The position numbers and the translations under genes are program-made. Positions 1 to 64,000 of a DNA stretch of 64,000 nt are shown piece after piece. The stretch comes from Bacteroidia bacterium. GTDB taxonomy: Bacteria > Bacteroidota > Bacteroidia > Bacteroidales > GWA2-32-17. The stretch's first letter is position 1; each line of letters opens with the position of its first letter. The DNA is taken from NCBI GenBank assembly GCA_016218155.1, contig JACREQ010000075.1, forward strand, positions 1-64,000. The letters are read 5' to 3'. The notes under the pieces were generated by a model. The model was given only the letters and a program-made list of their open reading frames with translations, was not told the origin of the DNA and did not search any database.

Positions 1-1721
1 ATAAACTTCTCGTTATATTCCTTTATTGTTCTTACACCACCGGCTTCTTTTAACAAATCATAACGAGTATCCATTTCTATGGTTAAAGAACGAAGCGTGT
101 TCTTAACTTTCTGTACATCTGTAATAATTGCATCAACAGCATCTGGTAATTTAGCAAGAAAATGTTTTTCAATAATAGAATAACTTGAAAGCTCAATTTT
201 CTTTGGATCAATTAAAACAAATTTCAGTTCACAAGGATGCTTTCTATATAATAAAGAAGTAATAATTGCATTTAATCCTACTGATTTTCCCTGACCGGTA
301 GCACCTGCAACTAATAAGTGTGGAGACCTTGTTAAATCAAAAACAAAAACTTCATTTTGAATTGTTTTACCCAATGTTACGGGTAAATCAAATTTAGCCT
401 CCTGAAATTTTGAAGAACTGATAACAGAGCGCATAGAAACAATTTCAGGATTAAGATTTGGAACCTCAATACCTATTGTTCCTTTACCTGGTATTGGAGC
501 AATAATCCTAATTCCAAGTGCAGCCAGGCTTAAAGCAATATCATCTTCAAGATTTCTAATTTTTGAAATTTTAACTCCGGGGGCAGGAACTATTTCATAT
601 AATGTTACGGTCGGTCCGATTGTAGCTTTAATTTTATCAATCTGAATACCGTAGTTTTTAAGTGTATCAATAATCTTATTTTTATTGGCTATCAATTCCT
701 GTTCGCTAACCTCAGAATTAGAAGAGCGATGATCTTCCAATAAATCAATTGGTGGAAATTTATAATGTGATAACTCAAGGCGAGGATCAAAGTCGCCCAT
801 AATAGGTTGAACCGGTTGGTCAGTTACTTCAACTTCGGGTTCAGATTCTTTTCTTTCTACAGTAAGCGAAATTTCATCAGGGGTGTCAGAAGGTATTTCT
901 TTTATTGTTTGAACGATTTCAAAATCGTCATCATTATTTTCTTCTTCAATATTATCTATCTCAACTGGTAATTCATCTTCTACAACTGGAGCAACATCTT
1001 CTGCCTTCTCATTGTTTGTATCATCAGAAAATGTTCTGTCTTCTGTTTCATCTGTAGCAGGATTTTTAGTTTTTACAGGAATAATTGCATTTTTTGATTT
1101 ATTTAAAATTCTTTTAAACCAAAGTAAAGCATCTCTGAAAACAAAAATGATGAAAGTAAAAGCAGTTACTGCCAGAATAAAGAAAGTTCCAATTTCACCT
1201 ACTGCAGAATTAAGCCATTTACTTATAAAAAATCCTGTAGCACCACCTAATACAAACCAGTTGCTTCCAAATAAATATCCAAGGGCAACCGAAAACCAAA
1301 GTGTAAGAAAAATAAGGTATCTGGTAGTCTTACCAAAAGGTAACCACTTTAAATTTAATAACCTAAAAGCTACCAATAAAAAAAATAACAGGAAAGAAAT
1401 TGAAGGCAATCCAAACCATTTATTAATAAATAAATTTGAAATATATGCTCCAGTTTTTCCAGCCCAGTTATCTACTATAATATTTTCATCAGCAAGTAAT
1501 GATAACCAATTAATTGTTAATTTACTCTGGTCTGTTTGCCATGTAAAAAGGTAAGAAATAAATGAGAAAAGTGTAAAAAGTGAAAAACAAATTATTACGA
1601 CTGCCATTACAGCTTTTGTACGATCGTCAGTAATAAATCCAATAGACCTTTTAATAAAAGAAACGTTTTTCTCTTCTGTTTTTGTTGATTCTTTTTCGGT
1701 TTTCTTTTTTTTCTCGGCCAT
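1..1721 (-). CDS. ftsK: DNA translocase FtsK, C-terminal part cut by window edge
   Basis: FtsK/SpoIIIE-family ATPase that pumps chromosomal DNA toward the dif site at the division septum and couples chromosome segregation to cell division. The frame stays open from the ATG at 1719-1721 to the window edge, about 573 residues. The N-terminus is lysine/glutamate-rich, followed by about four membrane segments within roughly residues 35-200. An acidic, proline-containing linker (about 210-320) comes next, then the start of the motor with the Walker A motif GATGQGKS near residue 470 and a Walker B-like FVLIDPKK. The Walker B downstream part and the gamma DNA-binding domain lie outside the window. 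Domain order and membrane anchor match FtsK rather than a plasmid transfer ATPase. The call is strong; only the missing end is unknown. Confidence 0.95.
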   Translation of the reverse strand, partial: MAEKKKKTEKESTKTEEKNVSFIKRSIGFITDDRTKAVMAVVIICFSLFTLFSFISYLFTWQTDQSKLTINWLSLLADENIIVDNWAGKTGAYISNLFINKWFGLPSISFLLFFLLVAFRLLNLKWLPFGKTTRYLIFLTLWFSVALGYLFGSNWFVLGGATGFFISKWLNSAVGEIGTFFILAVTAFTFIIFVFRDALLWFKRILNKSKNAIIPVKTKNPATDETEDRTFSDDTNNEKAEDVAPVVEDELPVEIDNIEEENNDDDFEIVQTIKEIPSDTPDEISLTVERKESEPEVEVTDQPVQPIMGDFDPRLELSHYKFPPIDLLEDHRSSNSEVSEQELIANKNKIIDTLKNYGIQIDKIKATIGPTVTLYEIVPAPGVKISKIRNLEDDIALSLAALGIRIIAPIPGKGTIGIEVPNLNPEIVSMRSVISSSKFQEAKFDLPVTLGKTIQNEVFVFDLTRSPHLLVAGATGQGKSVGLNAIITSLLYRKHPCELKFVLIDPKKIELSSYSIIEKHFLAKLPDAVDAIITDVQKVKNTLRSLTIEMDTRYDLLKEAGGVRTIKEYNEKF

Positions 1722-1771
1722 ATTAAAGGACTGCTTTCATAAATATGAAACGAAAGTGCTTATTTTTAAGC

Positions 1772-1800
1772 AAAAAATCCTCTATTAAAGAGGATTTTTT
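1772..1800 (-). terminator. Intrinsic terminator hairpin between DUF4412-like gene and ftsK
   Basis: A perfect inverted repeat has 12-nt arms (1772-1783 and 1789-1800) around a 5-nt loop, with A-runs and T-runs at its outer edges. It lies after the stop of the 1830-2501 gene and before the ftsK start, so it probably ends the upstream two-gene transcript. Confidence 0.7.
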
Positions 1801-1829
1801 TGAATTTTTTATGAACAGTTAAAAGTGTA

Positions 1830-2501
1830 TTACTCTCCGCCACCCATCATTTTCTTAAACTCAGACATAGACATTTCCTGATATCCAGTAGGAATTGCAA
1901 ACATTGCATCTTTAACTTTCTCTTTTTTAACTTCTTTTGCAGAAATTAACATTTTAATTTCTCCTTCTTGTCCACCTTCTTGAACATACTCTAACATAAC
2001 ACCTTCTACATCTTTATATTGAGTTTGCCAGTTTGAATTTTTAAGATCAATACCATCAGTTACCCAAATAGTAGAAGTTTTGCCATCCTGAACAAAATCA
2101 GCTTTCTTACAATCATATCCTGCAATTTTTTTGGTTTCGGTTCCAACAGTAACTGTGCCTTTTGGAATTTCTGCCTGTGCTTTTTCAGTTTCTTCTTTAG
2201 TTGATTTAAGTGCCATTTTTTGTCCCATCATATCTAATAGTACAACCTGTTCTTTAGTTTCAGAATTAGTAATAATAATAACTGAACCCATTGCAGATTT
2301 TTGTTCTAATCTGGTTTTTGGACCACTATAACAAATCAGTACTTCAGTTGGTAATTGTGATGCCATTGAAGGATCAACCTCACCCTGAACAGTAACAGAA
2401 TATAAAATACTACCTGTAAATTCTTTACCTTTTTTTTGTGCCATACAATTAACTGATACTAATACGGCAACAAATAATAATGCTACACTAACAATTTTCA
2501 T
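1830..2501 (-). CDS. Exported DUF4412-like protein
   Basis: A 223-residue protein of the DUF4412-like group common in Bacteroidota; its biochemical role is not known. A signal peptide covers about residues 1-21, ending around NCMA-Q. The body is beta-rich with an internal KKIAGYDCKKADF stretch, a hallmark also seen in the upstream neighbour as KTIAGYKCKAYSV, and the C-terminal part keeps the pattern AKEVKKEKVKDAMFAIPTGY. The mature protein should be periplasmic or surface-bound. It starts 24 nt after the paralogue at 2525-3220 and is probably cotranscribed with it. The family assignment rests on the shared pattern; no catalytic residues are recognised. Confidence 0.65.
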   Translation of the reverse strand: MKIVSVALLFVAVLVSVNCMAQKKGKEFTGSILYSVTVQGEVDPSMASQLPTEVLICYSGPKTRLEQKSAMGSVIIITNSETKEQVVLLDMMGQKMALKSTKEETEKAQAEIPKGTVTVGTETKKIAGYDCKKADFVQDGKTSTIWVTDGIDLKNSNWQTQYKDVEGVMLEYVQEGGQEGEIKMLISAKEVKKEKVKDAMFAIPTGYQEMSMSEFKKMMGGGE

Positions 2502-2524
2502 AAGATTTGATTTATTTAAAAATA

Positions 2525-3220
2525 CTACATTAAATTACTAATAGTTTCCTGCATTTTTTCTTTAGGAACTTTCACAAATCCTTCAGGAATTGCAAATTCT
2601 TCATCATTTACCTTTTCTTTAATAACTTTTTTTGCTTTTAAATGTGTAGGTATTTTCTGAAATGCCATTTGGTATTCTAACAATACTCCATCAATCATAT
2701 TAAATGGATTGTTACAATTTGGCTTGTTAATTTTTATCTCATCTGTATAATATACAATAAATTTTGTATTTGCAGAATCATTTAAAGAAACGCTATATGC
2801 CTTACATTTATAACCTGCAATAGTTTTTGTAGAATCAGATTTCTCAACTTTCATTCCCGGCATTTCATCATATCCAAATTGAGGACCGTCCATTGTAGTT
2901 TCGTAATAATACTTTTCATTCATTATTTTCAATAGAGCCTGCCTCTTATTTTTATCTCTATCGGCAATACCAGCCATTTGAAAAATACCCATCCATCCTT
3001 CTATTTTCTGAACAGTAACATCATCTTTAAATTTAACTGTCATAGATGTTGGCAATAAGCTAATAAGTGGATTATCTTTTTCATCCTGCAAATAAACCAT
3101 ATCATATTCAATTACTCCCTCATCTAATTTCCCAGAGAAACCATCAATACCACAAGAGTATGTAAATATTAGTAAAAATATTGAAATCAGTCCACTAATC
3201 CTTATTGCGGTATATCGCAT
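2525..3220 (-). CDS. DUF4412-like lipoprotein, paralogue of the next gene
   Basis: About 231 residues from the preferred ATG at 3218-3220. A longer TTG start at 3250 would add ten residues before the signal peptide, which is less likely. The N-terminus MRYTAIRISGLISIF leads into a lipobox-like TYSC, so this is probably a lipoprotein. The rest parallels the 1830-2501 product: a KTIAGYKCKAYSV core near the middle and a closing VIKEKVNDEEFAIPEGF block similar to VKKEKVKDAMFAIPTGY in the paralogue. The pair looks like an old tandem duplication, one member lipid-anchored and the other soluble. Function unknown. Confidence 0.6.
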   Translation of the reverse strand: MRYTAIRISGLISIFLLIFTYSCGIDGFSGKLDEGVIEYDMVYLQDEKDNPLISLLPTSMTVKFKDDVTVQKIEGWMGIFQMAGIADRDKNKRQALLKIMNEKYYYETTMDGPQFGYDEMPGMKVEKSDSTKTIAGYKCKAYSVSLNDSANTKFIVYYTDEIKINKPNCNNPFNMIDGVLLEYQMAFQKIPTHLKAKKVIKEKVNDEEFAIPEGFVKVPKEKMQETISNLM

Positions 3221-3312
3221 GCTTTTTTTTGCTTCAAATAATAAAGACAAAAATAAAAAAATATTTTATATGACTAGCTATAATTTAAAAAAAATACAGA
3301 TTATAAAGAATA

Positions 3313-4704
3313 TTAATAACCCAAGTTTTTCAGCATAGAAACGGCACTCTGTTCTTTAGCAAATAGTTTGGTTACATAATCATCATTTTCATCTTTAGAA
3401 ATAATAATATGTTTTGGTGCTGGAATTAAACAATGCTGAATTCCACCATATCCACCTAAAGCTTCCTGATAAGCTCCTGTATGAAAAAAACCTATAAATA
3501 AAGGTTTTTCTTTATCAAATTTTGGCAAAAAGATTGCATTTACATGAGCCTCTTCACTATAGTAATCCTGACTATCACAAGTTAAACCGCCAAGGAAAAC
3601 TCTTTCGTAAGGTAATTCCCAATTATTAACGGCTAAAAGAATAAATCTTTGGTTCATAGCCCATATATCTGGTAGGGTTGTCATAAATGAACTATCAATA
3701 ATATCCCATTGCTCTCTGTCGTTTTGCTTTTTCTGATCAAGAACGTTATACAGAACTGCTCCACTTTCACCAACTGTGTACGATCCGAATTCAGTAAAAA
3801 TATTTGGTTCGGGAACCTCGCCTTGTTCACATAAACGTTTTATCTGACTGATGATTTCTTCCGCAATGTATTCATACTCGTAGTCGAATGCTAAAGAATT
3901 CTTTATTGGGAAGCCACCACCAATATTTAAACTATCTAACTCAGGACAAATTTTCTTTAACTCAATATACACAGAAACACACTTAGTAAGTTCATTCCAA
4001 TAGTATGAGGTATCTTTAATTCCGGTATTAATAAAGAAGTGAAGCATTTTAAGTTCAAACTTCTTTGAGTTTTTAATTCTGGTATTATAATAATCAATTA
4101 TTTCATTGTATCTAAAACCAAGTCTCGAAGTATAGAACTGAAAACTGGGCTCCTCCTCAGCAGCAATTCTTATTCCCAGCTTAGTTTTTACTTTTACATT
4201 TTTTTCGTAATAATCCAATTCATCTTTATTATCTAGAACCGGAATAGTATTATGAAATCCGCTGTTTACAAGCTCACAAATATATTGCATGTATAAAGCT
4301 TTTTTAAAACCATTACATACTATATATGTATCAGTAGTAATTTTTCCATTTTCGTATAAACGATCTATAATCGGAATGTCAAATGCAGATGAAGTTTCAA
4401 TATGAATATCATTTTTAAGTGCCTCCTCCAGAACAAAAGAAAAATGTGAACTTTTAGTACAATAGCAGTAAAAATAGTCACCCTGATAGTCAGATTTTGC
4501 AATTGCAACGTTAAAGAAGCGCTTTGCTTTCTGTATTTGTTCGGATATCTTAGGAAGATAAGTAATCTTTAGTGGCGTTCCATATTGCTTGATAATATCC
4601 ATTAAAGGAATATCATGAAACGACAACTCATCATCAGTTACTTTAAACTCATCCTGCGGAAAATCAAAAGTTTGTTCTATTAAGTCAAGGTATCTTGTTT
4701 TCAT
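3313..4704 (-). CDS. speA: Arginine decarboxylase, short Bacteroidota type
   Basis: A PLP-dependent fold-type III decarboxylase of 463 residues, of the short form seen in Bacteroidota rather than the roughly 630-residue E. coli SpeA. It is predicted to convert arginine to agmatine, the first step to putrescine or spermidine. The PLP lysine lies in YCYCTKSSH near residue 85. NIGGGFPIKNS is the glycine-rich phosphate-binding segment, EFGSYTVGE follows, and the C-terminal LGGLTCDSQDYY supplies the catalytic cysteine and aspartate typical of the ODC/DAP/ADC fold. The gene is divergent from arcC-arcB across a 215-nt spacer, so arginine or ornithine metabolism is concentrated here. Carboxynorspermidine or diaminopimelate decarboxylase are related alternatives, but the sequence pattern fits the Flavobacterium-type arginine decarboxylase best. 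On the minus strand TACATTTG (4709-4716) matches the Bacteroidota -7 element but lies only 4 nt from the ATG. Confidence 0.8.
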   Translation of the reverse strand: MKTRYLDLIEQTFDFPQDEFKVTDDELSFHDIPLMDIIKQYGTPLKITYLPKISEQIQKAKRFFNVAIAKSDYQGDYFYCYCTKSSHFSFVLEEALKNDIHIETSSAFDIPIIDRLYENGKITTDTYIVCNGFKKALYMQYICELVNSGFHNTIPVLDNKDELDYYEKNVKVKTKLGIRIAAEEEPSFQFYTSRLGFRYNEIIDYYNTRIKNSKKFELKMLHFFINTGIKDTSYYWNELTKCVSVYIELKKICPELDSLNIGGGFPIKNSLAFDYEYEYIAEEIISQIKRLCEQGEVPEPNIFTEFGSYTVGESGAVLYNVLDQKKQNDREQWDIIDSSFMTTLPDIWAMNQRFILLAVNNWELPYERVFLGGLTCDSQDYYSEEAHVNAIFLPKFDKEKPLFIGFFHTGAYQEALGGYGGIQHCLIPAPKHIIISKDENDDYVTKLFAKEQSAVSMLKNLGY

Positions 4705-4886
4705 TTTTCAAATGTAAGTTAGACGAATTGAATATTATTTTTTAAAGTAACTAACGCGGATTTTACTTTTATTGCAAAAGTAAAAAAAATAGATAATTAC
4801 AACATACATTTTTAAATTTTATTTATCTGTTAACTGACATATAAATTAGAATATCGTCATATTAGTAAGATGTGGAAAATAATATT

Positions 4887-4894
4887 TAGTTTTG
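4887..4894 (+). promoter_or_regulatory. Candidate Bacteroidota -7 element upstream of arcC
   Basis: TAGTTTTG fits the TAnnTTTG consensus of the primary Bacteroidota sigma factor and ends 25 nt before the arcC start. No convincing -33 TTG was found at the expected distance, so support is partial. Confidence 0.35.
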
Positions 4895-4919
4895 CACCCT
4901 TATTTTAATTAAGATTTTT

Positions 4920-5864
4920 ATGAATAAACTAGCAGTTGTAGCCTTTGGTGGTAATGCACTTTTAAGAGCCGGGCAAAAAGGAACTATCAGCGAACAAGAG
5001 AAAAACGCTTATGAAACTTGCGAAAACCTTGTACCGTTGATTCAAAAAGGATATAATTTAGTTATTACCCATGGAAACGGACCACAAGTAGGTAATATTC
5101 TTTTACAAAACGATGGCGGAAAGAAAATTCATGGTATTCCCGAAATGCCTTTAGATATTTGTGGAGCATATAGTCAGGGCTTTATTGGTTACGTTATTGA
5201 ACAACAACTTAGAAATGCTCTTGAGGCAAAAGGAATGGATGAAGATATAATTACACTTATAACTCAAGTTCTTGTAGATAAAAACGATCCCGCATTTGCA
5301 AATCCTACAAAACCTATTGGTCCTTATTATACAAAAGAAGAAGCAGAAAAATTAGCTGCCGAAACCGGATCAAAATATAAAGAAGACGCAAAAGGAAATG
5401 GATGGAGAAAAGTTGTTGCATCACCTTCACCTAATAGAATTGCAAATAGAAAATCTATTGCAAAACTTGCCCGCGAAGGAAATATTGTAATTGCAGTTGG
5501 TGGTGGTGGTATTCCTGTTTTTTATGTAGAACCACACAAATTAGAAGGAATTGATGCAGTAATTGATAAAGATTTAGCTTCATCATTATTAGCAAATCAG
5601 ATTGGTGCAGATGAATTCTATATTATAACCGATGTACCTAAAGTTTGTATCAATTTTAATAAACCAAACGAAATAAAGCTTGATAGACTTACTATCATGG
5701 ATGCTGAAAGATATTTAGCAGAAGGTCAGTTTGGCGAAGGAAGCATGGGACCAAAAGTAAAAGCATGCATTCAATTTGTAAAAAATGGAGGGAAAGAAGC
5801 AATTATAACAGTTGCAGATCAACTTCATAATAAAGAAGCAGGAACAATAATAGTATTAAATTAA
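4920..5864 (+). CDS. arcC: Carbamate kinase
   Basis: A 314-residue amino-acid-kinase-fold enzyme that uses carbamoyl phosphate and ADP to make ATP, CO2 and ammonia, or runs in reverse. The N-terminal AFGGNALLR is the nucleotide/phosphate loop. THGNGPQVGN, the GGGGIPV segment near residue 200 and the DKDLAS motif are all carbamate-kinase signatures. Length matches the family. The stop is 18 nt before the ornithine carbamoyltransferase start, so the two form an operon that together could turn citrulline plus phosphate into ornithine and ATP. No arginine deiminase is present in the window, so the supply of citrulline is unresolved. Confidence 0.95.
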   Translation: MNKLAVVAFGGNALLRAGQKGTISEQEKNAYETCENLVPLIQKGYNLVITHGNGPQVGNILLQNDGGKKIHGIPEMPLDICGAYSQGFIGYVIEQQLRNALEAKGMDEDIITLITQVLVDKNDPAFANPTKPIGPYYTKEEAEKLAAETGSKYKEDAKGNGWRKVVASPSPNRIANRKSIAKLAREGNIVIAVGGGGIPVFYVEPHKLEGIDAVIDKDLASSLLANQIGADEFYIITDVPKVCINFNKPNEIKLDRLTIMDAERYLAEGQFGEGSMGPKVKACIQFVKNGGKEAIITVADQLHNKEAGTIIVLN

Positions 5865-5882
5865 CAATAAAAACCAGAAATT

Positions 5883-6884
5883 ATGGCATTTAATATCAGA
5901 AACAGAAGCTTTTTAAAGTTGTTGGATTTTACTCCACAAGAAATTACTTATTTATTAAATCTTGCTTTAGATTTAAAAAAGGCAAAATATGCCGGCACTG
6001 AACAACAAAAATTAAAAGGCAAAAACATTGCTTTAATATTTGAGAAAGATTCTACAAGAACACGTTGCGCATTTGAGGTTGCTGCATACGACCAAGGTGC
6101 ACATGTAACTTATTTGGGACCATCAGGAACTCAAATTGGAAAAAAAGAATCGATGAAAGATACTGCAAGAGTACTTGGCAGAATGTATGACGGCATCGAG
6201 TATCGTGGTTACGGTCAGGCAATTGTTGAAGAACTTGCACAATATGCAGGAGTTCCGGTTTGGAATGGCTTAACAAATGAATTTCACCCAACTCAGATTC
6301 TTGCTGACTTTTTAACAATGATGGAACATTCCGATAAACCTTTAAATCAGGTTTCTTTCTGTTATTGTGGTGATGCAAAAAACAATATGGGAAATTCATT
6401 ATTAATTGGTGCTGCAAAAATGGGAATGGATTTTAGAGCTGCTGCTCCAAAAGCTTGTCAACCATCTGCAGAATTGGTTAAAAAAGCTAAAGAAATTGCA
6501 AAAGAAACAGGTGCAAAAATTACAATTACTGACGACGTAGCTAAAGCTGTTAAAGGAGTTGATTTTCTATATACCGACGTATGGGTATCAATGGGAGAAC
6601 CAGATTCAGTTTGGGCAGAACGTATTAAAATGTTAAAACCTTATCAGGTAAACACAAAGATGTTACAACTTACAGGAAATCCTAAAGTTAAATTTTTACA
6701 TTGCTTACCTGCATTCCATAATCGCGAAACAAAAATGGGCGAAGAAATTTTCCAAAAATATAAATTAGATGGAATGGAAGTAACAGAAGAAGTTTTTGAA
6801 TCACCAAATTCAATAGTTTTTGATGAAGCAGAAAACAGAATACACACAATTAAAGCTGTAATGGTTGCTACATTAGGTTCTTAA
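5883..6884 (+). CDS. arcB: Ornithine carbamoyltransferase, probably catabolic
   Basis: A 333-residue OTCase that transfers the carbamoyl group between carbamoyl phosphate and ornithine. STRTR near residue 57 binds carbamoyl phosphate, HPTQ near 135 completes that site, [11 protein letters not shown] near 274 contains the catalytic cysteine, and DVWVSMGEP carries the ornithine-binding SMG loop. That SMG motif argues against the N-succinylornithine and acetylornithine variants that many Bacteroidota use for biosynthesis. Pairing with arcC and the E. coli-like length favour a catabolic ArcB role, but an anabolic ArgF function cannot be excluded from sequence. Transcription appears to end at the hairpin at 6905-6931. 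Confidence 0.9.
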
Positions 6885-6904
6885 TATTTTTTTATCATAT
6901 TTTT

Positions 6905-6931
6905 AAAGGCAATTCTTAAAGAATTGCCTTT
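6905..6931 (+). terminator. Terminator after arcC-arcB
   Basis: The inverted repeat AAAGGCAATTCTT / AAGAATTGCCTTT has 13-nt arms around one central base and is followed by a T-rich run from about 6930. It lies 20 nt downstream of the OTCase stop, as expected for a Rho-independent terminator. Confidence 0.8.
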
Positions 6932-7017
6932 TCTTTTTTTATGTAGCAATAGATAATTATTGTTAAAATTTAGTATTTAGGTTTTCAAAACCTTATTTTT
7001 ACATTAAAAACAAACAG

Positions 7018-7668
7018 ATGTCAGTTTTATATTTAATAGGTTTTATATTATTCGCTTACTTAATGGGTTCTATTCCAACATCTGTATGGATAGGAAAATA
7101 TTTTTACAATATTGATGTTCGTGAGCACGGGAGTAAAAATGCAGGTGCAACAAATACCTTCAGGGTTTTAGGTCCAAAAGCAGGGATCCCTGTTTTTATT
7201 ATTGATGTTGTTAAAGGATGGGTTCCAGTTTTTATTGCAACTAATGTTATGCAACTTTTTCCGGAAAGTGCTGACAGCTTTCTAATTCCGATTATCCTTG
7301 GGATAATAGCAGTTACAGGTCATATTTTTCCGGTTTTCGCAAAATTTAAAGGAGGTAAAGGTGTTGCAACAATGTTGGGAATTTCAATAGCACTTCATCC
7401 AATTGCTGCAGCAATATGTGCCGGGTTATTTATTATTATTTTGGTAATTACAAAATATGTTTCATTTGGATCACTATTAGCCGGAGTTTTTTTCCCGGTG
7501 CTAATTAATTTCATTATTGGAACACCATCAATTTCATTAATGATATTCTCAATTTTGGCATCAGTAACTATTGTTATTACTCATCAAAAAAATATTTTAA
7601 GGTTGGTAACTTTAACAGAGAACAAAACATATATTTTTAAATCACAAATTCGCCGCGGGGGACGTTAA
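7018..7668 (+). CDS. plsY: Acyl-phosphate:glycerol-3-phosphate acyltransferase PlsY
   Basis: A 216-residue integral membrane acyltransferase that makes lysophosphatidic acid from acyl phosphate and glycerol 3-phosphate in phospholipid synthesis. Conserved PlsY motifs are visible: GSIPTSVWIGK near residue 17, the GSKNAGATNTFRVLG segment near residue 38 (active-site loop 1), and KFKGGKGVAT near 116 (glycine-rich loop 2). About five hydrophobic membrane segments separate them, and the length is typical. It stands alone after the arcB terminator; moaC follows after 34 nt and may be cotranscribed. Confidence 0.95.
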   Translation: MSVLYLIGFILFAYLMGSIPTSVWIGKYFYNIDVREHGSKNAGATNTFRVLGPKAGIPVFIIDVVKGWVPVFIATNVMQLFPESADSFLIPIILGIIAVTGHIFPVFAKFKGGKGVATMLGISIALHPIAAAICAGLFIIILVITKYVSFGSLLAGVFFPVLINFIIGTPSISLMIFSILASVTIVITHQKNILRLVTLTENKTYIFKSQIRRGGR

Positions 7669-7702
7669 GCATAACCTATAATGTATATTTAATAGTATTT
7701 TT

Positions 7703-8152
7703 ATGACAAAAAAACTTTCCCATACAGACAAAAACGGAAAAGCAAATATGGTTGATGTAGGCTCAAAACCTGACCAGATAAGAGTTGCTATTGCAGAAGG
7801 TAACATTTTACTTCAAGCAAACACATTAAAGCTAATTTCGGATAACCAAATGAAAAAAGGTGATGTATTAACAGTTGCCGAGATAGCCGGAATTCAAGCT
7901 GCTAAAAGAACCGCAGAGTTAATTCCACTTTGTCATAACATAGAGCTGAATAAAGTAAGTGTAAAAGCTACACAAACAAAAAAAGGAATAAATATAGTTT
8001 CAGAAGCTAAATGCACAGGTAAAACAGGTGTTGAAATGGAAGCATTAACGGCTACTACTGTTGCTTTACTTACAATTTACGATATGTGCAAAGCAGTTGA
8101 TAAATCAATGGTTATTAACAATATTAAATTAGTAAAGAAAACAAAAGAATAA
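7703..8152 (+). CDS. moaC: Cyclic pyranopterin monophosphate synthase MoaC
   Basis: A 149-residue MoaC that converts 3',8-cyclo-GTP to cyclic pyranopterin monophosphate in molybdenum cofactor synthesis. Family signatures are MVDVGSK near the N-terminus, the IPLCHNIEL segment near residue 74, the TGVEMEALTA motif near residue 113, and the DMCKAVDK helix near 130. It directly precedes, by 14 nt, a MOSC-MogA fusion of the same pathway. The other moa/moe genes are not in the window. Confidence 0.95.
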   Translation: MTKKLSHTDKNGKANMVDVGSKPDQIRVAIAEGNILLQANTLKLISDNQMKKGDVLTVAEIAGIQAAKRTAELIPLCHNIELNKVSVKATQTKKGINIVSEAKCTGKTGVEMEALTATTVALLTIYDMCKAVDKSMVINNIKLVKKTKE

Positions 8153-8166
8153 CTGACTTATTCATT

Positions 8167-9108
8167 ATGGAACAAATTGCAGAAATTAAAATATTATCAG
8201 TTAATATATCCGAAGAAAAGGGAACAATAAAAAAATCTGTAGAAGAAATTATTTTATCTAACATTGGAATTGAAGGTGATGCTCATTCAGGTAAATGGCA
8301 CAGACAATTAAGTATGCTTGCTTCAGAAAGTATTGAACGTTTCGAAAAAGTAATGGGCAGAAAACTGGAACCCGGAGAGTTTGCAGAAAATATAACTTGC
8401 AAAGGATTAGAAATAAAAGACTGTCTTCCATTAGATAAATTTGTTGGTTGTCACGTTGAATTAGAAGTAACTCAAATTGGAAAAAAATGCCATGGCAGTA
8501 ATTGCTCAATATATAATGAAACCGGTAATTGTGTTATGCCAAAAGAAGGAATTTTTTTAAGAGTAACAAGAAATGGTTCTTTAAAAAAGGGCGACAACAT
8601 GATTTTCCATCCAAAGGTTTTTAAATTTTATGTAATAACATTAAGCGACCGTGCTAGTGCAGGAGAATATGAAGATTTGAGCGGACCAAGAATTACTGAA
8701 TTATTAAAAACACATTTTTCTGAAAAAAAGAGAAAAGTAAAAATTTCTAATCATATTATTCCAGATAACAAAGAAGAATTAAATAAACATATTCAAAAAG
8801 CAGTACACGAAAAATATGATGGAATTATAACTACTGGCGGTACAGGCATTGGACCACGCGACATAACCGTTGAAACAGTTCAACCAATGCTGGAAAAAGA
8901 AATTCCAGGTATTATGGAACATATTCGTACGAAATATGGCGCTGAAAAACCAAACGCATTACTTAGTCGAGGAGTTGCCGGAACAATAGGCAATAGTATT
9001 GTTTATACTCTTCCCGGAAGTGTTAAAGCAGTAAATGAATACATGGCAGAAATTTTAAAAACTTTCGAGCATCTTGTATATATGATGCATGGGTTGGATA
9101 CACATTAG
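8167..9108 (+). CDS. MOSC domain-MogA/MoaB fusion protein
   Basis: A 313-residue two-domain protein. Residues about 1-155 form a MOSC domain, a beta-barrel sulfur-carrier-like unit shared with molybdenum cofactor sulfurases and YiiM-type proteins; it shows GIEGDAHSGKWHRQLSM, GEFAENITCKGLE and the cysteine-containing GKKCHGSNCSIY. Residues about 158-313 form a MogA/MoaB domain with VITLSDRASAGEYEDLSGP, the TTGGTGIGPRD motif and a closing TLPGSVKAV. MogA/MoaB adenylylates molybdopterin before molybdenum insertion. Fusion or adjacency of MOSC and MogA is known in anaerobic Bacteroidota and Clostridia. The gene follows moaC by 14 nt, supporting a cofactor-maturation role; the exact activity of the MOSC half is unknown. 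Confidence 0.9.
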   Translation: MEQIAEIKILSVNISEEKGTIKKSVEEIILSNIGIEGDAHSGKWHRQLSMLASESIERFEKVMGRKLEPGEFAENITCKGLEIKDCLPLDKFVGCHVELEVTQIGKKCHGSNCSIYNETGNCVMPKEGIFLRVTRNGSLKKGDNMIFHPKVFKFYVITLSDRASAGEYEDLSGPRITELLKTHFSEKKRKVKISNHIIPDNKEELNKHIQKAVHEKYDGIITTGGTGIGPRDITVETVQPMLEKEIPGIMEHIRTKYGAEKPNALLSRGVAGTIGNSIVYTLPGSVKAVNEYMAEILKTFEHLVYMMHGLDTH

Positions 9109-9113
9109 TTTAA

Positions 9114-9147
9114 AAAGTCGCACTTCGACGCCGCTCAGTGTGACTTT
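9114..9147. repeat. Fold-back intergenic repeat between convergent genes
   Basis: Arms AAAGTCGCAC (9114-9123) and GTGTGACTTT (9138-9147) pair with one mismatch, and the loop contains TTCGACGCCGCTCA. It fills the 44-nt gap between two convergent genes and may act as a bidirectional terminator. The loop resembles an interspersed repeat (CTTCGAC..CGCTCAGTGTGAC) that I recall from many Bacteroidota genomes; this was not checked. Confidence 0.55.
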
Positions 9148-9152
9148 AGATA

Positions 9153-10526
9153 TTAAAGTTTTACAATTTTAATTTTAGGATTTCTCAGAATATAATTTTT
9201 AATAATCATTCTTACATCACGATTATCAGAGCGGCAAGGAATATTTTCTGCAATTTCCTGAACATTGTTAATTTGCGTTGAATTATCAAAATAAGAAAAA
9301 CCACAATATGATCCATTAACAACTTTAACAACTGAAATTTCTTCATCTGTTCTCCCTTCACCCATAATCAAAAAACTATTATCACCAAGTGAGCAATATT
9401 TAAGCAATTTTTTAACTCTTGAATTATATTTCTCAGATAATTCATTTCCTGTGCATGCACCATTACATTTGCCTACCTGACAATAAAAACATGGTCCTGT
9501 AGAATTATATAACCCACAAAATTTTTGACAAAGAGTATATTTATCAATCATGGATTCTAAAAATTCAATAGCCTCTTCATGAGTATGAAATGTAGTTATT
9601 GGAGTAGTTCCGGTTGTACTTTTTTCAATTGCCAAATGCAAATAACCACTTCTATCTTCATATGAAAAAAGTCCCCACGCAAAACCAGTCCTCCTCTGCA
9701 TTCTGTTATATAATGGCTTGTGTTTTTTTATCTCTTCTGATTCTAATAACAATGCGATTAATTCATTTCCACAAATCTCGTGTCCAATTGAAGCTACATT
9801 AGTAGCCATTTCAATTGTTTTGCGGCTTGACATATTTCGCAAATGAGTAAGAACTCGATCACGTAAATTTTTACTTTTTCCTATATAAATTGTTTCATTT
9901 TTATCATTTAACAAATAATACACACCAATAGCTTCAGGAATTTCTTCAATGGTATTAATTGTAATGTCAGGATGTAAACCTTCAGGAATTTTATATTTTT
10001 CTTTCTTAACGGGAATTTTATTTCCTGTTTCGGTATTTCGTTTTAATAATAATTCAAATAACTTTACAGTTGCAAGCGCATCTCCAGCCGCACGGTGTCT
10101 GTTTTCTATACCAATATTTAAGCTATTACAAAGTTCACCTAAACTATATGACTTTAATCCTGGAAATAGTTTACGACTTAACTTAACAGTACATAATGTT
10201 TCGAGTTTAAAATCAAAACCTAATTCTTTAAATTCATTTTTAATAAAATTGTAGTCAAAAGTAGCATTATGGGCAACAAATATTTTACCACGCATAATCT
10301 CTACAATTTGTTTAGCTACTTCGTAAAAATGTGGAGCATCAGCAACCATTTCATTTGAAATTCCTGTAAGTTTTGTTATAAAATACGGAATTGATTTCTC
10401 GGGATTAATTAAAGTCACAAATTTATCTGTGATCTTTTCCCCATCATAAGAATAAATGGCAATTTCGGTTATACGTTCGTGTTTAAAGCTACCACCGGTG
10501 GTTTCTATATCAACAATAACGTACAC
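9153..10526 (-). CDS. DEDDh exonuclease/GIY-YIG endonuclease fusion with UvrC-like tail
   Basis: A 457-residue fusion. Residues about 1-165 are a DnaQ/epsilon-type 3'-5' exonuclease, with VDIETTGG, VAHNATFDYNFI and HRAAGDALAT supplying the DEDDh residues. Residues about 190-285 form a GIY-YIG nuclease domain like that at the N-terminus of UvrC and in Cho (IGVYYLLNDKN, IYIGKSKNLRDRVLTHL). The rest holds a cysteine-containing segment (FCGLYNSTGPCFYCQVGKCNGAC) resembling the region after the UvrC catalytic domain. The usual reading is a DNA repair or processing nuclease related to DinG/Cho-like fusions. It lacks the UvrC C-terminal endonuclease and HhH domains, so it cannot replace UvrC alone. 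It stands alone, converging on the MOSC-MogA gene. Confidence 0.85.
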   Translation of the reverse strand: MYVIVDIETTGGSFKHERITEIAIYSYDGEKITDKFVTLINPEKSIPYFITKLTGISNEMVADAPHFYEVAKQIVEIMRGKIFVAHNATFDYNFIKNEFKELGFDFKLETLCTVKLSRKLFPGLKSYSLGELCNSLNIGIENRHRAAGDALATVKLFELLLKRNTETGNKIPVKKEKYKIPEGLHPDITINTIEEIPEAIGVYYLLNDKNETIYIGKSKNLRDRVLTHLRNMSSRKTIEMATNVASIGHEICGNELIALLLESEEIKKHKPLYNRMQRRTGFAWGLFSYEDRSGYLHLAIEKSTTGTTPITTFHTHEEAIEFLESMIDKYTLCQKFCGLYNSTGPCFYCQVGKCNGACTGNELSEKYNSRVKKLLKYCSLGDNSFLIMGEGRTDEEISVVKVVNGSYCGFSYFDNSTQINNVQEIAENIPCRSDNRDVRMIIKNYILRNPKIKIVKL

Positions 10527-10573
10527 TTATATAATAATTATAAAATAAAGAAATATTAAAATCTAACAAAAAA

Positions 10574-10627
10574 ATTACGAATGACAAATTACGAATACTA
10601 TGTTATTCGTAATCTATCATTCGTAAT
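10574..10627. repeat. Long hairpin made of repeated ATTACGAAT units
   Basis: Arms of 24 nt (10574-10597 and 10604-10627) pair with three mismatches around a 6-nt loop, and each arm itself contains two ATTACGAAT-type units. It lies 13 nt beyond the enolase stop and upstream of the exonuclease start. It could end the enolase transcript, although it has no long T-run. Confidence 0.7.
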
Positions 10628-10640
10628 CAAAATTTGGTTT

Positions 10641-11918
10641 TTACTGATTTTTAAATGCAGAAATTCCAGCAAACTTAGCACTGGTACCTAATTCATTTTC
10701 AATTCTGATTAATTGATTAAATTTTTCGATACGTTCACTCCTGCATCCGCTACCGGTTTTGATATGACCAGCATTAACAGCTACTGCTAAATCAGCAATA
10801 AATGAATCTGAAGTTTCACCCGAGCGATGAGAAATAAAAGCTTTATAACCATTCTTAAATGCTAATTCAATTGTTTCTAAAGTTTCTGTAACAGTTCCAA
10901 TCTGATTTAATTTTATCAGAACAGAATTTGCAACACCTTTTGCAATACCTTCAGCAAGGATAGCTTTGTTTGTACAGAATAAATCATCACCAACAATCTC
11001 AATTTTTTTACCTACAGAATCAGTTAAATTTTTCCATCCTTTCCAGTCATTTTCAGCTAATCCATCTTCAAGTGAAACTATTGGGAATTGTTTTACCCAA
11101 CTCTCCCACATTTTAACCATATCATCACTTGTAACTAATTTTTTAGAACTCTTATAAAAACGATATTTTCCTTTTTCCCACATTTCACTTGCAGCAGGAT
11201 CTAAGCAAATACTAACTTCTTTACCTGGTTTAAAGCCAGCTTTTGTTATTGCTTCAAGAATTACTTCAATTGCCTCTTCATTTGATTTTAAATTTGGCGC
11301 AAATCCACCTTCGTCGCCAACACCAGTACTATATCCTTTTGCGTTAAGTACACCTTTTAAACTGTGAAAAACTTCAATACCCATACGTATTGATTCGTTA
11401 AAAGTACGTGCACCATGAGGAGCAATCATAAATTCCTGAAAATCCACATTGTTATCTGCATGTCTTCCTCCGTTTATAACATTCATGCAAGGAACAGGCA
11501 ATAGATATGCATTACTACCGCCTAAATACTGATACAATGGAATTCCTTTGCTTGTAGCACATGCACGAGCAAATGCCATCGAAACAGCAAGAATAGCATT
11601 GGCGCCCAAATTTGATTTATTTGGAGAACCATCAATTGACATCATAAAATAATCCAGATCACGCTGAGAAAAATATTTACCATTAACTTCTGGAGCAATT
11701 TTGGTTTTAACATTGTTAACTGCTCTTAATACACCCTTACCCTGATAACGTTTTTTGTCTCCATCACGTAGCTCACAAGCTTCGCGTTCACCAGTAGATG
11801 CTCCACTTGGAACCATTGCACGTTCCATTGTACCATCTGCTAAAATTACTGTAGCTTCAACTGTAGGGTTTCCTCTTGAATCGAGAATTTCGGTTGCGTC
11901 AACATGTACTATTTCCAT
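10641..11918 (-). CDS. eno: Enolase
   Basis: A 425-residue glycolytic enolase that interconverts 2-phosphoglycerate and phosphoenolpyruvate in the cytosol. [10 protein letters not shown] at the N-terminus, [17 protein letters not shown], the GDEGGFAPN loop near residue 204, the [12 protein letters not shown] motif with the catalytic lysine near residue 338, and SHRSGETSD near 367 are all diagnostic. Length is typical. Its start lies 3 nt after the stop of the PAP2 phosphatase gene, so the two are probably cotranscribed although functionally unrelated. Confidence 0.98.
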
Positions 11919-11921
11919 AAT

Positions 11922-12515
11922 TTAATTTTTAGTATTATTTTGTTTTTTCAATATAAGTTTTTTATTTGTGTACAAATATAACTTATACATTCCGAATGAA
12001 ATAACAGCTCCTAAAATTGCACCGCAAATTACATCACCGGGATAATGTACACCGTTATAAATACGACTGTAAGATACTAAAATTGCCCAAATAAAAATGA
12101 CATATTTCAATATTTTAAATGATTTATCCAAAGCTAACCAAAAGAAAACCGCCATACCTATTGCATTGGCTGTATGCGAGGAAACAAATCCATACATACC
12201 TCCAGGACCAGCGGAAGACATATGTACTAATCCTTCAAGAGCTGGTTCGTGTGAGGGACGTAGCCTTTCAACCAAGACTTTGATTAAATGTGATGCTCCC
12301 TGATCACAAAGAACTAGAGCAACAATTGCAAAAACTAAAATTAAAATAGAATCCTTTTTATAATGCCTGATTATTAAAAATGCAATTAAAAAATAAAAAG
12401 GAATCCAAATATCCTTATCGCTTAACCAATACATAATCGGATCAAAAAAAGAATTGTTTAACCCGTTTAGAAATAAGAATAATTGGGTATCTAGTTGGTT
12501 TAAATATTCTATCAT
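11922..12515 (-). CDS. PAP2-family membrane phosphatase
   Basis: A 197-residue membrane protein of the PAP2 (type 2 phosphatidic acid phosphatase) superfamily. About five hydrophobic helices carry the three conserved blocks: KVLVERLRPSHEP (motif 1, KxxxxxxRP), GFVSSHTANA (motif 2, SxH) and SRIYNGVHYPGDVICGA (motif 3, SRxxxxxHxxxD). Such enzymes dephosphorylate undecaprenyl pyrophosphate or phosphatidylglycerol phosphate in the inner membrane; the substrate here is unknown. A second PAP2 protein lies at 13344-13937 with a different N-terminus. The gene directly precedes eno. Confidence 0.88.
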   Translation of the reverse strand: MIEYLNQLDTQLFLFLNGLNNSFFDPIMYWLSDKDIWIPFYFLIAFLIIRHYKKDSILILVFAIVALVLCDQGASHLIKVLVERLRPSHEPALEGLVHMSSAGPGGMYGFVSSHTANAIGMAVFFWLALDKSFKILKYVIFIWAILVSYSRIYNGVHYPGDVICGAILGAVISFGMYKLYLYTNKKLILKKQNNTKN

Positions 12516-12591
12516 TAGGATTGATTATTTTTTATTGAACATTGTTAATTTATTATGATAATTTGTATAAAATTAAATTTTATTTCTATTA

Positions 12592-12774
12592 TTTCAAATT
12601 ATTATTGTCCTATAGAAATAAAATATTTAAAGACAAAATCATTATCAAGAATAAGCTCCAGCGGAGCTTAATATTTAATATTAATATCATTTATTCAAAT
12701 TATGTTTGTCCCTGCGGGACAAAATGTTTATAGATAATTTTATTTTCAAGGATAAGCTCCAGCGGAGCTTAATG
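12592..12774. repeat. Two ~100-bp tandem units with REP-like palindromes, RAYT-1 downstream flank
   Basis: Two diverged copies of a unit (about 12592-12676 and 12692-12776) share the order: CAAATTAT, a TTGTCC element, an AT-rich spacer ending TCAAG-ATAAGCTCC, then a palindrome. The identical 17-nt palindrome AAGCTCC-AGC-GGAGCTT occurs at 12653-12669 and 12754-12770, the latter four bases from the transposase stop. In unit 2 the first element is an intact palindrome TTTGTCCC-TGC-GGGACAAA (12705-12723); in unit 1 the same place (about 12606) has decayed. Stems closed by 3-nt loops next to a Y1 transposase gene fit REP/BIME sequences. Confidence 0.75.
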
Positions 12775-13239
12775 TTATTCTTCATACCATTCAAATAAAT
12801 ATTGCGGATCAAAATCTACATCATATTTAGCAAGCAATTCTAAATATTCATTTTTAAAAGAATTTTGTTTATGATGCTCTTCCTGATTTAAAATATAATT
12901 AATTACAGTTGTTAATTGAAGATGCGAATGCGTAAATGAGCCAAAACCCTCCTGCCAATAGAATTTGAAATTAGTGAATTTCTTTTCTTTAATAAAGATT
13001 GATGTAGATGTTTTTATATCCCTTACTAAATCAGAAACACAAATATTCGGTTTAAACCCAATAAGAATATGTGTATGATCTGGCATGCAATTAACGGCTA
13101 AAAGTTTTTGCCCATGATTTGTTACAATTCCGGTAATATACTTTTGTAATTCCTCTTTATGTTTTTTGGGAATTAGGTTTTCTCTGTTTCTTACAGCAAA
13201 AACAATGTGAACATACATTTGAGAATAGGTGTTTGCCAT
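12775..13239 (-). CDS. REP-associated tyrosine transposase (RAYT-1, IS200-like Y1 family)
   Basis: A 154-residue Y1-type HUH transposase-like protein. The HUH motif is PDHTHILIGF near residue 55, and the catalytic tyrosine is expected in NYILNQEEHH near residue 116. WQEGFGSFTHSH is a further family block. There is no accompanying TnpB, and the gene lies in short palindromes rather than complete IS ends, so it fits the domesticated RAYT group thought to act on REP sequences by single-strand cleavage. It shares only the general fold pattern with the second RAYT at 27008-27445. It is intact, with a normal ATG start. Confidence 0.9.
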   Translation of the reverse strand: MANTYSQMYVHIVFAVRNRENLIPKKHKEELQKYITGIVTNHGQKLLAVNCMPDHTHILIGFKPNICVSDLVRDIKTSTSIFIKEKKFTNFKFYWQEGFGSFTHSHLQLTTVINYILNQEEHHKQNSFKNEYLELLAKYDVDFDPQYLFEWYEE

Positions 13240-13269
13240 GGTATTATTTTGTATTTATCAATTTACATT

Positions 13270-13337
13270 CAGCTACTCTGTAGCTGAAAGGTATTTTTTT
13301 ATTTTTTTATAAACATTATGCTACTCTGTAGCATAAT
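13270..13337. repeat. Pair of REP-like palindromes upstream of RAYT-1
   Basis: CAGCTAC-TCT-GTAGCTG (13270-13286) and ATTATGCTAC-TCT-GTAGCATAAT (13315-13337) share the core GCTAC-TCT-GTAGC with different outer stem bases, separated by a T-rich spacer. They lie between the RAYT-1 start and the stop of the next PAP2 gene. Their stems differ from the AGCTCC and GTCCC palindromes on the other flank. Confidence 0.75.
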
Positions 13338-13343
13338 CAAAAC

Positions 13344-13937
13344 TTATTTAATACTTCTCTTTTTATTTAACCATTTTTGAGCTTTATAACAAAGAAAAGC
13401 AGAGCCTGCACCTACTAATGCACCTACTGCAACATCGCTTGGATAATGGACTCCAAGGTGCACTCGCGAATAACCTACTGAAGATGCCCACAAATATGAT
13501 GGTGCTATAACATACCACTTAGGATATGCCAAACTCAATGAAGTTGCCGTTGAAAATGCCTCTGATGTATGTCCCGATGGAAATGATTTACTCCCGGCAG
13601 AAGACATTTTTTCGATGTCAGGATATGTTTTAAAAGGGCGTTCACGGTTTATTGAATACTTCATTATTACAGTAATTCCAGAAGTTAAAACAAGAGAAGT
13701 TCCTAACAATAATCCTTTATGTTTAATTGTACTATCATTCATGATTAAACCAGTTCCCAAAACAACAGCAGGAACTCCAAAACTAACTATACCTGTTGTA
13801 TTAGAAATAAGCTGGAAACCACCATCGAGATTTTTATTTCTGTTTAAATTAATATCGCGCAATAATTCAATATCTGCATTCTGTGAGAAGCAATTAAATG
13901 AGAATAATAACAATATAAAGAATAAAATAATTCTCAT
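13344..13937 (-). CDS. Exported PAP2-family phosphatase, end of polysaccharide cluster
   Basis: A 197-residue PAP2-superfamily protein with an N-terminal signal sequence (about 18 residues, ending near NCFSQ) and a C-terminal membrane-associated catalytic half. The motifs are YSINRERPF, SFPSGHTSEAF and SRVHLGVHYPSDVAVGA, matching the three PAP2 blocks. It follows the initiating sugar transferase directly (start at 13937, transferase stop at 13938), so it belongs to the surface-polysaccharide operon. It may recycle undecaprenyl pyrophosphate released during polymer transfer, or remove a phosphate from the polymer or lipid A. The acyl or prenyl substrate is not determinable here. Confidence 0.85.
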   Translation of the reverse strand: MRIILFFILLLFSFNCFSQNADIELLRDINLNRNKNLDGGFQLISNTTGIVSFGVPAVVLGTGLIMNDSTIKHKGLLLGTSLVLTSGITVIMKYSINRERPFKTYPDIEKMSSAGSKSFPSGHTSEAFSTATSLSLAYPKWYVIAPSYLWASSVGYSRVHLGVHYPSDVAVGALVGAGSAFLCYKAQKWLNKKRSIK

Positions 13938-14528
13938 CTATGAAAATATTTTAAAAGCTGTTTTAAATATAATTTTAAAATCAGTAAAAAAACTTTGATT
14001 ATTAATGTATTTTAAATTCAATTCCAGTTTATGTGGCATAATTTTTTCTACATACATTTTTTCTGCATCATCAGATTCTGCCAATATTTTATTTTCCTCA
14101 ATATACTCAATCGAGGCATAATCTGTAAGTCCTGGACGTACAGACAAAACATGTAATTGTTCTTTGTTATAAAGATTAACATATTTCCTTACTTCCGGAC
14201 GCGGACCAACAATACTCATATCGCCCAATAAAATATTAAACAATTGTGGCAATTCATCTAATTTAAATTTACGAAGAAACTTTCCAAATCCGGTGATTCT
14301 TTTGTCATTTGTTCCGACAGTGATAAGACCTTTTTTATCAGACCCCACAAACATTGTACGGAATTTCATTAATTTAAAATCGCGACTATTTTTCCCTACA
14401 CGTTTCTGAAAATAGAAAAAACCACCCCTGCTTTCAAAGTTTATAATTAATGAAATAACAAACATAATTGGCAATAAAACCAATATTGCTAACAAAGATA
14501 AAAATATGTCAGTAAATCTTTTTAACAT
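13938..14528 (-). CDS. Initiating undecaprenyl-phosphate sugar-1-phosphate transferase
   Basis: A 196-residue bacterial sugar transferase of the short PglC type with one N-terminal hydrophobic segment (about 9-30). It adds the first sugar-1-phosphate to undecaprenyl phosphate, starting repeat-unit assembly on the cytoplasmic face. Diagnostic blocks are the KRFTDIFLS start, FYFQKRVGKNSRDFKLMKFRTM near residue 38, and the KLDELPQLFNILLGDMSIVGPRPE block with the catalytic DE pair near residue 95. It overlaps the aminotransferase gene by one base (14528), showing tight translational coupling. The donor is probably a UDP-N-acetyl-bacillosamine- or QuiNAc-like sugar given the aminotransferase next door, but this is inference. 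Confidence 0.92.
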   Translation of the reverse strand: MLKRFTDIFLSLLAILVLLPIMFVISLIINFESRGGFFYFQKRVGKNSRDFKLMKFRTMFVGSDKKGLITVGTNDKRITGFGKFLRKFKLDELPQLFNILLGDMSIVGPRPEVRKYVNLYNKEQLHVLSVRPGLTDYASIEYIEENKILAESDDAEKMYVEKIMPHKLELNLKYINNQSFFTDFKIIFKTAFKIFS

Positions 14529-15745
14529 TAAATTCCAATTTCTTCAAATACAGAATCTTTTACAGCTTTAATAACGGTTTCAATCATTTCATCAGTTAAA
14601 TCATAATAAACAGGCAGAGAAATTTCTCGACTGTAATTATCAAACGCTACAGGATAATCTGCCATCTTAAATCCTCTGTTTTTATAAGCGCTAAGCATTG
14701 GTAATGGCTGAAAATGTACGTTTACAGAAACATCTTTATCAAATATTCTTTGAATTATTGCATCACGTTGTTGTTCTGTAATATTTTTTATTCTTAACAA
14801 ATAAACATGATAAGAAGAAATTCTGTTTTCATCTTCGTAAACCGGAAGTTGTGCCCAACTCATTTTTGAAAATGCATTGGTGTAACAATCAAAAATATAT
14901 TTGCGTTTTACTAAAGTATCAGTTTTATACCTATCAATTTCAATTAATCCAATGGATGCCAGAATATCTGTCATATTAGCTTTATAACCTGCATCAATCA
15001 CATCATAACGCCATGCACCTTTTTGAAGCTTAGAAAATGCATCTTTACTTTGGCCATGCAAAATCATAATACTAAAATATTTATATAATGCATCACAATC
15101 AAAGCTATCAGGCAAGTTCAGGCAAATTGAACCTCCTTCGGCAGTTGTTAGATTTTTAATTGCATGAAATGAGAACACTGTAATATCAGCTAATACACCG
15201 GTATTTTTATTTTTATAAAATGCACCAAAAGAATGTGCAGCATCAGCCATAATAAGAATACGACCAAGTTTCTTTTGCTCATCATTTTTAGCAACAAATA
15301 AACTTTTAACTTCCGGTATGTTTACCAAATTATATATGGCTTCATAATCACAGGTAAGCCCGGCCATATCAACAGGAATAATTACTTTTGTTTTTGAAGT
15401 AATTGCTTTTTTAATTGAAGCAACAGAAATAGAAAAATCATTAGGATCTATGTCAACCATTACAGGTGTTGCTCCACAATGAACAATAACATTTGCTGAA
15501 GCACAATATGTATAAGCAGGAACTATTACTTCGTCGCCCTCGCCTACTCCATACCAGCGAAGAACTAATTCTAATCCTGCGGTAGCTGAATTTAATGCTA
15601 TAGTATTTTTACAGCCACAATATTCGGTTACTTTTTTCTCAAATAATTTAGTTTTAGGACCAGTTGTTATCCAACCTGATTTTAAAGTATCAACAACTTC
15701 ATCAATTATTTTCTGATCTATTCTTGGTGGTGAAAATGGTATCAT
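14528..15745 (-). CDS. DegT/DnrJ/EryC1-family sugar aminotransferase
   Basis: A 405-residue PLP-dependent aminotransferase that aminates a keto group on a nucleotide-activated sugar. IDEVVDTLKSGWITTGP near residue 15, VIVPAYTYCASANVI, MADAAHSFGAF and the PLP-lysine segment FSFHAIKNLTTAEGG near residue 200 are typical. An extra segment around residues 135-160 lengthens the protein slightly, but the overall size is normal. It sits between the putative polymerase and the initiating sugar transferase. Its presence implies that the polysaccharide contains at least one amino sugar; the dehydratase that would make the keto substrate is not in the window. Confidence 0.9.
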   Translation of the reverse strand: MIPFSPPRIDQKIIDEVVDTLKSGWITTGPKTKLFEKKVTEYCGCKNTIALNSATAGLELVLRWYGVGEGDEVIVPAYTYCASANVIVHCGATPVMVDIDPNDFSISVASIKKAITSKTKVIIPVDMAGLTCDYEAIYNLVNIPEVKSLFVAKNDEQKKLGRILIMADAAHSFGAFYKNKNTGVLADITVFSFHAIKNLTTAEGGSICLNLPDSFDCDALYKYFSIMILHGQSKDAFSKLQKGAWRYDVIDAGYKANMTDILASIGLIEIDRYKTDTLVKRKYIFDCYTNAFSKMSWAQLPVYEDENRISSYHVYLLRIKNITEQQRDAIIQRIFDKDVSVNVHFQPLPMLSAYKNRGFKMADYPVAFDNYSREISLPVYYDLTDEMIETVIKAVKDSVFEEIGI

Positions 15746-15782
15746 TTTAATTAAAAGTTTATTGTTCTATTTTTTAAAAAAG

Positions 15783-16997
15783 TTAAGCATTTAATAATTT
15801 ACTGCCTTTAGATGCTACAAAGAAACTATAAAAAAATGCAAAAAACACAACTCCTGCTTGAGTATTTAACATTGACTCAGTTAAGAAATTTAATGCAACA
15901 ATAAAAACAAATGTCATTAATAACCAATTTTTTGTTTTAATTGAATTAATAAATGGAATTAGAAACAATAATAATAACAATGAAATTCCTGCTATTCCCT
16001 GTCCAATAAAAGTTTCTAAAAACTGACTATGTGCATTTAATTTATTATCAAAAGCCCCTTTCATATTAAGGACTTTATATTCCAATAATAATTCATCCTT
16101 AATATCTCCTGTACCAACTCCTATTGCATAATTTGATTTAATAATATAAATAGCTGCTTCATATATCAATACTCTAACGCCATTACTCTCGGCTGTTGTA
16201 ACATTTTGCTCGGCAGTTGCAACTGATTTTGAAACTGTTTCAAAACGCATATTCTGAGTTAACGAAAACCAAATTTGAAAAACTGCAAAAAATAAAACAA
16301 TAGACGCAAATAATCTTTTACTCTTATTAAATAAAGCCGGAAGCGACATTGCAGCTAATGTAATAAAGAATATTATTATACCAGCCTTAGAAGAAAGCAT
16401 ATAAATAAATACTCCAAATAATAATATTAAAACGACAAATAATGACTTTAAAAAATTACTAATTTCAGATTCATTATAGAATAAATATTTCAAAATAATA
16501 GCTAATGAAAAGCATATATACATTGCAAAATAAGTAGGATGATGAAAAACTGACAATTTCATGTAAAAGAAATTATTTACATTATTCACAAAATATTCAT
16601 AAAAAGCAGCACCAATACAAACAAACATTGCAAGTGTTGTTCCGGTAACAAATGTTAATAATACTGATTTACGTTTTTGTTCATTCAAGAAATCTGATAG
16701 AAAAAACACTAAGGGAAATAAAATCATTGTAAGCTTTACCTCTATATCAAACCAGCCCGCATGCATATTTGAAGAATATAGCAAACCAATTAAATGCAGT
16801 AAAAAGAAAGTAACTAAAATAATAAATACTGAATTCTTAATTGCAAATTTTGCATTATGCAGCCATTGTCCGGATAACAACCACGATAAAACAAATAACA
16901 TTATAGCATAAACAGTAATTTTATGCGACAATGGCATTAGAAAAGCAACTAGTAAACTGCTATAAAAAAGTAAATTATTTGTAATTGTTTTATACAT
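15783..16997 (-). CDS. O-antigen ligase/Wzy-like polymerase membrane protein
   Basis: A 404-residue, very hydrophobic protein with about ten membrane segments and one larger periplasmic loop (about residues 240-330) containing GVRVLIYEAAIYIIKSNYAIGVGTGDIKDEL and AHSQFLETFIGQGI. This Wzy/WaaL pattern includes the conserved histidine of the AHSQFL block. It should polymerise repeat units, or ligate them to an acceptor, on the periplasmic face of the inner membrane. Sequence alone cannot separate Wzy from ligase; being the only such protein in a locus with a Wzx flippase and initiating transferase makes polymerase more likely. It abuts wecB (16997). Confidence 0.8.
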   Translation of the reverse strand: MYKTITNNLLFYSSLLVAFLMPLSHKITVYAIMLFVLSWLLSGQWLHNAKFAIKNSVFIILVTFFLLHLIGLLYSSNMHAGWFDIEVKLTMILFPLVFFLSDFLNEQKRKSVLLTFVTGTTLAMFVCIGAAFYEYFVNNVNNFFYMKLSVFHHPTYFAMYICFSLAIILKYLFYNESEISNFLKSLFVVLILLFGVFIYMLSSKAGIIIFFITLAAMSLPALFNKSKRLFASIVLFFAVFQIWFSLTQNMRFETVSKSVATAEQNVTTAESNGVRVLIYEAAIYIIKSNYAIGVGTGDIKDELLLEYKVLNMKGAFDNKLNAHSQFLETFIGQGIAGISLLLLLFLIPFINSIKTKNWLLMTFVFIVALNFLTESMLNTQAGVVFFAFFYSFFVASKGSKLLNA

Positions 16998-18145
16998 TAC
17001 TCAAAGGTTTCAACTAGTTTTTCACAAATAAATTCAGATGCTTTACTATCACCAAATATTTGAAGATATTCCATATTCTGTTTAGAGTTGAACAATTTCC
17101 ACGCATCCATTATTTTATTAAAATCGGCATCGCAAATAATTGCATTTCCATTTTTAACAATTTCCACCCATTCAGTCTCCGAACGTAAAATAATGCAGGG
17201 TTTTTTAAAGAAATACGCTTCTTTCTGAACTCCGCCAGAATCAGTAAACACAAGTTTTGCATTCGATTCCAACTGTATCATATCAAAGAATGAAACAGGC
17301 GGCGCCAAAATAATATCCTTATTGCTAATTATTAGATTGTACAACTCATCTCCAATATTTTTCTTAAGAATATTTGAAGTTCTAGGGTGCAATGGGATAA
17401 AGAAAGGAATAGAATAATCTTTACTAATCTTTATTATCGCTTCGAAAATTTGTTTTAGACGAACAGGATTATCAGTGTTATTATCACGATGAATTGTTGC
17501 TAAAACAAAATTATTTTTCTCTAATTTATATTTCTCAATAACATTAGACTTATTTGCTGATATTTCTGAAAAATATATGCTATTATCATACATTACATCT
17601 CCACAATGAAATACGCCAGGATTATCAATATTATAAGGCTTTTCAGCATTTATTTTAAATCCTTCTCGTTCTAAATTACTAATTCCGGTTTCGGTTGGAG
17701 AAAACAATAATGTTGAGGCATGATCACATGTGATTCTATTAATTTCCTCTGGCATACTTTTATTAAATGAGCGCAATCCTGCCTCCACATGAGCAACCGG
17801 TATATGTAATTTTGCAGCAGCAACAGCAGCAGCTAGAGTGCTGTTTGTATCACCATAAACCAAAACTACATTTGGCTTTTCTGAAAATATAATACTCTCA
17901 ATTCCCTTTATCATTTCAGCTGTCTGAACTCCGTGTGATGCACTTCCAACATTTAAATTATATTTTGGCTTGGGGATTCCCATTTCAGTAAAAAAAACTT
18001 CAGACATATTTTCATCATAATGCTGACCGGTATGAACAATAATATCTTCTATCTTATCAGAAAAATGATTTTTAATTGCCCTACTTATAGCAGCAGCTTT
18101 AATAATCTGAGGACGGGCACCTATAATATTTAGAATCTTAAGCAT
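16997..18145 (-). CDS. wecB: UDP-N-acetylglucosamine 2-epimerase (non-hydrolysing)
   Basis: A 382-residue epimerase that interconverts UDP-GlcNAc and UDP-ManNAc. The N-terminal IGARPQIIKAAAISRA, the VYGDTNSTLAAA segment, HVEAGLRSFNKSMPEEINR near residue 117 and FTDSGGVQKEA near residue 293 are conserved. Size is normal. It implies ManNAc, or a sugar derived from it, in the polysaccharide. No UDP-ManNAc dehydrogenase is present in the window, so ManNAcA may not be made from this locus. It overlaps the polymerase gene by one base and follows a GT4 gene by 61 nt. Confidence 0.93.
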   Translation of the reverse strand: MLKILNIIGARPQIIKAAAISRAIKNHFSDKIEDIIVHTGQHYDENMSEVFFTEMGIPKPKYNLNVGSASHGVQTAEMIKGIESIIFSEKPNVVLVYGDTNSTLAAAVAAAKLHIPVAHVEAGLRSFNKSMPEEINRITCDHASTLLFSPTETGISNLEREGFKINAEKPYNIDNPGVFHCGDVMYDNSIYFSEISANKSNVIEKYKLEKNNFVLATIHRDNNTDNPVRLKQIFEAIIKISKDYSIPFFIPLHPRTSNILKKNIGDELYNLIISNKDIILAPPVSFFDMIQLESNAKLVFTDSGGVQKEAYFFKKPCIILRSETEWVEIVKNGNAIICDADFNKIMDAWKLFNSKQNMEYLQIFGDSKASEFICEKLVETFE

Positions 18146-18206
18146 TTTATTTTATAATGTTACAATTACTAACTTTCAAACATCAAAACTAATTCATTTT
18201 ATTAAT

Positions 18207-19421
18207 TTAATTAGTTAAAAACTCTTTAAATTCTTTTGCAATTATATCACGATTAAAATTCTTAAAAACATAATCATACGCATTTTCGGCAAGATTATAA
18301 TAAAGCTGCTTATCATTATATAAAAGAGTTATTTTCTCAGCAAGGTCTTTTTCATTTTCAGGCTCAAAATAAAGTCCACACTTGCCGGTATTTATAAATA
18401 ATTCACGCGCTTCGCCATCAACACCTAGTATTATTGGCTTTTTCATGTTTAAACTTTCGAATATTTTAGATGGAATAGCACCTAAAAATAAATCTAGTTT
18501 TTTAAGCGGAATAACAGATGCATCAATTGACTTAATAACAGCAGGCATTTCCTGTTTTTTAAACGCAGGAATTAAAAGCACATTTGAAAGATTCAGGTTT
18601 TCTTTCATTTTCATCAACTCTTCTTTTACTGGTCCTTCGCCTGCCAAAACAAATAACACATTAGTTTCTTTTAAAAATGATGCAGCTTTTAAAATAACTT
18701 CCAACCCTTGTGCATGCCCTATAATACCTCCATAAAAGATTACAAATTTATCTTTACCAATTCCTAATCTTATCCTTATATCTTCATATTCCTTTAATGG
18801 ATCAAAGAAATTTGTATTTACTCCGTTGCGTAACCAGAATATTTTCTTTTTTGGAAAACGATCAGAAATACTTTTTACAATTCCCTGTGTTTGTCCGCTA
18901 ATAAGTTCAGAATGCTTGTACATAAATCGTTCTAAACTGCCAGATAATTTGAGAAACATGCGATTTGTTACCAAACCCAATTTCTCAGCACTTTCAGGCC
19001 ACAGATCGGATACATTAAAAAGTAATTTACTCCCCTTTAATTTTTTAAGTAACCAAGCTGAAATACCTAAAAACAAAGGTGGAGATTCACAAATAATCAA
19101 ATCAAACTTTCCTAATCTAAACCAACCATACCAGAATGAACTCCATACAAATGAAAAATAATTTAACAACCTTAAAAATATTGAACTGCTTTTCCTGACA
19201 AATATCCATGTACGATGAACTTCTATACCTTCAATTATTTCTTTTACTTTACATTTACCCTTGTAACCCTCATAAATTTCCTGATGAGGATAATTAGGTA
19301 ATGCTGTTAATACAACAATCTCATCACCCATTTGCTTTAACCTTATTGCAAGTTCCGATAATCGGTTTTGAGGAGCACCAATCTCGGGAGGATAATATTG
19401 AGTAAGTAAAAGGATTTTCAT
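18207..19421 (-). CDS. Glycosyltransferase family 4 (WbuB-like)
   Basis: A 404-residue GT-B fold glycosyltransferase with two Rossmann-like domains. The N-terminal LLTQYYPPEIGAPQNRLSELA is the acceptor-side signature of GT4 enzymes of the WbuB type. VFYGGIIGHAQGLEVILKAA begins the donor domain and ALPNYPH lies near residue 60. A GAIPSKIFESLNMKKPII stretch near residue 310 carries the EX7E donor-binding motif. It should add one sugar to the lipid-linked intermediate on the cytosolic side. Donor and linkage cannot be read from sequence; proximity to wecB suggests a GlcNAc- or ManNAc-type sugar. Confidence 0.85.
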   Translation of the reverse strand: MKILLLTQYYPPEIGAPQNRLSELAIRLKQMGDEIVVLTALPNYPHQEIYEGYKGKCKVKEIIEGIEVHRTWIFVRKSSSIFLRLLNYFSFVWSSFWYGWFRLGKFDLIICESPPLFLGISAWLLKKLKGSKLLFNVSDLWPESAEKLGLVTNRMFLKLSGSLERFMYKHSELISGQTQGIVKSISDRFPKKKIFWLRNGVNTNFFDPLKEYEDIRIRLGIGKDKFVIFYGGIIGHAQGLEVILKAASFLKETNVLFVLAGEGPVKEELMKMKENLNLSNVLLIPAFKKQEMPAVIKSIDASVIPLKKLDLFLGAIPSKIFESLNMKKPIILGVDGEARELFINTGKCGLYFEPENEKDLAEKITLLYNDKQLYYNLAENAYDYVFKNFNRDIIAKEFKEFLTN

Positions 19422-19436
19422 TCTATAAATATGTAG

Positions 19437-20210
19437 CTAATTATTTTTATTTGTTATATAATGAATTTCTTTTTCTACATTTTTCTTTTTAAAAACCAGC
19501 ATAATATTTCCAGGCATTCCGGGCAAAATTGCTTCTAATATATTCACAATTCCCGGAGATAATCTTTTAACTTGATAAATTGAATGATATCTGTTAAAAA
19601 AGTTTTTAAAGAAAGTTTTATAGTACACTATTTCAAATCCTAATTCAATTGATAAATAAATCATCTGTTCCTTATTAAATCCCCATGAGTCGGCATCTTT
19701 AGCAGGCAAAAAATGATCCTTAGAATATATATCATACCACAAAAACAACCCATCATCTTCCAAATGATTATAAACATTTGAAAGCCCTTTAATTATTTGT
19801 TCCTTTGTTGTTAAATGCGAAAATAAATCAAAAGAAGTAATTAAATTAAATTTTCTTTCATTTAAATTGAGAGTTGTTATATCAGCCAAAGTGTATTGAA
19901 CATCTTTATTCCTTTTTTGTGCTTTATTAATTCTATTTGAAGATAAATCAATTCCCATAATTTTATCTGGGAAGAAACCTATTGTTAAAAAATATTCAAT
20001 CATCCCACCATCACCACAACCAATATCTAATAATTTTTTATTACTTAATTCACCATATTTAATTTTATATTCATTAAAAAAAACATTTAATCCACCAAAC
20101 ATTTTTTTTCTAACATATTTACCAATTGGATGAATTGGAGAATAAATAGAATTATTATTGTCTATTTCAGTGTCAAATCTCTCGTTTATTACGTCTTGAT
20201 AATTTTTCAT
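19437..20210 (-). CDS. Class I SAM-dependent methyltransferase
   Basis: A 257-residue methyltransferase. The SAM-binding motif I is LLDIGCGDGG near residue 60, followed by MGIDLSSNRI (motif II) and an LADITTLNL segment; TSFDLFSHL is the motif IV/V-like part. The C-terminal third is less familiar. Within this cluster it most likely methylates a sugar of the repeat unit, but the target could also be a lipid or a small molecule. It follows a GT gene at 20233 with a 22-nt gap. Confidence 0.75.
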   Translation of the reverse strand: MKNYQDVINERFDTEIDNNNSIYSPIHPIGKYVRKKMFGGLNVFFNEYKIKYGELSNKKLLDIGCGDGGMIEYFLTIGFFPDKIMGIDLSSNRINKAQKRNKDVQYTLADITTLNLNERKFNLITSFDLFSHLTTKEQIIKGLSNVYNHLEDDGLFLWYDIYSKDHFLPAKDADSWGFNKEQMIYLSIELGFEIVYYKTFFKNFFNRYHSIYQVKRLSPGIVNILEAILPGMPGNIMLVFKKKNVEKEIHYITNKNN

Positions 20211-20232
20211 ATTTTAAAAACCTCGCCTAAAC

Positions 20233-21294
20233 TTATTGCAATTCAGACATAACCACTTCGACAAACTTTAAAATTGAATCACAAAAAATTGCTCGTTTAG
20301 AAATAATAATTCTATTCTCATTAAATGCTTTCAACTTATCAGGTATATGATTTATAAAATCTTCTTTTGTTGTAAAAATCACACCATTTTTTCCATTCAC
20401 AACCCATTCACGGTTTGCCGGCAAATCAGATAATATTGGAATACATCCATATGCCATAGCTTCCAACAAAGAAACTGAAGTAGAATCTGATGTAGGTAAA
20501 GAAAAATAATAAGTAGATTTTTTATATATTTCAATTTGTTGCGAAGCAGACAAAAATCCTTTAAATTCTATTCTATCGCTTAATCCAATATTTTTAGTAA
20601 TCTCAATTAATTCATTACGCATTGAACCATCATTTGCAATAATTAATTTAAGCTTTTCATTCTTAAATACCATTGTTGCAAAAGCATAAATAACATTATC
20701 TATATTATAATTTTCGGTCAATGCACGATTTGAAAAACACAAATTAATATCCTTTTCTTCAATTTTAACCTCTGGTAAATAATCCAATCCAAAGGGAAAA
20801 GTAATGCATTTAGTTTTAGAAAGCTTTTTTATAACATCAGACATATATTCTGAATCTGAAGTTATTACATTTGCTTTATTTAAAGAATATTTTGTAATAA
20901 ATTTATACAAAAAACTTCTGTTAGGTGTTACTAAAATATCTGTTCCCCATGCTGATTGAACTAATACATAATTAACTCCTAATAAACTTTTAATTATTGC
21001 TGCAATAAATCCATGACTGGTAATATAATGAGCATTCACTATTGCAGGATTTATTTGTTTTATGAGTCGTTTAAAAAGAAAAAGTTTTTTTAATAAAGCG
21101 ACATTTCCTCCATCCGGATTTAACTTTAAGTTTAATGTTACAATATTAGTTTCTGGAATAATTTTTAAAATATCAGTATGAACACCAAGAGGTGAAAGAA
21201 TAAACACATCGTAATGTTTTACCAATTCCTTAGCCCATTTAAGCATGTGAACACTTTCTGCATTTCCAAACAAAAGATATCTTGGCTTATTCAT
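20233..21294 (-). CDS. Glycosyltransferase family 4
   Basis: A 353-residue GT-B glycosyltransferase. The N-terminal half contains VNAHYITSHGFIAA near residue 95, typical of the acceptor domain. The donor half shows FSNRALTENYNIDNVIYA, IEFKGFLSASQQIEIYKKSTYYFSLPTSDSTSVSLLEAMAYG with the EX7E-type motif, and a PANREWVVNGKNG block. The stop codon is in the 19437 gene's leader, and its start overlaps the preceding gene (21287-22516) by 8 nt, so it belongs to the same operon. Sugar specificity is unknown. Confidence 0.82.
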   Translation of the reverse strand: MNKPRYLLFGNAESVHMLKWAKELVKHYDVFILSPLGVHTDILKIIPETNIVTLNLKLNPDGGNVALLKKLFLFKRLIKQINPAIVNAHYITSHGFIAAIIKSLLGVNYVLVQSAWGTDILVTPNRSFLYKFITKYSLNKANVITSDSEYMSDVIKKLSKTKCITFPFGLDYLPEVKIEEKDINLCFSNRALTENYNIDNVIYAFATMVFKNEKLKLIIANDGSMRNELIEITKNIGLSDRIEFKGFLSASQQIEIYKKSTYYFSLPTSDSTSVSLLEAMAYGCIPILSDLPANREWVVNGKNGVIFTTKEDFINHIPDKLKAFNENRIIISKRAIFCDSILKFVEVVMSELQ

Positions 21295-22516
21295 GAAACA
21301 AAGATAAAATAAGTTGATTTAACTTTTGTACCTGCTTGCTTCGATGATGTTCAAGTATTAATTCTTCATTAAACTTAAGGCTCTCATTATTTTTCCACAG
21401 TTTATATGCAGATAATATCGCATCGGAAATTTCTTTTTCGTTATCAAATGAAGCCACAAAACCTGCATTACAATCAAAAATTAATTTAGCAGCAACATCA
21501 GTTTTATCTATTGCTGCAATAATTGGTCGCATAGCACCAAGATAATCAAATATCTTACCAGAAAATAGTCCCTTAAACCCATTCCCCGGCTGAATTAGAA
21601 GTAAAGCATCAGAAGATTTAAGCTTTGGAATTATTTGCTCATATTCAACTCTTTCAAAACAATTAACTATTTCTTTCAGTGCTTTAGGAATTATTATTCC
21701 ACCGCTTACGCCTAAGAAATTTACAACAGGTATCTCAATTTGTTTAGTTTCAATTAAACTTATTAAAGCATTAAAGAAATGTGTTGGATTTCTATCTGCA
21801 TAAAAAGTTCCCGCATAAGTAATTGTGAATTTATCATTTACTTTATTAATGTTGCCGGGCAAAAAATCAAAGCCATTTCTGATTTCAGAAAAAACAATTT
21901 TGTTATTTGTTAATTTAATCTTAAGATCTTCTATTATTGGCTCGGAGACTGTGGTTATTATATCGGCAGAATTTATTACTCTTTTTTCCAGATTATCATA
22001 CCTATTTCTAATTTGTTCATTAACAAAAGGGTTTGTGGATAATGCATCACGTAAGTCGGCGATGAATTTAACCTTAGGAAATTCGGTTTTAATTTTAATT
22101 GCAACTTCAAGAGGTTCTTCTACAGGAAAACTTGCTATAATAATAGTTTCTGAATCGGGTTCAATAATATCTTTTAACTTTTTTAATGCTCCTTTTTGCC
22201 AGGATGAATATTCAGGAATATTCAATGAAATTATTATTTTATTCCATAATGCCTTTAGCTTATGAACCAGATATGAACTATGTTTTTTAAAGGTTGCTAG
22301 TTTTAAAAACTGGCTATTCTTAACATAATACACTTTAACATTATCTGGTAATTCAACATTTTCAGAGCCATCAGAATAAAGTGTAACAACTGACACATTA
22401 TATTTTTCTTTATCCAGATATTTTGCAAAAGCAATCATTCTGTTACTTGCAACCGAAAGTATTGGCGGAAAGTAAACCGATAACAAAATAACATGAATTT
22501 TACTATCAGCTTTCAT
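21287..22516 (-). CDS. Glycosyltransferase, GT4-like
   Basis: A 409-residue protein with a GT-B layout. It starts with VILLSVYFPPILSVASNRM, a typical GT4 N-terminus, and continues through VKFIADLRDAL, NSADIITTVSEPI and FTITYAGTFYADRNPTHFFNAL, ending with a donor-binding region KIFDYLGAMRPIIAAI. The acidic residue normally expected in the EX7E motif is not obvious around KSSDALLLIQPGNGFKGLFSGKIF, so donor handling may differ. It overlaps the next GT by one base and the following GT by 8 nt. No specificity can be assigned. Confidence 0.75.
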   Translation of the reverse strand: MKADSKIHVILLSVYFPPILSVASNRMIAFAKYLDKEKYNVSVVTLYSDGSENVELPDNVKVYYVKNSQFLKLATFKKHSSYLVHKLKALWNKIIISLNIPEYSSWQKGALKKLKDIIEPDSETIIIASFPVEEPLEVAIKIKTEFPKVKFIADLRDALSTNPFVNEQIRNRYDNLEKRVINSADIITTVSEPIIEDLKIKLTNNKIVFSEIRNGFDFLPGNINKVNDKFTITYAGTFYADRNPTHFFNALISLIETKQIEIPVVNFLGVSGGIIIPKALKEIVNCFERVEYEQIIPKLKSSDALLLIQPGNGFKGLFSGKIFDYLGAMRPIIAAIDKTDVAAKLIFDCNAGFVASFDNEKEISDAILSAYKLWKNNESLKFNEELILEHHRSKQVQKLNQLILSLFHE

Positions 22517-23409
22517 TACTTTGTTAATATTTTTGCAAGTTTATTAATGTTCCCTTGTGAAAACTCACGTATTACAAACTCTCTTCCCTTAATATTTAAC
22601 TCTAATTTACCTGCTTTGAATTTTTCTAAAAGTTCAGTCAAACCAGACTTAATTTCTTCAATATTCTTAGCTAAAATAGAATTATCAATTGGATAATTAT
22701 AAATAACATACCTACTATAAAGCAAAGATTCAAGCACAAAAAATGAAAGCCCGTCATGCTTTGGAAAACGAATTGAAACAACTGTATTTTCAAAAACCGG
22801 TTTCATATCTTTAATCCAACCAAGCAATTTTATATTTGTTGGTAACTCAACAGAATATTCGCTTGATCCAGTAATATTAAAATTAATTTCAGGAAATACT
22901 TTTGCCAATTCAATGATTGATAATATTCCATAAAACTCCTGATTATCCTGAGGAATATAAGCAAGTACGTTAAATTCAGTCGGAAAAGAAACTGAATCAG
23001 GAGCTTTATCTACAGACAATAGCGGAAGATATTTTGCATTTATTCCTATTTCTTTTAAATCGGTTACATACCATGGTGAATCGGTTAAATGAACAGGAAA
23101 ATCAATAAATCTTTTTTCAGCAGTATTATTATTTATAGCAACTCTGGCCAGCTCTAAATCAGAGCCTACCCAATGAAAAACCACACGTTTTTTAAACTTA
23201 ATAGCTAAACTAAGAACAAAACTTTTACCTGTTGCTCCATTTATTGAATAAACTGTTTTAGCTGTTAAAATGTGCCAAAGAAAACGAAGTCTATCGTAAT
23301 TACTGTAATAAGTATTCAGAAAAATATAATTATTACCAGCATCTGCATTTTTTAGAAGAGCAGATATTTTTCTACCAAAATAAGGTAAGCCGGTAACAAT
23401 GATTTTCAT
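22516..23409 (-). CDS. Putative glycosyltransferase, short GT-B-like
   Basis: A 297-residue protein. It lacks a clear family signature at the N-terminus (IIVTGLPYFGRKISALL) but shows a two-domain pattern. RVVFHWVGSDLELARV lies near residue 75, NITGSSEYSVELPTNIKLLGWI near 180, and ISIRFPKHDGLSFFVLESLLYSRYVIYN near 220, where the last resembles the donor-site E of GT4 enzymes. It is shorter than its neighbours. Overlap with the neighbouring gene and the operon context support a glycosyltransferase role, but this is the least certain of the GTs in the cluster. Confidence 0.6.
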   Translation of the reverse strand: MKIIVTGLPYFGRKISALLKNADAGNNYIFLNTYYSNYDRLRFLWHILTAKTVYSINGATGKSFVLSLAIKFKKRVVFHWVGSDLELARVAINNNTAEKRFIDFPVHLTDSPWYVTDLKEIGINAKYLPLLSVDKAPDSVSFPTEFNVLAYIPQDNQEFYGILSIIELAKVFPEINFNITGSSEYSVELPTNIKLLGWIKDMKPVFENTVVSIRFPKHDGLSFFVLESLLYSRYVIYNYPIDNSILAKNIEEIKSGLTELLEKFKAGKLELNIKGREFVIREFSQGNINKLAKILTK

Positions 23410-23414
23410 GAGGA

Positions 23415-23996
23415 CTAAATTCTATTTTTTATAAATTTAGCAGGTGATCCAGCAACTAAAGTATATGGTTCAACATTAGATAAAACCATACTATTTGCAC
23501 CAACTACAGCTCCATCACCTATTTTAACACCTGGCCCAATTACTACATTTGTATACAATATAACATTATCCCCAATAATTACATCTTCAAAAACATGTTT
23601 ATTAATTTCGGGATATTTTGTTAATTCTTCATATTTTGTTCTTGAAGCAAATATTTTAACTCCAGGGCCACAATCAAAATTTTTACCTATAGTAATTTTA
23701 GAACCACATCCCCAGAAAATACAATTTGGAGAAATAACTGAATTATCACCAATTTCAATTCCACCTTTAAAATCGCACCAATCAACACCTCCACAATGAA
23801 GCATTACTCTATCTTGAAAAGAAACATTTTTTCCTAAAACTAAATTTGTGCGGTTTATAATTTCAACACCTCTTCCAAAAGTTACATACTGAAATTTTTT
23901 ATAAATATATTTAAGATTTCTATAAGAGTTATAATGCATTAGTAACCTTTGCATGAAGAAACTCTTTTTTAGTATTTTAACTATGAAACTTTTCAT
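23415..23996 (-). CDS. Left-handed beta-helix acyltransferase (CatB/WbbJ type)
   Basis: A 193-residue hexapeptide-repeat transferase, predicted to O-acetylate a sugar using acetyl-CoA. Hexapeptide-type periodicity is visible from about residue 50 to the end: VLGKNVSFQDRV, IEIGDNSVISPNC, ITIGKNFDCGPGV and VIIGDNVILYTNVVIGPGVKIGDGAVVGANSMVLSNV. The closing AGSPAKFIKNR is a typical end of the family. The likely role is modifying repeat units of the polysaccharide before export. The start is 5 nt beyond the stop of the GT upstream in the operon. Confidence 0.85.
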   Translation of the reverse strand: MKSFIVKILKKSFFMQRLLMHYNSYRNLKYIYKKFQYVTFGRGVEIINRTNLVLGKNVSFQDRVMLHCGGVDWCDFKGGIEIGDNSVISPNCIFWGCGSKITIGKNFDCGPGVKIFASRTKYEELTKYPEINKHVFEDVIIGDNVILYTNVVIGPGVKIGDGAVVGANSMVLSNVEPYTLVAGSPAKFIKNRI

Positions 23997-24031
23997 CTAT
24001 TCTTAACAAAGTTGCAAATTACAATTAATAT

Positions 24032-24946
24032 TTAAATTCCTTTTAATTTTGAAATATTGTGTTGTATTTTTTTTAAAGCTTTAAATGTTTTTGTCTGGTA
24101 AACAAGTGTTTGATATGTCAACTCCTTAACATTCCATGAAAGCTTAAAATCCTTTACTCCGTCAAGATTATCACAAGCACCCATATTTACACATGATAAT
24201 CCTTGATTATGTGCATGTTCAATTACAGCATACTGAACAGCAATAGCAGGATATAATTTTTTAAATTCATCATTTATTATTGTTGCTGCTAACCAATCAA
24301 ACACAGTATTTTCGCCATAAAAACATATCATACCTGAAAGCATTTTCCCTTCATATTCTGCTACCCAAAGCTTAATATTATCAACCTTATGCAAACTTTC
24401 AATTAACTCAAATGAATATGCAGGAGTCGACTCACCCCACCTTGCTAAAGTATCTTTATATAATTCAATATATTTCTCGAAATATATTTTTTCATTTGTT
24501 TGAAAAATATTTAAAGCATTCTTCTTAATTATTCTTTTAATATGCTTTTGACGTGTATCGCTAAAACTTTTAACAATATCTACTAATGGCTTATCTAATT
24601 CTAAAATATAACAATGGTTATTATTAAATTTAAATAATTTGGAATCAAAATATTCAGAAAAAGATTTCTTACTAAATGGCGAATTATTTATTATTATATA
24701 ATCATAATTTGTTAATTCAGACTCAATTACTTTAATAAAATTATTAAAAGAATCTGTAGACAATTCAGGAATGTACAATCCAAAAGGAAGTATATAAAGT
24801 TGTGAGAATATTTTATATTTTGTTACAATACCATATATTTTAATTTCATCAACTATCCAACCAATAATTTCAGCATTATTATATTCTTTCGCAATAAGCG
24901 AAATAAAATCAGGTGTATGAAAAAGTGTATTATTCTTCTTTTTCAT
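24032..24946 (-). CDS. FemAB/GNAT-like acyltransferase
   Basis: A 304-residue protein with a GNAT/FemAB-type C-terminal half: FSDTRQKHIKRIIKKNAL, FEKYIELYKDTLARWGE, AEYEGKMLSGMICFYGENTVFDWLAAT and ACDNLDGVKDFKLSWNVK fit the FemAB-like pattern found in polysaccharide and peptidoglycan clusters. The probable role is to transfer an amino acid or acyl group to an amino sugar in the repeat unit. The gene overlaps the flippase gene by 17 nt, with its start inside the wzx 3' end, indicating coupled translation. The donor (aminoacyl-tRNA or acyl-CoA) cannot be read here. Confidence 0.7.
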   Translation of the reverse strand: MKKKNNTLFHTPDFISLIAKEYNNAEIIGWIVDEIKIYGIVTKYKIFSQLYILPFGLYIPELSTDSFNNFIKVIESELTNYDYIIINNSPFSKKSFSEYFDSKLFKFNNNHCYILELDKPLVDIVKSFSDTRQKHIKRIIKKNALNIFQTNEKIYFEKYIELYKDTLARWGESTPAYSFELIESLHKVDNIKLWVAEYEGKMLSGMICFYGENTVFDWLAATIINDEFKKLYPAIAVQYAVIEHAHNQGLSCVNMGACDNLDGVKDFKLSWNVKELTYQTLVYQTKTFKALKKIQHNISKLKGI

Positions 24947-26225
24947 TTTTTTCTGCTTTATTTATAATTGAGAATAACCAAACAAAACTTACTGAAGTAT
25001 TCAAAAAACAAAGAATTCCCATTAATATAAATGCCAAGGCAAAACTATTAAAATACCAACCAATAATAATAGAAACAACTTGCAAAATAATATCACTAAT
25101 TGAAAACAACATTGGTACAAACAATTTGTTATATATCAATGGAAGTGCAGAAGCAGAAGAAGCAACAAAGTTTATAAATATCCATGGTAAAAGATATTTT
25201 GCAATTTCACCTGCCTGCCTGTATTCTTCAGAAAACACAAATGCAAATAAGCCTGGTGCTATAAAAAACAATATTAAGAATATAGGAAAACCAACAAAAG
25301 CAGAAGTCTTATAAATACTAATTAACAGAGGCTTTAATGGTTTATTTTCATGATTTAATTGTGTGGCTTTTTGAAAAAACACTTGCGAAATTGACGAACT
25401 TATTATACTTGTAGGAATGCTTAAAACCCTGTATGCAAAAGAATAACTACCAAGTACTGATTGGCTAAATAAATCTTTTATTAAAAACACAATTCCACTA
25501 TCCTTAAATGCACCGATTAAAGTATGGGGAGTATTTATTATTGGAAATTTTTTATTTGTTTTTGCAACAGTTTTAATATCTGTTTTACTCACCTGCTTTA
25601 TATAATATCCAAGGCTTTTAAATGGTTTATACATTAAAAACAAAATGTTTATTACCATTGAACCAACATAAGCAATGATTAAGCCAGCACCACCCCCATT
25701 CATTAAAAAACCTAAAACTAAACCAATAGAAATATTTCCTGTTGAATTTCCTATTCTTGCTAAAGCATTTTGCTTAAATGTTTTAAGTCGAAACGACCAA
25801 AAGTTAAATATTTGAATTCCACCCATTAATAAAATTGATAATGGAATTAAATAAAAAATATTTTCTGACAAATTATTAATTATTGAACCTTTAGTAATTA
25901 TAAAAAACAACACAACAGCTATCAAACTTAGTATAACAAAGAATATATTCACTAGAAGTGATAATGCTATAATATTTGTCGAATCACTTTCCTTTTTTGG
26001 AAGCATAATAGCCATTTCATATCGCAAACAACTTACACTTCCTACAATATTGGTAATAGCCATAAATGTAGCAAGTAATCCAAAATCTGCAGGAGAATAT
26101 ATTCTTGTAAGTAATGGAGATAAAAGAAAGTTAATGGCTTGAGCTATAGTAGTACCGCTCATTAATGTCAGAGTATTTTTAATAAACTCTGACTTAACAG
26201 GATTAAAATATTTGCTAAAACTCAT
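24930..26225 (-). CDS. Wzx-type polysaccharide flippase
   Basis: A 431-residue membrane protein of the MOP/PST flippase superfamily with about 12-14 hydrophobic segments. The N-terminal TLMSGTTIAQAINFLLSPLLTRIYSPADFGLLATFMA is a clear Wzx/RfbX start. It is expected to flip undecaprenyl-linked repeat units to the periplasm for the polymerase at 15783-16997. It is the first gene of the run transcribed leftward and is preceded by about 78 nt of AT-rich sequence before the tag gene, so the operon promoter may lie in 26226-26303. Confidence 0.88.
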   Translation of the reverse strand: MSFSKYFNPVKSEFIKNTLTLMSGTTIAQAINFLLSPLLTRIYSPADFGLLATFMAITNIVGSVSCLRYEMAIMLPKKESDSTNIIALSLLVNIFFVILSLIAVVLFFIITKGSIINNLSENIFYLIPLSILLMGGIQIFNFWSFRLKTFKQNALARIGNSTGNISIGLVLGFLMNGGGAGLIIAYVGSMVINILFLMYKPFKSLGYYIKQVSKTDIKTVAKTNKKFPIINTPHTLIGAFKDSGIVFLIKDLFSQSVLGSYSFAYRVLSIPTSIISSSISQVFFQKATQLNHENKPLKPLLISIYKTSAFVGFPIFLILFFIAPGLFAFVFSEEYRQAGEIAKYLLPWIFINFVASSASALPLIYNKLFVPMLFSISDIILQVVSIIIGWYFNSFALAFILMGILCFLNTSVSFVWLFSIINKAEKNEKEE

Positions 26226-26303
26226 TATTAAAAAAAGTTAGCAAATTTAGCTTTATTTTTTAATCAACGAATTATTTACTCTTATATAAATACTAGAAAT
26301 AAA

Positions 26304-26876
26304 TTACTTAAATCTAAAACAATTAACTAAATGATCATTAACAACACCAATAGCCTGTAAATGCGCATATATAGTTGTTGAACCAACAAATTTAAATCCA
26401 CGCTTTTTCATATCTGCACTAACTTTATCAGATAATTCTGTTTTTGCAGGAATTTCTGACATTGATTTCAACTTATTTTTTATTGGCATATTATTAACAA
26501 AATTCCAAATATATTTATCAAATGTTCCAAATTCTTTTTGTACAGCTATAAATGCCTTTGCATTTGCAATAGCAGATTCAATTTTAAGTCTGTATCTAAT
26601 TATTCCGGCATCTTGCAGCAATGACTCTATCTTATTTTCATTGTACTTACTTACCTTTATAACATCAAACCCATCAAAAGCATTTCGAAAATTCTCTCGT
26701 TTCTTTAAAATAGTATGCCAGCTAAGCCCGGCCTGAAAAGTTTCAAGAATTAAAAATTCAAAATGTTTTTTATCATCATGTACAGGATTTCCCCATTCCT
26801 CATCGTGATACTTTATATAAAGTTCATCTTTTAAACACCAGGGACAACGGATGATATTTTCTTTATTATTTATCAT
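26304..26876 (-). CDS. tag: DNA-3-methyladenine glycosylase I (Tag)
   Basis: A 190-residue base-excision repair glycosylase that removes 3-methyladenine from alkylated DNA. RCPWC near residue 10, YHDEEWGNP near residue 23, HFEFLILETFQAGLSWHTILKKRENFR, and a C-terminal GVVNDHLVNCF match Tag. The cysteines and histidines at C11, H24 and in NDHLVNC are candidates for the structural zinc site known in this family. It is oriented with the polysaccharide genes but separated from them by a possible promoter region, and looks like an ordinary housekeeping gene next to the RAYT-2 island. Confidence 0.95.
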   Translation of the reverse strand: MINNKENIIRCPWCLKDELYIKYHDEEWGNPVHDDKKHFEFLILETFQAGLSWHTILKKRENFRNAFDGFDVIKVSKYNENKIESLLQDAGIIRYRLKIESAIANAKAFIAVQKEFGTFDKYIWNFVNNMPIKNKLKSMSEIPAKTELSDKVSADMKKRGFKFVGSTTIYAHLQAIGVVNDHLVNCFRFK

Positions 26877-26886
26877 AATTTATTTC

Positions 26887-27015
26887 GGCTAAAGCCAGAT
26901 TTATATTTTTCATTTGCCACGACCTAAAGGTCATTGCAAATTTATCATTCCATTATTTTGCCCCGACCTTCAGGTCGGGGATTAAAAAAAATAAAAGCTA
27001 ATTGGCTTTAGCCAA
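26887..27015. repeat. REP-like palindrome array downstream of RAYT-2
   Basis: Four palindromes in order: GGCT-AA-AGCC (26887-26896); TTTGC..GACCT-AA-AGGTC..GCAAA (about 26913-26940); CCCCGACCT-TC-AGGTCGGGG (26961-26980); and TTGGCT-TT-AGCCAA (27002-27015). The last overlaps the RAYT-2 stop codon at 27008-27010. Stems vary in length, but the two cores, GACCT/AGGTC and GGCT/AGCC, recur on the other side of the gene. Confidence 0.8.
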
Positions 27016-27445
27016 AATTGCTTTTGCTTAATCCATTTATTTCCAAAAACTCATCATATTCTTCAGAAAATGTTTTCTTTTTATGATGTTCTTCTTGATT
27101 CAAAATATATTTCCTAACAATATCAATAGCTGATTCGCTTACAGATAAAGCAATATATTCATCTTGCCATTCAAATTTCTGCTTAATTATTTTTTGCTTA
27201 TTTACCCAAAATGAAGATTCTCCCTTTATTAGCATAGCAATTTTTGCAATAGTTTGCTCAGTACCTAATGAAATAAGCATGTGAATATGGTTATCAACAC
27301 AATTTATAGTATCGATAAAAATTTCTTTGACTTTACTATTTTCCTTTATATGTGATAAAAGTAATGGCTTTAATTCTTTTGAAATTATCGGCATTCTGTA
27401 CTTTGTTGCCCAAATAAAATGTATCATTACTTTAGTGTATGGCAT
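27008..27445 (-). CDS. REP-associated tyrosine transposase (RAYT-2, IS200-like Y1 family)
   Basis: A 145-residue Y1-HUH protein. The HUH motif is VDNHIHMLISL near residue 50 and the catalytic tyrosine is expected in KYILNQEEHH near residue 113. The WATKYRMP start and WQDEYIALSVSES block also match. It has no partner gene and sits between two palindrome arrays. Its N-terminus and several blocks differ strongly from RAYT-1, so the two are separate lineages, not a recent duplication. The stop codon lies inside a palindrome. Confidence 0.9.
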   Translation of the reverse strand: MPYTKVMIHFIWATKYRMPIISKELKPLLLSHIKENSKVKEIFIDTINCVDNHIHMLISLGTEQTIAKIAMLIKGESSFWVNKQKIIKQKFEWQDEYIALSVSESAIDIVRKYILNQEEHHKKKTFSEEYDEFLEINGLSKSNFG

Positions 27446-27455
27446 AACTTCTTTT

Positions 27456-27554
27456 GGCTAAAGCCGGATTTATTTTTTTATTTGCCACGACCTGAAGGTC
27501 ATGGCAAATAAATATTATTTTTTATTATTAAACTACTACATGACCTAAAGGTCA
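27456..27554. repeat. REP-like palindrome array upstream of RAYT-2
   Basis: Three palindromes: GGCT-AA-AGCC (27456-27465); TTTGCCA-C-GACCT-GA-AGGTC-A-TGGCAAA (27481-27508), with a single mismatched pair in a 13-bp stem; and TGACCT-AA-AGGTCA (27541-27554). The same two cores occur on the far side of the gene, with GGCT/AGCC nearest the gene on both sides and in opposite orientation. Confidence 0.8.
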
Positions 27555-27610
27555 ATTTATTAACATTTTTGCCTTTCCAAATCTTTTAATTGCAAAGACA
27601 ATTTATAACA

Positions 27611-28543
27611 TTATTCAATAACAATTGTTTTCGTACTCTCTTTTCCATTATTATTTAATAATTTTATTACAAACACACCACTTCCGAGTTCCTCTTTCTT
27701 TATTATAAAATAATCATTACAAATATCTTCTGATAAAACCATTCGCCCAACTCTATCATATATAAACAGCTTTTTTATAGGATTTTTGAATTCAATAACT
27801 GCCTGATCAACTATTGGATTTGGGTAAATAACAATATCTGAGTTTTCAAAATTCTTTGGAATACTCCAAGCATTAATAAATCCGAGAATATGAATATTAT
27901 CAATAACCCAACCGCCACCAGTAGTAGCAAGAGAATCGCTAATAAAATGAAACCTAACTATAACAGTATCACAAATATTTTTTGCAGAGGCTTCCCAAAT
28001 CCAATAAACACTACTAAATTGCCAATCATTACAATTACCTGAAAAACCAGCTACTCCAAATTCGGAAGTGTCATTTGATGAATATAAATTATCATAATAA
28101 ATCTGCCCCATTCCAACATTCTGATTTTCAATAACATTTAACCACGAAAATCCTTGATCATAACTTATTTCAACAAAACATTTTGAATGTAAACTGTCAT
28201 TCTCATACTTATGTAAAAAATCAAGTTGCATTGCTTGCCCCATCCAAAGATGGGTATTAATTTTAATATCAAACCATGAATCATTTTGACCTATAAAAGG
28301 AGATATAGTATCGGTAATTATAGCATTTGGAAGGGTATATGAAGAATTTGCAAAAGATTTATTAGGTCTTCCAATTTGCCAAAGGTCATTAGTGTCATTA
28401 TTAAAAATAATTTTCAAATTGGTATCTAACGTACTTTCAAAATCAATATTTGAATAAAATACTAAACTACCTCCATATTGAGAAAAACAATTGGCACTAT
28501 AAAAAGCAAAAATAATCAGAGCATAAATAAATTTATTTTTCAT
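27611..28543 (-). CDS. T9SS-secreted protein with C-terminal sorting domain
   Basis: A 310-residue secreted protein from the ATG at 28541-28543, chosen because it gives a clean signal peptide (about 20 residues, ending NCFSQ) and starts 11 nt after the previous gene's stop; a longer start at 28594 would overlap it. The middle is an uncharacterised beta-rich region (WVIDNIHILGF, SSNDTSEFGVAGF and similar) that resembles a jelly-roll/MAM-like fold. The last 70-80 residues form a type A sorting domain: IYPNPIVDQAVIEF, LFIYDRVGRMVLSED, LGSGVFVIKLLNNNG. It is cotranscribed with the SIMPL gene. Function unknown. Confidence 0.75.
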   Translation of the reverse strand: MKNKFIYALIIFAFYSANCFSQYGGSLVFYSNIDFESTLDTNLKIIFNNDTNDLWQIGRPNKSFANSSYTLPNAIITDTISPFIGQNDSWFDIKINTHLWMGQAMQLDFLHKYENDSLHSKCFVEISYDQGFSWLNVIENQNVGMGQIYYDNLYSSNDTSEFGVAGFSGNCNDWQFSSVYWIWEASAKNICDTVIVRFHFISDSLATTGGGWVIDNIHILGFINAWSIPKNFENSDIVIYPNPIVDQAVIEFKNPIKKLFIYDRVGRMVLSEDICNDYFIIKKEELGSGVFVIKLLNNNGKESTKTIVIE

Positions 28544-28554
28544 GATTATGTACT

Positions 28555-29514
28555 TTACTGTTTTTTCAAAACAAACTTCACAGTTAAATTGCAAGTAAAT
28601 TGCACAACAGGTTCGATAACTGCTGGATTTATTACTAAATCATAACCTGAATAAGCTTTTTTATCGTAATAAAGTGCAGGAACATTTGAGCGTGGTAACG
28701 ATTTACTTCCTGGCTTTGTTTGATCTCCGGTGTATTTCACAAATTCAGAAAAAGTAGAATATCTGTCCAAAGGATAAGTACTGGAAATATTATCATTAAC
28801 AGTCTGATATTTTGAATCGAATTTAACACCAAGTTTTTTGTATTCTTTTGCTTTTTCATTAATTATTCTAACACAAGTAGCTCTTATGGAATCATAAACT
28901 GCCTGAGAATTATTAATAACATAATCAACTTTAACTATGTCGTAAATTTCATTTTGTGATGCTTTAATAAGCATTTGCTCCACAATTTTAGAATCTTTAT
29001 ACCTAAGATGAATATTTTTACGAACTTCAAAACCTTTGGGTACTTCATTATATGTCTTACTAAAAAGTTTTTTCTCAACTTCAACTTCAAATATTGGAAA
29101 TTGTGAAATAAAATCAACATATATATCTTCCTTTTTAACATTTAAAGGAAGTAAGCTTGCTACGAATGCTTCAATTCTTTTATTAATTACATCATGGCAA
29201 TTTTCAATGGTCTCTCCTACTTGAGATGTAGCAAAAATAATAACATACTCATCTGCTTTAACATTCATCATAACTTTTGCATCAACAGTAAAAGAAGTAT
29301 CATTTGATGAGTAAGATGGATAATATGCCTGTTGCTGAGACTGACGATAATAAGCAGCTTCATTTGCATTATTATTAATTAAACCATCATCAAAATTGCT
29401 AATATTTCCGGATTTTTTCTGGTTAAAATACCAGTTTCCTGCAGCCTGACTTAAGCAAAGTATTGGCGAAGCAATTAATGCAAATAAAATAAATGTAAAA
29501 GTTATTTTTTTCAT
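28555..29514 (-). CDS. Exported SIMPL (DUF541)-domain protein
   Basis: A 319-residue protein with a signal peptide of about 22 residues. The mature part contains a SIMPL domain (about 70-230), recognised by VKADEYVIIFATSQVGETIENCHDVINKR and VKKEDIYVDFISQFP. These domains were named for interaction with a signalling kinase-like partner and form periplasmic or extracellular oligomers, but a biochemical role here is not known. Its stop lies 11 nt from the T9SS protein start. An N-terminal low-complexity stretch (YRQSQQQAYYPSYSSNDTS) links signal peptide and domain. Confidence 0.7.
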   Translation of the reverse strand: MKKITFTFILFALIASPILCLSQAAGNWYFNQKKSGNISNFDDGLINNNANEAAYYRQSQQQAYYPSYSSNDTSFTVDAKVMMNVKADEYVIIFATSQVGETIENCHDVINKRIEAFVASLLPLNVKKEDIYVDFISQFPIFEVEVEKKLFSKTYNEVPKGFEVRKNIHLRYKDSKIVEQMLIKASQNEIYDIVKVDYVINNSQAVYDSIRATCVRIINEKAKEYKKLGVKFDSKYQTVNDNISSTYPLDRYSTFSEFVKYTGDQTKPGSKSLPRSNVPALYYDKKAYSGYDLVINPAVIEPVVQFTCNLTVKFVLKKQ

Positions 29515-29610
29515 AGTATTAAATATTTGGTTTTGACTGCAAATTATGTTTTTTTTTTATGCTTTGCAAAAAAACAAATTTGATTTATCAAAATTATAAC
29601 TGTCAAACCA

Positions 29611-29641
29611 TTAACTTTTAACTTTTAACTTTTGACTTTTA
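29611..29641. repeat. Short tandem TTAACTTT-like repeat upstream of pyk
   Basis: Three to four near-identical tandem units of about 8-10 bases (TTAACTTT, AACTTT, AACTTTT, GACTTTT) run immediately before the pyk promoter region. It may be a slippage-prone spacer or an interspersed repeat of the type seen in Bacteroidota intergenic regions. Confidence 0.6.
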
Positions 29642-29646
29642 CCTTG

Positions 29647-29677
29647 TTTGCCTTTCGACTTTAATTTTATATTTTAG
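29647..29677 (+). promoter_or_regulatory. Candidate pyk promoter (Bacteroidota type)
   Basis: TTTG at 29647-29650 (-33) and TATTTTAG at 29670-29677 (near TAnnTTTG, -7) are separated by 19 nt, the expected spacing for the primary sigma factor of Bacteroidota. The pyk ATG follows 22 nt later. Confidence 0.45.
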
Positions 29678-29699
29678 CCAAATATTAATATTAAATACT

Positions 29700-31133
29700 A
29701 TGAAACCGACTTTATCAAGAACAAAGATTATTGCAACAATGGGACCTGCATCTTCGCCAAAAGATGTACTTAAAGAAATGATTATAAATGGTCTTGACGT
29801 ATGTCGTTTAAACTTTTCTCACGGAAAACATGTAGAACATTTGAAAGTAATGAATACTATCCGTGAAATAAATTCTGAAATTCATTCTAATGTTGCAATA
29901 CTTGCAGATTTACAAGGTCCGAAACTTCGCGTTGGCGACATGGAAAATAATGGTGTAATGCTAGATGATGGTCAATCTTTTAATATTGTTACCATTGATT
30001 GCCTTGGAACTAAAGAAAAGGCATATCTTACTTATGAAGAGTTCCCAAAGGATGTTGCGGTTAATGATGAGATACTTATAGATGATGGAAAAATTAAACT
30101 TCGCGTAACAAATACAAACCGCAAAGATACTGTTGAGACTGTTGTTATAAACGGAGGAATTCTTTCTTCGCATAAAGGTGTAAATTTACCTAATACTAAA
30201 GTTTCACTTCCGTGTCTTACTGAAAAAGACTTGAAAGATCTGGATTTTGCATTAGAGCATAATGTTGATTGGGTTGCATTATCATTTGTAAGAACAGTTA
30301 CAGATATTGTTGAGATTAAAGAAATCATAAGAAAAAAGAAAAAGCATGCTTTAGTTATTGCTAAAATAGAAAAGCCTGAAGCAATTGCAGAAATAGATAA
30401 CATTATAGATATGACAGATGCTATAATGATTGCAAGAGGTGATTTAGGCGTTGAAGTTGCTTTTGACAGAGTTCCTTTAATTCAGAAAGAAATAGTAAAA
30501 AAATGTATAGAACAATCTAAACCTGTAATTATTGCAACACAAATGCTCGAAAGTATGGTAACTGCTTTCAGACCAACAAGAGCAGAAGCTACAGACTGTG
30601 CTAATGCTGTTTTAGATGGTGCTGATTGTTTAATGTTAAGTGGTGAAACTTCAGTAGGTAAATTTCCTGTAGGAACTATTCAGGCAATGGAAAGTATTAT
30701 TCATTATACTGAAGATGCAGCGTACCGTTTTAACAGAGATCATGCTCCAAAGGAAATGTCGCGTACATTTCTTTCAGATTCAATTTGTCATACAGCATGC
30801 CGTTTAGCAGAACAGTCAAAAGCAAAAGCAATTATTACATTTAGTTACTCTGGTTATACTGCATTTCAAATTGCTGCACACAGACCAAAAGCAAGAGTAA
30901 TTGTATTTACCAGTAATAAAGAACTTGTTTCAAAACTTTCACTTGTGTGGGGTGTTACTGTTTTCTATACAGATCATTTTAATAGTATTGATAATGCTAT
31001 TGATTATTCAATTCTGACTTTAGTTGAGAAAGGATTCATAAAGAATGAAGATATAGTTGTTCATGCGGCAAGTACACCTTTACATGAAAAAGGCAGAACA
31101 AATATGGTAAAGCTTAGCTATGTTAAAGCATAA
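29700..31133 (+). CDS. pyk: Pyruvate kinase
   Basis: A 477-residue pyruvate kinase that makes pyruvate and ATP from phosphoenolpyruvate and ADP, the last step of glycolysis. TKIIATMGPAS at the N-terminus, NFSHGKHVEH near residue 39, LADLQGPKLR near 73, the active-site IMIARGDLGVEV near 240 and ATQMLESM near 280 are diagnostic. Length is typical for a type II enzyme with the C-terminal regulatory domain. It is monocistronic by position; the region after it contains a degenerate terminator hairpin. Confidence 0.97.
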   Translation: MKPTLSRTKIIATMGPASSPKDVLKEMIINGLDVCRLNFSHGKHVEHLKVMNTIREINSEIHSNVAILADLQGPKLRVGDMENNGVMLDDGQSFNIVTIDCLGTKEKAYLTYEEFPKDVAVNDEILIDDGKIKLRVTNTNRKDTVETVVINGGILSSHKGVNLPNTKVSLPCLTEKDLKDLDFALEHNVDWVALSFVRTVTDIVEIKEIIRKKKKHALVIAKIEKPEAIAEIDNIIDMTDAIMIARGDLGVEVAFDRVPLIQKEIVKKCIEQSKPVIIATQMLESMVTAFRPTRAEATDCANAVLDGADCLMLSGETSVGKFPVGTIQAMESIIHYTEDAAYRFNRDHAPKEMSRTFLSDSICHTACRLAEQSKAKAIITFSYSGYTAFQIAAHRPKARVIVFTSNKELVSKLSLVWGVTVFYTDHFNSIDNAIDYSILTLVEKGFIKNEDIVVHAASTPLHEKGRTNMVKLSYVKA

Positions 31134-31508
31134 GCATATAGTAAAATAACAATATACATATTACAAGTAACAGGAACGGGTTAATTACCGGGAGTGGTCG
31201 GAAGTTTTTTCTTGCGGCCATTTTTGTTTTTATAACAAAGTAAATTATATCTTATTCAAAATGGGGTCATGTTGAGGCTCTCGAAACATGTGTGAGAGTT
31301 TGTGGGCAAATCCTTCGAGAACCTCAGGATGACTGTGAGTAAAGGTGCATTAAAATTAAACAAGCATATAATTTATTTGTTATTAGAAATTTAGTAATTG
31401 CATTATTTGTTCTTAAATGTGGAGGAAACCCTGATTTATTCTTCAATAAGACATAAAAAAAGTGGTCGGAATTTCTTCCAACCACTCCTTGTTAATTACC
31501 CGTTTTTT
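31134..31508. other. Intergenic region with nested inverted repeats and a terminator
   Basis: No gene. The convergent pyk and PagL-like genes are separated by 375 nt. A 28-nt sequence at 31177-31204 recurs in inverted orientation at 31475-31502 with six differences, and both copies contain (A)GTGGTCGGAAG or its complement. Inside lies a fold-back pair (31266-31285 and 31313-31332) whose 20-nt arms match at 17 positions, of the TTCGAGAACCTCAGGATGAC type. The remainder is plain AT-rich sequence. Confidence 0.7.
31461..31486 (-). terminator. Terminator of the PagL-like gene
   Basis: Arms 31461-31471 and 31476-31486 pair over 11 nt with one G-T-type mismatch; on the minus transcript the stem is followed by a U-run (plus-strand A7, 31454-31460). 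It lies 23 nt downstream of the stop at 31509. Confidence 0.75.
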
Positions 31509-32609
31509 TTATTTATAAAAACTATATCCTATTCCCCATTCAATGACATCAGCCTTAACAAAATGTGTTTTTAAAGTTAGAGATGCAGTAATATTTTTCC
31601 ATACTTTTACACGTAAACCCAATCTACTATATACAAATCCGTCATCATAAGCCTTAGTAAAGAAATAAGCACCAGCCTGCATAGTAAATGAAATTCGATT
31701 AAACATTAAATCATAAGACAAATGCAAACCGGACCTGAAATTATATAATGGCTTAAAAACAATGCTATCACTTACTATTCTCGATTCTAAAGAAGGATCG
31801 TAAAATACATCCAAGCCTGATCCGAATTTTCTTTTTAGATTAAAAAGTCGTTCGGCATTAATACTAACAGTTGTTGTATAAAACTTCTTACCATTTGGTG
31901 GAGGATTTTCACGAACACCTTTGGATAATGTTATACTATATTCATTTTTTCTTACAAAAGAAGCTTTTAACTCTTTAATCTTGGTTTTATCAATCTCAGT
32001 TGAATTGCTTAATGTAAATTTTAATCCAGCTTTTAATGAAGGAATATTAAACCCCAGATTTGGTTTTCGCCATGCTCCATTTGAATAATGAGTAAAATGG
32101 AAACCTGTAACAATTTGCAGATTTTTCAATATTTGCATTTCCGAAAACAACCCTAAATCAATAAAAGCATTTGCATGAGAACCAATTGCAACATTATATA
32201 TATTATCTTCTTTATTAAATGGATTTGACAAAAATGCAAGCCCCTCTCCCATTGAATATGATAAATTAAAATTTTTCTTTTTAACAATAGGAATTTTTAT
32301 AAACAAAAATGCTGCTGTTGCTGTACCTAAATATTTAGAATTGCCTAAATTTGCCCTATAACAACCTATACCTAAATCAGGTGTTCTATATAAAACCTGC
32401 CATGGTTTTTCTCCTTTTGTTTTAACCGAGATTGAAAGATCCCATGATCTTACGTGATCCTCAATTAAATATACCATTGAAGAACGATGAGGAATAATAA
32501 ATCCATACCTATAATTTATATTATATGAAATTCTTTTTGTAAATATTTCCTGACCAAAGGCTGTACAAACAAGAAAAATAAAAAATATAATTATTGTAGA
32601 TTTCCTCAC
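31509..32609 (-). CDS. PagL-like lipid A deacylase / acyloxyacyl hydrolase family
   Basis: A 366-residue outer-membrane beta-barrel-type protein with a signal peptide of about 18 residues. It is best explained as a PagL/acyloxyacyl-hydrolase relative that trims an acyl chain from lipid A. The diagnostic HYSN catalytic element is seen in FHFTHYSNGAWRKPNLGFN near residue 200. Alternating polar/hydrophobic strands fill the rest (LFIKIPIVKK, MQAGAYFFTKA, WGIGYSFYK at the C-terminus). It is longer than enterobacterial PagL because of an extra C-terminal region of unknown role. The catalytic glutamate was not assigned. Confidence 0.7.
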   Translation of the reverse strand: MRKSTIIIFFIFLVCTAFGQEIFTKRISYNINYRYGFIIPHRSSMVYLIEDHVRSWDLSISVKTKGEKPWQVLYRTPDLGIGCYRANLGNSKYLGTATAAFLFIKIPIVKKKNFNLSYSMGEGLAFLSNPFNKEDNIYNVAIGSHANAFIDLGLFSEMQILKNLQIVTGFHFTHYSNGAWRKPNLGFNIPSLKAGLKFTLSNSTEIDKTKIKELKASFVRKNEYSITLSKGVRENPPPNGKKFYTTTVSINAERLFNLKRKFGSGLDVFYDPSLESRIVSDSIVFKPLYNFRSGLHLSYDLMFNRISFTMQAGAYFFTKAYDDGFVYSRLGLRVKVWKNITASLTLKTHFVKADVIEWGIGYSFYK

Positions 32610-32907
32610 TTTTTTAAAATATTCAACAAAAATACATTTAAGAGTTTTTATTATTTGAAAAAAAACGAAAAATATTTTGCCTCAAAAAAAGTAGATCTGA
32701 ACAGATTTAGATTAAATAGTTCAACCAACTTATTAACAATATTTTGAAAAAGTTAGTAAAAATATAACTTAATCGATTTAGATATTAGTAAAGTTATTAT
32801 ATTAGTGCTAGTTACCTAAACATTTTAGGTATTTTTTATGCTCTTACACCTAAAACGGTTTAGATATGGACGTATAGCACTTTTATTAACACAATAATTT
32901 TATAAAA
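32610..32907 (+). promoter_or_regulatory. Long 5' region of the lectin gene with repeated TTTAGATA-like elements
   Basis: A 298-nt non-coding region precedes the lectin T9SS gene. Three direct elements occur: GATTTAGATT (32704-32713), GATTTAGATA (32775-32784) and GGTTTAGATA (32858-32867). Two short dyads are also present, CCTAAA-CAT-TTTAGG (32815-32829) and CCTAAAACGGTTTAG (about 32849-32863). They could be operator sites or leader structure; no matching regulator is known to me. Confidence 0.4.
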
Positions 32908-34842
32908 ATGAAACAATTTTTAATGTTTTTTTTGATGTTCACGACGTTTTTTGCAAAAGCACAAGTAAACGATCAATGCTCAGGAGCAATTACAGTAACA
33001 TGTGGAAATTCCTATTCCGGAACTACTGTTGGCGCAACAACTACGAATGATCCTACAGGTTCTTGTGGTACATCGGTTGATGGACCGGGAGTATGGTATA
33101 AATTTATTGGAACCGGAAATTCAGTAACTGCAAGTTTATGTGGAAGTTCATATGACACAAAATTACATATATTCTCAGGAACATGTGCATCTTATATTTG
33201 TGTTGATGGAAATGATGATTTCTGCAGCTTACAATCCGAAGTCAGTTTCAATACCACAGTTGGCGTTACATATTATATTTTTGTAAGTGGTTATTCATCA
33301 AATACTGGTGCATATACTTTAGCCATTAATTGTTGTACACCTTCAGTTCCCGGTATAACTACAAATCCTACTCCATCAAATGGCTCAATAAATATTAATT
33401 CATGCAGTCTTGATTTTTTCTGGACAGCTCCTGCTAATTCAGGCTGTAATGCTGCAACTTCTTATGATTTTTATTTTGGAACATCTGCAACTCCACCTTT
33501 TATTTCAAATCTTACAACAACTTCTTACGCTATTCCAAATGCACTTTCCGACAACACTACTTATTACTGGAAAGTTGTATCAATAAATGCTCTTGGTTCT
33601 GCAGTGGGATCTACAACATGGAGCTTTACAACGGGAACATCAACAAATCAATATTATTGCCTGTATAATAGTGCAATTAATTATCCTACTGCCGGTCCAA
33701 ATTGTGTACAGCTTACTTCAGCAGCATCAACACAAAACGGATGTGCATGGAATAGAAATAAAATATCGTTTGCAAGTGCTTTTGATTACTCAGTTCAAAT
33801 GTATTTTGGTGCAACAGCTGGTGGAGCAGATGGATGTGCTTTTGTATTTCAGAACTCACCTCAAGGAATTAGTCAGTGTGGCTCAACCGGTGGTCAGTTG
33901 GGTGCCGGAGGAATACCTAATGCAGTTGTTGTTGAATTTGACACATATGACAATGACTTCCCTACTCATAATTACGATATGTCAGTTGACCATACTGCTA
34001 TTGAAATTGATGGTGATATGCAAGGCCCTGGAGCACCTTTAGCCGGACCTGTTCAAGCCGACCCATTAGATGGTTTATTAGCTGACGGTTTATTACATAC
34101 ACTTCGAGTAACATGGAATCCTGCAGCACCAAACCTATTAAGCGTTTACGTTGATGGAAGTTTAAGAATTTCACGCACTTATGATTTTGTAAATAATGTA
34201 TTTGGAGGCAATCCTAATGTTTGGTGGGGGTTTACAGGTTCAACAGGACTACTTGCCAATCAGCAATACTTTTGTCCTGTTTCAATTCCTTTACCAGTAA
34301 ATATTATTAATTTTTCTGCAAATTGTTTTGAAGGAAAAAATCAACTAGTATGGGAAACAAGTTCTGAAACAAATAATGATTTTTTTACAGTTGAAAGATC
34401 TGAAGATGGCAGAATATTTCAAAAAATAACAGAAGTAGATGGTGCAGGAAACTCAAATGATATAACACACTACAGTTGGATTGATTATAACCCATTAGAA
34501 GGGAACTCATATTACCGGCTGTCTCAAACAGACTATGATGGAAAAACTGAAATATTCCCTCTTAAAAATATAAACTGTAAACCATCTTTAACTGAATTAA
34601 ATATTAAAACAGTTTTTAATTCAGATAAAAAGATATTTGCTGAATTTGAAATATCAGCTTCCGGAGATTATACAATAGAAATATTAAACTTACTTGGAGA
34701 AAAAATAAATACAAAAAACTTATTTCTAGATAAAGGATTAATTAATACTGATTTTAATGTTACAGATTTTAAGTCTGGGATATACGTATTATCAATTTAT
34801 GATAATAACCAAACTGCTGTTAAAAAATTCATTATTCAGTAG
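32908..34842 (+). CDS. T9SS-secreted multidomain protein with PPC-like and L-type lectin domains
   Basis: A 644-residue secreted protein with a signal peptide (about 18 residues). Order: a pre-peptidase C-terminal-like beta domain (about 20-140; VWYKFIGTGN, FVSGYSSNTGAYTLAI); a fibronectin III-like domain (about 145-240; TTTSYAIPNALSDNTTYYWKVVS); an L-type legume-like lectin domain (about 245-460; FDYSVQMYFGATAGGADGCAFVF, VVEFDTYDNDFPTHNY, HTLRVTWNPAAP); and a type A sorting domain at the C-terminus. The lectin part has the D..N pattern of metal-binding legume-type lectins. It should be displayed on the cell surface to bind glycans. It has no visible enzyme domain and no close operon partner. 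Confidence 0.88.
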   Translation: MKQFLMFFLMFTTFFAKAQVNDQCSGAITVTCGNSYSGTTVGATTTNDPTGSCGTSVDGPGVWYKFIGTGNSVTASLCGSSYDTKLHIFSGTCASYICVDGNDDFCSLQSEVSFNTTVGVTYYIFVSGYSSNTGAYTLAINCCTPSVPGITTNPTPSNGSININSCSLDFFWTAPANSGCNAATSYDFYFGTSATPPFISNLTTTSYAIPNALSDNTTYYWKVVSINALGSAVGSTTWSFTTGTSTNQYYCLYNSAINYPTAGPNCVQLTSAASTQNGCAWNRNKISFASAFDYSVQMYFGATAGGADGCAFVFQNSPQGISQCGSTGGQLGAGGIPNAVVVEFDTYDNDFPTHNYDMSVDHTAIEIDGDMQGPGAPLAGPVQADPLDGLLADGLLHTLRVTWNPAAPNLLSVYVDGSLRISRTYDFVNNVFGGNPNVWWGFTGSTGLLANQQYFCPVSIPLPVNIINFSANCFEGKNQLVWETSSETNNDFFTVERSEDGRIFQKITEVDGAGNSNDITHYSWIDYNPLEGNSYYRLSQTDYDGKTEIFPLKNINCKPSLTELNIKTVFNSDKKIFAEFEISASGDYTIEILNLLGEKINTKNLFLDKGLINTDFNVTDFKSGIYVLSIYDNNQTAVKKFIIQ

Positions 34843-34865
34843 GAAAGATTCTTATAATTTGTTAT

Positions 34866-34902
34866 AAAAAAAGAGCCTCTCTTAAAGGGAAGCTCTTTTT
34901 TT
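34866..34902. terminator. Bidirectional terminator between lectin gene and purC
   Basis: An inverted repeat with A-rich left arm (AAAAAAAGAGC, 34866-34876) and T-rich right arm (GCTCTTTTTTTT, from 34892) encloses a partly paired centre. It lies between convergent genes, so it can serve both. Confidence 0.75.
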
Positions 34903-34921
34903 TATTTTTAATAAGTATTTA

Positions 34922-35860
34922 CTATTTCAAATAATTAATAACATTATTCTCAATTCTTTGATTTAAACTTGAAAGTTCAGCCTTAACAAATTTTTCACCG
35001 GTAATTTTTTCGTATAATTCAATATATCTATCAGAAACCTGTTTAACAAAATCATCTGTCATTTCGGGAACTTTTTGTCCTTCATGTCCCTGAAAACCGT
35101 TATCCATTAACCATTCGCGAACAAATTCTTTTGACAATTGCTTTTGTTGTTCTCCTTTTGCCTGACGTTCTTCATACCCTTCAGAATAAAAATAACGTGA
35201 TGAATCAGGAGTATGAATCTCATCAATCAAATAAATTTTTCCAGCTTTTTTTCCGAATTCATATTTTGTATCAACTAAAATAAGCCCCTGTTTCTTTGCT
35301 ATTTCAGTTCCTCTTAAAAACAATTCCATTGCATATTTTTCGAGCATTTTATATTCTTCCTCAGGAATTAAACCGCTTGAAATAATTTCCTCTCGTGAAA
35401 TATCTTCGTCATGACCTTCGCTGGCTTTTGTAGTAGGAGTAATTATTGGTTGTGGAAAACGTTCATGTTCTTTCATTCCATCTGGTATTGTAACACCACA
35501 AATCTCGCGTTTTCCAGACTTGTATGTACGCCAACTGCTTCCGGTAAGGTATCCACGAACAATCATTTCTACAGGATAGGTTTCACACATAACGCCAACA
35601 GTTACATTTGGATCTGGTAAAGCAATCTTCCAATTTGGAACAATATCCGAAGTTGCATCAAGAAATTTTGCAGCTATCTGATTCAATACTTGTCCCTTAT
35701 AAGGAATTCCTTTTGGTAGAACAACATCAAATGCAGAAATTCTATCAGAGACAACCATAACCAATAATTCATCGTTTATGTTATAAACATCTCTTACTTT
35801 ACCAACATAGTGGCTTTTCTGTTTTGGAAACTGGTAGTTTGTTCCTTTTAGTGTATCCAT
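34922..35860 (-). CDS. purC: SAICAR synthetase
   Basis: A 312-residue phosphoribosylaminoimidazole-succinocarboxamide synthase of purine biosynthesis, ATP-dependent. [11 protein letters not shown] near residue 21, [22 protein letters not shown] near residue 34, [21 protein letters not shown] near residue 93 and [13 protein letters not shown] near residue 215 are typical. The length matches the eukaryote-like form frequent in Bacteroidota rather than the 237-residue E. coli enzyme. It starts just 6 nt after the stop of phoH, in a probable phoH-purC operon. Confidence 0.97.
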
Positions 35861-35866
35861 ATTTAT

Positions 35867-36817
35867 TTATTTTTGTTTGTCTTCAAATGCTTTAACAATA
35901 GACTTAACAAGTTTATGACGAACAATATCACGTTCATCAAAAACAATTGAAGAAATTCCTTCAATATTTTTTAAAATATCTATTGCATAAAATAATCCCG
36001 ATTCGTTTCTTCTGGGTAAATCAACCTGAGTAAGGTCGCCGGTTACAATAAATTTAGCACTCCGCCCCATTCTGGTTAAAAACATTTTTAACTGCATTAA
36101 TGTAGAATTCTGTGCTTCGTCTAAAATAACAAATGCATTATCTAAAGTTCTACCACGCATAAAAGCAAGTGGTGCTATTTCAATAACGTTTTCTTCAAAA
36201 TATTCTTTAAGCTTTTTTGCAGGAATCATATCCCGTAAAGCATCATACAATGGCTGAAGATACGGATCGAGTTTTTCTTTTAAATCACCTGGTAAATAAC
36301 CAAGATTCTCACCTGCCTCAACAGCCGGACGACTAAGAATAATTCTTTTAACTTCTTTGTTTTTAAGTGCTCTTACTGCAAGTGCAATTGCACAATACGT
36401 TTTTCCAGAACCAGCAGGACCAGTTACAAAAACCAAGTCATTTTGATTACAAGATTCAACCAAAACTTTCTGGTTTGGTGTAAATGCACGAATTGGTTTG
36501 CCATTGCTATTAAAAGTAAGAATAACTTCATTTGAATTTATTGGTTCGGTAGAAACCGCCTGATTCTCTTCAGCAAATGTATAATCAAAAACTTCATCCG
36601 GAAGCTGTTTATATTTTTTGCAATAACCAATCAGATATAAAATCCTTTCTCCTAATGCTTCAATTTCTATTTCAGAACCAATTAGTTTCAACTCATTTCC
36701 GCGAGCAACAATTTTTATTGTCGGAAATATTTTAGTTAACTTATTGATTATATTATTATTTGCACCAAATAAAATTAATGGGTCAACTTCGTCTAGAAGT
36801 ATTATTTTTTCGATCAT
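35867..36817 (-). CDS. phoH: PhoH-family ATPase
   Basis: A 316-residue PhoH-like protein from the ATG at 36815-36817; the 36853 start would add twelve residues lacking family similarity. It is a RecA/helicase-like P-loop ATPase with Walker A GPAGSGKTY near residue 134, Walker B VILDEAQNS, and the PAVEAGENLGYLPGD and TRMGRSAKFIVTGDLTQ blocks. An N-terminal KH-like extension (ILFGANNNII) fits the PhoH/PhoL group. The role is proposed to be RNA-related (often near ybeY), but no neighbour of that kind is present. It is divergent from the SAM-hydrolase gene by 91 nt. Confidence 0.95.
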   Translation of the reverse strand: MIEKIILLDEVDPLILFGANNNIINKLTKIFPTIKIVARGNELKLIGSEIEIEALGERILYLIGYCKKYKQLPDEVFDYTFAEENQAVSTEPINSNEVILTFNSNGKPIRAFTPNQKVLVESCNQNDLVFVTGPAGSGKTYCAIALAVRALKNKEVKRIILSRPAVEAGENLGYLPGDLKEKLDPYLQPLYDALRDMIPAKKLKEYFEENVIEIAPLAFMRGRTLDNAFVILDEAQNSTLMQLKMFLTRMGRSAKFIVTGDLTQVDLPRRNESGLFYAIDILKNIEGISSIVFDERDIVRHKLVKSIVKAFEDKQK

Positions 36818-36908
36818 GAATTTGAAATAATTCTTTACTTTTGAATATCGCAAAGAAAGCAGTTTTGTTCATCTAAATAAAAATATTTTATCAGCATAAT
36901 ATTAACAC

Positions 36909-37682
36909 ATGCCTTATATTGCATTGATAACAGATTGGCAACAAAATGACTACTACTTAGGTGCAGTTAAGGGTTTTATTTATTCTCAATTAAACGATGT
37001 TAATATTATAGATATAAATAATGGCATCACAAAACATAATTTATTTCCGGCAGCATTTATTTTAAAATCATGTTTTAATGATTTTCCTGAAGGTACAATT
37101 TTCATCATTGGTATTCAGACTGTAATTGAAGGTGATAATAATTATCTGTGTTTTAAATACCTAAACCGTTATATTTTATGCTCCGATAATGGCTTTTTTA
37201 CACACTTTACAGATGAGACACCAGATGCAGTTTATTGTTTAGCCAATGATTCATCTACTTTTCCAGAAAAGGATGTTTTTGCCAAATGTGCATGTAAGAT
37301 ATTAAATGGTGAAAATATTTCAGATTTTGCAAACACAATAAATGAATATAAGATTGTTAAGAATTTTTATCCAATAATAGAAAAATCAACAATTACAGGT
37401 ACTATTATTTATATTGACAATTATGGTAATGTTATTGTAAATATTAACAAAGAGCAATTTGAAAAGACTTGTAACGAAAGAAGATTTAAAATTATTCTTG
37501 GAAATACCAATTATCATATCTCAAAAATTAACAAAACATACAACGAAAATAACGACAACGAATTTATTGCATTATTTAACTCTATAGGATTATTAGAAAT
37601 AGCGATGAATAATGCATCAATTGCGAATCTCATTCAACTTGAAATAAAATCAAATATTAGAATTCAATTTTATGATACTTAG
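36909..37682 (+). CDS. SAM hydroxide adenosyltransferase (DUF62 family)
   Basis: A 257-residue DUF62 protein, related to fluorinase and chlorinase. Characterised family members cleave S-adenosylmethionine with water to adenosine and methionine. ALITDWQQNDYYLGAVKG at the N-terminus corresponds to the family TDFG..DxYVG..KG with W for F and Q for G. INNGITKHNLFPAAFILK lies near residue 40, and DNYGNVIVNI near residue 170 corresponds to DxFGNxxTN. Because several canonical residues vary, activity may be altered. It overlaps the next small gene by 11 nt if that gene begins at 37672, suggesting an operon with the ABM-like gene and mazG. Confidence 0.8.
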   Translation: MPYIALITDWQQNDYYLGAVKGFIYSQLNDVNIIDINNGITKHNLFPAAFILKSCFNDFPEGTIFIIGIQTVIEGDNNYLCFKYLNRYILCSDNGFFTHFTDETPDAVYCLANDSSTFPEKDVFAKCACKILNGENISDFANTINEYKIVKNFYPIIEKSTITGTIIYIDNYGNVIVNINKEQFEKTCNERRFKIILGNTNYHISKINKTYNENNDNEFIALFNSIGLLEIAMNNASIANLIQLEIKSNIRIQFYDT

Positions 37683-37983
37683 AATTGTAAAAATGGAGCT
37701 CAATGAGACTAAAATTGAGCTTTTCGAACACTTTATGGATAATTTGAAAGAAGAAAAACTTAAACAGGACGGTTGTTTGCATCACGATATTTTTTGTGAT
37801 AAAGACAATGAACTTATGTTTTTCTCTTATACTATCTGGGCTACAGAAAAGCATTTAAAAAAATATAAAAAGACTGAATTATTTAAAGAGGTTACAAGAA
37901 CAGTAAGAACATTGTGTGTTAAAGAGCCAATTGCATGGACTGTAGAAAATGTTTTTAATTCCCCATATGATGAAGAAGTATGA
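37672..37983 (+). CDS. Antibiotic biosynthesis monooxygenase (ABM)-like small protein
   Basis: A 103-residue ferredoxin-like alpha-beta barrel protein. GCLHHDIFCDKDNELMFFSYTIWATEKHLKKYKKTELF matches the ABM/YgiN family pattern, in which members act as small quinol monooxygenases or dimeric ligand binders. Starting at 37672 it overlaps the upstream gene by 11 nt; a second ATG at 37693 would avoid the overlap and remove seven residues. The start is therefore uncertain. It also overlaps the mazG start. The real substrate is unknown. Confidence 0.65.
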   Translation: MILRIVKMELNETKIELFEHFMDNLKEEKLKQDGCLHHDIFCDKDNELMFFSYTIWATEKHLKKYKKTELFKEVTRTVRTLCVKEPIAWTVENVFNSPYDEEV

Positions 37984-38749
37984 TGATTTAAGTCCTTTTA
38001 ATAAGTTGCTAGCTATAATGGACGAGCTTAGAGAAAAATGTCCATGGGATAAAAAACAAACACTTGAAAGTCTTCGAAGACTTACTATTGAAGAAACATA
38101 TGAGCTAGCAGATGCAATAACAAAAAACGATTTAAATGAATTAAAGAAAGAATTAGGAGATATTTTATTGCACATTGTTTTTTATGCTAAAATTGCAGAT
38201 GAACAAAAGGCATTTAATATTGATGATGTAATTAATTCTATTTGTGAAAAACTTATTTTTAGACATCCTCATATTTACAGCGATGTTGTAGTTGCAGATG
38301 ATGAAGAAGTTAAAAAAAACTGGGAAGCCTTAAAACTAAAAGAAGGAAATAAATCAGTATTAGGAGGAGTTCCAGTTTCATTACCTTCAATGGTTAAAGC
38401 CTGCAGAATTCAGGAAAAAGTAAGAGGTGTTGGTTTCGACTGGGAAGAACGAACACAGGTTTGGGATAAAGTAAAAGAAGAACTTGATGAACTTATTGTT
38501 GAAGCAAATAAAATTGATAATTTCAAGAAAACAGAGCTTGAATTTGGTGATTTGTTATTTTCTGTAATAAATGCAGCAAGACTATATGATATTGATCCCG
38601 AAATGGCTTTAGAACGTACCAATCATAAATTTATTAATCGTTTTAACTACCTTGAAGAACAAACAATAAAAAAAGGTTGTTCGTTACATGATATGACACT
38701 TGACGAGATGAATGAAATTTGGGAAGAATCAAAGAAATACGACAAATAA
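37967..38749 (+). CDS. mazG: Nucleoside triphosphate pyrophosphohydrolase MazG
   Basis: About 260 residues from the ATG at 37967 (another ATG at 37970). Starts further upstream at 37949 lie in the 3' part of the ABM-like gene, and typical MazG proteins begin shortly before LLAIMDELREKCPWDKKQT. MazG hydrolyses NTPs and (d)NTP analogues to monophosphates and pyrophosphate, cleaning the nucleotide pool and lowering ppGpp in some organisms. EETYELADAI near residue 32 holds the EExxE metal site, and a second MazG repeat begins around residue 160 with KEELDELIVEA and ELEFGDLLFSVINAARLY. It overlaps the preceding gene by 17 nt, so translation may be coupled. Confidence 0.93.
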   Translation: MMKKYDDLSPFNKLLAIMDELREKCPWDKKQTLESLRRLTIEETYELADAITKNDLNELKKELGDILLHIVFYAKIADEQKAFNIDDVINSICEKLIFRHPHIYSDVVVADDEEVKKNWEALKLKEGNKSVLGGVPVSLPSMVKACRIQEKVRGVGFDWEERTQVWDKVKEELDELIVEANKIDNFKKTELEFGDLLFSVINAARLYDIDPEMALERTNHKFINRFNYLEEQTIKKGCSLHDMTLDEMNEIWEESKKYDK

Positions 38750-38864
38750 AACTTAATTAACACTAACTTGTTATAAGAAAACGTTGTTAATTATCCGCAA
38801 CGAAGTAACAAAACAATATATATTCTATTATTTTATATCGAACTCGCATTGATTATATCTATAT

Positions 38865-38900
38865 AAAAAAGACTGTTTCAAAATTGAAACAGTCTTTTTT
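38865..38900. terminator. Strong bidirectional terminator after mazG
   Basis: A perfect inverted repeat with 17-nt arms: AAAAAA + GACTGTTTCAA (38865-38881), a 2-nt loop, then TTGAAACAGTC + TTTTTT (38884-38900). It lies between the convergent mazG and protease genes, ending both transcripts. Confidence 0.9.
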
Positions 38901-38926
38901 ATATTGTTATTTAAGCCAGTGCTTAA

Positions 38927-41839
38927 TTATTTTATTACAGATATTTTCTTTGTTACCTTTTGATTATTTACATTTAGTTCAAGTAAATAAATTCCACTAT
39001 TAAACCTGCTTAAATCTATTTCATAATGATTTGAGTTAGTTTCAAAAGGTTCAACACCTATACTGCGCCCTGTTAAATCATAAACTTTACAATCAAAAGA
39101 ATTTGTAATAACATCTATCAATTCAATATTTAGTTTATCATATGCTGGATTAGGATAGATTGAAATCTGATTATCCATATCTATTTCTTCAATACCAACT
39201 AAACAACCTTGAATTTGAATTGCAAGTGTTGTATTAACAAGCATGGTATCATTAAAGAATTCAGTTGGGGTTTTCCAGGCAGAAGCTGTAGTTTTTCTTA
39301 AATACAAATTATTTGTACCAGTAATACCACGATTAGGAGCCATATACACAACAAATGTATCAGCAGGAGAATTATAAAACAACTCAAATCCAACAAAGAA
39401 TTCTCCATTTACAGGAATAGGTGTAGTAAAGTGAACAGGATGATATAAATATGGAGTAAAAGAACTTATTAATTCGTCTTTATATCCTATTCTATTTCCA
39501 GGTAATCCTTGACTATTTACATCCCATACTGTAAATCTGACTTTATTATTTGGTGAAGCGCTATAAGCCTTAACAACTGGCACTACCAAACCTGTAACAT
39601 CTGTAAAAGTATAATTTGTTACTTTATCAGCATAATATTTATATAAAAGTTGGTTATGTCCTGGGAAATATCCCCAATGTTGTGGAGTAAGATGCATAAA
39701 TGTTAATGGATGCTCGCCTTGATAAATATTAGAAACTGTATCACAGAAACCATTAGGATCAGGCCATGTTTCTGTTGTTACAACAACATAATCAGTTTTA
39801 CATAAAGTATCACGGAAAGTAGCGTTGCTAACAATTAAACAAACATCATATATACCAGGAGTAGAATAAACAATATTTTGTGGATTCTGAGTTGTAGAAG
39901 TTGCAGGTGTTCCACCCTGGAATGTCCACTGCCATCCTGTAATATTTCCAATTGACAAATCTTCAAAGCTAACTGCTCCACCCTGAACTATTAATCTACC
40001 GGTAGTTGCATGGAAATTAGCATGAACCGTGTCAGCAATTGCAGGATCAAAAATATGAATATACAGTTGCTTTGTTAATGTATCATTACCATAACCACTA
40101 AATAAGATTAGTGTCACATCAAAATCCCCAATAACTGGATAATTAACTAATGCAGGATTATTTACAACAGAATTAGTTGGAACAGCACCACTAAAATACC
40201 AATGAAGAGAATCATAAATACCAGTGGATAAATTTGTGAAATTAATATTAGAGCCAACAGGTCTGATTGTGAAATCTGCCATAAAATCAGCATGTGGTAT
40301 ATCAGCAGGATCAATTACCTTAATATATCCAAGTTTTGTTAAAGTATCATTTGTTGCAGCATTTGCAGCCCTGTGCCATACGTTATAAATACCTGGAGTG
40401 CTATAAAGTATATTTTGTGGATTCTTAACTGTTGAAGTATTTGGTACACCCCCATCAAAAGTCCATTGCCATGAAGTTGGAACATTTGTACTTAAATCAG
40501 TAAAATCAACTGTATTTCCTGATAAAATAACTGTTGGGTTTCCAACAAAATCACAATTTACAGCTGCAGGATCTATAACTTCAATATAAGCTATCTTGGT
40601 GATACTATCTGCAAAATTTGGTTTTGTAACTTTTAATTTAACAGGGAATAAACCTACTGTATTATATTGAATATTTTGAGGATTTTGTATTGTTGATGTT
40701 AAAGGTCCAGGACCGGCACCTGCTCCTGTAAAAGTCCATTGCCATGCAGTTGGGTTACCAGTTGTTAAATCAGTAAAATCAACCAATCCGCCAATATTTA
40801 CTGTTAAAGGAACACATGGTACACCAACAAAATCAGCAACTAATGGAACGCCACATTTAGCAGATTGTCCAAGTTGCTCAAGAGGTCCACCCGGAGCAAA
40901 ACAAGCCTGAATTCTTGTTTTCTGACCTGGAGTGAAATTTGCATATGCTATATCATCAACATAATCCATAAAATTCATATACATAATTCCAGGAGCAGTT
41001 CCCGAACAAGCATCTAACAAAGGAGGTGTTGGATTGCCATAAGTCTCAATATCCTGAGGAGGAGTATCAGCAACTAAATCGTCAGGTGAACAACCACCAG
41101 CATCTCCCCATGTATGTTTTAAATCAAAACAGTGACCACTTTCATGAGTACCTGTGCCACCTAAATTATATGGTGGTGAAGCACCAGTAACACCTGTATA
41201 TTCATAATGATTTACCAATCCGTATTCAGGATTTGTAGCAGCACCACCTGGAGTAAGTGCATATCCACATAAGCCTCCTCCAAGATCACAAACCCAAATA
41301 TTTAAATAATCTGTAGTTGGCCAACTATCTAAACCTCCGGTTGCAAAATGTTTTACATCTGAGCTTGTACCCCATGGTGCTCCAGCCCAGTCTCTTCTTT
41401 CAATTCCATTTGTTGCAGCTCCAGTAGGACTAATTGTAGCCAAACAAAACTGAAGATCTGTATTGGTTTTTAAGCTTGCAGCAAAGGGTCCCATTGAATG
41501 GGTATTTAATCCTGCATAATCCTGATTCATCACAGCTATTTGTTCAGTACATCTTAAATCGGCAAAAGTAGCTTGTTGAGCAGTAGATAAAACAATATGA
41601 AAAACAACAGGTATTGTTATTACAGCTTTTGGAGAATAGCCATTTGGGTGATCAGCAACAAATTTATTTGTAAAATCCTGTAATTTCTGATAAACCTCTG
41701 CATATCCAGGTTCATTTTGTAAACGCCATTTCTGAACTTCTTCAAAACCACATTTACGCTTTGTGCTTGTAGTATTATTCTGAGCAAATAAAACTACCGA
41801 CATTAAAACTGCAATTAAAAAAGTAAAAATGTATTTCAT
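38927..41839 (-). CDS. T9SS-secreted M43 metalloprotease with four PKD repeats
   Basis: About 970 residues from the ATG at 41837-41839; the TTG at 41857 is an alternative. Signal peptide about 1-20; a pappalysin/ulilysin-like (M43) zinc-protease domain (about 60-330) with HESGHCFDLKH near residue 240, the HExxHxxxxxH zinc site. Four PKD-like domains follow (about 340-690), each with a WQWTF or LHWYF core (for example WQWTFTGAGAGPG and WQWTFQGGTPATS). A jelly-roll-like domain (about 700-880) and a type A sorting domain (IYPNPAYDKLNIELI, FNSGIYLLEL) complete it. It should be an outer-surface or released metalloprotease. It shares its protease domain and order with 44356-46926, indicating duplication with divergent C-terminal modules. 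Confidence 0.92.
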   Translation of the reverse strand: MKYIFTFLIAVLMSVVLFAQNNTTSTKRKCGFEEVQKWRLQNEPGYAEVYQKLQDFTNKFVADHPNGYSPKAVITIPVVFHIVLSTAQQATFADLRCTEQIAVMNQDYAGLNTHSMGPFAASLKTNTDLQFCLATISPTGAATNGIERRDWAGAPWGTSSDVKHFATGGLDSWPTTDYLNIWVCDLGGGLCGYALTPGGAATNPEYGLVNHYEYTGVTGASPPYNLGGTGTHESGHCFDLKHTWGDAGGCSPDDLVADTPPQDIETYGNPTPPLLDACSGTAPGIMYMNFMDYVDDIAYANFTPGQKTRIQACFAPGGPLEQLGQSAKCGVPLVADFVGVPCVPLTVNIGGLVDFTDLTTGNPTAWQWTFTGAGAGPGPLTSTIQNPQNIQYNTVGLFPVKLKVTKPNFADSITKIAYIEVIDPAAVNCDFVGNPTVILSGNTVDFTDLSTNVPTSWQWTFDGGVPNTSTVKNPQNILYSTPGIYNVWHRAANAATNDTLTKLGYIKVIDPADIPHADFMADFTIRPVGSNINFTNLSTGIYDSLHWYFSGAVPTNSVVNNPALVNYPVIGDFDVTLILFSGYGNDTLTKQLYIHIFDPAIADTVHANFHATTGRLIVQGGAVSFEDLSIGNITGWQWTFQGGTPATSTTQNPQNIVYSTPGIYDVCLIVSNATFRDTLCKTDYVVVTTETWPDPNGFCDTVSNIYQGEHPLTFMHLTPQHWGYFPGHNQLLYKYYADKVTNYTFTDVTGLVVPVVKAYSASPNNKVRFTVWDVNSQGLPGNRIGYKDELISSFTPYLYHPVHFTTPIPVNGEFFVGFELFYNSPADTFVVYMAPNRGITGTNNLYLRKTTASAWKTPTEFFNDTMLVNTTLAIQIQGCLVGIEEIDMDNQISIYPNPAYDKLNIELIDVITNSFDCKVYDLTGRSIGVEPFETNSNHYEIDLSRFNSGIYLLELNVNNQKVTKKISVIK

Positions 41840-41961
41840 ATTGTTCTTATTTTTCAAAAGTTTTACTCGTAAAGATAAAAAAAATCTATTTCAAAAAAAC
41901 ATAATTTTAAAACCTTTTAGTAGACGATTAATACTCATAAAGGTTGCTCTGTTTTAAATAA

Positions 41962-41986
41962 AAAAAGCGACCATTAGTCGCTTTTT
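41962..41986 (-). terminator. Terminator after lysyl-endopeptidase-like gene
   Basis: A 10-nt stem, AAAAAGCGAC (41962-41971) and GTCGCTTTTT (41977-41986), around a 5-nt loop. On the minus transcript it follows the stop of the 42007 gene. Its core GCGAC resembles that of the hairpin at 44303-44335. Confidence 0.8.
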
Positions 41987-42006
41987 AACTTTCTGATTTA
42001 CAAAAA

Positions 42007-44202
42007 CTATCTTATTACAGTAATTTTCTCAATAAATTTCACGCTTATTGATTTACCATTTAAAATGTAGATTCCATTACTAAGATTACTTAGATCAAGT
42101 CTTACCTGTTCATTTTCAGCAGATACAACATTATAAATCTTGCATAGTTTTCCGAAAATATCATATAAAGATATTTCTACTTTTTCACCTGCTTTATAAG
42201 GAAGTACTATAAAAATTTCTTCTTTAGCAGGATTTGGGAAAACTGAAACCGGCAAAGATTCAATCTCATTAATAGCAGAAGGAGTGCATACCACAGGCCA
42301 AATTGCTAGTGCAACATTTTTATTCCAAGATGATGGATTATTATAAGCATACCATCCACCACCATTTGCAATGCTCCATCTTTCCCAAGCAACGTTATAA
42401 GATGAATTAACCGAAGTATCTGCCCAAATTACGACAGTGTCGCCTGAATTAGTAGGCAAAATAACTCCTACATAACAAGGACCCGAAAGTGTTACAGGAG
42501 AGGTAAAATGAAATGATGTTGATCTTATAGGACTTGCATTAATATCAGAAATAATAGTACTAATAGGAACAGTTTTGGTTGCAATTGGTGATGAGCCAGG
42601 AGAACCAGCTGAACCTGAATTATTCCAAATACCTAAAGTTGCATTACCAGTACCTTTGGCATATATAAACTGTACTTCAACATCCTGAATTGATTGTTGA
42701 TTTGTTGTAACAAAATAATTTGCCTTTGCTAAATCACCATATGAATTATTTCCATTTGCATATGAATTCCAGTATAGACCACTTGACATTAAATTAACTG
42801 TTGCACATACAGGTGTTGTTCCACTTCCGTCACAATATTTACCATTCAAAGTTGTTACACCAGAACCTGCAGGATCTAACCATGTTTTTAATTGCGCAGA
42901 AGAACCGCCTGAATTCAGATCCCAGTGATAATACATTTTACCATAATAATCAGCAGCTGTTTGAGAAGTGCAATATGAAGAACCTCCTGTTAAAGTGCCA
43001 ACAATTCTACTATTTGCATCAAATAAAGGCGAACCTGACGACCCACCTTCTGTAACACCCCATCCGTTTGAATTTGAAACCCATGACAAAGTCCAATGAG
43101 CATCTGCTGTGGCACTATTATATGTACCTGTTGCAGCATTGGTAAAAGTTGAAATTTTCTTAATACTGCCAGCAGGATGATGAATGCCAACACCTGGTCC
43201 AGGGAAAGAATTTGCTCTATTCCATCCATTCATATATGCATGATAACTATTAGGAACTGTTTGATTTAGCTGCAACAACAATAAATCAGAGCCTCCTACA
43301 ATATTTGCATCAGCTTTTAATGTAGCACCTGTCATAGTATTAGAACTCGGCTCATTTGATGGAGTTGTGCACCCTGAAGCCTCATAGTTAAAATAAAAAA
43401 TCCATTGATTAAGGTCTGATGCAGTTGCTCCCTCATAACAATGAAATGCTGAAAGAAAATAAGGAGTACAATCCTGATTAGTGTTATTTATTAAAGAGCC
43501 TGAACACCAATAATAGCTTCCTGCAATTTGAATTGCTATTCTTGCTACTCCTTTTTTTTCATCCTGCCAGTTATTTCCAACCGGACTACAATTCACATTC
43601 ACCTCACATGACTCAGATGGCTCAGTCCATGACGGATTTTTATAATCAGAAACTCCCCTATAAAAATATGCTATATTATTAATGTGAAATTCTGGTTTTG
43701 AAAAAACTTCTTTTGGTTCATAATATTCAATATTCACTAAATCACCATATATCATCTCAGTTGCAAACAATTTTGACTCATCATTATTAAGCCAATTAAA
43801 AGAACCAATTACCTGTGTTTTATCTTCATTATATAAATAGAGATTACTGCCTACTGGCAAGTGAAACAAATCAAAATAAACACCCAACGCCAACGCACTT
43901 TGTGATTTAATTTGCAATTGCCAAATCTTGCTGCCATCTTCTAAAATTGTCCAAGTACCAGAGTTATTCAAAGATAAATCAGCAGCTAAACCATAACCAA
44001 CCCTTGGAGGTTTGCCATCTTTAGGAAATTTAAGGTCCTCATTATTTACATAATTTACAGCAAGTGGTTTTATTTCTACTTTATCAATATTTGATTTTAA
44101 ATTAAGGCTAAAACTTAGCGGTAAACCACCATGGCTAATTTGAGCATTATTATAATTTACTATTACAATAAAAAAGAAAGTAAAAAGTATTATTCTTTTC
44201 AT
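42007..44202 (-). CDS. T9SS-secreted trypsin-like (lysyl endopeptidase-type) serine protease
   Basis: About 731 residues from the ATG at 44200-44202 (MKRIILFTFFF); the upstream ATG at 44214 is less likely. A signal peptide of about 20 residues is followed by a prodomain-like region (about 25-180). A chymotrypsin-fold catalytic region holds the histidine in LSAFHCYEG, the aspartate in GGSDLLLLQL and the serine in GGSSGSPLF; it includes CSGSLINN with paired cysteines as in Achromobacter lysyl endopeptidase. The next domain (about 465-655) resembles the jelly-roll-like domain of the 38927 protein. A type A sorting domain ends it (VFPNPAKEEIFIVL, LSNGIYILNG). It is expected to be secreted and cleave after lysine, but S1 specificity is inferred. 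Confidence 0.85.
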   Translation of the reverse strand: MKRIILFTFFFIVIVNYNNAQISHGGLPLSFSLNLKSNIDKVEIKPLAVNYVNNEDLKFPKDGKPPRVGYGLAADLSLNNSGTWTILEDGSKIWQLQIKSQSALALGVYFDLFHLPVGSNLYLYNEDKTQVIGSFNWLNNDESKLFATEMIYGDLVNIEYYEPKEVFSKPEFHINNIAYFYRGVSDYKNPSWTEPSESCEVNVNCSPVGNNWQDEKKGVARIAIQIAGSYYWCSGSLINNTNQDCTPYFLSAFHCYEGATASDLNQWIFYFNYEASGCTTPSNEPSSNTMTGATLKADANIVGGSDLLLLQLNQTVPNSYHAYMNGWNRANSFPGPGVGIHHPAGSIKKISTFTNAATGTYNSATADAHWTLSWVSNSNGWGVTEGGSSGSPLFDANSRIVGTLTGGSSYCTSQTAADYYGKMYYHWDLNSGGSSAQLKTWLDPAGSGVTTLNGKYCDGSGTTPVCATVNLMSSGLYWNSYANGNNSYGDLAKANYFVTTNQQSIQDVEVQFIYAKGTGNATLGIWNNSGSAGSPGSSPIATKTVPISTIISDINASPIRSTSFHFTSPVTLSGPCYVGVILPTNSGDTVVIWADTSVNSSYNVAWERWSIANGGGWYAYNNPSSWNKNVALAIWPVVCTPSAINEIESLPVSVFPNPAKEEIFIVLPYKAGEKVEISLYDIFGKLCKIYNVVSAENEQVRLDLSNLSNGIYILNGKSISVKFIEKITVIR

Positions 44203-44302
44203 ACTATGCAGCATTTTAGATTATTATATCAGAAATCATTCAAATCATTTCTTTTATAAAAATACAAAAAACTATTTAAAAACATATTATTTATTAAAAT
44301 AA

Positions 44303-44335
44303 AAAAGCGACCATTTGCAAGAAGTGGTCGCTTTT
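44303..44335 (-). terminator. Terminator after the BNR metalloprotease gene
   Basis: Perfect arms AAAAGCGACCA (44303-44313) and TGGTCGCTTTT (44325-44335), with T-runs after the stem on the minus transcript. It follows the stop of the 44356-46926 gene. Confidence 0.85.
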
Positions 44336-44355
44336 AATAATTATTTTAATTACCC

Positions 44356-46926
44356 TTATTTAACAACAGAGATTTTACTTACAAACTTACCATTTGAAGA
44401 CTCACCCTGAATTAAATAAATTCCATTAGACAATTCACTAATATCAATCTTAGCAGCATTATCAATATTATTATAAACAACTATTTTTTTACAAAGTTTA
44501 CCATATATATCCATAATGTTAATATTAATTTTTTCGCCATCTGAATAAGGCATCAGGATATTAATTTCATTTCCTGCAGGATTAGGATAAATAAGAATAT
44601 CTCTTGCTATACTACTATTATCATTAACAATTGTAGCACATGGAGTCCATTTAAAAATACCTTCTGCTGAAGCACTGGTATTAAATCCACCTGCCCATCC
44701 TGTATTAGCATTAAAGAAACTAACAGCTGTATACTGCAAAGCATCAATTGCTGTCCATGACGCACCATTATCTGTACTGTATGAAGAACCATAAGTACTT
44801 GCAACATATGGCCAAACTCCACCTACTGAATACCATGTACTTGTTGTTCCAGGAACAGGAGCCATTTCACTAGTATTTACAGAACCTGTTGGAGTAAATG
44901 CTGTCCAAGATGTACCACCATTAGTAGTTCTATATGTTGAAAAAGTTGTTAGTGCACCAGTTGTAGTATTATATACTTTTTTTGTGGCTATTCCATTATT
45001 TGCATCAATAAATTTCACTTCATTAATATCTGTTGCACCAGTTGCTGCCATTGTCCATGTAGCTCCCTTATCAGTAGATTTATAAACCCTTCCCGTATTT
45101 GAAGAAAACCATACAGTATTACCTACTGCACTAAATACTCCTGTCCAGCCATACTCACTTGTACTAGAAGGTGCAGGTATATTTCCTGTTGCAACTCTTG
45201 CCCATGTGGTACCACCATTTGATGTTTTATAAATTTCCCAATATCCTCCATTTGGATCACCTACTGCAATACCGTCATTTGCATTAAAGAAGTGCACAAA
45301 ATCAGCCCAGCTACTAGTATTAAACGCAGCTGTTGTCTGTTGAGTCCAGGATGTTCCACCGTTTGTTGTTACCATTATTTTACCACCACCATTTGCTGTA
45401 TCAAATAAACATGCCCAAGCATTTGTTGCGCTAACTGCAGAAATATTTGCAATGCTATATGCAGCATAACCGTTAATTTTCCCAGCAGTCCATGTTGTTC
45501 CACCATTTGAGGTTCTTGTATATTCCTGTGTATAAGACCCACCTGTTCCTGAGCCATTATAAGCAGGTGCCCAAACCGTATTTGCATCAACAATATTTAT
45601 AGAAGAAATACCTCTGTATTGTGTTGCAAATCCTGTATTCTGAACAGTATTCCAGTCACCACAAATTGTAGTTCCAGGAGCTGTAACAGTAACATAGCTT
45701 GTTTTAGTTAAAGTATTTGATGGGGTTCCTACTGTTAAAGCTGCATTATAAACTCCAACTGTATTATATGTTACAGTTACTGGACCAGCACTAGTAGATG
45801 TAGAAGGAGTACCACCAGGGAATGACCAACTATAGGAAGTAATTGTTCCGGTAGATTGACTTGTGTAAGTTACCTGACCTCCAGCATTAACAGTTAAAGG
45901 TGCACCAGTAAAAGCAGCAACAGGATCTGCAGATGGACTTGAACATACAGTAGATAAACTTAAATTATATAAAGGTCCACCAGCTGTAAAACATGCTTGT
46001 ATTCTCGTTTTCTGTCCAGGAGTAAAATTAGCATATGCTACATCGTCAACATAATCCATAAAATTCATAAACATAACACCAGGAGAGGTTGTTGAACAAG
46101 CATCATATAAAGGACTTGAAGGAGTTCCATAATTTTCCTGATCCTGAGGTGGGGTATCAGCAATTAAATCATCAGGAGAACATCCTGCTGCATCAGCCCA
46201 AATATGTTTTAAATTAAAACAGTGACCTATTTCGTGAGTTGTTGTGCCACCTAAATTAAATGGTGCAGAAGCACCAGTAACACCAACATACTGATAATGA
46301 CAAACCAAACCATATTCATTACTTAAAGGAGCAGTTGGATAAAGCGCATAACCGCAAAGTCCACCACCCAAATTACAAACCCAAATATTTAAATATTGAT
46401 TTACATCCCATGCATCCAAACCACCTGAAGCTGTATGTTTAATATTTGAAGAAGTTCCCCATGTTTGACTAGTTGATAATACTTTCTTTTCAATTCCATT
46501 TGTAGCACCACCTGTAGGATTTACTGCTGCAAGGCAAAACTGGAGTTCAGTATTTGACTTTAATGAAGTTGAAAATGCTCCCATTGAATGAGTATTAAGA
46601 CCTGCATAGTCTCTGTTTAAAACAGTCATTTGCTCAGTAATTCTTGAATCAGGAAATGAAGCAAATTGAGCACTTGTTAATACTACGTGAAAAACAACCG
46701 GAATTGTTACCACAGCTTTTGGTGAATATCCATTTGGATGTTCAGCAACAAATTTATTAACAAAGCTTTCTAACTCAGCAAAGTTTTTTGCATATACAGG
46801 ATCTGTGTTCATTCTTTGTTGATGAACATCATCTGTTGCACAAATTCGTTTGTTTGACTCTGTTTGTTGAGCCATTAATCCAAACGAAAACGTAAAAATC
46901 AATAAAAATGATAATAGTTTTTTCAT
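44356..46926 (-). CDS. T9SS-secreted M43 metalloprotease with PKD and Asp-box repeats
   Basis: An 856-residue protein with a signal peptide of about 19 residues. The M43-type protease domain (about 60-330) has HEIGHCFNLKH near residue 233, nearly the same arrangement as in the 38927 protein. One PKD-like domain follows (about 335-420, ITSYSWSFPGGTPS). A sialidase-like/YCF48-type region (about 425-770) has six Asp-box motifs of the form TSNGGTTW, TTNGGTSW, STDKGATW or STDNGASW. It ends in a type A sorting domain (IYPNPAGNEINIL, LSNGIYLIQGE). The common protease half indicates an ancestral duplication; the accessory modules were swapped. It likely acts on extracellular protein, with the Asp-box propeller as a binding platform. 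Confidence 0.9.
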   Translation of the reverse strand: MKKLLSFLLIFTFSFGLMAQQTESNKRICATDDVHQQRMNTDPVYAKNFAELESFVNKFVAEHPNGYSPKAVVTIPVVFHVVLTSAQFASFPDSRITEQMTVLNRDYAGLNTHSMGAFSTSLKSNTELQFCLAAVNPTGGATNGIEKKVLSTSQTWGTSSNIKHTASGGLDAWDVNQYLNIWVCNLGGGLCGYALYPTAPLSNEYGLVCHYQYVGVTGASAPFNLGGTTTHEIGHCFNLKHIWADAAGCSPDDLIADTPPQDQENYGTPSSPLYDACSTTSPGVMFMNFMDYVDDVAYANFTPGQKTRIQACFTAGGPLYNLSLSTVCSSPSADPVAAFTGAPLTVNAGGQVTYTSQSTGTITSYSWSFPGGTPSTSTSAGPVTVTYNTVGVYNAALTVGTPSNTLTKTSYVTVTAPGTTICGDWNTVQNTGFATQYRGISSINIVDANTVWAPAYNGSGTGGSYTQEYTRTSNGGTTWTAGKINGYAAYSIANISAVSATNAWACLFDTANGGGKIMVTTNGGTSWTQQTTAAFNTSSWADFVHFFNANDGIAVGDPNGGYWEIYKTSNGGTTWARVATGNIPAPSSTSEYGWTGVFSAVGNTVWFSSNTGRVYKSTDKGATWTMAATGATDINEVKFIDANNGIATKKVYNTTTGALTTFSTYRTTNGGTSWTAFTPTGSVNTSEMAPVPGTTSTWYSVGGVWPYVASTYGSSYSTDNGASWTAIDALQYTAVSFFNANTGWAGGFNTSASAEGIFKWTPCATIVNDNSSIARDILIYPNPAGNEINILMPYSDGEKININIMDIYGKLCKKIVVYNNIDNAAKIDISELSNGIYLIQGESSNGKFVSKISVVK

Positions 46927-47084
46927 AAAATTTTGGTTTTAATTTAGCATAGACATAAGATTGTTTTCTTTAGTTGCATAAAAGTATAAAAAAAGTTAAA
47001 AAAAAAGAATAAAGAATTTTTTATTAATATATTTATACTGAATATTAAATATGAGCAAATTACAATTAAAAACAATTGTGTAAA

Positions 47085-47444
47085 TTAATCTGCAATTATT
47101 AATTCTTTAATCTTGAATGGGTTTGCAGCAAATCTTTCTGTAGGAGCAACTTTCTTTATTTCACCAGTAAAAATAATTTGTAAATTCTCTTTTTTTAATT
47201 CCTCATTCATCTGACAAATTCCCAACCTTCTTATTTCATTATCATCAGGCTGAATTGCCCATAAATTATCTGAAATTTTAATTATTTTTCCTTTACATTT
47301 TTCTAAAACTTTTACAGTTTCCCTTTCATCATAACATGATCCAAAATCGGTATAAATAGTTTTCTGAGTAGTACTTTTTTGTTTATTACAAGCATTTTGC
47401 TGTACAACAAGAAATAACAAAATATTTAAAAAAATAATTTTCAT
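47085..47444 (-). CDS. Small putative lipoprotein
   Basis: About 119 residues from the ATG at 47442-47444; the longer start at 47477 would put eleven residues before the signal peptide. It has a short hydrophobic N-terminus with a QNACNKQ lipobox-like cysteine, then a polar region with CYDERETVKVLEKCKGKI and an IIFTGEIKKVAPTERFAANPFKIKEL motif. A pair of cysteines (CYDE..EKC) and one in GICQ could form a disulfide in an exported protein. No family recognised. Confidence 0.5.
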   Translation of the reverse strand: MKIIFLNILLFLVVQQNACNKQKSTTQKTIYTDFGSCYDERETVKVLEKCKGKIIKISDNLWAIQPDDNEIRRLGICQMNEELKKENLQIIFTGEIKKVAPTERFAANPFKIKELIIAD

Positions 47445-47623
47445 GAGTTTACTATTAATATTAATTAATACAATCAAACATAATTAACAAAATAATTTAT
47501 TTATCATTTTGGACATTTAACATCAATATTGTTAACGTTTACACAAAAGTAAAAATATTTAGTTTAAATATTCTTTTGACCAGATTTAAATTAATTATAG
47601 CTTTGTTTTTTTGCATGTTTTTT

Positions 47624-50172
<2,549 letters not shown>

Positions 50173-50200
50173 AACCTAACAGATTTTTGAGGTTAAAAAT

Positions 50201-50230
50201 AAAAAAGCTGCTCGTTTGAGCAGCTTTTTT
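50201..50230. terminator. Bidirectional terminator between ligA and hydA
   Basis: Perfect 13-nt arms AAAAAAGCTGCTC / GAGCAGCTTTTTT around GTTT, between convergent genes, with A- and T-runs suited to termination in either direction. Confidence 0.9.
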
Positions 50231-50237
50231 TAACATT

Positions 50238-52025
50238 TTAATATCTGTTTCTTTTTCTGTACTTGGTATGTAACAAATGATGTGATTTTTCACCAAGTGG
50301 AACCTTTAAGTATTCAGCATAAATCTGAGCTACCTCAGGATTTTCATGCGACATACGAATTGGTTTACCCATATCTTCAGCATAAATTGCATCAATACGT
50401 TTTTGTCTGATCTCATTAGTTGTTGGGATTGGTTGACCACCGCCACCAATACAACCTCCAGGACAAGCCATAACTTCGATGAAATGATATGGAGAAGTTC
50501 CGGCAACAATCTGATCCATTATTAAACGAGCATTTGTTAAACCGTGTGCTATTGCAACTTTAGCTTCAACACCTTCCAAGAAAGAATATTCTGGTAAACA
50601 ATTTTCAAACTTAATACTTGCAGCTTTAATTCCTTCCAAACCACGAACCGGAAGAATATTTAAATGTTCAAATGGAACATTTCTTCCTGTTATTAGGAAA
50701 TAAGCAGTTCTTAATGCAGCTTCCATAACACCACCGGTAGCTCCGAAAATTACAGCAGCACCAGTTGATTCACCCATAATTTTATCAAATGAATCTTCTT
50801 CTAAATCCTGGAAGTTTAAACCTGATTGTTTAATCATATAACCAAGTTCGCGGGTTGTTAATCCTGCATCTACATCCTGATAACCACTATCTCTCATCTC
50901 AGGTCTGTTAGCTTCAAATTTCTTAGCAGCACAAGGCATACCTGCAACGCTAACAATTTTTGAAGGATCTATACCTTTTTTCTCAGCATAATAAGTTTTT
51001 GCTAATGCACCGAACATTTGTTGTGGTGATTTACATGAAGAAAGATGTCCTAAATGCTCAGGATACATATGCTCAATAAATTTAATCCAACCTGGTGAGC
51101 ATGATGTTATCATAGGAAGTGATACTGGTTTTTTATGAACCAAAGCATCTTTTAATCTACCTAATAATTCTGTTCCTTCTTCCATAATAGTTAAGTCGGC
51201 AGTAAAATCGGTATCCAATACTGAATTGAATCCCATTTTCTTTAAAGCAGTAACCATTTTACCAGTTACTCTTGTTCCAACCGGATATCCTAACATTTCA
51301 CCCAAAGCAACACGTACAGCAGGAGCTGTATTTATAATTACATGTTTTTCCGGATCATCAATTGCAGCCCAGATTTCATCATAGTATCTTCTTTCAGTTA
51401 ATGCACCTGTTGGGCAATGTGTTATACACTGTCCGCAGTTTGTACATACTATTTCGTTCATAGGTAAATGCATGAAAGTAGAAATTTTCATATCTTTTCC
51501 TCTTTCAGTTACAGCAAGAGCATTTACATGTTGAATATCGGCGCATGTTCTAACACAACGCTGACAACGAATACATTTACTGTTATCTTTTTCAACAGAC
51601 CATGATGCTTTGTCAATTTTACAATCATTTTCCTTAAGAACACTCATGTAAATTGAGTTATCTACATTATATTCTGCAGATAAAATTTGCAATTCGCAGT
51701 TTGTACTTCTATAACAAGTTGTACATTGAGTATTATGCTCAGAAACTAAAAGAGCCATAATATCTTTTCTTGCTCTTCTGATTTTTGGAGATGAAGTTAA
51801 AATTACCATTCCGTTATCAGCAGGAGTTGCACATGAAGCTGTTAAAGTTTGTTTTCCTACTTGTTCTACAACACAGATTCTACAATTACCAGCCACACAA
51901 AGATCTTCGTGATGGCAAAGTGTTGGAATTTTAATATTGATTTTTTTTGCGGCATCTAAAATAGAGGTTCCCTGTTCTACAGTTACCTGATGTCCGTCTA
52001 TTGTTAATTTTATATTATTAGCCAT
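50238..52025 (-). CDS. hydA: [FeFe] hydrogenase catalytic subunit
   Basis: A 595-residue multicluster [FeFe] hydrogenase. N-terminal plant-type [2Fe-2S] domain (cysteines in LCHHEDLCVAGNCRIC and TASCA), a His-Cys [4Fe-4S] site (HNTQCTTCYRSTNC near residue 95-110), two bacterial-ferredoxin [4Fe-4S] motifs (CIRCQRCVRTC and CTNCGQCITHCP), then the H-cluster domain. H-cluster motifs: TSCSPGW near residue 308, MPCAAKKFEANRPE near residue 363, and MACPGGCIGGGGQP near 522. The first usually reads TSCCPxW; here the second cysteine, the proton-relay residue in many enzymes, is serine. It is last of hydC-hydB-hydA and takes electrons from NADH through the partner subunits. HydE/F/G maturases are not in the window. 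Confidence 0.93.
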   Translation of the reverse strand: MANNIKLTIDGHQVTVEQGTSILDAAKKINIKIPTLCHHEDLCVAGNCRICVVEQVGKQTLTASCATPADNGMVILTSSPKIRRARKDIMALLVSEHNTQCTTCYRSTNCELQILSAEYNVDNSIYMSVLKENDCKIDKASWSVEKDNSKCIRCQRCVRTCADIQHVNALAVTERGKDMKISTFMHLPMNEIVCTNCGQCITHCPTGALTERRYYDEIWAAIDDPEKHVIINTAPAVRVALGEMLGYPVGTRVTGKMVTALKKMGFNSVLDTDFTADLTIMEEGTELLGRLKDALVHKKPVSLPMITSCSPGWIKFIEHMYPEHLGHLSSCKSPQQMFGALAKTYYAEKKGIDPSKIVSVAGMPCAAKKFEANRPEMRDSGYQDVDAGLTTRELGYMIKQSGLNFQDLEEDSFDKIMGESTGAAVIFGATGGVMEAALRTAYFLITGRNVPFEHLNILPVRGLEGIKAASIKFENCLPEYSFLEGVEAKVAIAHGLTNARLIMDQIVAGTSPYHFIEVMACPGGCIGGGGQPIPTTNEIRQKRIDAIYAEDMGKPIRMSHENPEVAQIYAEYLKVPLGEKSHHLLHTKYRKRNRY

Positions 52026-52051
52026 TTTACTTTTTTTTATTCAATTAATTA

Positions 52052-53212
52052 TTAATAAATCATTTCTTCTCTAAAATTTGTTACAATTGAAGAGAACGAA
52101 TTTGTTACTGACTGTCCTAGTCCGCATTTTGAAGTTAATCTCATCGATTCGGATAGTTTAAGTAATTGATCTAAGTATTCAGCAGGTTTTTCGCCTTTTT
52201 TAACAGCTTCAATTCCTTTTAATAATTGTTGACATCCTATTCTGCATGGTGTACATTGTCCGCATGACTCTTCAGCATAAAAATCCAAATAATTATGTAA
52301 CACTTTGTACATAGATCTTGAACTATTGAATATCATTGTAGAACCTCCGGTTGTGTTTCCATCACCGATAATAGCTTTTGCAAAATCTTTTCTTGGAACA
52401 CAGAATCCAGCAACACCACCTACCTGAACAGCTTTTGTATCGCCATCACCAAATTCGGCAGCAAATGCTTCAACGCTCATTCCAAGTTCTAGTTCAAAAA
52501 CTCCTTCTTTTGGAGAATCACCTGAAATTGAAAATAATTTTGAACCTCTCTGGTCAGCTGTTCCGAATTTTTTATATTCAGTAGCACCAATTCTACATAC
52601 CATTGATGCAGATGCAAAAGTTTCAACATTATTCACAACAGTTGGTTTTCCAAGGAATCCATCCTGAATTGGATAAGGTGGTTTATTTCTTGGTTCGCCT
52701 CTTTTGCCTTCCATTGATTCAAGAAGAGCAGTTTCTTCACCGCAAACATAAGCACCTGCACCTAAAAATATTTGAAGATTAAAATTTAATCCAACTTCTT
52801 TTGAATGTACTTTAAAAAGATCAATTTCTTTTTGAAGTTCATTTACTAAATATTTATATTCTCTTCTTAAATATATGAAACCTTCTGTAGCACCTGTTAC
52901 CCAAGCACAAATTGCCATTCCGGAAATAACCTTTCTTGGAACTTCAACTAAAAGTTTTCTATCTTTAAAAGTACCTGGTTCGCCTTCATCAGCGTTACAG
53001 ATAACATATTTCACACTACTTTTTTGTTCAGCTGCAAATTTCCACTTCATTCCTGTTGGAAAGCCTGCTCCACCTCTGCCTCTTAAACCTGAACTTATTA
53101 ATTCTGCTATTATTTCTTCTTTTGTACGCTTCATAGTATCTTTTAGAATCTTATAAGGCGCAACTGAATATGGGCTGAAAATAATATCTACTTTTTTTGG
53201 TTTATTTGTCAT
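52052..53212 (-). CDS. hydB: NuoF-like flavoprotein subunit of hydrogenase (short form)
   Basis: A 386-residue NuoF/HydB-type protein that binds FMN and NAD(H). GLRGRGGAGFPTGMKW near residue 43 is the FMN-binding motif; NADEGEPGTFKDR near residue 73 and GAGAYVCGEETALLESMEG near residue 152 (NAD site) follow. An SLBB-like middle region and ESCGQCTPCRIG near residue 313, with CGLGQ beyond, bind one [4Fe-4S] cluster. Most bifurcating HydB proteins are about 590-630 residues, with an extra N-terminal thioredoxin-like [2Fe-2S] domain and a C-terminal two-cluster ferredoxin. Both are absent, and the flanking gaps are too short (20 and 26 nt) to hide them. This fits the short beta subunit of NADH-dependent, non-bifurcating hydrogenases. 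Confidence 0.9.
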   Translation of the reverse strand: MTNKPKKVDIIFSPYSVAPYKILKDTMKRTKEEIIAELISSGLRGRGGAGFPTGMKWKFAAEQKSSVKYVICNADEGEPGTFKDRKLLVEVPRKVISGMAICAWVTGATEGFIYLRREYKYLVNELQKEIDLFKVHSKEVGLNFNLQIFLGAGAYVCGEETALLESMEGKRGEPRNKPPYPIQDGFLGKPTVVNNVETFASASMVCRIGATEYKKFGTADQRGSKLFSISGDSPKEGVFELELGMSVEAFAAEFGDGDTKAVQVGGVAGFCVPRKDFAKAIIGDGNTTGGSTMIFNSSRSMYKVLHNYLDFYAEESCGQCTPCRIGCQQLLKGIEAVKKGEKPAEYLDQLLKLSESMRLTSKCGLGQSVTNSFSSIVTNFREEMIY

Positions 53213-53232
53213 TTTGATAGTCCTCCTTTAAA

Positions 53233-53703
53233 TTAAATTTCGTTTCTTATATACCTTCCAAAAATTTCGCGAATTTTTTCAGGTGTTAATTTTACAAAAT
53301 AATCATCGTTAATAAGCATTGCAGGTCCTTCATCACAAAGTCCAAGGCAATTTGTTTCTAACAAAGAGAACTTTTTGTCTTGAGTAGTTTCTCCAATTTT
53401 AATTTTTAACACACTTTCAATTGTTGCAAGGATTTCTTCTTTACCTTTCATATCACAAGTCATAGACTTGCAAACCCTAACAACATACTGACCTCTTTCC
53501 TTTGTATCAAGAAATGAAAAGAAAGATGCTGTTCCATATACTTCCGCTGCGGAAATATCAAGAACTTTTGCTACTTCTAGCATTGAATCTTTTGAAAGAA
53601 AATTTTCTTTTTCAACAATGCCCTGTAGAATCGGAAGTAAACTTTTTCGTTCAACTCCGTGCTTTTTAGCTAAAGTTGTAATTAGCTCTTTTGTATCTGC
53701 CAT
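53233..53703 (-). CDS. hydC: NuoE-like [2Fe-2S] subunit of hydrogenase
   Basis: A 156-residue thioredoxin-like [2Fe-2S] protein of the NuoE/HydC group. It carries the cluster ligands in CKSMTC near residue 78 and CLGLCDEGPAM near residue 118, spaced as in NuoE. An N-terminal helical region (LLPILQGIVEKENFLSKDSMLEVAKVL) is typical. It passes electrons between NADH/FMN of HydB and other clusters. It is the first gene of the operon; upstream DNA (53704-53890) is AT-rich and may hold the promoter (on the minus strand ATTG, then CAATTTTG at a plausible distance, weak). Confidence 0.92.
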   Translation of the reverse strand: MADTKELITTLAKKHGVERKSLLPILQGIVEKENFLSKDSMLEVAKVLDISAAEVYGTASFFSFLDTKERGQYVVRVCKSMTCDMKGKEEILATIESVLKIKIGETTQDKKFSLLETNCLGLCDEGPAMLINDDYFVKLTPEKIREIFGRYIRNEI

Positions 53704-53890
53704 TTTTTTAACTTATTTAGATAATTAAAAATTTATTTTAATTGAGAATTTATTTTCATTAATAATGGTAACAAAATTGGAGATATAAAAATTTTCAATT
53801 TCTGATATTTGACATTATTAAAAATGTTTAATATCACAATACTAACATGACAAATGTTATTGAAAAGATGATATTTATTACTTATAATAT

Positions 53891-54553
53891 TTATTTCTTT
53901 AATGCTCTTAATATATGCCTTTTACCTTTAGGACCATCAATACGAAACACCTCAAAACCAGCACAACGCAAAGCACGCTTAACATCACCTTTTGATGAAT
54001 ATGTTGTTAATATTCCATTTTGTTTAAGGTTATAAAACAGTTTTTTGAATATTTCGGTAGTCCATAATTCTGGTTGAGCATTTGGACTGAATGCATCAAA
54101 ATAAATAATATCATAAAAGTCAACTGGTATGAAGTCTAACAAATCTATTTTTATTTTTTTAAGATAAAAATTATCAGATATTTCGCATTGTTTATCCCAT
54201 TCAGCATTCGAAATTTTTTCAAAAATTTTATCTGATACTTTTAACTTATCTGAATAATTAAGTTTTGCAATATGTTCTTTACTTAGCGGAAATTTTTCTA
54301 TTGAATTATAGTAAATTCTCTGATTTGTTTCTTTATTTATAATGGTTAGCAAACAATTTAATCCTGTACCAAATCCAACTTCTAGTATTCTTAACTCATC
54401 TTTTTGAAAGAGTTTTAATCCATTTACAATATATACATGATTAGATTCTTCAATAGCTCCATATGTTGAATGAAAATTTTCTCCAAACTGTAAATCATAA
54501 ACGGATGTTGAACCATCATCTGTCTGAATTACTGAAAGTTTATTTTGCATCAT
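53891..54553 (-). CDS. mnmD: tRNA 5-methylaminomethyl-2-thiouridine methyltransferase MnmD
   Basis: A 220-residue stand-alone MnmD, equivalent to the methyltransferase half of E. coli MnmC. It methylates 5-aminomethyl-2-thiouridine at tRNA wobble position 34 using SAM. LEVGFGTGLNCLLT near residue 56 is motif I and IYFDAFSPNAQPELWT near residue 148 the family signature. TYSSKGDVKRALRCAGFEV near residue 186 and a closing GPKGKRHILRA also fit. Its start overlaps the GT2 stop codon as ATGA, indicating translational coupling to an apparently unrelated gene. Confidence 0.9.
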   Translation of the reverse strand: MMQNKLSVIQTDDGSTSVYDLQFGENFHSTYGAIEESNHVYIVNGLKLFQKDELRILEVGFGTGLNCLLTIINKETNQRIYYNSIEKFPLSKEHIAKLNYSDKLKVSDKIFEKISNAEWDKQCEISDNFYLKKIKIDLLDFIPVDFYDIIYFDAFSPNAQPELWTTEIFKKLFYNLKQNGILTTYSSKGDVKRALRCAGFEVFRIDGPKGKRHILRALKK

Positions 54554-55578
54554 GGATTAAAGTGCAAATCACTAAAATATTTCTTTTTTCTAAAGAAGAA
54601 ATCGGCAACTATACTTTTATTATATATAGTATTGTAATCTTTAACTTTCATTTCTTTTAAATTCACATTTCTTTTTACCTTGAATTTACTGATAGAAAAA
54701 TAAAAACTCATATGAGCTTTAAATACTGCCCAAAAATTAGCAAACTCGAAACTAAATAAGAATTTAATGGCAGCAATGCCATCAAGAACCATTCTTGTAA
54801 AAATAATTTTAAATAATTTTTCAGAAGGAAGATTTTTATATAATAAATATAGATTATTTCTAAAATTCAAATAAGTTTTACGTGGATTTGTTTTGCTTAA
54901 TGTTGCACCACCTAAATGATACACTACAGAATTTGGCTCATATACTATTTTATAACCTCTCGAATTTAATCTCCAACATAAATCAATTTCTTCCATATGA
55001 GCAAAGAAATCAAAATCCAGCCCTCCTACATTAAAATAAACTTCAGAACGAATAAATAAACATGCACCAGTAGCCCAGAAAATATGAGAAGATTTATTGT
55101 ACTGACCATTGTCCTTCTCATAGACATTAAATAACCTTCCTTTGCAAAATGCAAATCCATATTTATCTATATAACCTCCCGCAGCACCAGCATATTCAAA
55201 TTCATCTCTATTTACATAAGACCTAATTTTAGGCTGACAAGCCGCAATCTGTTCGTTAAAATCAAGTATTGAAATTATTGAATTTAACCACCCGTCTGTA
55301 ACTTCAACATCACTATTTAATAAACAAAAATACTTTGCTTCAATCTGTTCTAATCCCTTATTATATCCACCAGCAAAACCAAAATTTTCTTTTAATTTAA
55401 TAATTCTGACTGTAGGATAAACATTATTCAAAAATGCAACAGAATCATCATTACTTCCATTATCTATAACATATACATTAACTTCGGGTAAAGCAGAATA
55501 TCTTGTAACAGAAGGCAAAAACTTTTCTAAAAGTTCACGCCCATTCCAGTTTAAAATTACTACAGCTAATTTATCCAC
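54550..55578 (-). CDS. Glycosyltransferase family 2 (GT-A fold)
   Basis: A 342-residue GT2 enzyme. AVVILNWNGRELLEKFL at the N-terminus, VIDNGSNDDSVAFL near residue 38, FGFAGGYNKGLEQ near residue 69, LLNSDVEVTDGWL (the DxD-type metal-binding segment is N-S-D-V) near residue 90, and the FWATGACLFIRSEVYFNVGGLDFDFFAHMEEIDLCWRLNSRGYKI acceptor block are all conserved. It is probably a rhamnosyl- or related transferase for a surface glycan. It lies far from the main polysaccharide cluster but next to mnmD. Donor unknown. Confidence 0.88.
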   Translation of the reverse strand: MDKLAVVILNWNGRELLEKFLPSVTRYSALPEVNVYVIDNGSNDDSVAFLNNVYPTVRIIKLKENFGFAGGYNKGLEQIEAKYFCLLNSDVEVTDGWLNSIISILDFNEQIAACQPKIRSYVNRDEFEYAGAAGGYIDKYGFAFCKGRLFNVYEKDNGQYNKSSHIFWATGACLFIRSEVYFNVGGLDFDFFAHMEEIDLCWRLNSRGYKIVYEPNSVVYHLGGATLSKTNPRKTYLNFRNNLYLLYKNLPSEKLFKIIFTRMVLDGIAAIKFLFSFEFANFWAVFKAHMSFYFSISKFKVKRNVNLKEMKVKDYNTIYNKSIVADFFFRKKKYFSDLHFNP

Positions 55579-55673
55579 TTACAAAAATTTACCAAACCTA
55601 CATGAATTTTCAAAAATACACAAATTTCAAATGTAAATTCCTGCATATTTTCAATACCAATAAAATATAAGAA

Positions 55674-57131
55674 TTATTTTATTCCTTCTTTTCTTAAATC
55701 TTCTTTCAATCTTGCAGACCAGTCAGAATTTTCGGATAATGATGATTTCCCTCTTGATAACTTATCCACAAGGGTAGTTATATTGGGTTTACAGAGTTCT
55801 TTCTTTGCATTTGAGTATATTAAAGTGTAGTCTTTACCCATTATTTCGGGATTATAAAAAAGAAATACTCCATCACGCTGATTGTCTATTATATAATAAT
55901 GCCAAATTTCATATGGATTAATGTTATTTGACGAATTATTTTGAGTAGTATTATTAGGTGCACCATATTGTAAATAAACCCTTCCTCTATCAGATTCATA
56001 TCCCTTTTTAATTTGCGATCCATAAAGCTTATTTACATAATCAACCTGCTCTTTATACTTCTTCCATTCTTCTTCAGGGAGGGAATAATTTTTTGCTTTC
56101 CAAAACGCATAAAAATATTTTTGCATATAGCTTAAATCTCTTGATTTTATTGCGTTCTGAGCATAAGTTAAATCTGCACCATCAGAAATTGGATACAATT
56201 CATTTATATACTCTAACAAAGTATCAACAGATGTAATTCCCTCAACAAATGTTTGCATAACATTTACCTGGTCAATATTTTCCCATTGTATTTTTTGTTT
56301 TGGATTACTTCTTTGAAAAAACGATTTCTTAGTTGAGACTACTTTATTTTCTTTATTTCTGATTTCAATTACAAAATTATAATTACCGGTTTCTAAACCA
56401 TCAATTGAGAACTCACCCATTAAAGGGATTACACTTGCTGCTTTTTGTTTCTTTGTTCTGGTATAATAAGCACTTGGCTTTTGCTGAGAAATTGATTCAA
56501 TATAATATTGTAATAAAAATTCCTGTGCTTCACCAAAAACTACATTGGTATTATATATTTCTAAATAAAATGCAAAATTTTTTATATTTGAAGGGTAAAA
56601 ATCTGCAACATAAGGAACCATATCATACCCATTTCTTGTTAATGGATTTGATTCTTTAGTAGGCGAAAATTTTTCTAAATATTCAACACCGGAAAACTGA
56701 ATCTCCTTTGGGTTATGGGCAATTGTAATAATATCGTGAAAAACAAATTCTTTTGAGTTTGCATTTTGTAAATCTTTAACCTTTAATTCAAAATTATATA
56801 AACCTTCTTTTAAATTAATTCTTTGCAAATCAATAAAATTTGGCTTTGAGCTTGTATCATTTACTTCAGGGCTTTTTAAATTGTATTTTCTAAATTCTTT
56901 AACTTGTCCGTCCTGATTAAAAAGCATAGTAATCTCAACCATTGCCTTATACTTACCATTTTCTTCTTTAGTAAATTCGGCAGAATTTCCAACAACAGTT
57001 AAATAGGTTTCTATATAATTACCAACTTCAGCACTATAAAATGGAGAATAATAATAATATACAGACAAATCAGAAGATTTTGACTGCCAATATATCAAAG
57101 TTAATAATATAAATACCCCTAACTTTTTCAT
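55674..57131 (-). CDS. GWxTD-domain exported protein
   Basis: About 485 residues from the ATG at 57129-57131, which gives a sensible signal peptide of about 18 residues; the 57164 start is alternative. The C-terminal region has a GWxTD-type segment, IKKGYESDRGRVYLQYGAP near residue 390, where the canonical GWxTD reads GYESD. EIWHYY follows. N-terminal beta-rich domains (SVYYYYSPFYSAEVGNYIETYL and others) have no assigned role. GWxTD proteins are common in Bacteroidota but of unknown function; some lie near T9SS or cell-envelope genes. Confidence 0.8.
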   Translation of the reverse strand: MKKLGVFILLTLIYWQSKSSDLSVYYYYSPFYSAEVGNYIETYLTVVGNSAEFTKEENGKYKAMVEITMLFNQDGQVKEFRKYNLKSPEVNDTSSKPNFIDLQRINLKEGLYNFELKVKDLQNANSKEFVFHDIITIAHNPKEIQFSGVEYLEKFSPTKESNPLTRNGYDMVPYVADFYPSNIKNFAFYLEIYNTNVVFGEAQEFLLQYYIESISQQKPSAYYTRTKKQKAASVIPLMGEFSIDGLETGNYNFVIEIRNKENKVVSTKKSFFQRSNPKQKIQWENIDQVNVMQTFVEGITSVDTLLEYINELYPISDGADLTYAQNAIKSRDLSYMQKYFYAFWKAKNYSLPEEEWKKYKEQVDYVNKLYGSQIKKGYESDRGRVYLQYGAPNNTTQNNSSNNINPYEIWHYYIIDNQRDGVFLFYNPEIMGKDYTLIYSNAKKELCKPNITTLVDKLSRGKSSLSENSDWSARLKEDLRKEGIK

Positions 57132-57267
57132 AATATTTCTATTTAGGTTATTAATTAATTTCAAAAATTATTAATATAAAGTTACGAAATTTTAACACAA
57201 AAAACCACATTAAATATATTAACAAAACATCTAAGTCTCCTAACAACGTGTATTACCTAACAAAATG

Positions 57268-58059
57268 TTAATTCATGAAGTTTTTAACTAAGTCAACAAA
57301 CTCGTTATATACATAATTATTTGTTGCTATAATTTCTTTCCCGAAAATAAAATCATCGCCTCCTTTAAAATCACAGACTTTTCCACCCGCCTGTCGCACT
57401 ATTATTGCACCGGCAGCAACATCCCAGGGATGAAGACTATATTCATAAAATGTCTCAAAGCGACCACAAGCAACATAAGCAAGATCTGTTGCAGCACTTC
57501 CTAATCTGCGAACCCCATGACTTTTATGGCAGAAATAATCTACTGACTTTAAAAATGCTGTAATTCTCTCATAATCATAATATGGGAAACCAATTGCAAT
57601 TAAACTATCCGAAACAGTTTTTCTTTTTGATACAGAAATTTCCTTTCCGTTTAAATATGCTTTAGAATCTTTCCAGGCATAAAAACATTCGTCATTAGAT
57701 ACAACATAAACAACTCCTAACAATATTTCATCTTTTTGCATTAAAGCGATGCTTATAGCGTAAGGATCAAGTCCGTGAATATAATTTGTCGTACCATCCA
57801 AAGGATCAATTACCCATGTGTATTCCGAATTTGTTTGTTTAACAGTATTTTCTTCAGCTAAGAAACCGGCTTCTGGAAAATATGTTTTCAATCCTTCAAT
57901 TATTTTTTTCTCGGAAGTTTTGTCAACATAAGTCACAAAATCATGCATGCCCTTATTTTCTATGATATCAGCAGATATTTTAGATTTCTCATTTAGAATA
58001 AATTTTCCTGTTTCTCTGGACAAATCACAAACCTTACTGCACAATGTTTTTAAATCCAT
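57268..58059 (-). CDS. Inositol-1-monophosphatase family protein
   Basis: A 263-residue metal-dependent phosphatase. EENTVKQTNSEYTWVIDPLDGTTNYIHG near residue 68 contains the DPLDGT motif with the Mg2+-binding aspartates, and HPWDVAAGAIIVRQAGGKV near residue 215 is the C-terminal signature. It could hydrolyse inositol phosphates, fructose 1,6-bisphosphate or 3'-phosphoadenosine 5'-phosphate; the substrate cannot be read from sequence. It starts 2 nt after the stop of mtaB, so the pair is cotranscribed, presumably because of compact packing. Confidence 0.9.
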   Translation of the reverse strand: MDLKTLCSKVCDLSRETGKFILNEKSKISADIIENKGMHDFVTYVDKTSEKKIIEGLKTYFPEAGFLAEENTVKQTNSEYTWVIDPLDGTTNYIHGLDPYAISIALMQKDEILLGVVYVVSNDECFYAWKDSKAYLNGKEISVSKRKTVSDSLIAIGFPYYDYERITAFLKSVDYFCHKSHGVRRLGSAATDLAYVACGRFETFYEYSLHPWDVAAGAIIVRQAGGKVCDFKGGDDFIFGKEIIATNNYVYNEFVDLVKNFMN

Positions 58060-58061
58060 AA

Positions 58062-59348
58062 TTATTTAATAATTTCACAATTCATAATCATTTTTTCACT
58101 ATTGTAACTAAGAAGTTTAACATTAGACACGTTATTATACAATTCTTTATTTGCCAATGCTTCAACTTTAATATAATTTTCGGTAAACCCTTCCATATAA
58201 CCAGCTTTACTCCTACTCTCAAACAATACTTTCACTTCCTTCCCAATATTTCTTTTATAAAATATTTCTTTTTTATCATCAGATAATTTATGAAGAATTT
58301 TACTCCTTTTCTCTTTGTTAATATCACTTACTTTATTATCCATTTTTGACGACAAAGTATTTTCACGTTCAGAATATGAGAACACATGAAAATGCGCGAC
58401 ATCAACTGATTTTAGCATTTCAAAGGTATCATTAAAGTCTGTATCAGTTTCTCCAGGGAATCCAACAATAACATCAATACCAATACACACTTCCGGAATA
58501 ATTCTGTGAATTGTTCTTACTTTATCAATAAATAAATTTGTATCATATTTTCTTTTCATTAACCCCAAAATCTTATCAGAACCCGATTGCAGCGGAATAT
58601 GAAAATGTGGCATAAACTTTTTTGAAGAAGCAACAAATTCAATTATCTCGGTAGAAAGTAAATCAGGCTCAATTGAAGAAATTCTAAATCTTTCTATTCC
58701 TGTAACATTGTTCAGCGATTTAATTAGTTCTAAAAAAGATTCACCTGTTGTGTGACCAAAATCACCGATATTAATTCCTGTTAATACAATCTCACGAATT
58801 CCTTTTGAAGCAATTATCTCGGCTTCTTTTACCAAATCAGCAATTGGAGCATTTCTACTTCTTCCTCGTGCAAAAGGGATAGTACAATATGAACAAAAAT
58901 AATTACAGCCATCCTGAACTTTTAAAAATGAACGAGTTCTGTCGCCAATCGAATATGCTGCAAAAAATTCATGACTTGGTTTTGAATAATCAAATACTTT
59001 ATCTTCTAAAGAAGTTATTGAATTTAAATAATCTACAAATTTTGATTTTTCTGAATTCCCAATAATAAGGCTCACACCTTCAATTTCAGAAATTTCATTA
59101 GAATTCAACTCGGCATAACAGCCTGTTACTATTACCTTACTTCCTACTTGTTGTTTAATTGCTTTACGAATAATATTTCTACATTTTTTATCAGCAGCCC
59201 CTGTAACAGTACAAGTATTTATCACATAAACATCTGCTGAACTGGTAAAAGAAACTACTTCGTGCCCCTGCTCCACTGCAACTCTGTGAAGAGTAGAAGT
59301 TTCGGCATAATTTAACTTACAACCAAGTGTATAAAACGCAATTTTCAT
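58062..59348 (-). CDS. mtaB: tRNA t6A37 methylthiotransferase MtaB
   Basis: About 428 residues from the ATG at 59346-59348 (MKIAFYTLGCKLNYAE); the 59366 start would add six residues outside the usual start. A radical-SAM methylthiotransferase that converts N6-threonylcarbamoyladenosine-37 in tRNA to the 2-methylthio derivative, using two [4Fe-4S] clusters. The N-terminal LGCKLNYAE with later cysteines is the UPF0004 domain. The radical-SAM site is CNYFCSYCTIPFARGRSR near residue 148, and GFPGETDTDFNDTF lies in the later TIM-barrel part. The C-terminal TRAM domain (KEVKVLFESRSKAGYMEGFTENYIKVE) completes it. The subfamily assignment over MiaB or RimO rests on the LGCKLN and CNYFCSYC pattern. 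Confidence 0.93.
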   Translation of the reverse strand: MKIAFYTLGCKLNYAETSTLHRVAVEQGHEVVSFTSSADVYVINTCTVTGAADKKCRNIIRKAIKQQVGSKVIVTGCYAELNSNEISEIEGVSLIIGNSEKSKFVDYLNSITSLEDKVFDYSKPSHEFFAAYSIGDRTRSFLKVQDGCNYFCSYCTIPFARGRSRNAPIADLVKEAEIIASKGIREIVLTGINIGDFGHTTGESFLELIKSLNNVTGIERFRISSIEPDLLSTEIIEFVASSKKFMPHFHIPLQSGSDKILGLMKRKYDTNLFIDKVRTIHRIIPEVCIGIDVIVGFPGETDTDFNDTFEMLKSVDVAHFHVFSYSERENTLSSKMDNKVSDINKEKRSKILHKLSDDKKEIFYKRNIGKEVKVLFESRSKAGYMEGFTENYIKVEALANKELYNNVSNVKLLSYNSEKMIMNCEIIK

Positions 59349-59473
59349 CTTTATTATAGTCCGCAAAATTAACTAAACTTATTGAAATTCGGGAATTAGC
59401 TTATACGAATTATACTTTGAAATTTGAGATATTAAATTAATTACATTTTTTTAGAAAAAAGAAAACTAAATCA

Positions 59474-59504
59474 TTGACTTATATCTTAATTTTTCATATT
59501 TTTA
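59474..59504 (+). promoter_or_regulatory. Candidate promoter of the giant secreted protein
   Basis: TTG at 59474-59476 and TATTTTTA at 59497-59504, separated by 20 nt, fit the Bacteroidota -33/-7 pattern with one mismatch. The ATG is 23 nt downstream. Confidence 0.4.
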
Positions 59505-59527
59505 ACCACAATTCAAATTTCATTACT

Positions 59528-62500
59528 ATGAAAACAATAAAAGTAATTTTAATAACATTTTTACTATCAATTTCTTTCATATTTGTAAAATCACAATGTA
59601 ATTACTCAATAGTTCTTTTAGACACTTTTGGCGATGGTTGGAATGGAGGTGAGGTAATTGTTACAGTAGGCAGCACCGTTAATGGACCATATACAATTGC
59701 ATCAGGTGCCGGACCATTAACATATTCATTTCCGGTAACAATTGGAAATTCTATTAGTGTAACATATACAGCTGGTCAATGGCCCGAAGAAAATGAGTAT
59801 TTTATATACAATAACCAGGGAATTGAAATATTTCATGACGGACCTAATCCTACCGCAAACAATACAAACATTGGTATTGCAAGTTGCCCTAGCTGCAATA
59901 CTCCAACTGGCCTTACAGCTACAGCTATCACACTAAATTCAGCAACTATAGGTTGGACAACTCCAGGAACTTTATCAAATATACAATACGGAATTGCTGG
60001 CTTTACTTTAGGTACAGGAACTATTGTTAACGGTTTAACTACTAATACTTATAACTTATCGGGATTAACTTCAGCAACAAGTTATTCTTTTTATGTTCAA
60101 AATGATTGTGGTGGTGGTGATCTAAGTTCTTGGACCGGACCATATACTTTCAGTACTCTGGTTTGTTTACCTGCAAATCAGTGCACATTTGCAATGAATA
60201 TGCACGATATAGGAAACAGCTGGAATGGCGCAGGAATTACAGTATACCAGAATGGTGTTAACATGGGATTTTTTACTGTTACCGGTGGAGGTCAAAACTT
60301 AGCTAATGTTAATCTTTGTAACGGTGCAAATATTCAATTATCATGGACAACCGGAGTTTATGATAACGAAACAAGTTTCGAAATGCTTGATCCATCCAAC
60401 AATATAGTTTTTTCGTGGGCAACAGGTAATGCACCAACAGCAGGATTATTTTACACCTTTACAAGCAGCTGCATCCCGGTAACATGTCCAAAACCAATAA
60501 CACTAACGGCAACAAATATTTCCGATGTATCAGCAACACTTAACTGGGTTCCTCAAGGATCAGCAACCACCTGGGAAATTGAATACGGACCGGTTGGTTT
60601 TGCTATAGGTACTGGCACATTAATAAATAATATTACTTCACATCCTTATATTTTAAACGGCTTAAATTCAAACACAAATTATAGTTTTTATGTGCGTTCT
60701 GACTGTGGTGGTGGCGATTACAGTGTATGGTCGGGACCAATTACATTTACTACTTTACTTTCAATTTTAAATAACCCATCAGTTTGTGGTCTTCAAATTC
60801 ATATACCTGATGCAGGTTGTGTTGATATTCCAATAAATGTTTCCGGTGTTTCAGGAACACAAATGGGAACAACTGTTAACTTAAAAGATGTAAATTTTAT
60901 TATAACACACACCTGGGATGCTGATATTAACGCAATATTAGAATCACCAAGCGGAGCTACAGTTTCATTAGTCTCAAATACTGGAGGTGGAGGAGATAAT
61001 TTTGGCATCGTAAATGGATTATGCGACTCATACACAAATTTTAATATGACAGGTATTAATGGACCAATTGGTACAGGGATTCCACCATTTGTTGGTTCAT
61101 ATATTCCTTTAGGAAATTTCAATAGTTTAAATGACAACTCAAACCCCAACGGAACATGGATTTTGCACGTATGCGATGCAATGAATGCTGATACAGGAAG
61201 TGTTCAATTTGTACAACTTGTTTTTGACCCTATTATACCACCAGCAACTGTACTTATTAATGAACTTGATTGCGACCAGACTGGTAATGATTCTCTTGAA
61301 TTTGTTGAGCTTTATGATGGCGGTGTTGGCAACTATCCATTAGATGGTTATACAGTTGTTTTTTATAATGGGAGTACAGATCAAAGCTATCTTTCATTCG
61401 ATCTGGACGGATACACAACTGATAATAACGGGTACTTTGTTATAGGCAATTCTACTGTTTCAGGATCTTCTATAACATTTGCAGATAATCTGCTACAGAA
61501 TGGCGCAGATGCAGTTGCTTTATATACCGATAATGCTTCAACATTTCCTGCAGGTACTACATTAACACTAACAAATCTTGTTGATGCAATTGTATATGAA
61601 ACCAGCGACCCTACAGATGTTCAATTACTGACATTATTAAATTCTGGTCAACCACAAATTGACGAAAATCTTTATAACAATAAAGACATAGTATCTTGTT
61701 CAAGAATTTCAAACGGTACCGGAGGATTAAGAAATACTGCTACATATAAAGCGGCAGTGCCAACACCAAAGGCTGCAAATCAGGCATTACCCGAATTAAT
61801 CTGGCTGACTTCTGTTTTTAATGAGGCATTTACAAATAATGGTTCTATTACAAATTCTCTAAATCTTAAATTAAAGAATCATATTTTTTCAAATATCGGA
61901 ACCTTTACTGAAGGGGTTGAATACACAACAGCTAATGTTCCTGCAGGCTTAACAACCGTTATTAATATTTTAACAGACACTACTGCAACAATAAGTTTAA
62001 TTGGTAATGCAAGTCAGCACCTTAATATTAATGACATAAATAACCTGACAATTACATTCCTGAATGCTGCATATTTCGGTTTATCATCGAACTTTGTTAT
62101 TGGAAATTCAAAAAATAATATAGGGATAGATTTCATTGATACAACGCCACCAACAATGATATGGGATAATTCCATTTTTAATGAATCTATAACAAATAAC
62201 GGAAGCACAACAGATTCAATTATTGTTAAATTATATACTGAAACTTTTATACTAAACTCAGGAATATTCCTACCATCAACACACTACACTACATCAAATA
62301 TTCCTGCAGGTATAACAGTTCAGATTGAATCTACAACAGACACATCGGCTATTATTAGACTATACGGAAATGCTTTAAATCATACATCAGCAGACAACAT
62401 TAACAATATGTCAATAATATTTAATGATGCTGCATTTACCGGTGGAATTGCCGCTAATGTTGCAAATTACCATAATGACACATTAGAGATTAATTTTCTG

Positions 62501-64000
62501 GATCCTTTTTATCAGGATTTAACTCCAACAATAATTCCATCTGACACATTATATATTTGCAATAGTTGCCCAACCTGTGCCCCTGATGTATACATTCATA
62601 ACAATGGACCAACAGCTTTATTACAAAACGATTCAATTATTGTTTATTATCAATACCCTCCTCTTTCAATCCCTATTATTGACACTATTATTTTAGCAAA
62701 TAATTTACTTCCCAACGATTCCATACTTTATGAACCTGTTTTAAATATAACTCAAAACGGAATCTACGGTTTTGAATTTTACATATACAGTAATTCCGAT
62801 AACAACAATTTAAATGACACTGCTTATATTACGATAAATTCTTATCAGGTTTCAGTTGATTTAGGCGGTATAAATGACACTATATTAGTAACAAGCTACC
62901 CTCATTTTTTAAATGCTGGCATCGGAGTTTTTCCATTCACATACTTATGGTCTGATAATTCTACTTCTCAAACAATTTCTGTTTCTTCCGATGGTTGGTA
63001 CTTTGTTACTGTTACAGACTTTAACGGCTGCACAGCCAGCGACTCTGTATACATTTATCAAAACATTGACATATTAGATTTAGCAGTTAGCATTAATCCA
63101 TCCGACACTATATTTATATGTAACAATTGTCCTTGTAATTATCCCGATTTCTTAATTATTAACAATGGACCAAATCCAGTTTACCAGTCGGACACTATTA
63201 TCATAAATTATATTTATTCACCATTAACAGCACCTGTAACTGACACATTAATTATTAATTCAGATTTTAACATGGGAGACACTTTAATTTACAACCCTTC
63301 CATGAACATTACTGAAATAGGACTTTATCCAGTTCAGGTATTTATTTCTAATTCCAATGATTTTGAAACAAATAACGATACTGCATTTTCGAATATTTAT
63401 GCATACCAGATTTCAACAAACTTAGGTGGAATTAACGACACAATTACTGTAAATGGATTCCCATATATGCTTGATGCAGGCTCATGCACTAGTCCGTTTG
63501 GGTGTAATTATTTGTGGTCTGACCTAGAAATAACACAAACAATAAATGTTAATTCAGAAGGTTGGTATATTGTTAATGTTTCTGACTCGTACGGATGTTC
63601 TGCAATCGATTCAGTGTATGTATTACTAAATCCTAACTTAACCGATTTATCATTTGAATATAATACAAGCGAGACTATTTATATTTGCAATAGCTGCTCA
63701 TGTAATTTCCCTCATTTTTTAATTATTAACAATGGACCCAATACATTATTCCAAAATGATAGCATACAAATATTTAGCATATATCCTCCTCTTACAATTC
63801 CTACAATTGAGACATATGTTTTAACCACTGATCTTTTACCAACCGACACAATTATATATACACCTACAATTAACGGTCAATTAGGATCTTATCCTTATAA
63901 ATCATTTATTTACAATTTCAATAATACAAATAACTTAAACGACACTTTACTTACAAATATTTATTCGTATAATTTAACTGTTGATTTAGGTGGAGTAAAC
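59528..64000 (+). CDS. Giant modular secreted protein, 3' end cut by window
   Basis: One frame runs open from the ATG at 59528 to the window edge, 1491 codons with no stop. Signal peptide about 1-23 (ends VKSQ). Modules: GDGWNG-type beta domain (24-118) and Fn3 (122-212); a second GxSWNG domain (217-318) and Fn3 (320-412); P-domain-like (proprotein convertase type; about 418-568); lamin-tail-type domain (LTD, 575-690); two similar beta repeats (about 757-861 and 877-991). Three copies of a roughly 188-residue CARDB/PKD-like repeat start near 1004, 1192 and 1381, the third cut. Each has a cysteine cluster (CNSCPTC, CNNCPC, CNSCSC) and then IINNGPN or a close variant. It is most likely T9SS-exported, though the sorting domain lies beyond the edge. 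No catalytic domain is visible. Confidence 0.88.
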   Translation, partial: MKTIKVILITFLLSISFIFVKSQCNYSIVLLDTFGDGWNGGEVIVTVGSTVNGPYTIASGAGPLTYSFPVTIGNSISVTYTAGQWPEENEYFIYNNQGIEIFHDGPNPTANNTNIGIASCPSCNTPTGLTATAITLNSATIGWTTPGTLSNIQYGIAGFTLGTGTIVNGLTTNTYNLSGLTSATSYSFYVQNDCGGGDLSSWTGPYTFSTLVCLPANQCTFAMNMHDIGNSWNGAGITVYQNGVNMGFFTVTGGGQNLANVNLCNGANIQLSWTTGVYDNETSFEMLDPSNNIVFSWATGNAPTAGLFYTFTSSCIPVTCPKPITLTATNISDVSATLNWVPQGSATTWEIEYGPVGFAIGTGTLINNITSHPYILNGLNSNTNYSFYVRSDCGGGDYSVWSGPITFTTLLSILNNPSVCGLQIHIPDAGCVDIPINVSGVSGTQMGTTVNLKDVNFIITHTWDADINAILESPSGATVSLVSNTGGGGDNFGIVNGLCDSYTNFNMTGINGPIGTGIPPFVGSYIPLGNFNSLNDNSNPNGTWILHVCDAMNADTGSVQFVQLVFDPIIPPATVLINELDCDQTGNDSLEFVELYDGGVGNYPLDGYTVVFYNGSTDQSYLSFDLDGYTTDNNGYFVIGNSTVSGSSITFADNLLQNGADAVALYTDNASTFPAGTTLTLTNLVDAIVYETSDPTDVQLLTLLNSGQPQIDENLYNNKDIVSCSRISNGTGGLRNTATYKAAVPTPKAANQALPELIWLTSVFNEAFTNNGSITNSLNLKLKNHIFSNIGTFTEGVEYTTANVPAGLTTVINILTDTTATISLIGNASQHLNINDINNLTITFLNAAYFGLSSNFVIGNSKNNIGIDFIDTTPPTMIWDNSIFNESITNNGSTTDSIIVKLYTETFILNSGIFLPSTHYTTSNIPAGITVQIESTTDTSAIIRLYGNALNHTSADNINNMSIIFNDAAFTGGIAANVANYHNDTLEINFLDPFYQDLTPTIIPSDTLYICNSCPTCAPDVYIHNNGPTALLQNDSIIVYYQYPPLSIPIIDTIILANNLLPNDSILYEPVLNITQNGIYGFEFYIYSNSDNNNLNDTAYITINSYQVSVDLGGINDTILVTSYPHFLNAGIGVFPFTYLWSDNSTSQTISVSSDGWYFVTVTDFNGCTASDSVYIYQNIDILDLAVSINPSDTIFICNNCPCNYPDFLIINNGPNPVYQSDTIIINYIYSPLTAPVTDTLIINSDFNMGDTLIYNPSMNITEIGLYPVQVFISNSNDFETNNDTAFSNIYAYQISTNLGGINDTITVNGFPYMLDAGSCTSPFGCNYLWSDLEITQTINVNSEGWYIVNVSDSYGCSAIDSVYVLLNPNLTDLSFEYNTSETIYICNSCSCNFPHFLIINNGPNTLFQNDSIQIFSIYPPLTIPTIETYVLTTDLLPTDTIIYTPTINGQLGSYPYKSFIYNFNNTNNLNDTLLTNIYSYNLTVDLGGVN

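Follow-up and report, generated by a model that had tools for sequence, protein, structure and literature searches.

What kind of element do a Y1 transposase gene and its flanking palindromes form when the palindromes differ from one another in sequence, and what does the protein then recognise? The question is raised by a locus in the window, which is the whole 64,000-nucleotide stretch of a Bacteroidia bacterium analysed here (contig JACREQ010000075.1, positions 1 to 64,000). The first-pass annotation had read the locus as RAYT-1, a Y1 transposase gene within three different families of REP-like palindromes.

The gene encodes a Y1 HUH protein of the TnpAY1 subclass 1.2 type

Direct reading and scanning of the sequence confirmed that an intact 154-residue Y1 HUH protein lies between palindromes on both sides. 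The domain profile search assigned it to the Pfam family Y1_Tnp (Table 1). The predicted fold (mean pLDDT 90.8, 57-sequence alignment) matches the TnpA proteins of ISDra2 and IS608 as well as the REP-bound tyrosine transposase 4er8, all among 30 structure matches at E ≤ 0.001, and the model thus gives the protein the Y1 HUH fold of IS200/IS605 TnpA or TnpAREP. The protein scores above the NCBIfam cut-off for IS200/IS605 and below the REP-associated one (REP_Tyr_transpos, 34.3 bits against a cut-off of 80). The Class 2 RAYT motif Y---NP is absent, and the protein carries Y---Q--HH instead (YILNQEEHH), a motif found in 75 of 77 related proteins. Its HUH motif is DHTH (residues 54-57), with Thr at the hydrophobic "U" position; DHTH occurs in 50 of the 77 proteins, DHIH in 12 and DHVH in 10. 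Quentin et al. (2018) define TnpAY1 subclass 1.2 by Y---Q--HH and DH[IV]H (PMC6006769). The protein agrees with that description in Y---Q--HH, the WQ motif, a length of about 150 aa, a low number of diverged copies and its occurrence in Bacteroidota, and departs from it in DHTH. Of the RAYT-1 reading, a Y1 protein with its own palindromes therefore stands, while the Y---Q--HH signature removes the gene from the class 2 RAYTs.

Four proteins in the genome of the window (G000) match at E ≤ 1e-15, the window protein included. The three further copies, also of the subclass 1.2 type, are 41%, 43% and 29% identical to it, the last lying at 27008-27445 of the window, and the protein search found no near-identical second copy in this genome. 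Against the two nearest relatives, dN/dS is 0.031/0.913 and 0.037/0.781, i.e. about 0.035-0.05. The gene is kept in four of the five genomes of the genus that were searched, the fifth being 74% complete. Both PAP2 neighbours adjoin it in L012, as in the window; in L011 the right-hand neighbour lies beside it and the contig ends on the other side. The purifying selection and the conserved neighbours suggest that the gene was inherited in place and kept by selection.

These data bear on an alternative in which gene and flanks are an ordinary IS200/IS605-type insertion sequence, the hairpins being its subterminal ends and scattered hairpin pairs its MITE-like, internally deleted derivatives. The locus does share with IS608 and ISDra2 the protein fold, for which their TnpA proteins are the closest matches, and the logic of hairpin plus guide, and the NCBIfam scores point the same way. 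The ends of IS200/IS605 elements are single hairpins in one orientation; here they are inverted double hairpins. The copies in the genome are diverged and not near-identical, PAP2 neighbours are shared with the nearest genus members, dN stays at 0.03-0.04 against a dS of 0.8-0.9, and a gene moving as one with its ends in near-identical copies, as such an element would, was not seen here. We consider this alternative improbable.

Five hairpins, four of them in two inverted units, flank the window gene

Five perfect hairpins with 3-nt loops flank the gene, three on its 3' side and two on its 5' side (Table 1). Their composition was annotated correctly, with two identical AGC-loop copies and one TGC-loop hairpin on the 3' side and two TCT-loop hairpins on the 5' side. 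The hairpin at 13315-13337 fell under the G+C cut of the hairpin scan and is plain on direct reading. The hairpin at 12652-12670 looks like an extra tandem unit; weak matches to the covariance model R1, described below, surround it (12599-12676 on the plus strand, E 0.001; 12646-12728 on the minus strand, E 0.043). Both two-hairpin units belong to the training set of R1, and their R1 matches are not independent. The feet of the window hairpins, as defined in the next section, are ATGT, and the boxes are TGTTTATAA and TGTTTATAG. The common 3-nt loop noted earlier holds, and the similar stem length holds in part: stems reach 8-10 bp if lower-stem pairs are counted, but across related loci systematic pairing is confined to the inner 5 bp.

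Table 1 Features of the Y1 locus in window coordinates.
Position	Strand	Feature	Evidence
12652..12670	.	Third hairpin, TAAGCTCC-AGC-GGAGCTTA, identical to the inner 3' hairpin and some 50 nt beyond it	
12700..12777	+	Two-hairpin unit, 3' side: outer hairpin with GTCCC stem, box, inner hairpin with GCTCC stem	R1 E 3.5e-9
12705..12723	.	Outer hairpin, 3' side, TTTGTCCC-TGC-GGGACAAA	Read from sequence, hairpin scan
12725..12733	+	Box TGTTTATAG after the outer 3'-side hairpin	Sequence and motif statistics
12753..12771	.	Inner hairpin, 3' side, TAAGCTCC-AGC-GGAGCTTA, adjoining the stop codon	Sequence, hairpin scan
12775..13239	-	TnpAY1 subclass-1.2-type Y1 HUH gene, 154 aa	ORF read from sequence; DHTH, WQ, YILNQEEHH; PF01797 E 6.9e-26
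13263..13340	-	Two-hairpin unit, 5' side: outer hairpin with GCTAC stem, box, inner hairpin also with GCTAC stem	R1 E 2.1e-9
13268..13288	.	Inner hairpin, 5' side, TTCAGCTAC-TCT-GTAGCTGAA, upstream of the start codon	Sequence, hairpin scan
13307..13315	-	Box TGTTTATAA after the outer 5'-side hairpin, one mismatch from TGTTTRTAG	Sequence, anchor list
13315..13337	.	Outer hairpin, 5' side, ATTATGCTAC-TCT-GTAGCATAAT	Sequence

The paired unit recurs at related loci with free stems and a constant foot

One genome scan yielded 80 related loci, giving with the window 81 loci and 155 flanks of up to 200 bp. Hairpins were counted if a 5-bp stem closed a loop of 3 or 4 nt, and pairs if the spacing was 46-57 nt. 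The 155 flanks contain 293 hairpins versus 15.4 in dinucleotide shuffles (maximum 22 in 50 shuffles) and 109 pairs versus 0.1 (maximum 2). Pairs are present in 94 of the 155 flanks; among 1186 windows far from the gene at these loci, 4 contain them. A cruder count, restricted to the 75 loci of the 80 whose flanks reach 100 bp or more, gave 205 hairpins with about 18 expected. Palindromes of the window type are far above chance.

The paired-hairpin unit is found at 62 of the 81 loci, the remaining 19 having no perfect pair. Towards the gene, a flank is ordered as outer hairpin (O), N3, [CA]TGTTTRTAG, about 22 nt, inner hairpin (I), N3, [CA]TGT and gene. The two hairpins of a unit share their orientation with a centre-to-centre spacing that peaks at 50, and the units are inverted across the gene. 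The foot [CA]TGT, 3 nt 3' of the stem, is equivalent to ACA[GT]-N3-hairpin on the other strand, an arrangement that parallels the GTAG-hairpin of classical REPs; among 113 pairs, the outer foot is CTGT in 39, ATGT in 18 and ATAT in 12, and the inner foot in 27, 19 and 10, respectively. Neither the conserved TGTTTRTAG box nor the pairing of hairpins at about 50 nt had been part of the earlier description. Tandem copies about 50 nt apart are present at L031, L037 and L075, and L030 has four-hairpin arrays on both sides of the gene.

An unbiased test of stem conservation was anchored on the box alone, with no hairpin required. The exact TGTTTRTAG occurs 61 times in the flanks with 0.88 expected, and 110 times at one mismatch or fewer with 9.6 expected. 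Across 106 distinct anchored sequences, the five core positions form Watson-Crick pairs in 85, 93, 85, 87 and 84 (79-88%), exceeding in every case the maxima of 500 column shuffles (83, 65, 54, 72 and 69). The next three stem positions remain within the shuffled range and sliding the arms leads to less pairing, so that the core stem is 5 bp. Pairing, and not stem sequence, is conserved in these hairpins; within G009 alone, 37 anchored hairpins have GCTCC, GTCCC, ATCCC and ACCCC stems, nearly all of them compensated. Since the stem sequence varies with compensation beside a common foot, the three supposed palindrome families are stem variants of one two-hairpin unit. Stem sequence was rejected as a family-defining feature, stems differing even between the hairpins of one pair and between orthologous sites. 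The loop GTA was set aside, with less force, as a recognised feature: it is the commonest, but AGA, GGA, ATA, ATC and AGC also occur.

At many loci the start codon is near the inner 5' hairpin, as might be expected if the hairpins acted as RNA, either as terminators or as 5'/3' UTR elements controlling this gene and others. In one report, the expression of IS200 transposase is also said to be affected by mRNA hairpins (PMC3733652). Such a role is very unlikely in our judgement, given the symmetric inverted layout on both sides of the gene, the conserved box outside the stem and the occurrence of dispersed copies in both orientations. No Rfam match was found in window 12500-13400, and the terminator reading was not supported.

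Copies of the unit are dispersed in intergenic DNA

The covariance model R1 was trained on 63 of 76 pairs (perfect outer stem, 3-nt inner loop, spacing 38-45); because these pairs flank genes, R1 matches at gene loci arise partly by construction. In the genome of the window, GCTCCNNNGGAGC has five copies versus none for the reversed-pattern control, and the three that lie outside the gene locus are full pairs, each with an outer stem unlike those at the gene. R1 sites outside the gene are found at C85 (E 1.4e-9), C107 (9.4e-8), C46 (8.3e-7), C69 (3.1e-5) and C31 (3.3e-4). At least four intergenic sites of this genome carry the element, and its dispersed copies are single two-hairpin units. The low copy number, five sites outside the gene at E ≤ 1e-3, suggests that the local system may be nearly inactive.

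For the host genomes of related loci, 26 of the 80 loci were chosen and one was left out; GCTCCNNNGGAGC is present in 24 of these 25 genomes, with 72-103 copies in four and 0-10 for the reversed control over all 25. Ten chosen host genomes hold from at least 17 to at least 116 R1 matches each, the gene locus included. In G009, the sites are mostly of the form I'-box-O'.O-box-I with the ends ACAGG...CCTGT (20 sites among the matches listed, which are not a random sample). This four-hairpin unit spans 149-155 bp in 11 of the 12 sites with both ends found and 100 bp in the twelfth, and its central stems covary within the one genome. Gene-less O-I.I'-O' units occur in G010, which would suit the insertion-sequence alternative.

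At 29 three-kb loci with full flanks, comprising dispersed sites and some gene-flanking ones, no pair lies inside an ORF of 120 aa or more, versus 65% of random stretches. The palindromes therefore both flank a Y1 gene and are dispersed in intergenic DNA, as REPs do in the broad sense of the term. The concern raised at annotation, that they might occur only here or at chance frequency, is answered by their dispersal in this genome and in its relatives.

A second series of repeats, with gga/tcc loops (GCTCC-gga-GGAGC, ACTCC-gga-GGAGT), was observed at L176-L195 in G025, where it is interleaved with the main unit.

The unit accompanies the gene family and some of its sites are polymorphic between genomes

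The association was assessed in 247 Bacteroidota genomes at least 90% complete, at E ≤ 1e-4 for R1 and E ≤ 1e-40 for the protein. R1 matches occur in 65 genomes, the protein in 62 and both in 46 (Fisher 2.8e-21, odds ratio 25, with kinship ignored). R1 is thus present in 46 of 62 genomes with the protein, a count to which matches at the gene's own flanks contribute, versus 19 of 185 without it. Three or more R1 matches are found in 29 of the 62 versus 9 of the 185, and with the protein at E ≤ 1e-55 all 14 genomes have R1. Contrary cases run both ways: the protein occurs without an R1 match in 16 genomes, and R1 without a close protein in 19. G181, G249, G217 and G235 have 5-11 R1 matches (11 each in G181 and G249) and no protein relative at E ≤ 1e-15; these are possibly orphan repeats, or the gene may have been lost or left unassembled.

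Within the genus, pairs are present at the locus in the other three members with the gene (apparently L011, L012 and L015, by the same contig numbers). Absence of the palindromes from related genomes that retain the gene, which would have spoken against the proposed association, was thus not encountered in any of the four gene-keeping members among the five searched.

Individual dispersed sites differ between genomes. G275 lacks the pairs that G000 and G274 carry at C46 and C69, the C85 pair is shared with G001 (apparently the same genome as G274), and the C107 pair is found in all three genomes; part of this comparison combines the alignment of the window genome with G275 and a direct reading of the G274 sequence. 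Neither of these two polymorphic sites, C46 and C69, is polarised and the borders of both are ragged, which makes loss as possible as gain, and the intergenic DNA is too diverged for exact insertion borders or target sites to be read there. At L151 (G274:C10), the site orthologous to C107, extra hairpins of the form GACTCC-cct-GGAGTC / GGACTCC-tct-GGAGTCC were observed; they carry TGTTTGTAG boxes, and the other two genomes are without them.

Foot and box follow the protein tree

The two hairpins of a pair have the same foot 4-mer in 42 of 88 oriented pairs versus 15.4 after shuffling (maximum 25 in 2000 shuffles; 7 proteins with stops or too short were left out), and outer and inner stems are identical in 38 oriented pairs versus 21.9 (maximum 31). 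On a protein tree of 77 rows, with label counts from 38, 36, 50 and 50 loci, foot type requires 7 changes (shuffled mean 13.4, minimum 8) and the RTAG base 5 (12.5, minimum 8), compared with 22 for outer stems (32.4, minimum 29) and 15 for inner stems (19.7, minimum 17). The first-pass annotation had proposed asking whether palindrome type follows protein clade: foot and box do, and stems do so more loosely. Shared descent of the loci could produce part of this agreement.

Such covariation weighs on the possibility that the system is a relic, which spread in the past and whose protein has since taken on a different host function and stopped moving the repeats. The low copy number in the window genome, the strong purifying selection on the protein, and repeats lacking a detected gene, as in G181 and G249, would be compatible with this. 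Host genomes with more than 100 matches argue against it, as does the co-variation of foot and box with protein clade, which points to an interaction maintained over long times. We regard a relic as unlikely.

A probable REPtron-like system of subclass 1.2, with proposed recognition by shape and foot

Drawing on the observed structure, covariation, link to the gene family, dispersal and site polymorphism, we conclude that gene and hairpins probably constitute a REPtron-like (REP/REPIN-like) system of TnpAY1 subclass 1.2, recognised by shape and foot. That stem letters change freely while the fold is kept suggests recognition by hairpin shape together with a short neighbouring tag. By homology, the Y1 HUH nuclease would bind the hairpins in single-stranded form once one strand becomes accessible, as it may on the lagging-strand template, reading hairpin shape and foot and not stem letters, and the foot ACA[GT] would be the guide that chooses the cut. 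Units might be excised and re-inserted as single strands or duplicated in tandem. The units on the two sides of the gene face one another, and two units joined tail to tail make up the 149-155 bp dispersed element of at least one host. Stems could drift because any change can be compensated, and the protein would constrain foot and box, which would differ from one protein clade to another. Cross-complementary guide/cleavage pairing, considered for the ACAG and ACAT feet, showed no clean shift in a candidate cut site.

Several described systems are close to this one. In Quentin et al. (PMC6006769), REP is listed as "no" for subclass 1.2, whose members are generally without IS200 terminal structures; the paired unit reported here is present at most loci of this type and its copies are dispersed. 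Their REP screen called for GT[AG]G no more than 2 nt away and for stems of 7 bp or longer, and for this reason could not have found the present units. As subclass 1.2 was defined as IS200-related proteins lacking both IS features and REPs, the target of these proteins had been open. The open-access literature searched listed no REP for this subclass.

REP/RAYT systems (TnpAREP, class 2) likewise combine a Y1 gene flanked by hairpins that bear a foot tetranucleotide with repeats scattered in intergenic DNA and inverted arrangements. Their foot is GT[AG]G at 0-2 nt, whereas here it is ACA[GT] at 3 nt, and the mark of canonical REPs, GTAG or GTGG lying 0-2 nt 5' of a stem 7 bp or longer, is lacking. 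The present system further differs from them in its 5-bp core stem, two same-strand hairpins about 50 nt apart, Y---Q--HH in place of Y---NP and many stem variants within one locus. In a 2021 study of REP recognition, GTAG serves as the guide, and loop and stem matter differently by group (PMC8266576). A REPIN is also a dispersed inverted element of intergenic DNA and consists of two inverted REPs, whereas the G009 unit, I'-O'.O-I, has four hairpins. Besides TIRtrons, Di Nocera et al. (2013) describe repeats of the GTAG and CGTC kinds (PMC3733652). In TIRtrons a Y1 gene (TIRYT) also lies between inverted repeats, some self-complementary; many of these share GGGGWSAS, in contrast to the 5-bp hairpins and TGTTTRTAG found here, and TIRYTs belong mostly to subclass 2.1.

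We also put forward, tentatively and leaning somewhat against it, that the unit represents a second, GTAG-independent REP design, in which hairpin geometry, spacing and the ACA[GT] foot are what is recognised and the stem sequence is free. Under this proposal the regular pair at about 50 nt, with four hairpins in the dispersed unit, would imply a higher-order nucleoprotein complex on single-stranded DNA, for example two TnpA dimers sharing a strand, and this complex would have no counterpart among the described synapses of IS200/IS605 or RAYT proteins.

The REPtron-like reading offers a candidate DNA partner for subclass 1.2 and a reason for its having been overlooked. A variable stem beside a constant foot lets natural covariation serve as an experiment on the way hairpins are read by HUH Y1 nucleases, and it provides numerous natural substrates that uncouple shape and tag from stem sequence. 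R1 also supplies a model of a dispersed intergenic repeat for the annotation of Bacteroidota genomes.

Other Y1 genes in the same genome

The second subclass-1.2-type gene of the window (27008-27445, minus strand; flanks 26880-27560; YILNQEEHH; the 29% identical copy) is flanked by another set of hairpins, GACC-TRAA-GGTC and GGC-TAAA-GCC. A genome-wide search for dispersed copies of its hairpin gave four GACCTRAAGGTC matches, all at that gene, and three for the control. A third such gene, L004 (G000:C71:28233-28682), has flank hairpins with CGTAG/TGTAG centres at a spacing of 45-51 nt, which follow the two-hairpin plan of the window gene with a different foot; seven hairpins of this type lie at the locus and four elsewhere in the genome, against a control of two. 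L007 (G000:C105:246701-249919) carries a subclass-2.6-like Y1 gene (YIHQNP) surrounded by long hairpins resembling AACTACGCTGAG / AACTACGCCAAG, which recur five times within 1.2 kb. Another Y1 gene, in L006 (G000:C69:20078-23305; YIHNNP), has imperfect hairpins on either side, GGCGCAAGC-ATCT-GCTTGTGCC and GGCACAAGC-AAAT-GCTTGCGCC.

Follow-up and report, generated by a model that had tools for sequence, protein, structure and literature searches.

The analysed window, 64,000 nucleotides of contig JACREQ010000075.1 from a Bacteroidia bacterium (assembly GCA_016218155.1; the source genome, G000), comprises around positions 26887–27554 a compact locus in which a short gene, tnpA, is enclosed by two kinds of palindrome, inner and outer (Table 1). 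The core is mirrored, running outer palindrome, inner palindrome, gene, inner palindrome, outer palindrome (about 26958–27525), with about 20 AT-rich nt between the outer and inner palindromes of the 5′ side and about 20 nt between the inner and outer palindromes of the 3′ side. This core cassette begins 80 bp ahead of the tnpA start codon, ends 53 bp beyond the final sense codon, and matches the copy of a sister species, G002, at 81% over 572 bp.

Table 1. Features of the tnpA locus, in coordinates of the window
Feature	Position	Strand	Basis or remark
tnpA, predicted Y1 HUH transposase, 145 aa	27008..27445	-	Subclass 1.2 signature, family searches, dN/dS
Core cassette	26958..27525	-	Span of DNA similarity with the copy that G002 has elsewhere in its genome
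Outer 5′ palindrome	27481..27508 (core 27489-27500)	-	13-bp arms, one mismatched pair
Inner 5′ palindrome, GGCTTTAGCC (gene strand)	27456..27465	-	Ends 10 nt ahead of the tnpA start codon (ATG)
Inner 3′ palindrome, GGCTAAAGCC (gene strand)	27004..27013	-	Includes the tnpA stop codon TAA
Outer 3′ palindrome, CCCCGACCTGAAGGTCGGGG (gene strand)	26961..26980	-	Purine centre
Second 5′ unit (outer GACCT and inner GGCT)	26887..26941	-	Ends 10 nt before the tag start; kept in three species
Extra GACCT palindrome	27541..27554		5′ side, beyond the core cassette; in both sister species too
tag-like DNA-3-methyladenine glycosylase (name from sequence)	26304..26876	-	Downstream neighbour with the copied 5′ unit

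The palindrome GACCTNNAGGTC occurs at 26921, 26965, 27489 and 27542, and GGCTWWAGCC at 26887, 27004 and 27456. Since none of 2000 dinucleotide shuffles contained more than one such core, the occurrence of four GACCTNNAGGTC-type cores with 5-bp arms within 751 bp is not attributable to chance. The outer 5′ palindrome (TTTGCCACGACCTGAAGGTCATGGCAAA) displays a 2-nt centre between its arms, the pyrimidine centre GACCTTCAGGTC when read on the gene strand, and the last codons of tnpA read ...TTT GGC TAA, with the stop codon forming the centre of the palindrome GGC-TAA-AGCC. A sequence-only reading of the window had described (i) GACCT/AGGTC and GGCT/AGCC cores on both flanks of the gene, (ii) opposite orientations of the GGCT copies nearest to it (GGCTTTAGCC at 27004 versus GGCTAAAGCC at 27456 on the forward strand), (iii) overlap of the downstream copy with the stop codon, and (iv) a 13-bp stem with one mismatched pair at 27481–27508, and every element is found where it was placed. 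The near-symmetric layout proposed there holds for the core and breaks down at the additional pair, 26887–26941, which repeats the tnpA 5′ unit in direct orientation before tag (53 nt at 79%, 36 nt at 92%; spacing 568–569). A role of the outer palindromes as intrinsic terminators was rejected, the 26961 hairpin being called as such on neither strand.

On sequence grounds, TnpA is predicted to be a Y1 HUH transposase and bears the subclass 1.2 signature: the aligned motifs DNHIH, WQ and YILNQEEHH correspond to DH[IV]H, WQ and Y...Q..HH, the last being present in 79 of 80 relatives. Pfam Y1_Tnp (residues 4–117, E 9e-26) is the sole Pfam domain found in the 145 aa, where an HTH tail of the subclass 2.1 type is lacking, and a profile of 12 relatives matches the structure of IS608 TnpA (2a6m, E 1e-12) in an alignment that pairs the HUH motif and the tyrosine. 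Its score is above threshold for the NCBIfam IS200 model NF033573 (65.6 bits, cut-off 55) and far below it for REP_Tyr_transpos (23.7 bits, cut-off 80). Copies of four species give a dN/dS of ~0.08, indicative of strong purifying selection; no close relative is plasmid-borne, plasmid matches staying under 60% identity.

In the 4.78-Mb source genome, GACCTNNAGGTC is counted four times, always at the tnpA locus, and the seven GGCTWWAGCC sites outside the locus lie in or at the ends of reading frames (six) or in an intergenic region (one). Enrichment of the palindromes elsewhere in their own genome, the lack of which the sequence-only reading had counted among the signs against its proposal, is rejected for the source genome, whereas G002 differs, with 55 copies of GACCTNNAGGTC. 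The source-genome palindromes are private to tnpA and, because of this confinement, do not qualify there as ordinary REPs; together with the profile scores, this makes the RAYT label that the reading had attached to the locus a poor fit. Around a second Y1 gene, RAYT-1 (12654–13340; 30% identity), the palindromes differ between the flanks (AGCTCC/GTCCC and GCTAC) and have 3-nt centres, and AGCTCCNNNGGAGCT is found four times in the genome, two of them at RAYT-1 (control, 0). Two more Y1 genes of the source genome (L002, L003) each have a palindrome type of their own.

Placement of the cassette in sister species

Four species of the genus were compared, the source, G001, G002 and G004, all represented by draft or metagenome assemblies. 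The element lies between a SIMPL-type gene and tag in G001 and G004, the same place as in the source genome, and the tag/SIMPL intergenic region measures 807 and 758 bp, respectively, compared to 103 bp, without palindrome, in G002. The closest G002 tnpA (83%) stands ahead of sucB, where two copies lie in tandem, whereas G000, G001 and G004 have a closed sucA/sucB junction; in the tree, the G002 TnpA is sister to the proteins of these three species. The empty site that the sequence-only reading had looked to relatives for thus exists at tag in G002, and its proposal of a self-contained cassette moved or copied as a unit is supported by this site, by the other location in G002 and by the confinement of similarity to the cassette between unrelated sites. 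Presence and absence of the unit at the tag and sucB sites across the four species, the behaviour of IS200/IS605 elements, is not polarised in direction: gene and palindromes change place together, and the G002 tag site could have lost the element instead of lacking it originally. The G002 tandem pair (L021 1–1450) contains a 5′ sucB fragment between its cassettes; it lies at a contig start and may be an assembly artefact.

The source-genome copy occupies a site common to three species and is under strong purifying selection, and this locus provides no support for recent movement. Neither exact ends nor a target duplication could be fixed for this copy. Flanks nearly always read AT on one side and TT on the other, or the complement, which makes a TA target duplication indistinguishable from none, including at the metH end in three relatives.

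Relatives across phyla and gene-less copies

The 80 relatives examined carry labels of Bacteroidota, Ignavibacteriota and a few others; they were picked by similarity, are non-independent and derive mostly from metagenome bins. At 41 of 76 loci the gene has hairpins on both sides, against an expectation of 0.2 and a count of 9 among 132 control windows, and the 2-nt centres follow a polarity, with 71 pyrimidine to 10 purine centres on the 5′ side and 15 to 70 on the 3′ side (P 7e-21, an optimistic value since the loci are related). The outer cores differ among loci (GACCT, GGCCT, GTGCT, GCGCT, CAGCT and others), are identical within a locus in 13 of 28 cases (6.3 expected by permutation), and diverge along with the protein (Mantel r 0.32). 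Inner palindromes stand 9–18 nt ahead of many tnpA starts, and their centre coincides with the stop codon in 27 of 80 loci versus 4 of 271 other reading-frame ends. Flanking sequence is shared beyond 250 bp by only 7 of the 889 locus pairs alignable over the gene; in close pairs (at least 79% identity) the shared DNA is mainly the cassette and stops within 145 bp upstream of the start and 164 bp downstream of the stop, and in more diverged ones similarity is lost near the gene ends. Many genomes contain gene and palindromes together as one unit, which is present or absent at corresponding sites of sister species, and this kind of cassette is spread across Bacteroidota and Ignavibacteriota. Alternating palindrome arrays surround tnpA in Cyclobacterium sp. 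(L231 1160–3045), where the inner palindromes form a regular array with a period of ~200 bp and the gene occupies one spacer.

A copy of the tnpA 5′ unit is found 10–20 nt before the start codon of an unrelated downstream gene at tag (three species) and at four other loci, where the neighbours, named from sequence, encode an ABC-2 permease (L165), a MOSC-like protein (L185) and CcmB (L188, L191); at L203 and L206 an unrelated upstream gene stops inside the 3′ inner palindrome. Such copies could represent adjoining elements, a target preference for these junctions or shared regulation. A more elaborate proposal, which we consider decidedly doubtful, holds that the 5′ unit (less often the 3′ unit with its stop) is regularly grafted onto unrelated neighbours, that tag starts from the palindromic leader of the transposase, that the cassette inserts at operon junctions with its own stop and start signals, and that TnpA could control itself and its neighbour via shared hairpins.

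G002 is the genome in which the palindrome has multiplied: its 55 copies of GACCTNNAGGTC (control, 0) find no counterpart in G000, G001 or G004. The terminal repeats (TIR) TAGACATCTTTCCAA lie near 30 of the 50 GACCT sites examined there, many of these sites being elements of ~240–390 bp, each end of which bears an inner and an outer palindrome. In several, the first and last tnpA codons are retained between the two palindrome pairs, and such gene-less elements are internal deletion derivatives. TIR-bounded elements number ~20 in G002, at ATTATT-like sites and in either orientation, and the same TIRs bound at least two elements with other interiors, devoid of GACCT/GGCT palindromes. L134 and L148 of G002 display the same TAGACATCTTTCC-type terminal repeats with other palindromes inside (GAATCCGAAGGATTC, CGACTCCTGCGGAGTCG). 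The remaining 20 of the 50 sites have no TIR within 420 bp; 15 of them comprise outer and inner palindromes and are nearly all intergenic, three of the 15 belonging to the sucB tnpA copies. In several G002 copies (L021/L115 1380–1425; L076, L080, L101, L138), a foreign palindrome, TCCTTCGACTTCGCTCAGGA, interrupts the GACCT hairpin at its centre.

Mobile cassette, domesticated gene or passenger

The locus probably represents a mobile cassette in minimal form, with a single gene of the Y1 (IS200-like) HUH transposase type, of which the source-genome copy would be old and held at its site by descent. By homology to IS608-type TnpA, the palindromes would fold into hairpins in single-stranded DNA and be recognised by TnpA as the ends of the element; the tyrosine (Y in YILNQ) would cut and hold the 5′ end covalently, and the enzyme would excise or copy the strand and join it elsewhere. 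Given the mirrored polarity of the ends, gene-less versions may be copied in trans. With mirrored ends like those of REP/inverse-REP pairs and an IS200-like protein, the element has the look of an intermediate between IS200-like elements and REP/inverse-REP systems.

The confinement of the palindromes to a single locus of the source genome speaks against a mobile cassette, and strong purifying selection and a site common to three species fit a domesticated gene equally well. A REP/RAYT-type system of this sort, with the gene stationary for a host role and the palindromes alone, single or paired, copied around the genome, would accommodate the polarity mirrored as in REP/inverse-REP pairs, the dN/dS of ~0.08, the single copy at one site in three species, the 15 TIR-less outer-plus-inner sites of G002 (nearly all intergenic; three belong to tnpA copies) and the alternating arrays of L231. 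We nevertheless regard it as unlikely: the gene has a different position in G002 and unrelated positions in dozens of genomes, with no DNA similarity beyond the cassette; the protein reaches 23.7 bits with REP_Tyr_transpos, whose cut-off is 80; and G000, G001 and G004 show no multiplication of the palindromes.

The same TIRs around other interiors indicate that another transposase may have spread the TIR-linked GACCT copies of G002, and the TIR family of this genome was accordingly rejected as sole proof of palindrome-driven movement. Extending this to the cassette as a whole, so that it becomes the passenger of a different, TAGACATCTTTCCAA-recognising transposase with the palindromes as internal cargo, would agree with the ~20 TIR-bounded elements at ATTATT-like sites in either orientation and with the two that have other interiors; it is very improbable, since G000, G001 and G004 have the cassette and lack the TIR, no TIR match lies within 420 bp of the sucB copy in G002, and the palindromes, not the TIR, are what is conserved across the two phyla. 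Even less credence is given to a purely RNA-level function of the palindromes, as weak terminators or translation leaders that play no part in mobility. Such a function would suit the position of the inner palindromes, 9–18 nt upstream of many tnpA starts and across the stop codon at 27 of 80 loci, the copy ahead of the tag start codon and the terminator-like scores of some palindromes; it leaves unexplained the co-occurrence of gene and palindromes at unrelated sites, the polarity rule and the within-locus matching of the ends.

Relation to known systems and significance

In IS608, the subterminal hairpins of the two ends share one polarity. Compared to this and other IS200/IS605 elements (ISDra2), the mobile cassette shares a homologous transposase and hairpins near both ends, but its double palindromes are mirrored, with pyrimidine centres on the 5′ side and purine centres on the 3′ side, the inner one includes the stop codon, and its copy number is low. 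Another close system is TnpA_Y1 of subclass 1.2, described as low-copy enzymes of ~148 aa from Cyanobacteria and Bacteroidetes that have no REP and, in general, no terminal secondary structures (Quentin et al. 2018, PMC6006769). The likeness extends to Y...Q..HH, DH[IV]H and WQ, length (about 148 aa), low copy number and presence in Bacteroidetes; the difference, palindromes flanking most relatives here, is to be read against a published absence of terminal structures that is a descriptive tendency, not an absolute criterion (PMC6006769).

TIRtrons/TIRYTs likewise comprise a Y1 gene between inverted repeats, some self-complementary or overlapping the gene ends and sometimes dispersed (Di Nocera 2013, PMC3733652), an arrangement found here as well. 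Many TIRYTs share GGGGWSAS (Di Nocera 2013, PMC3733652) and 20 of 26 belong to subclass 2.1 with HTH tails (PMC6006769), whereas the present protein is subclass 1.2-like and has no such tail. REPtrons, or RAYTs with REPINs, resemble the cassette in the inverted palindromes around the gene and in gene-less pairs and arrays, and differ in features of their own, typically a GTAG foot and a YxxNP-type motif; by published account, their loci do not transpose as units (PMC6006769). No GTAG was seen at the hairpin feet of the source-genome tnpA locus, and repetition of cognate palindromes through the same genome, as in RAYT systems, is seen in G002 (55) and not in the source genome (4). The PATEs of Haloquadratum are also non-autonomous, palindrome-ended derivatives, some arising by core deletion, into whose palindromes other small mobile repeats insert; they are archaeal, IS605-derived and without terminal inverted repeats (PMC3119063).

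A subclass 1.2 locus with terminal palindromes, and REP-like ends that change place together with their gene, depart from prior descriptions of subclass 1.2 and of REP-transposase loci. The palindromes provide candidate substrates for subclass 1.2 Y1 proteins, described as generally without terminal structures. The sister-genome pair, with palindromes at the gene only in one and dozens in the other, would make the spread of REP-like palindromes, and the passage from an insertion sequence to a REP system, directly testable.
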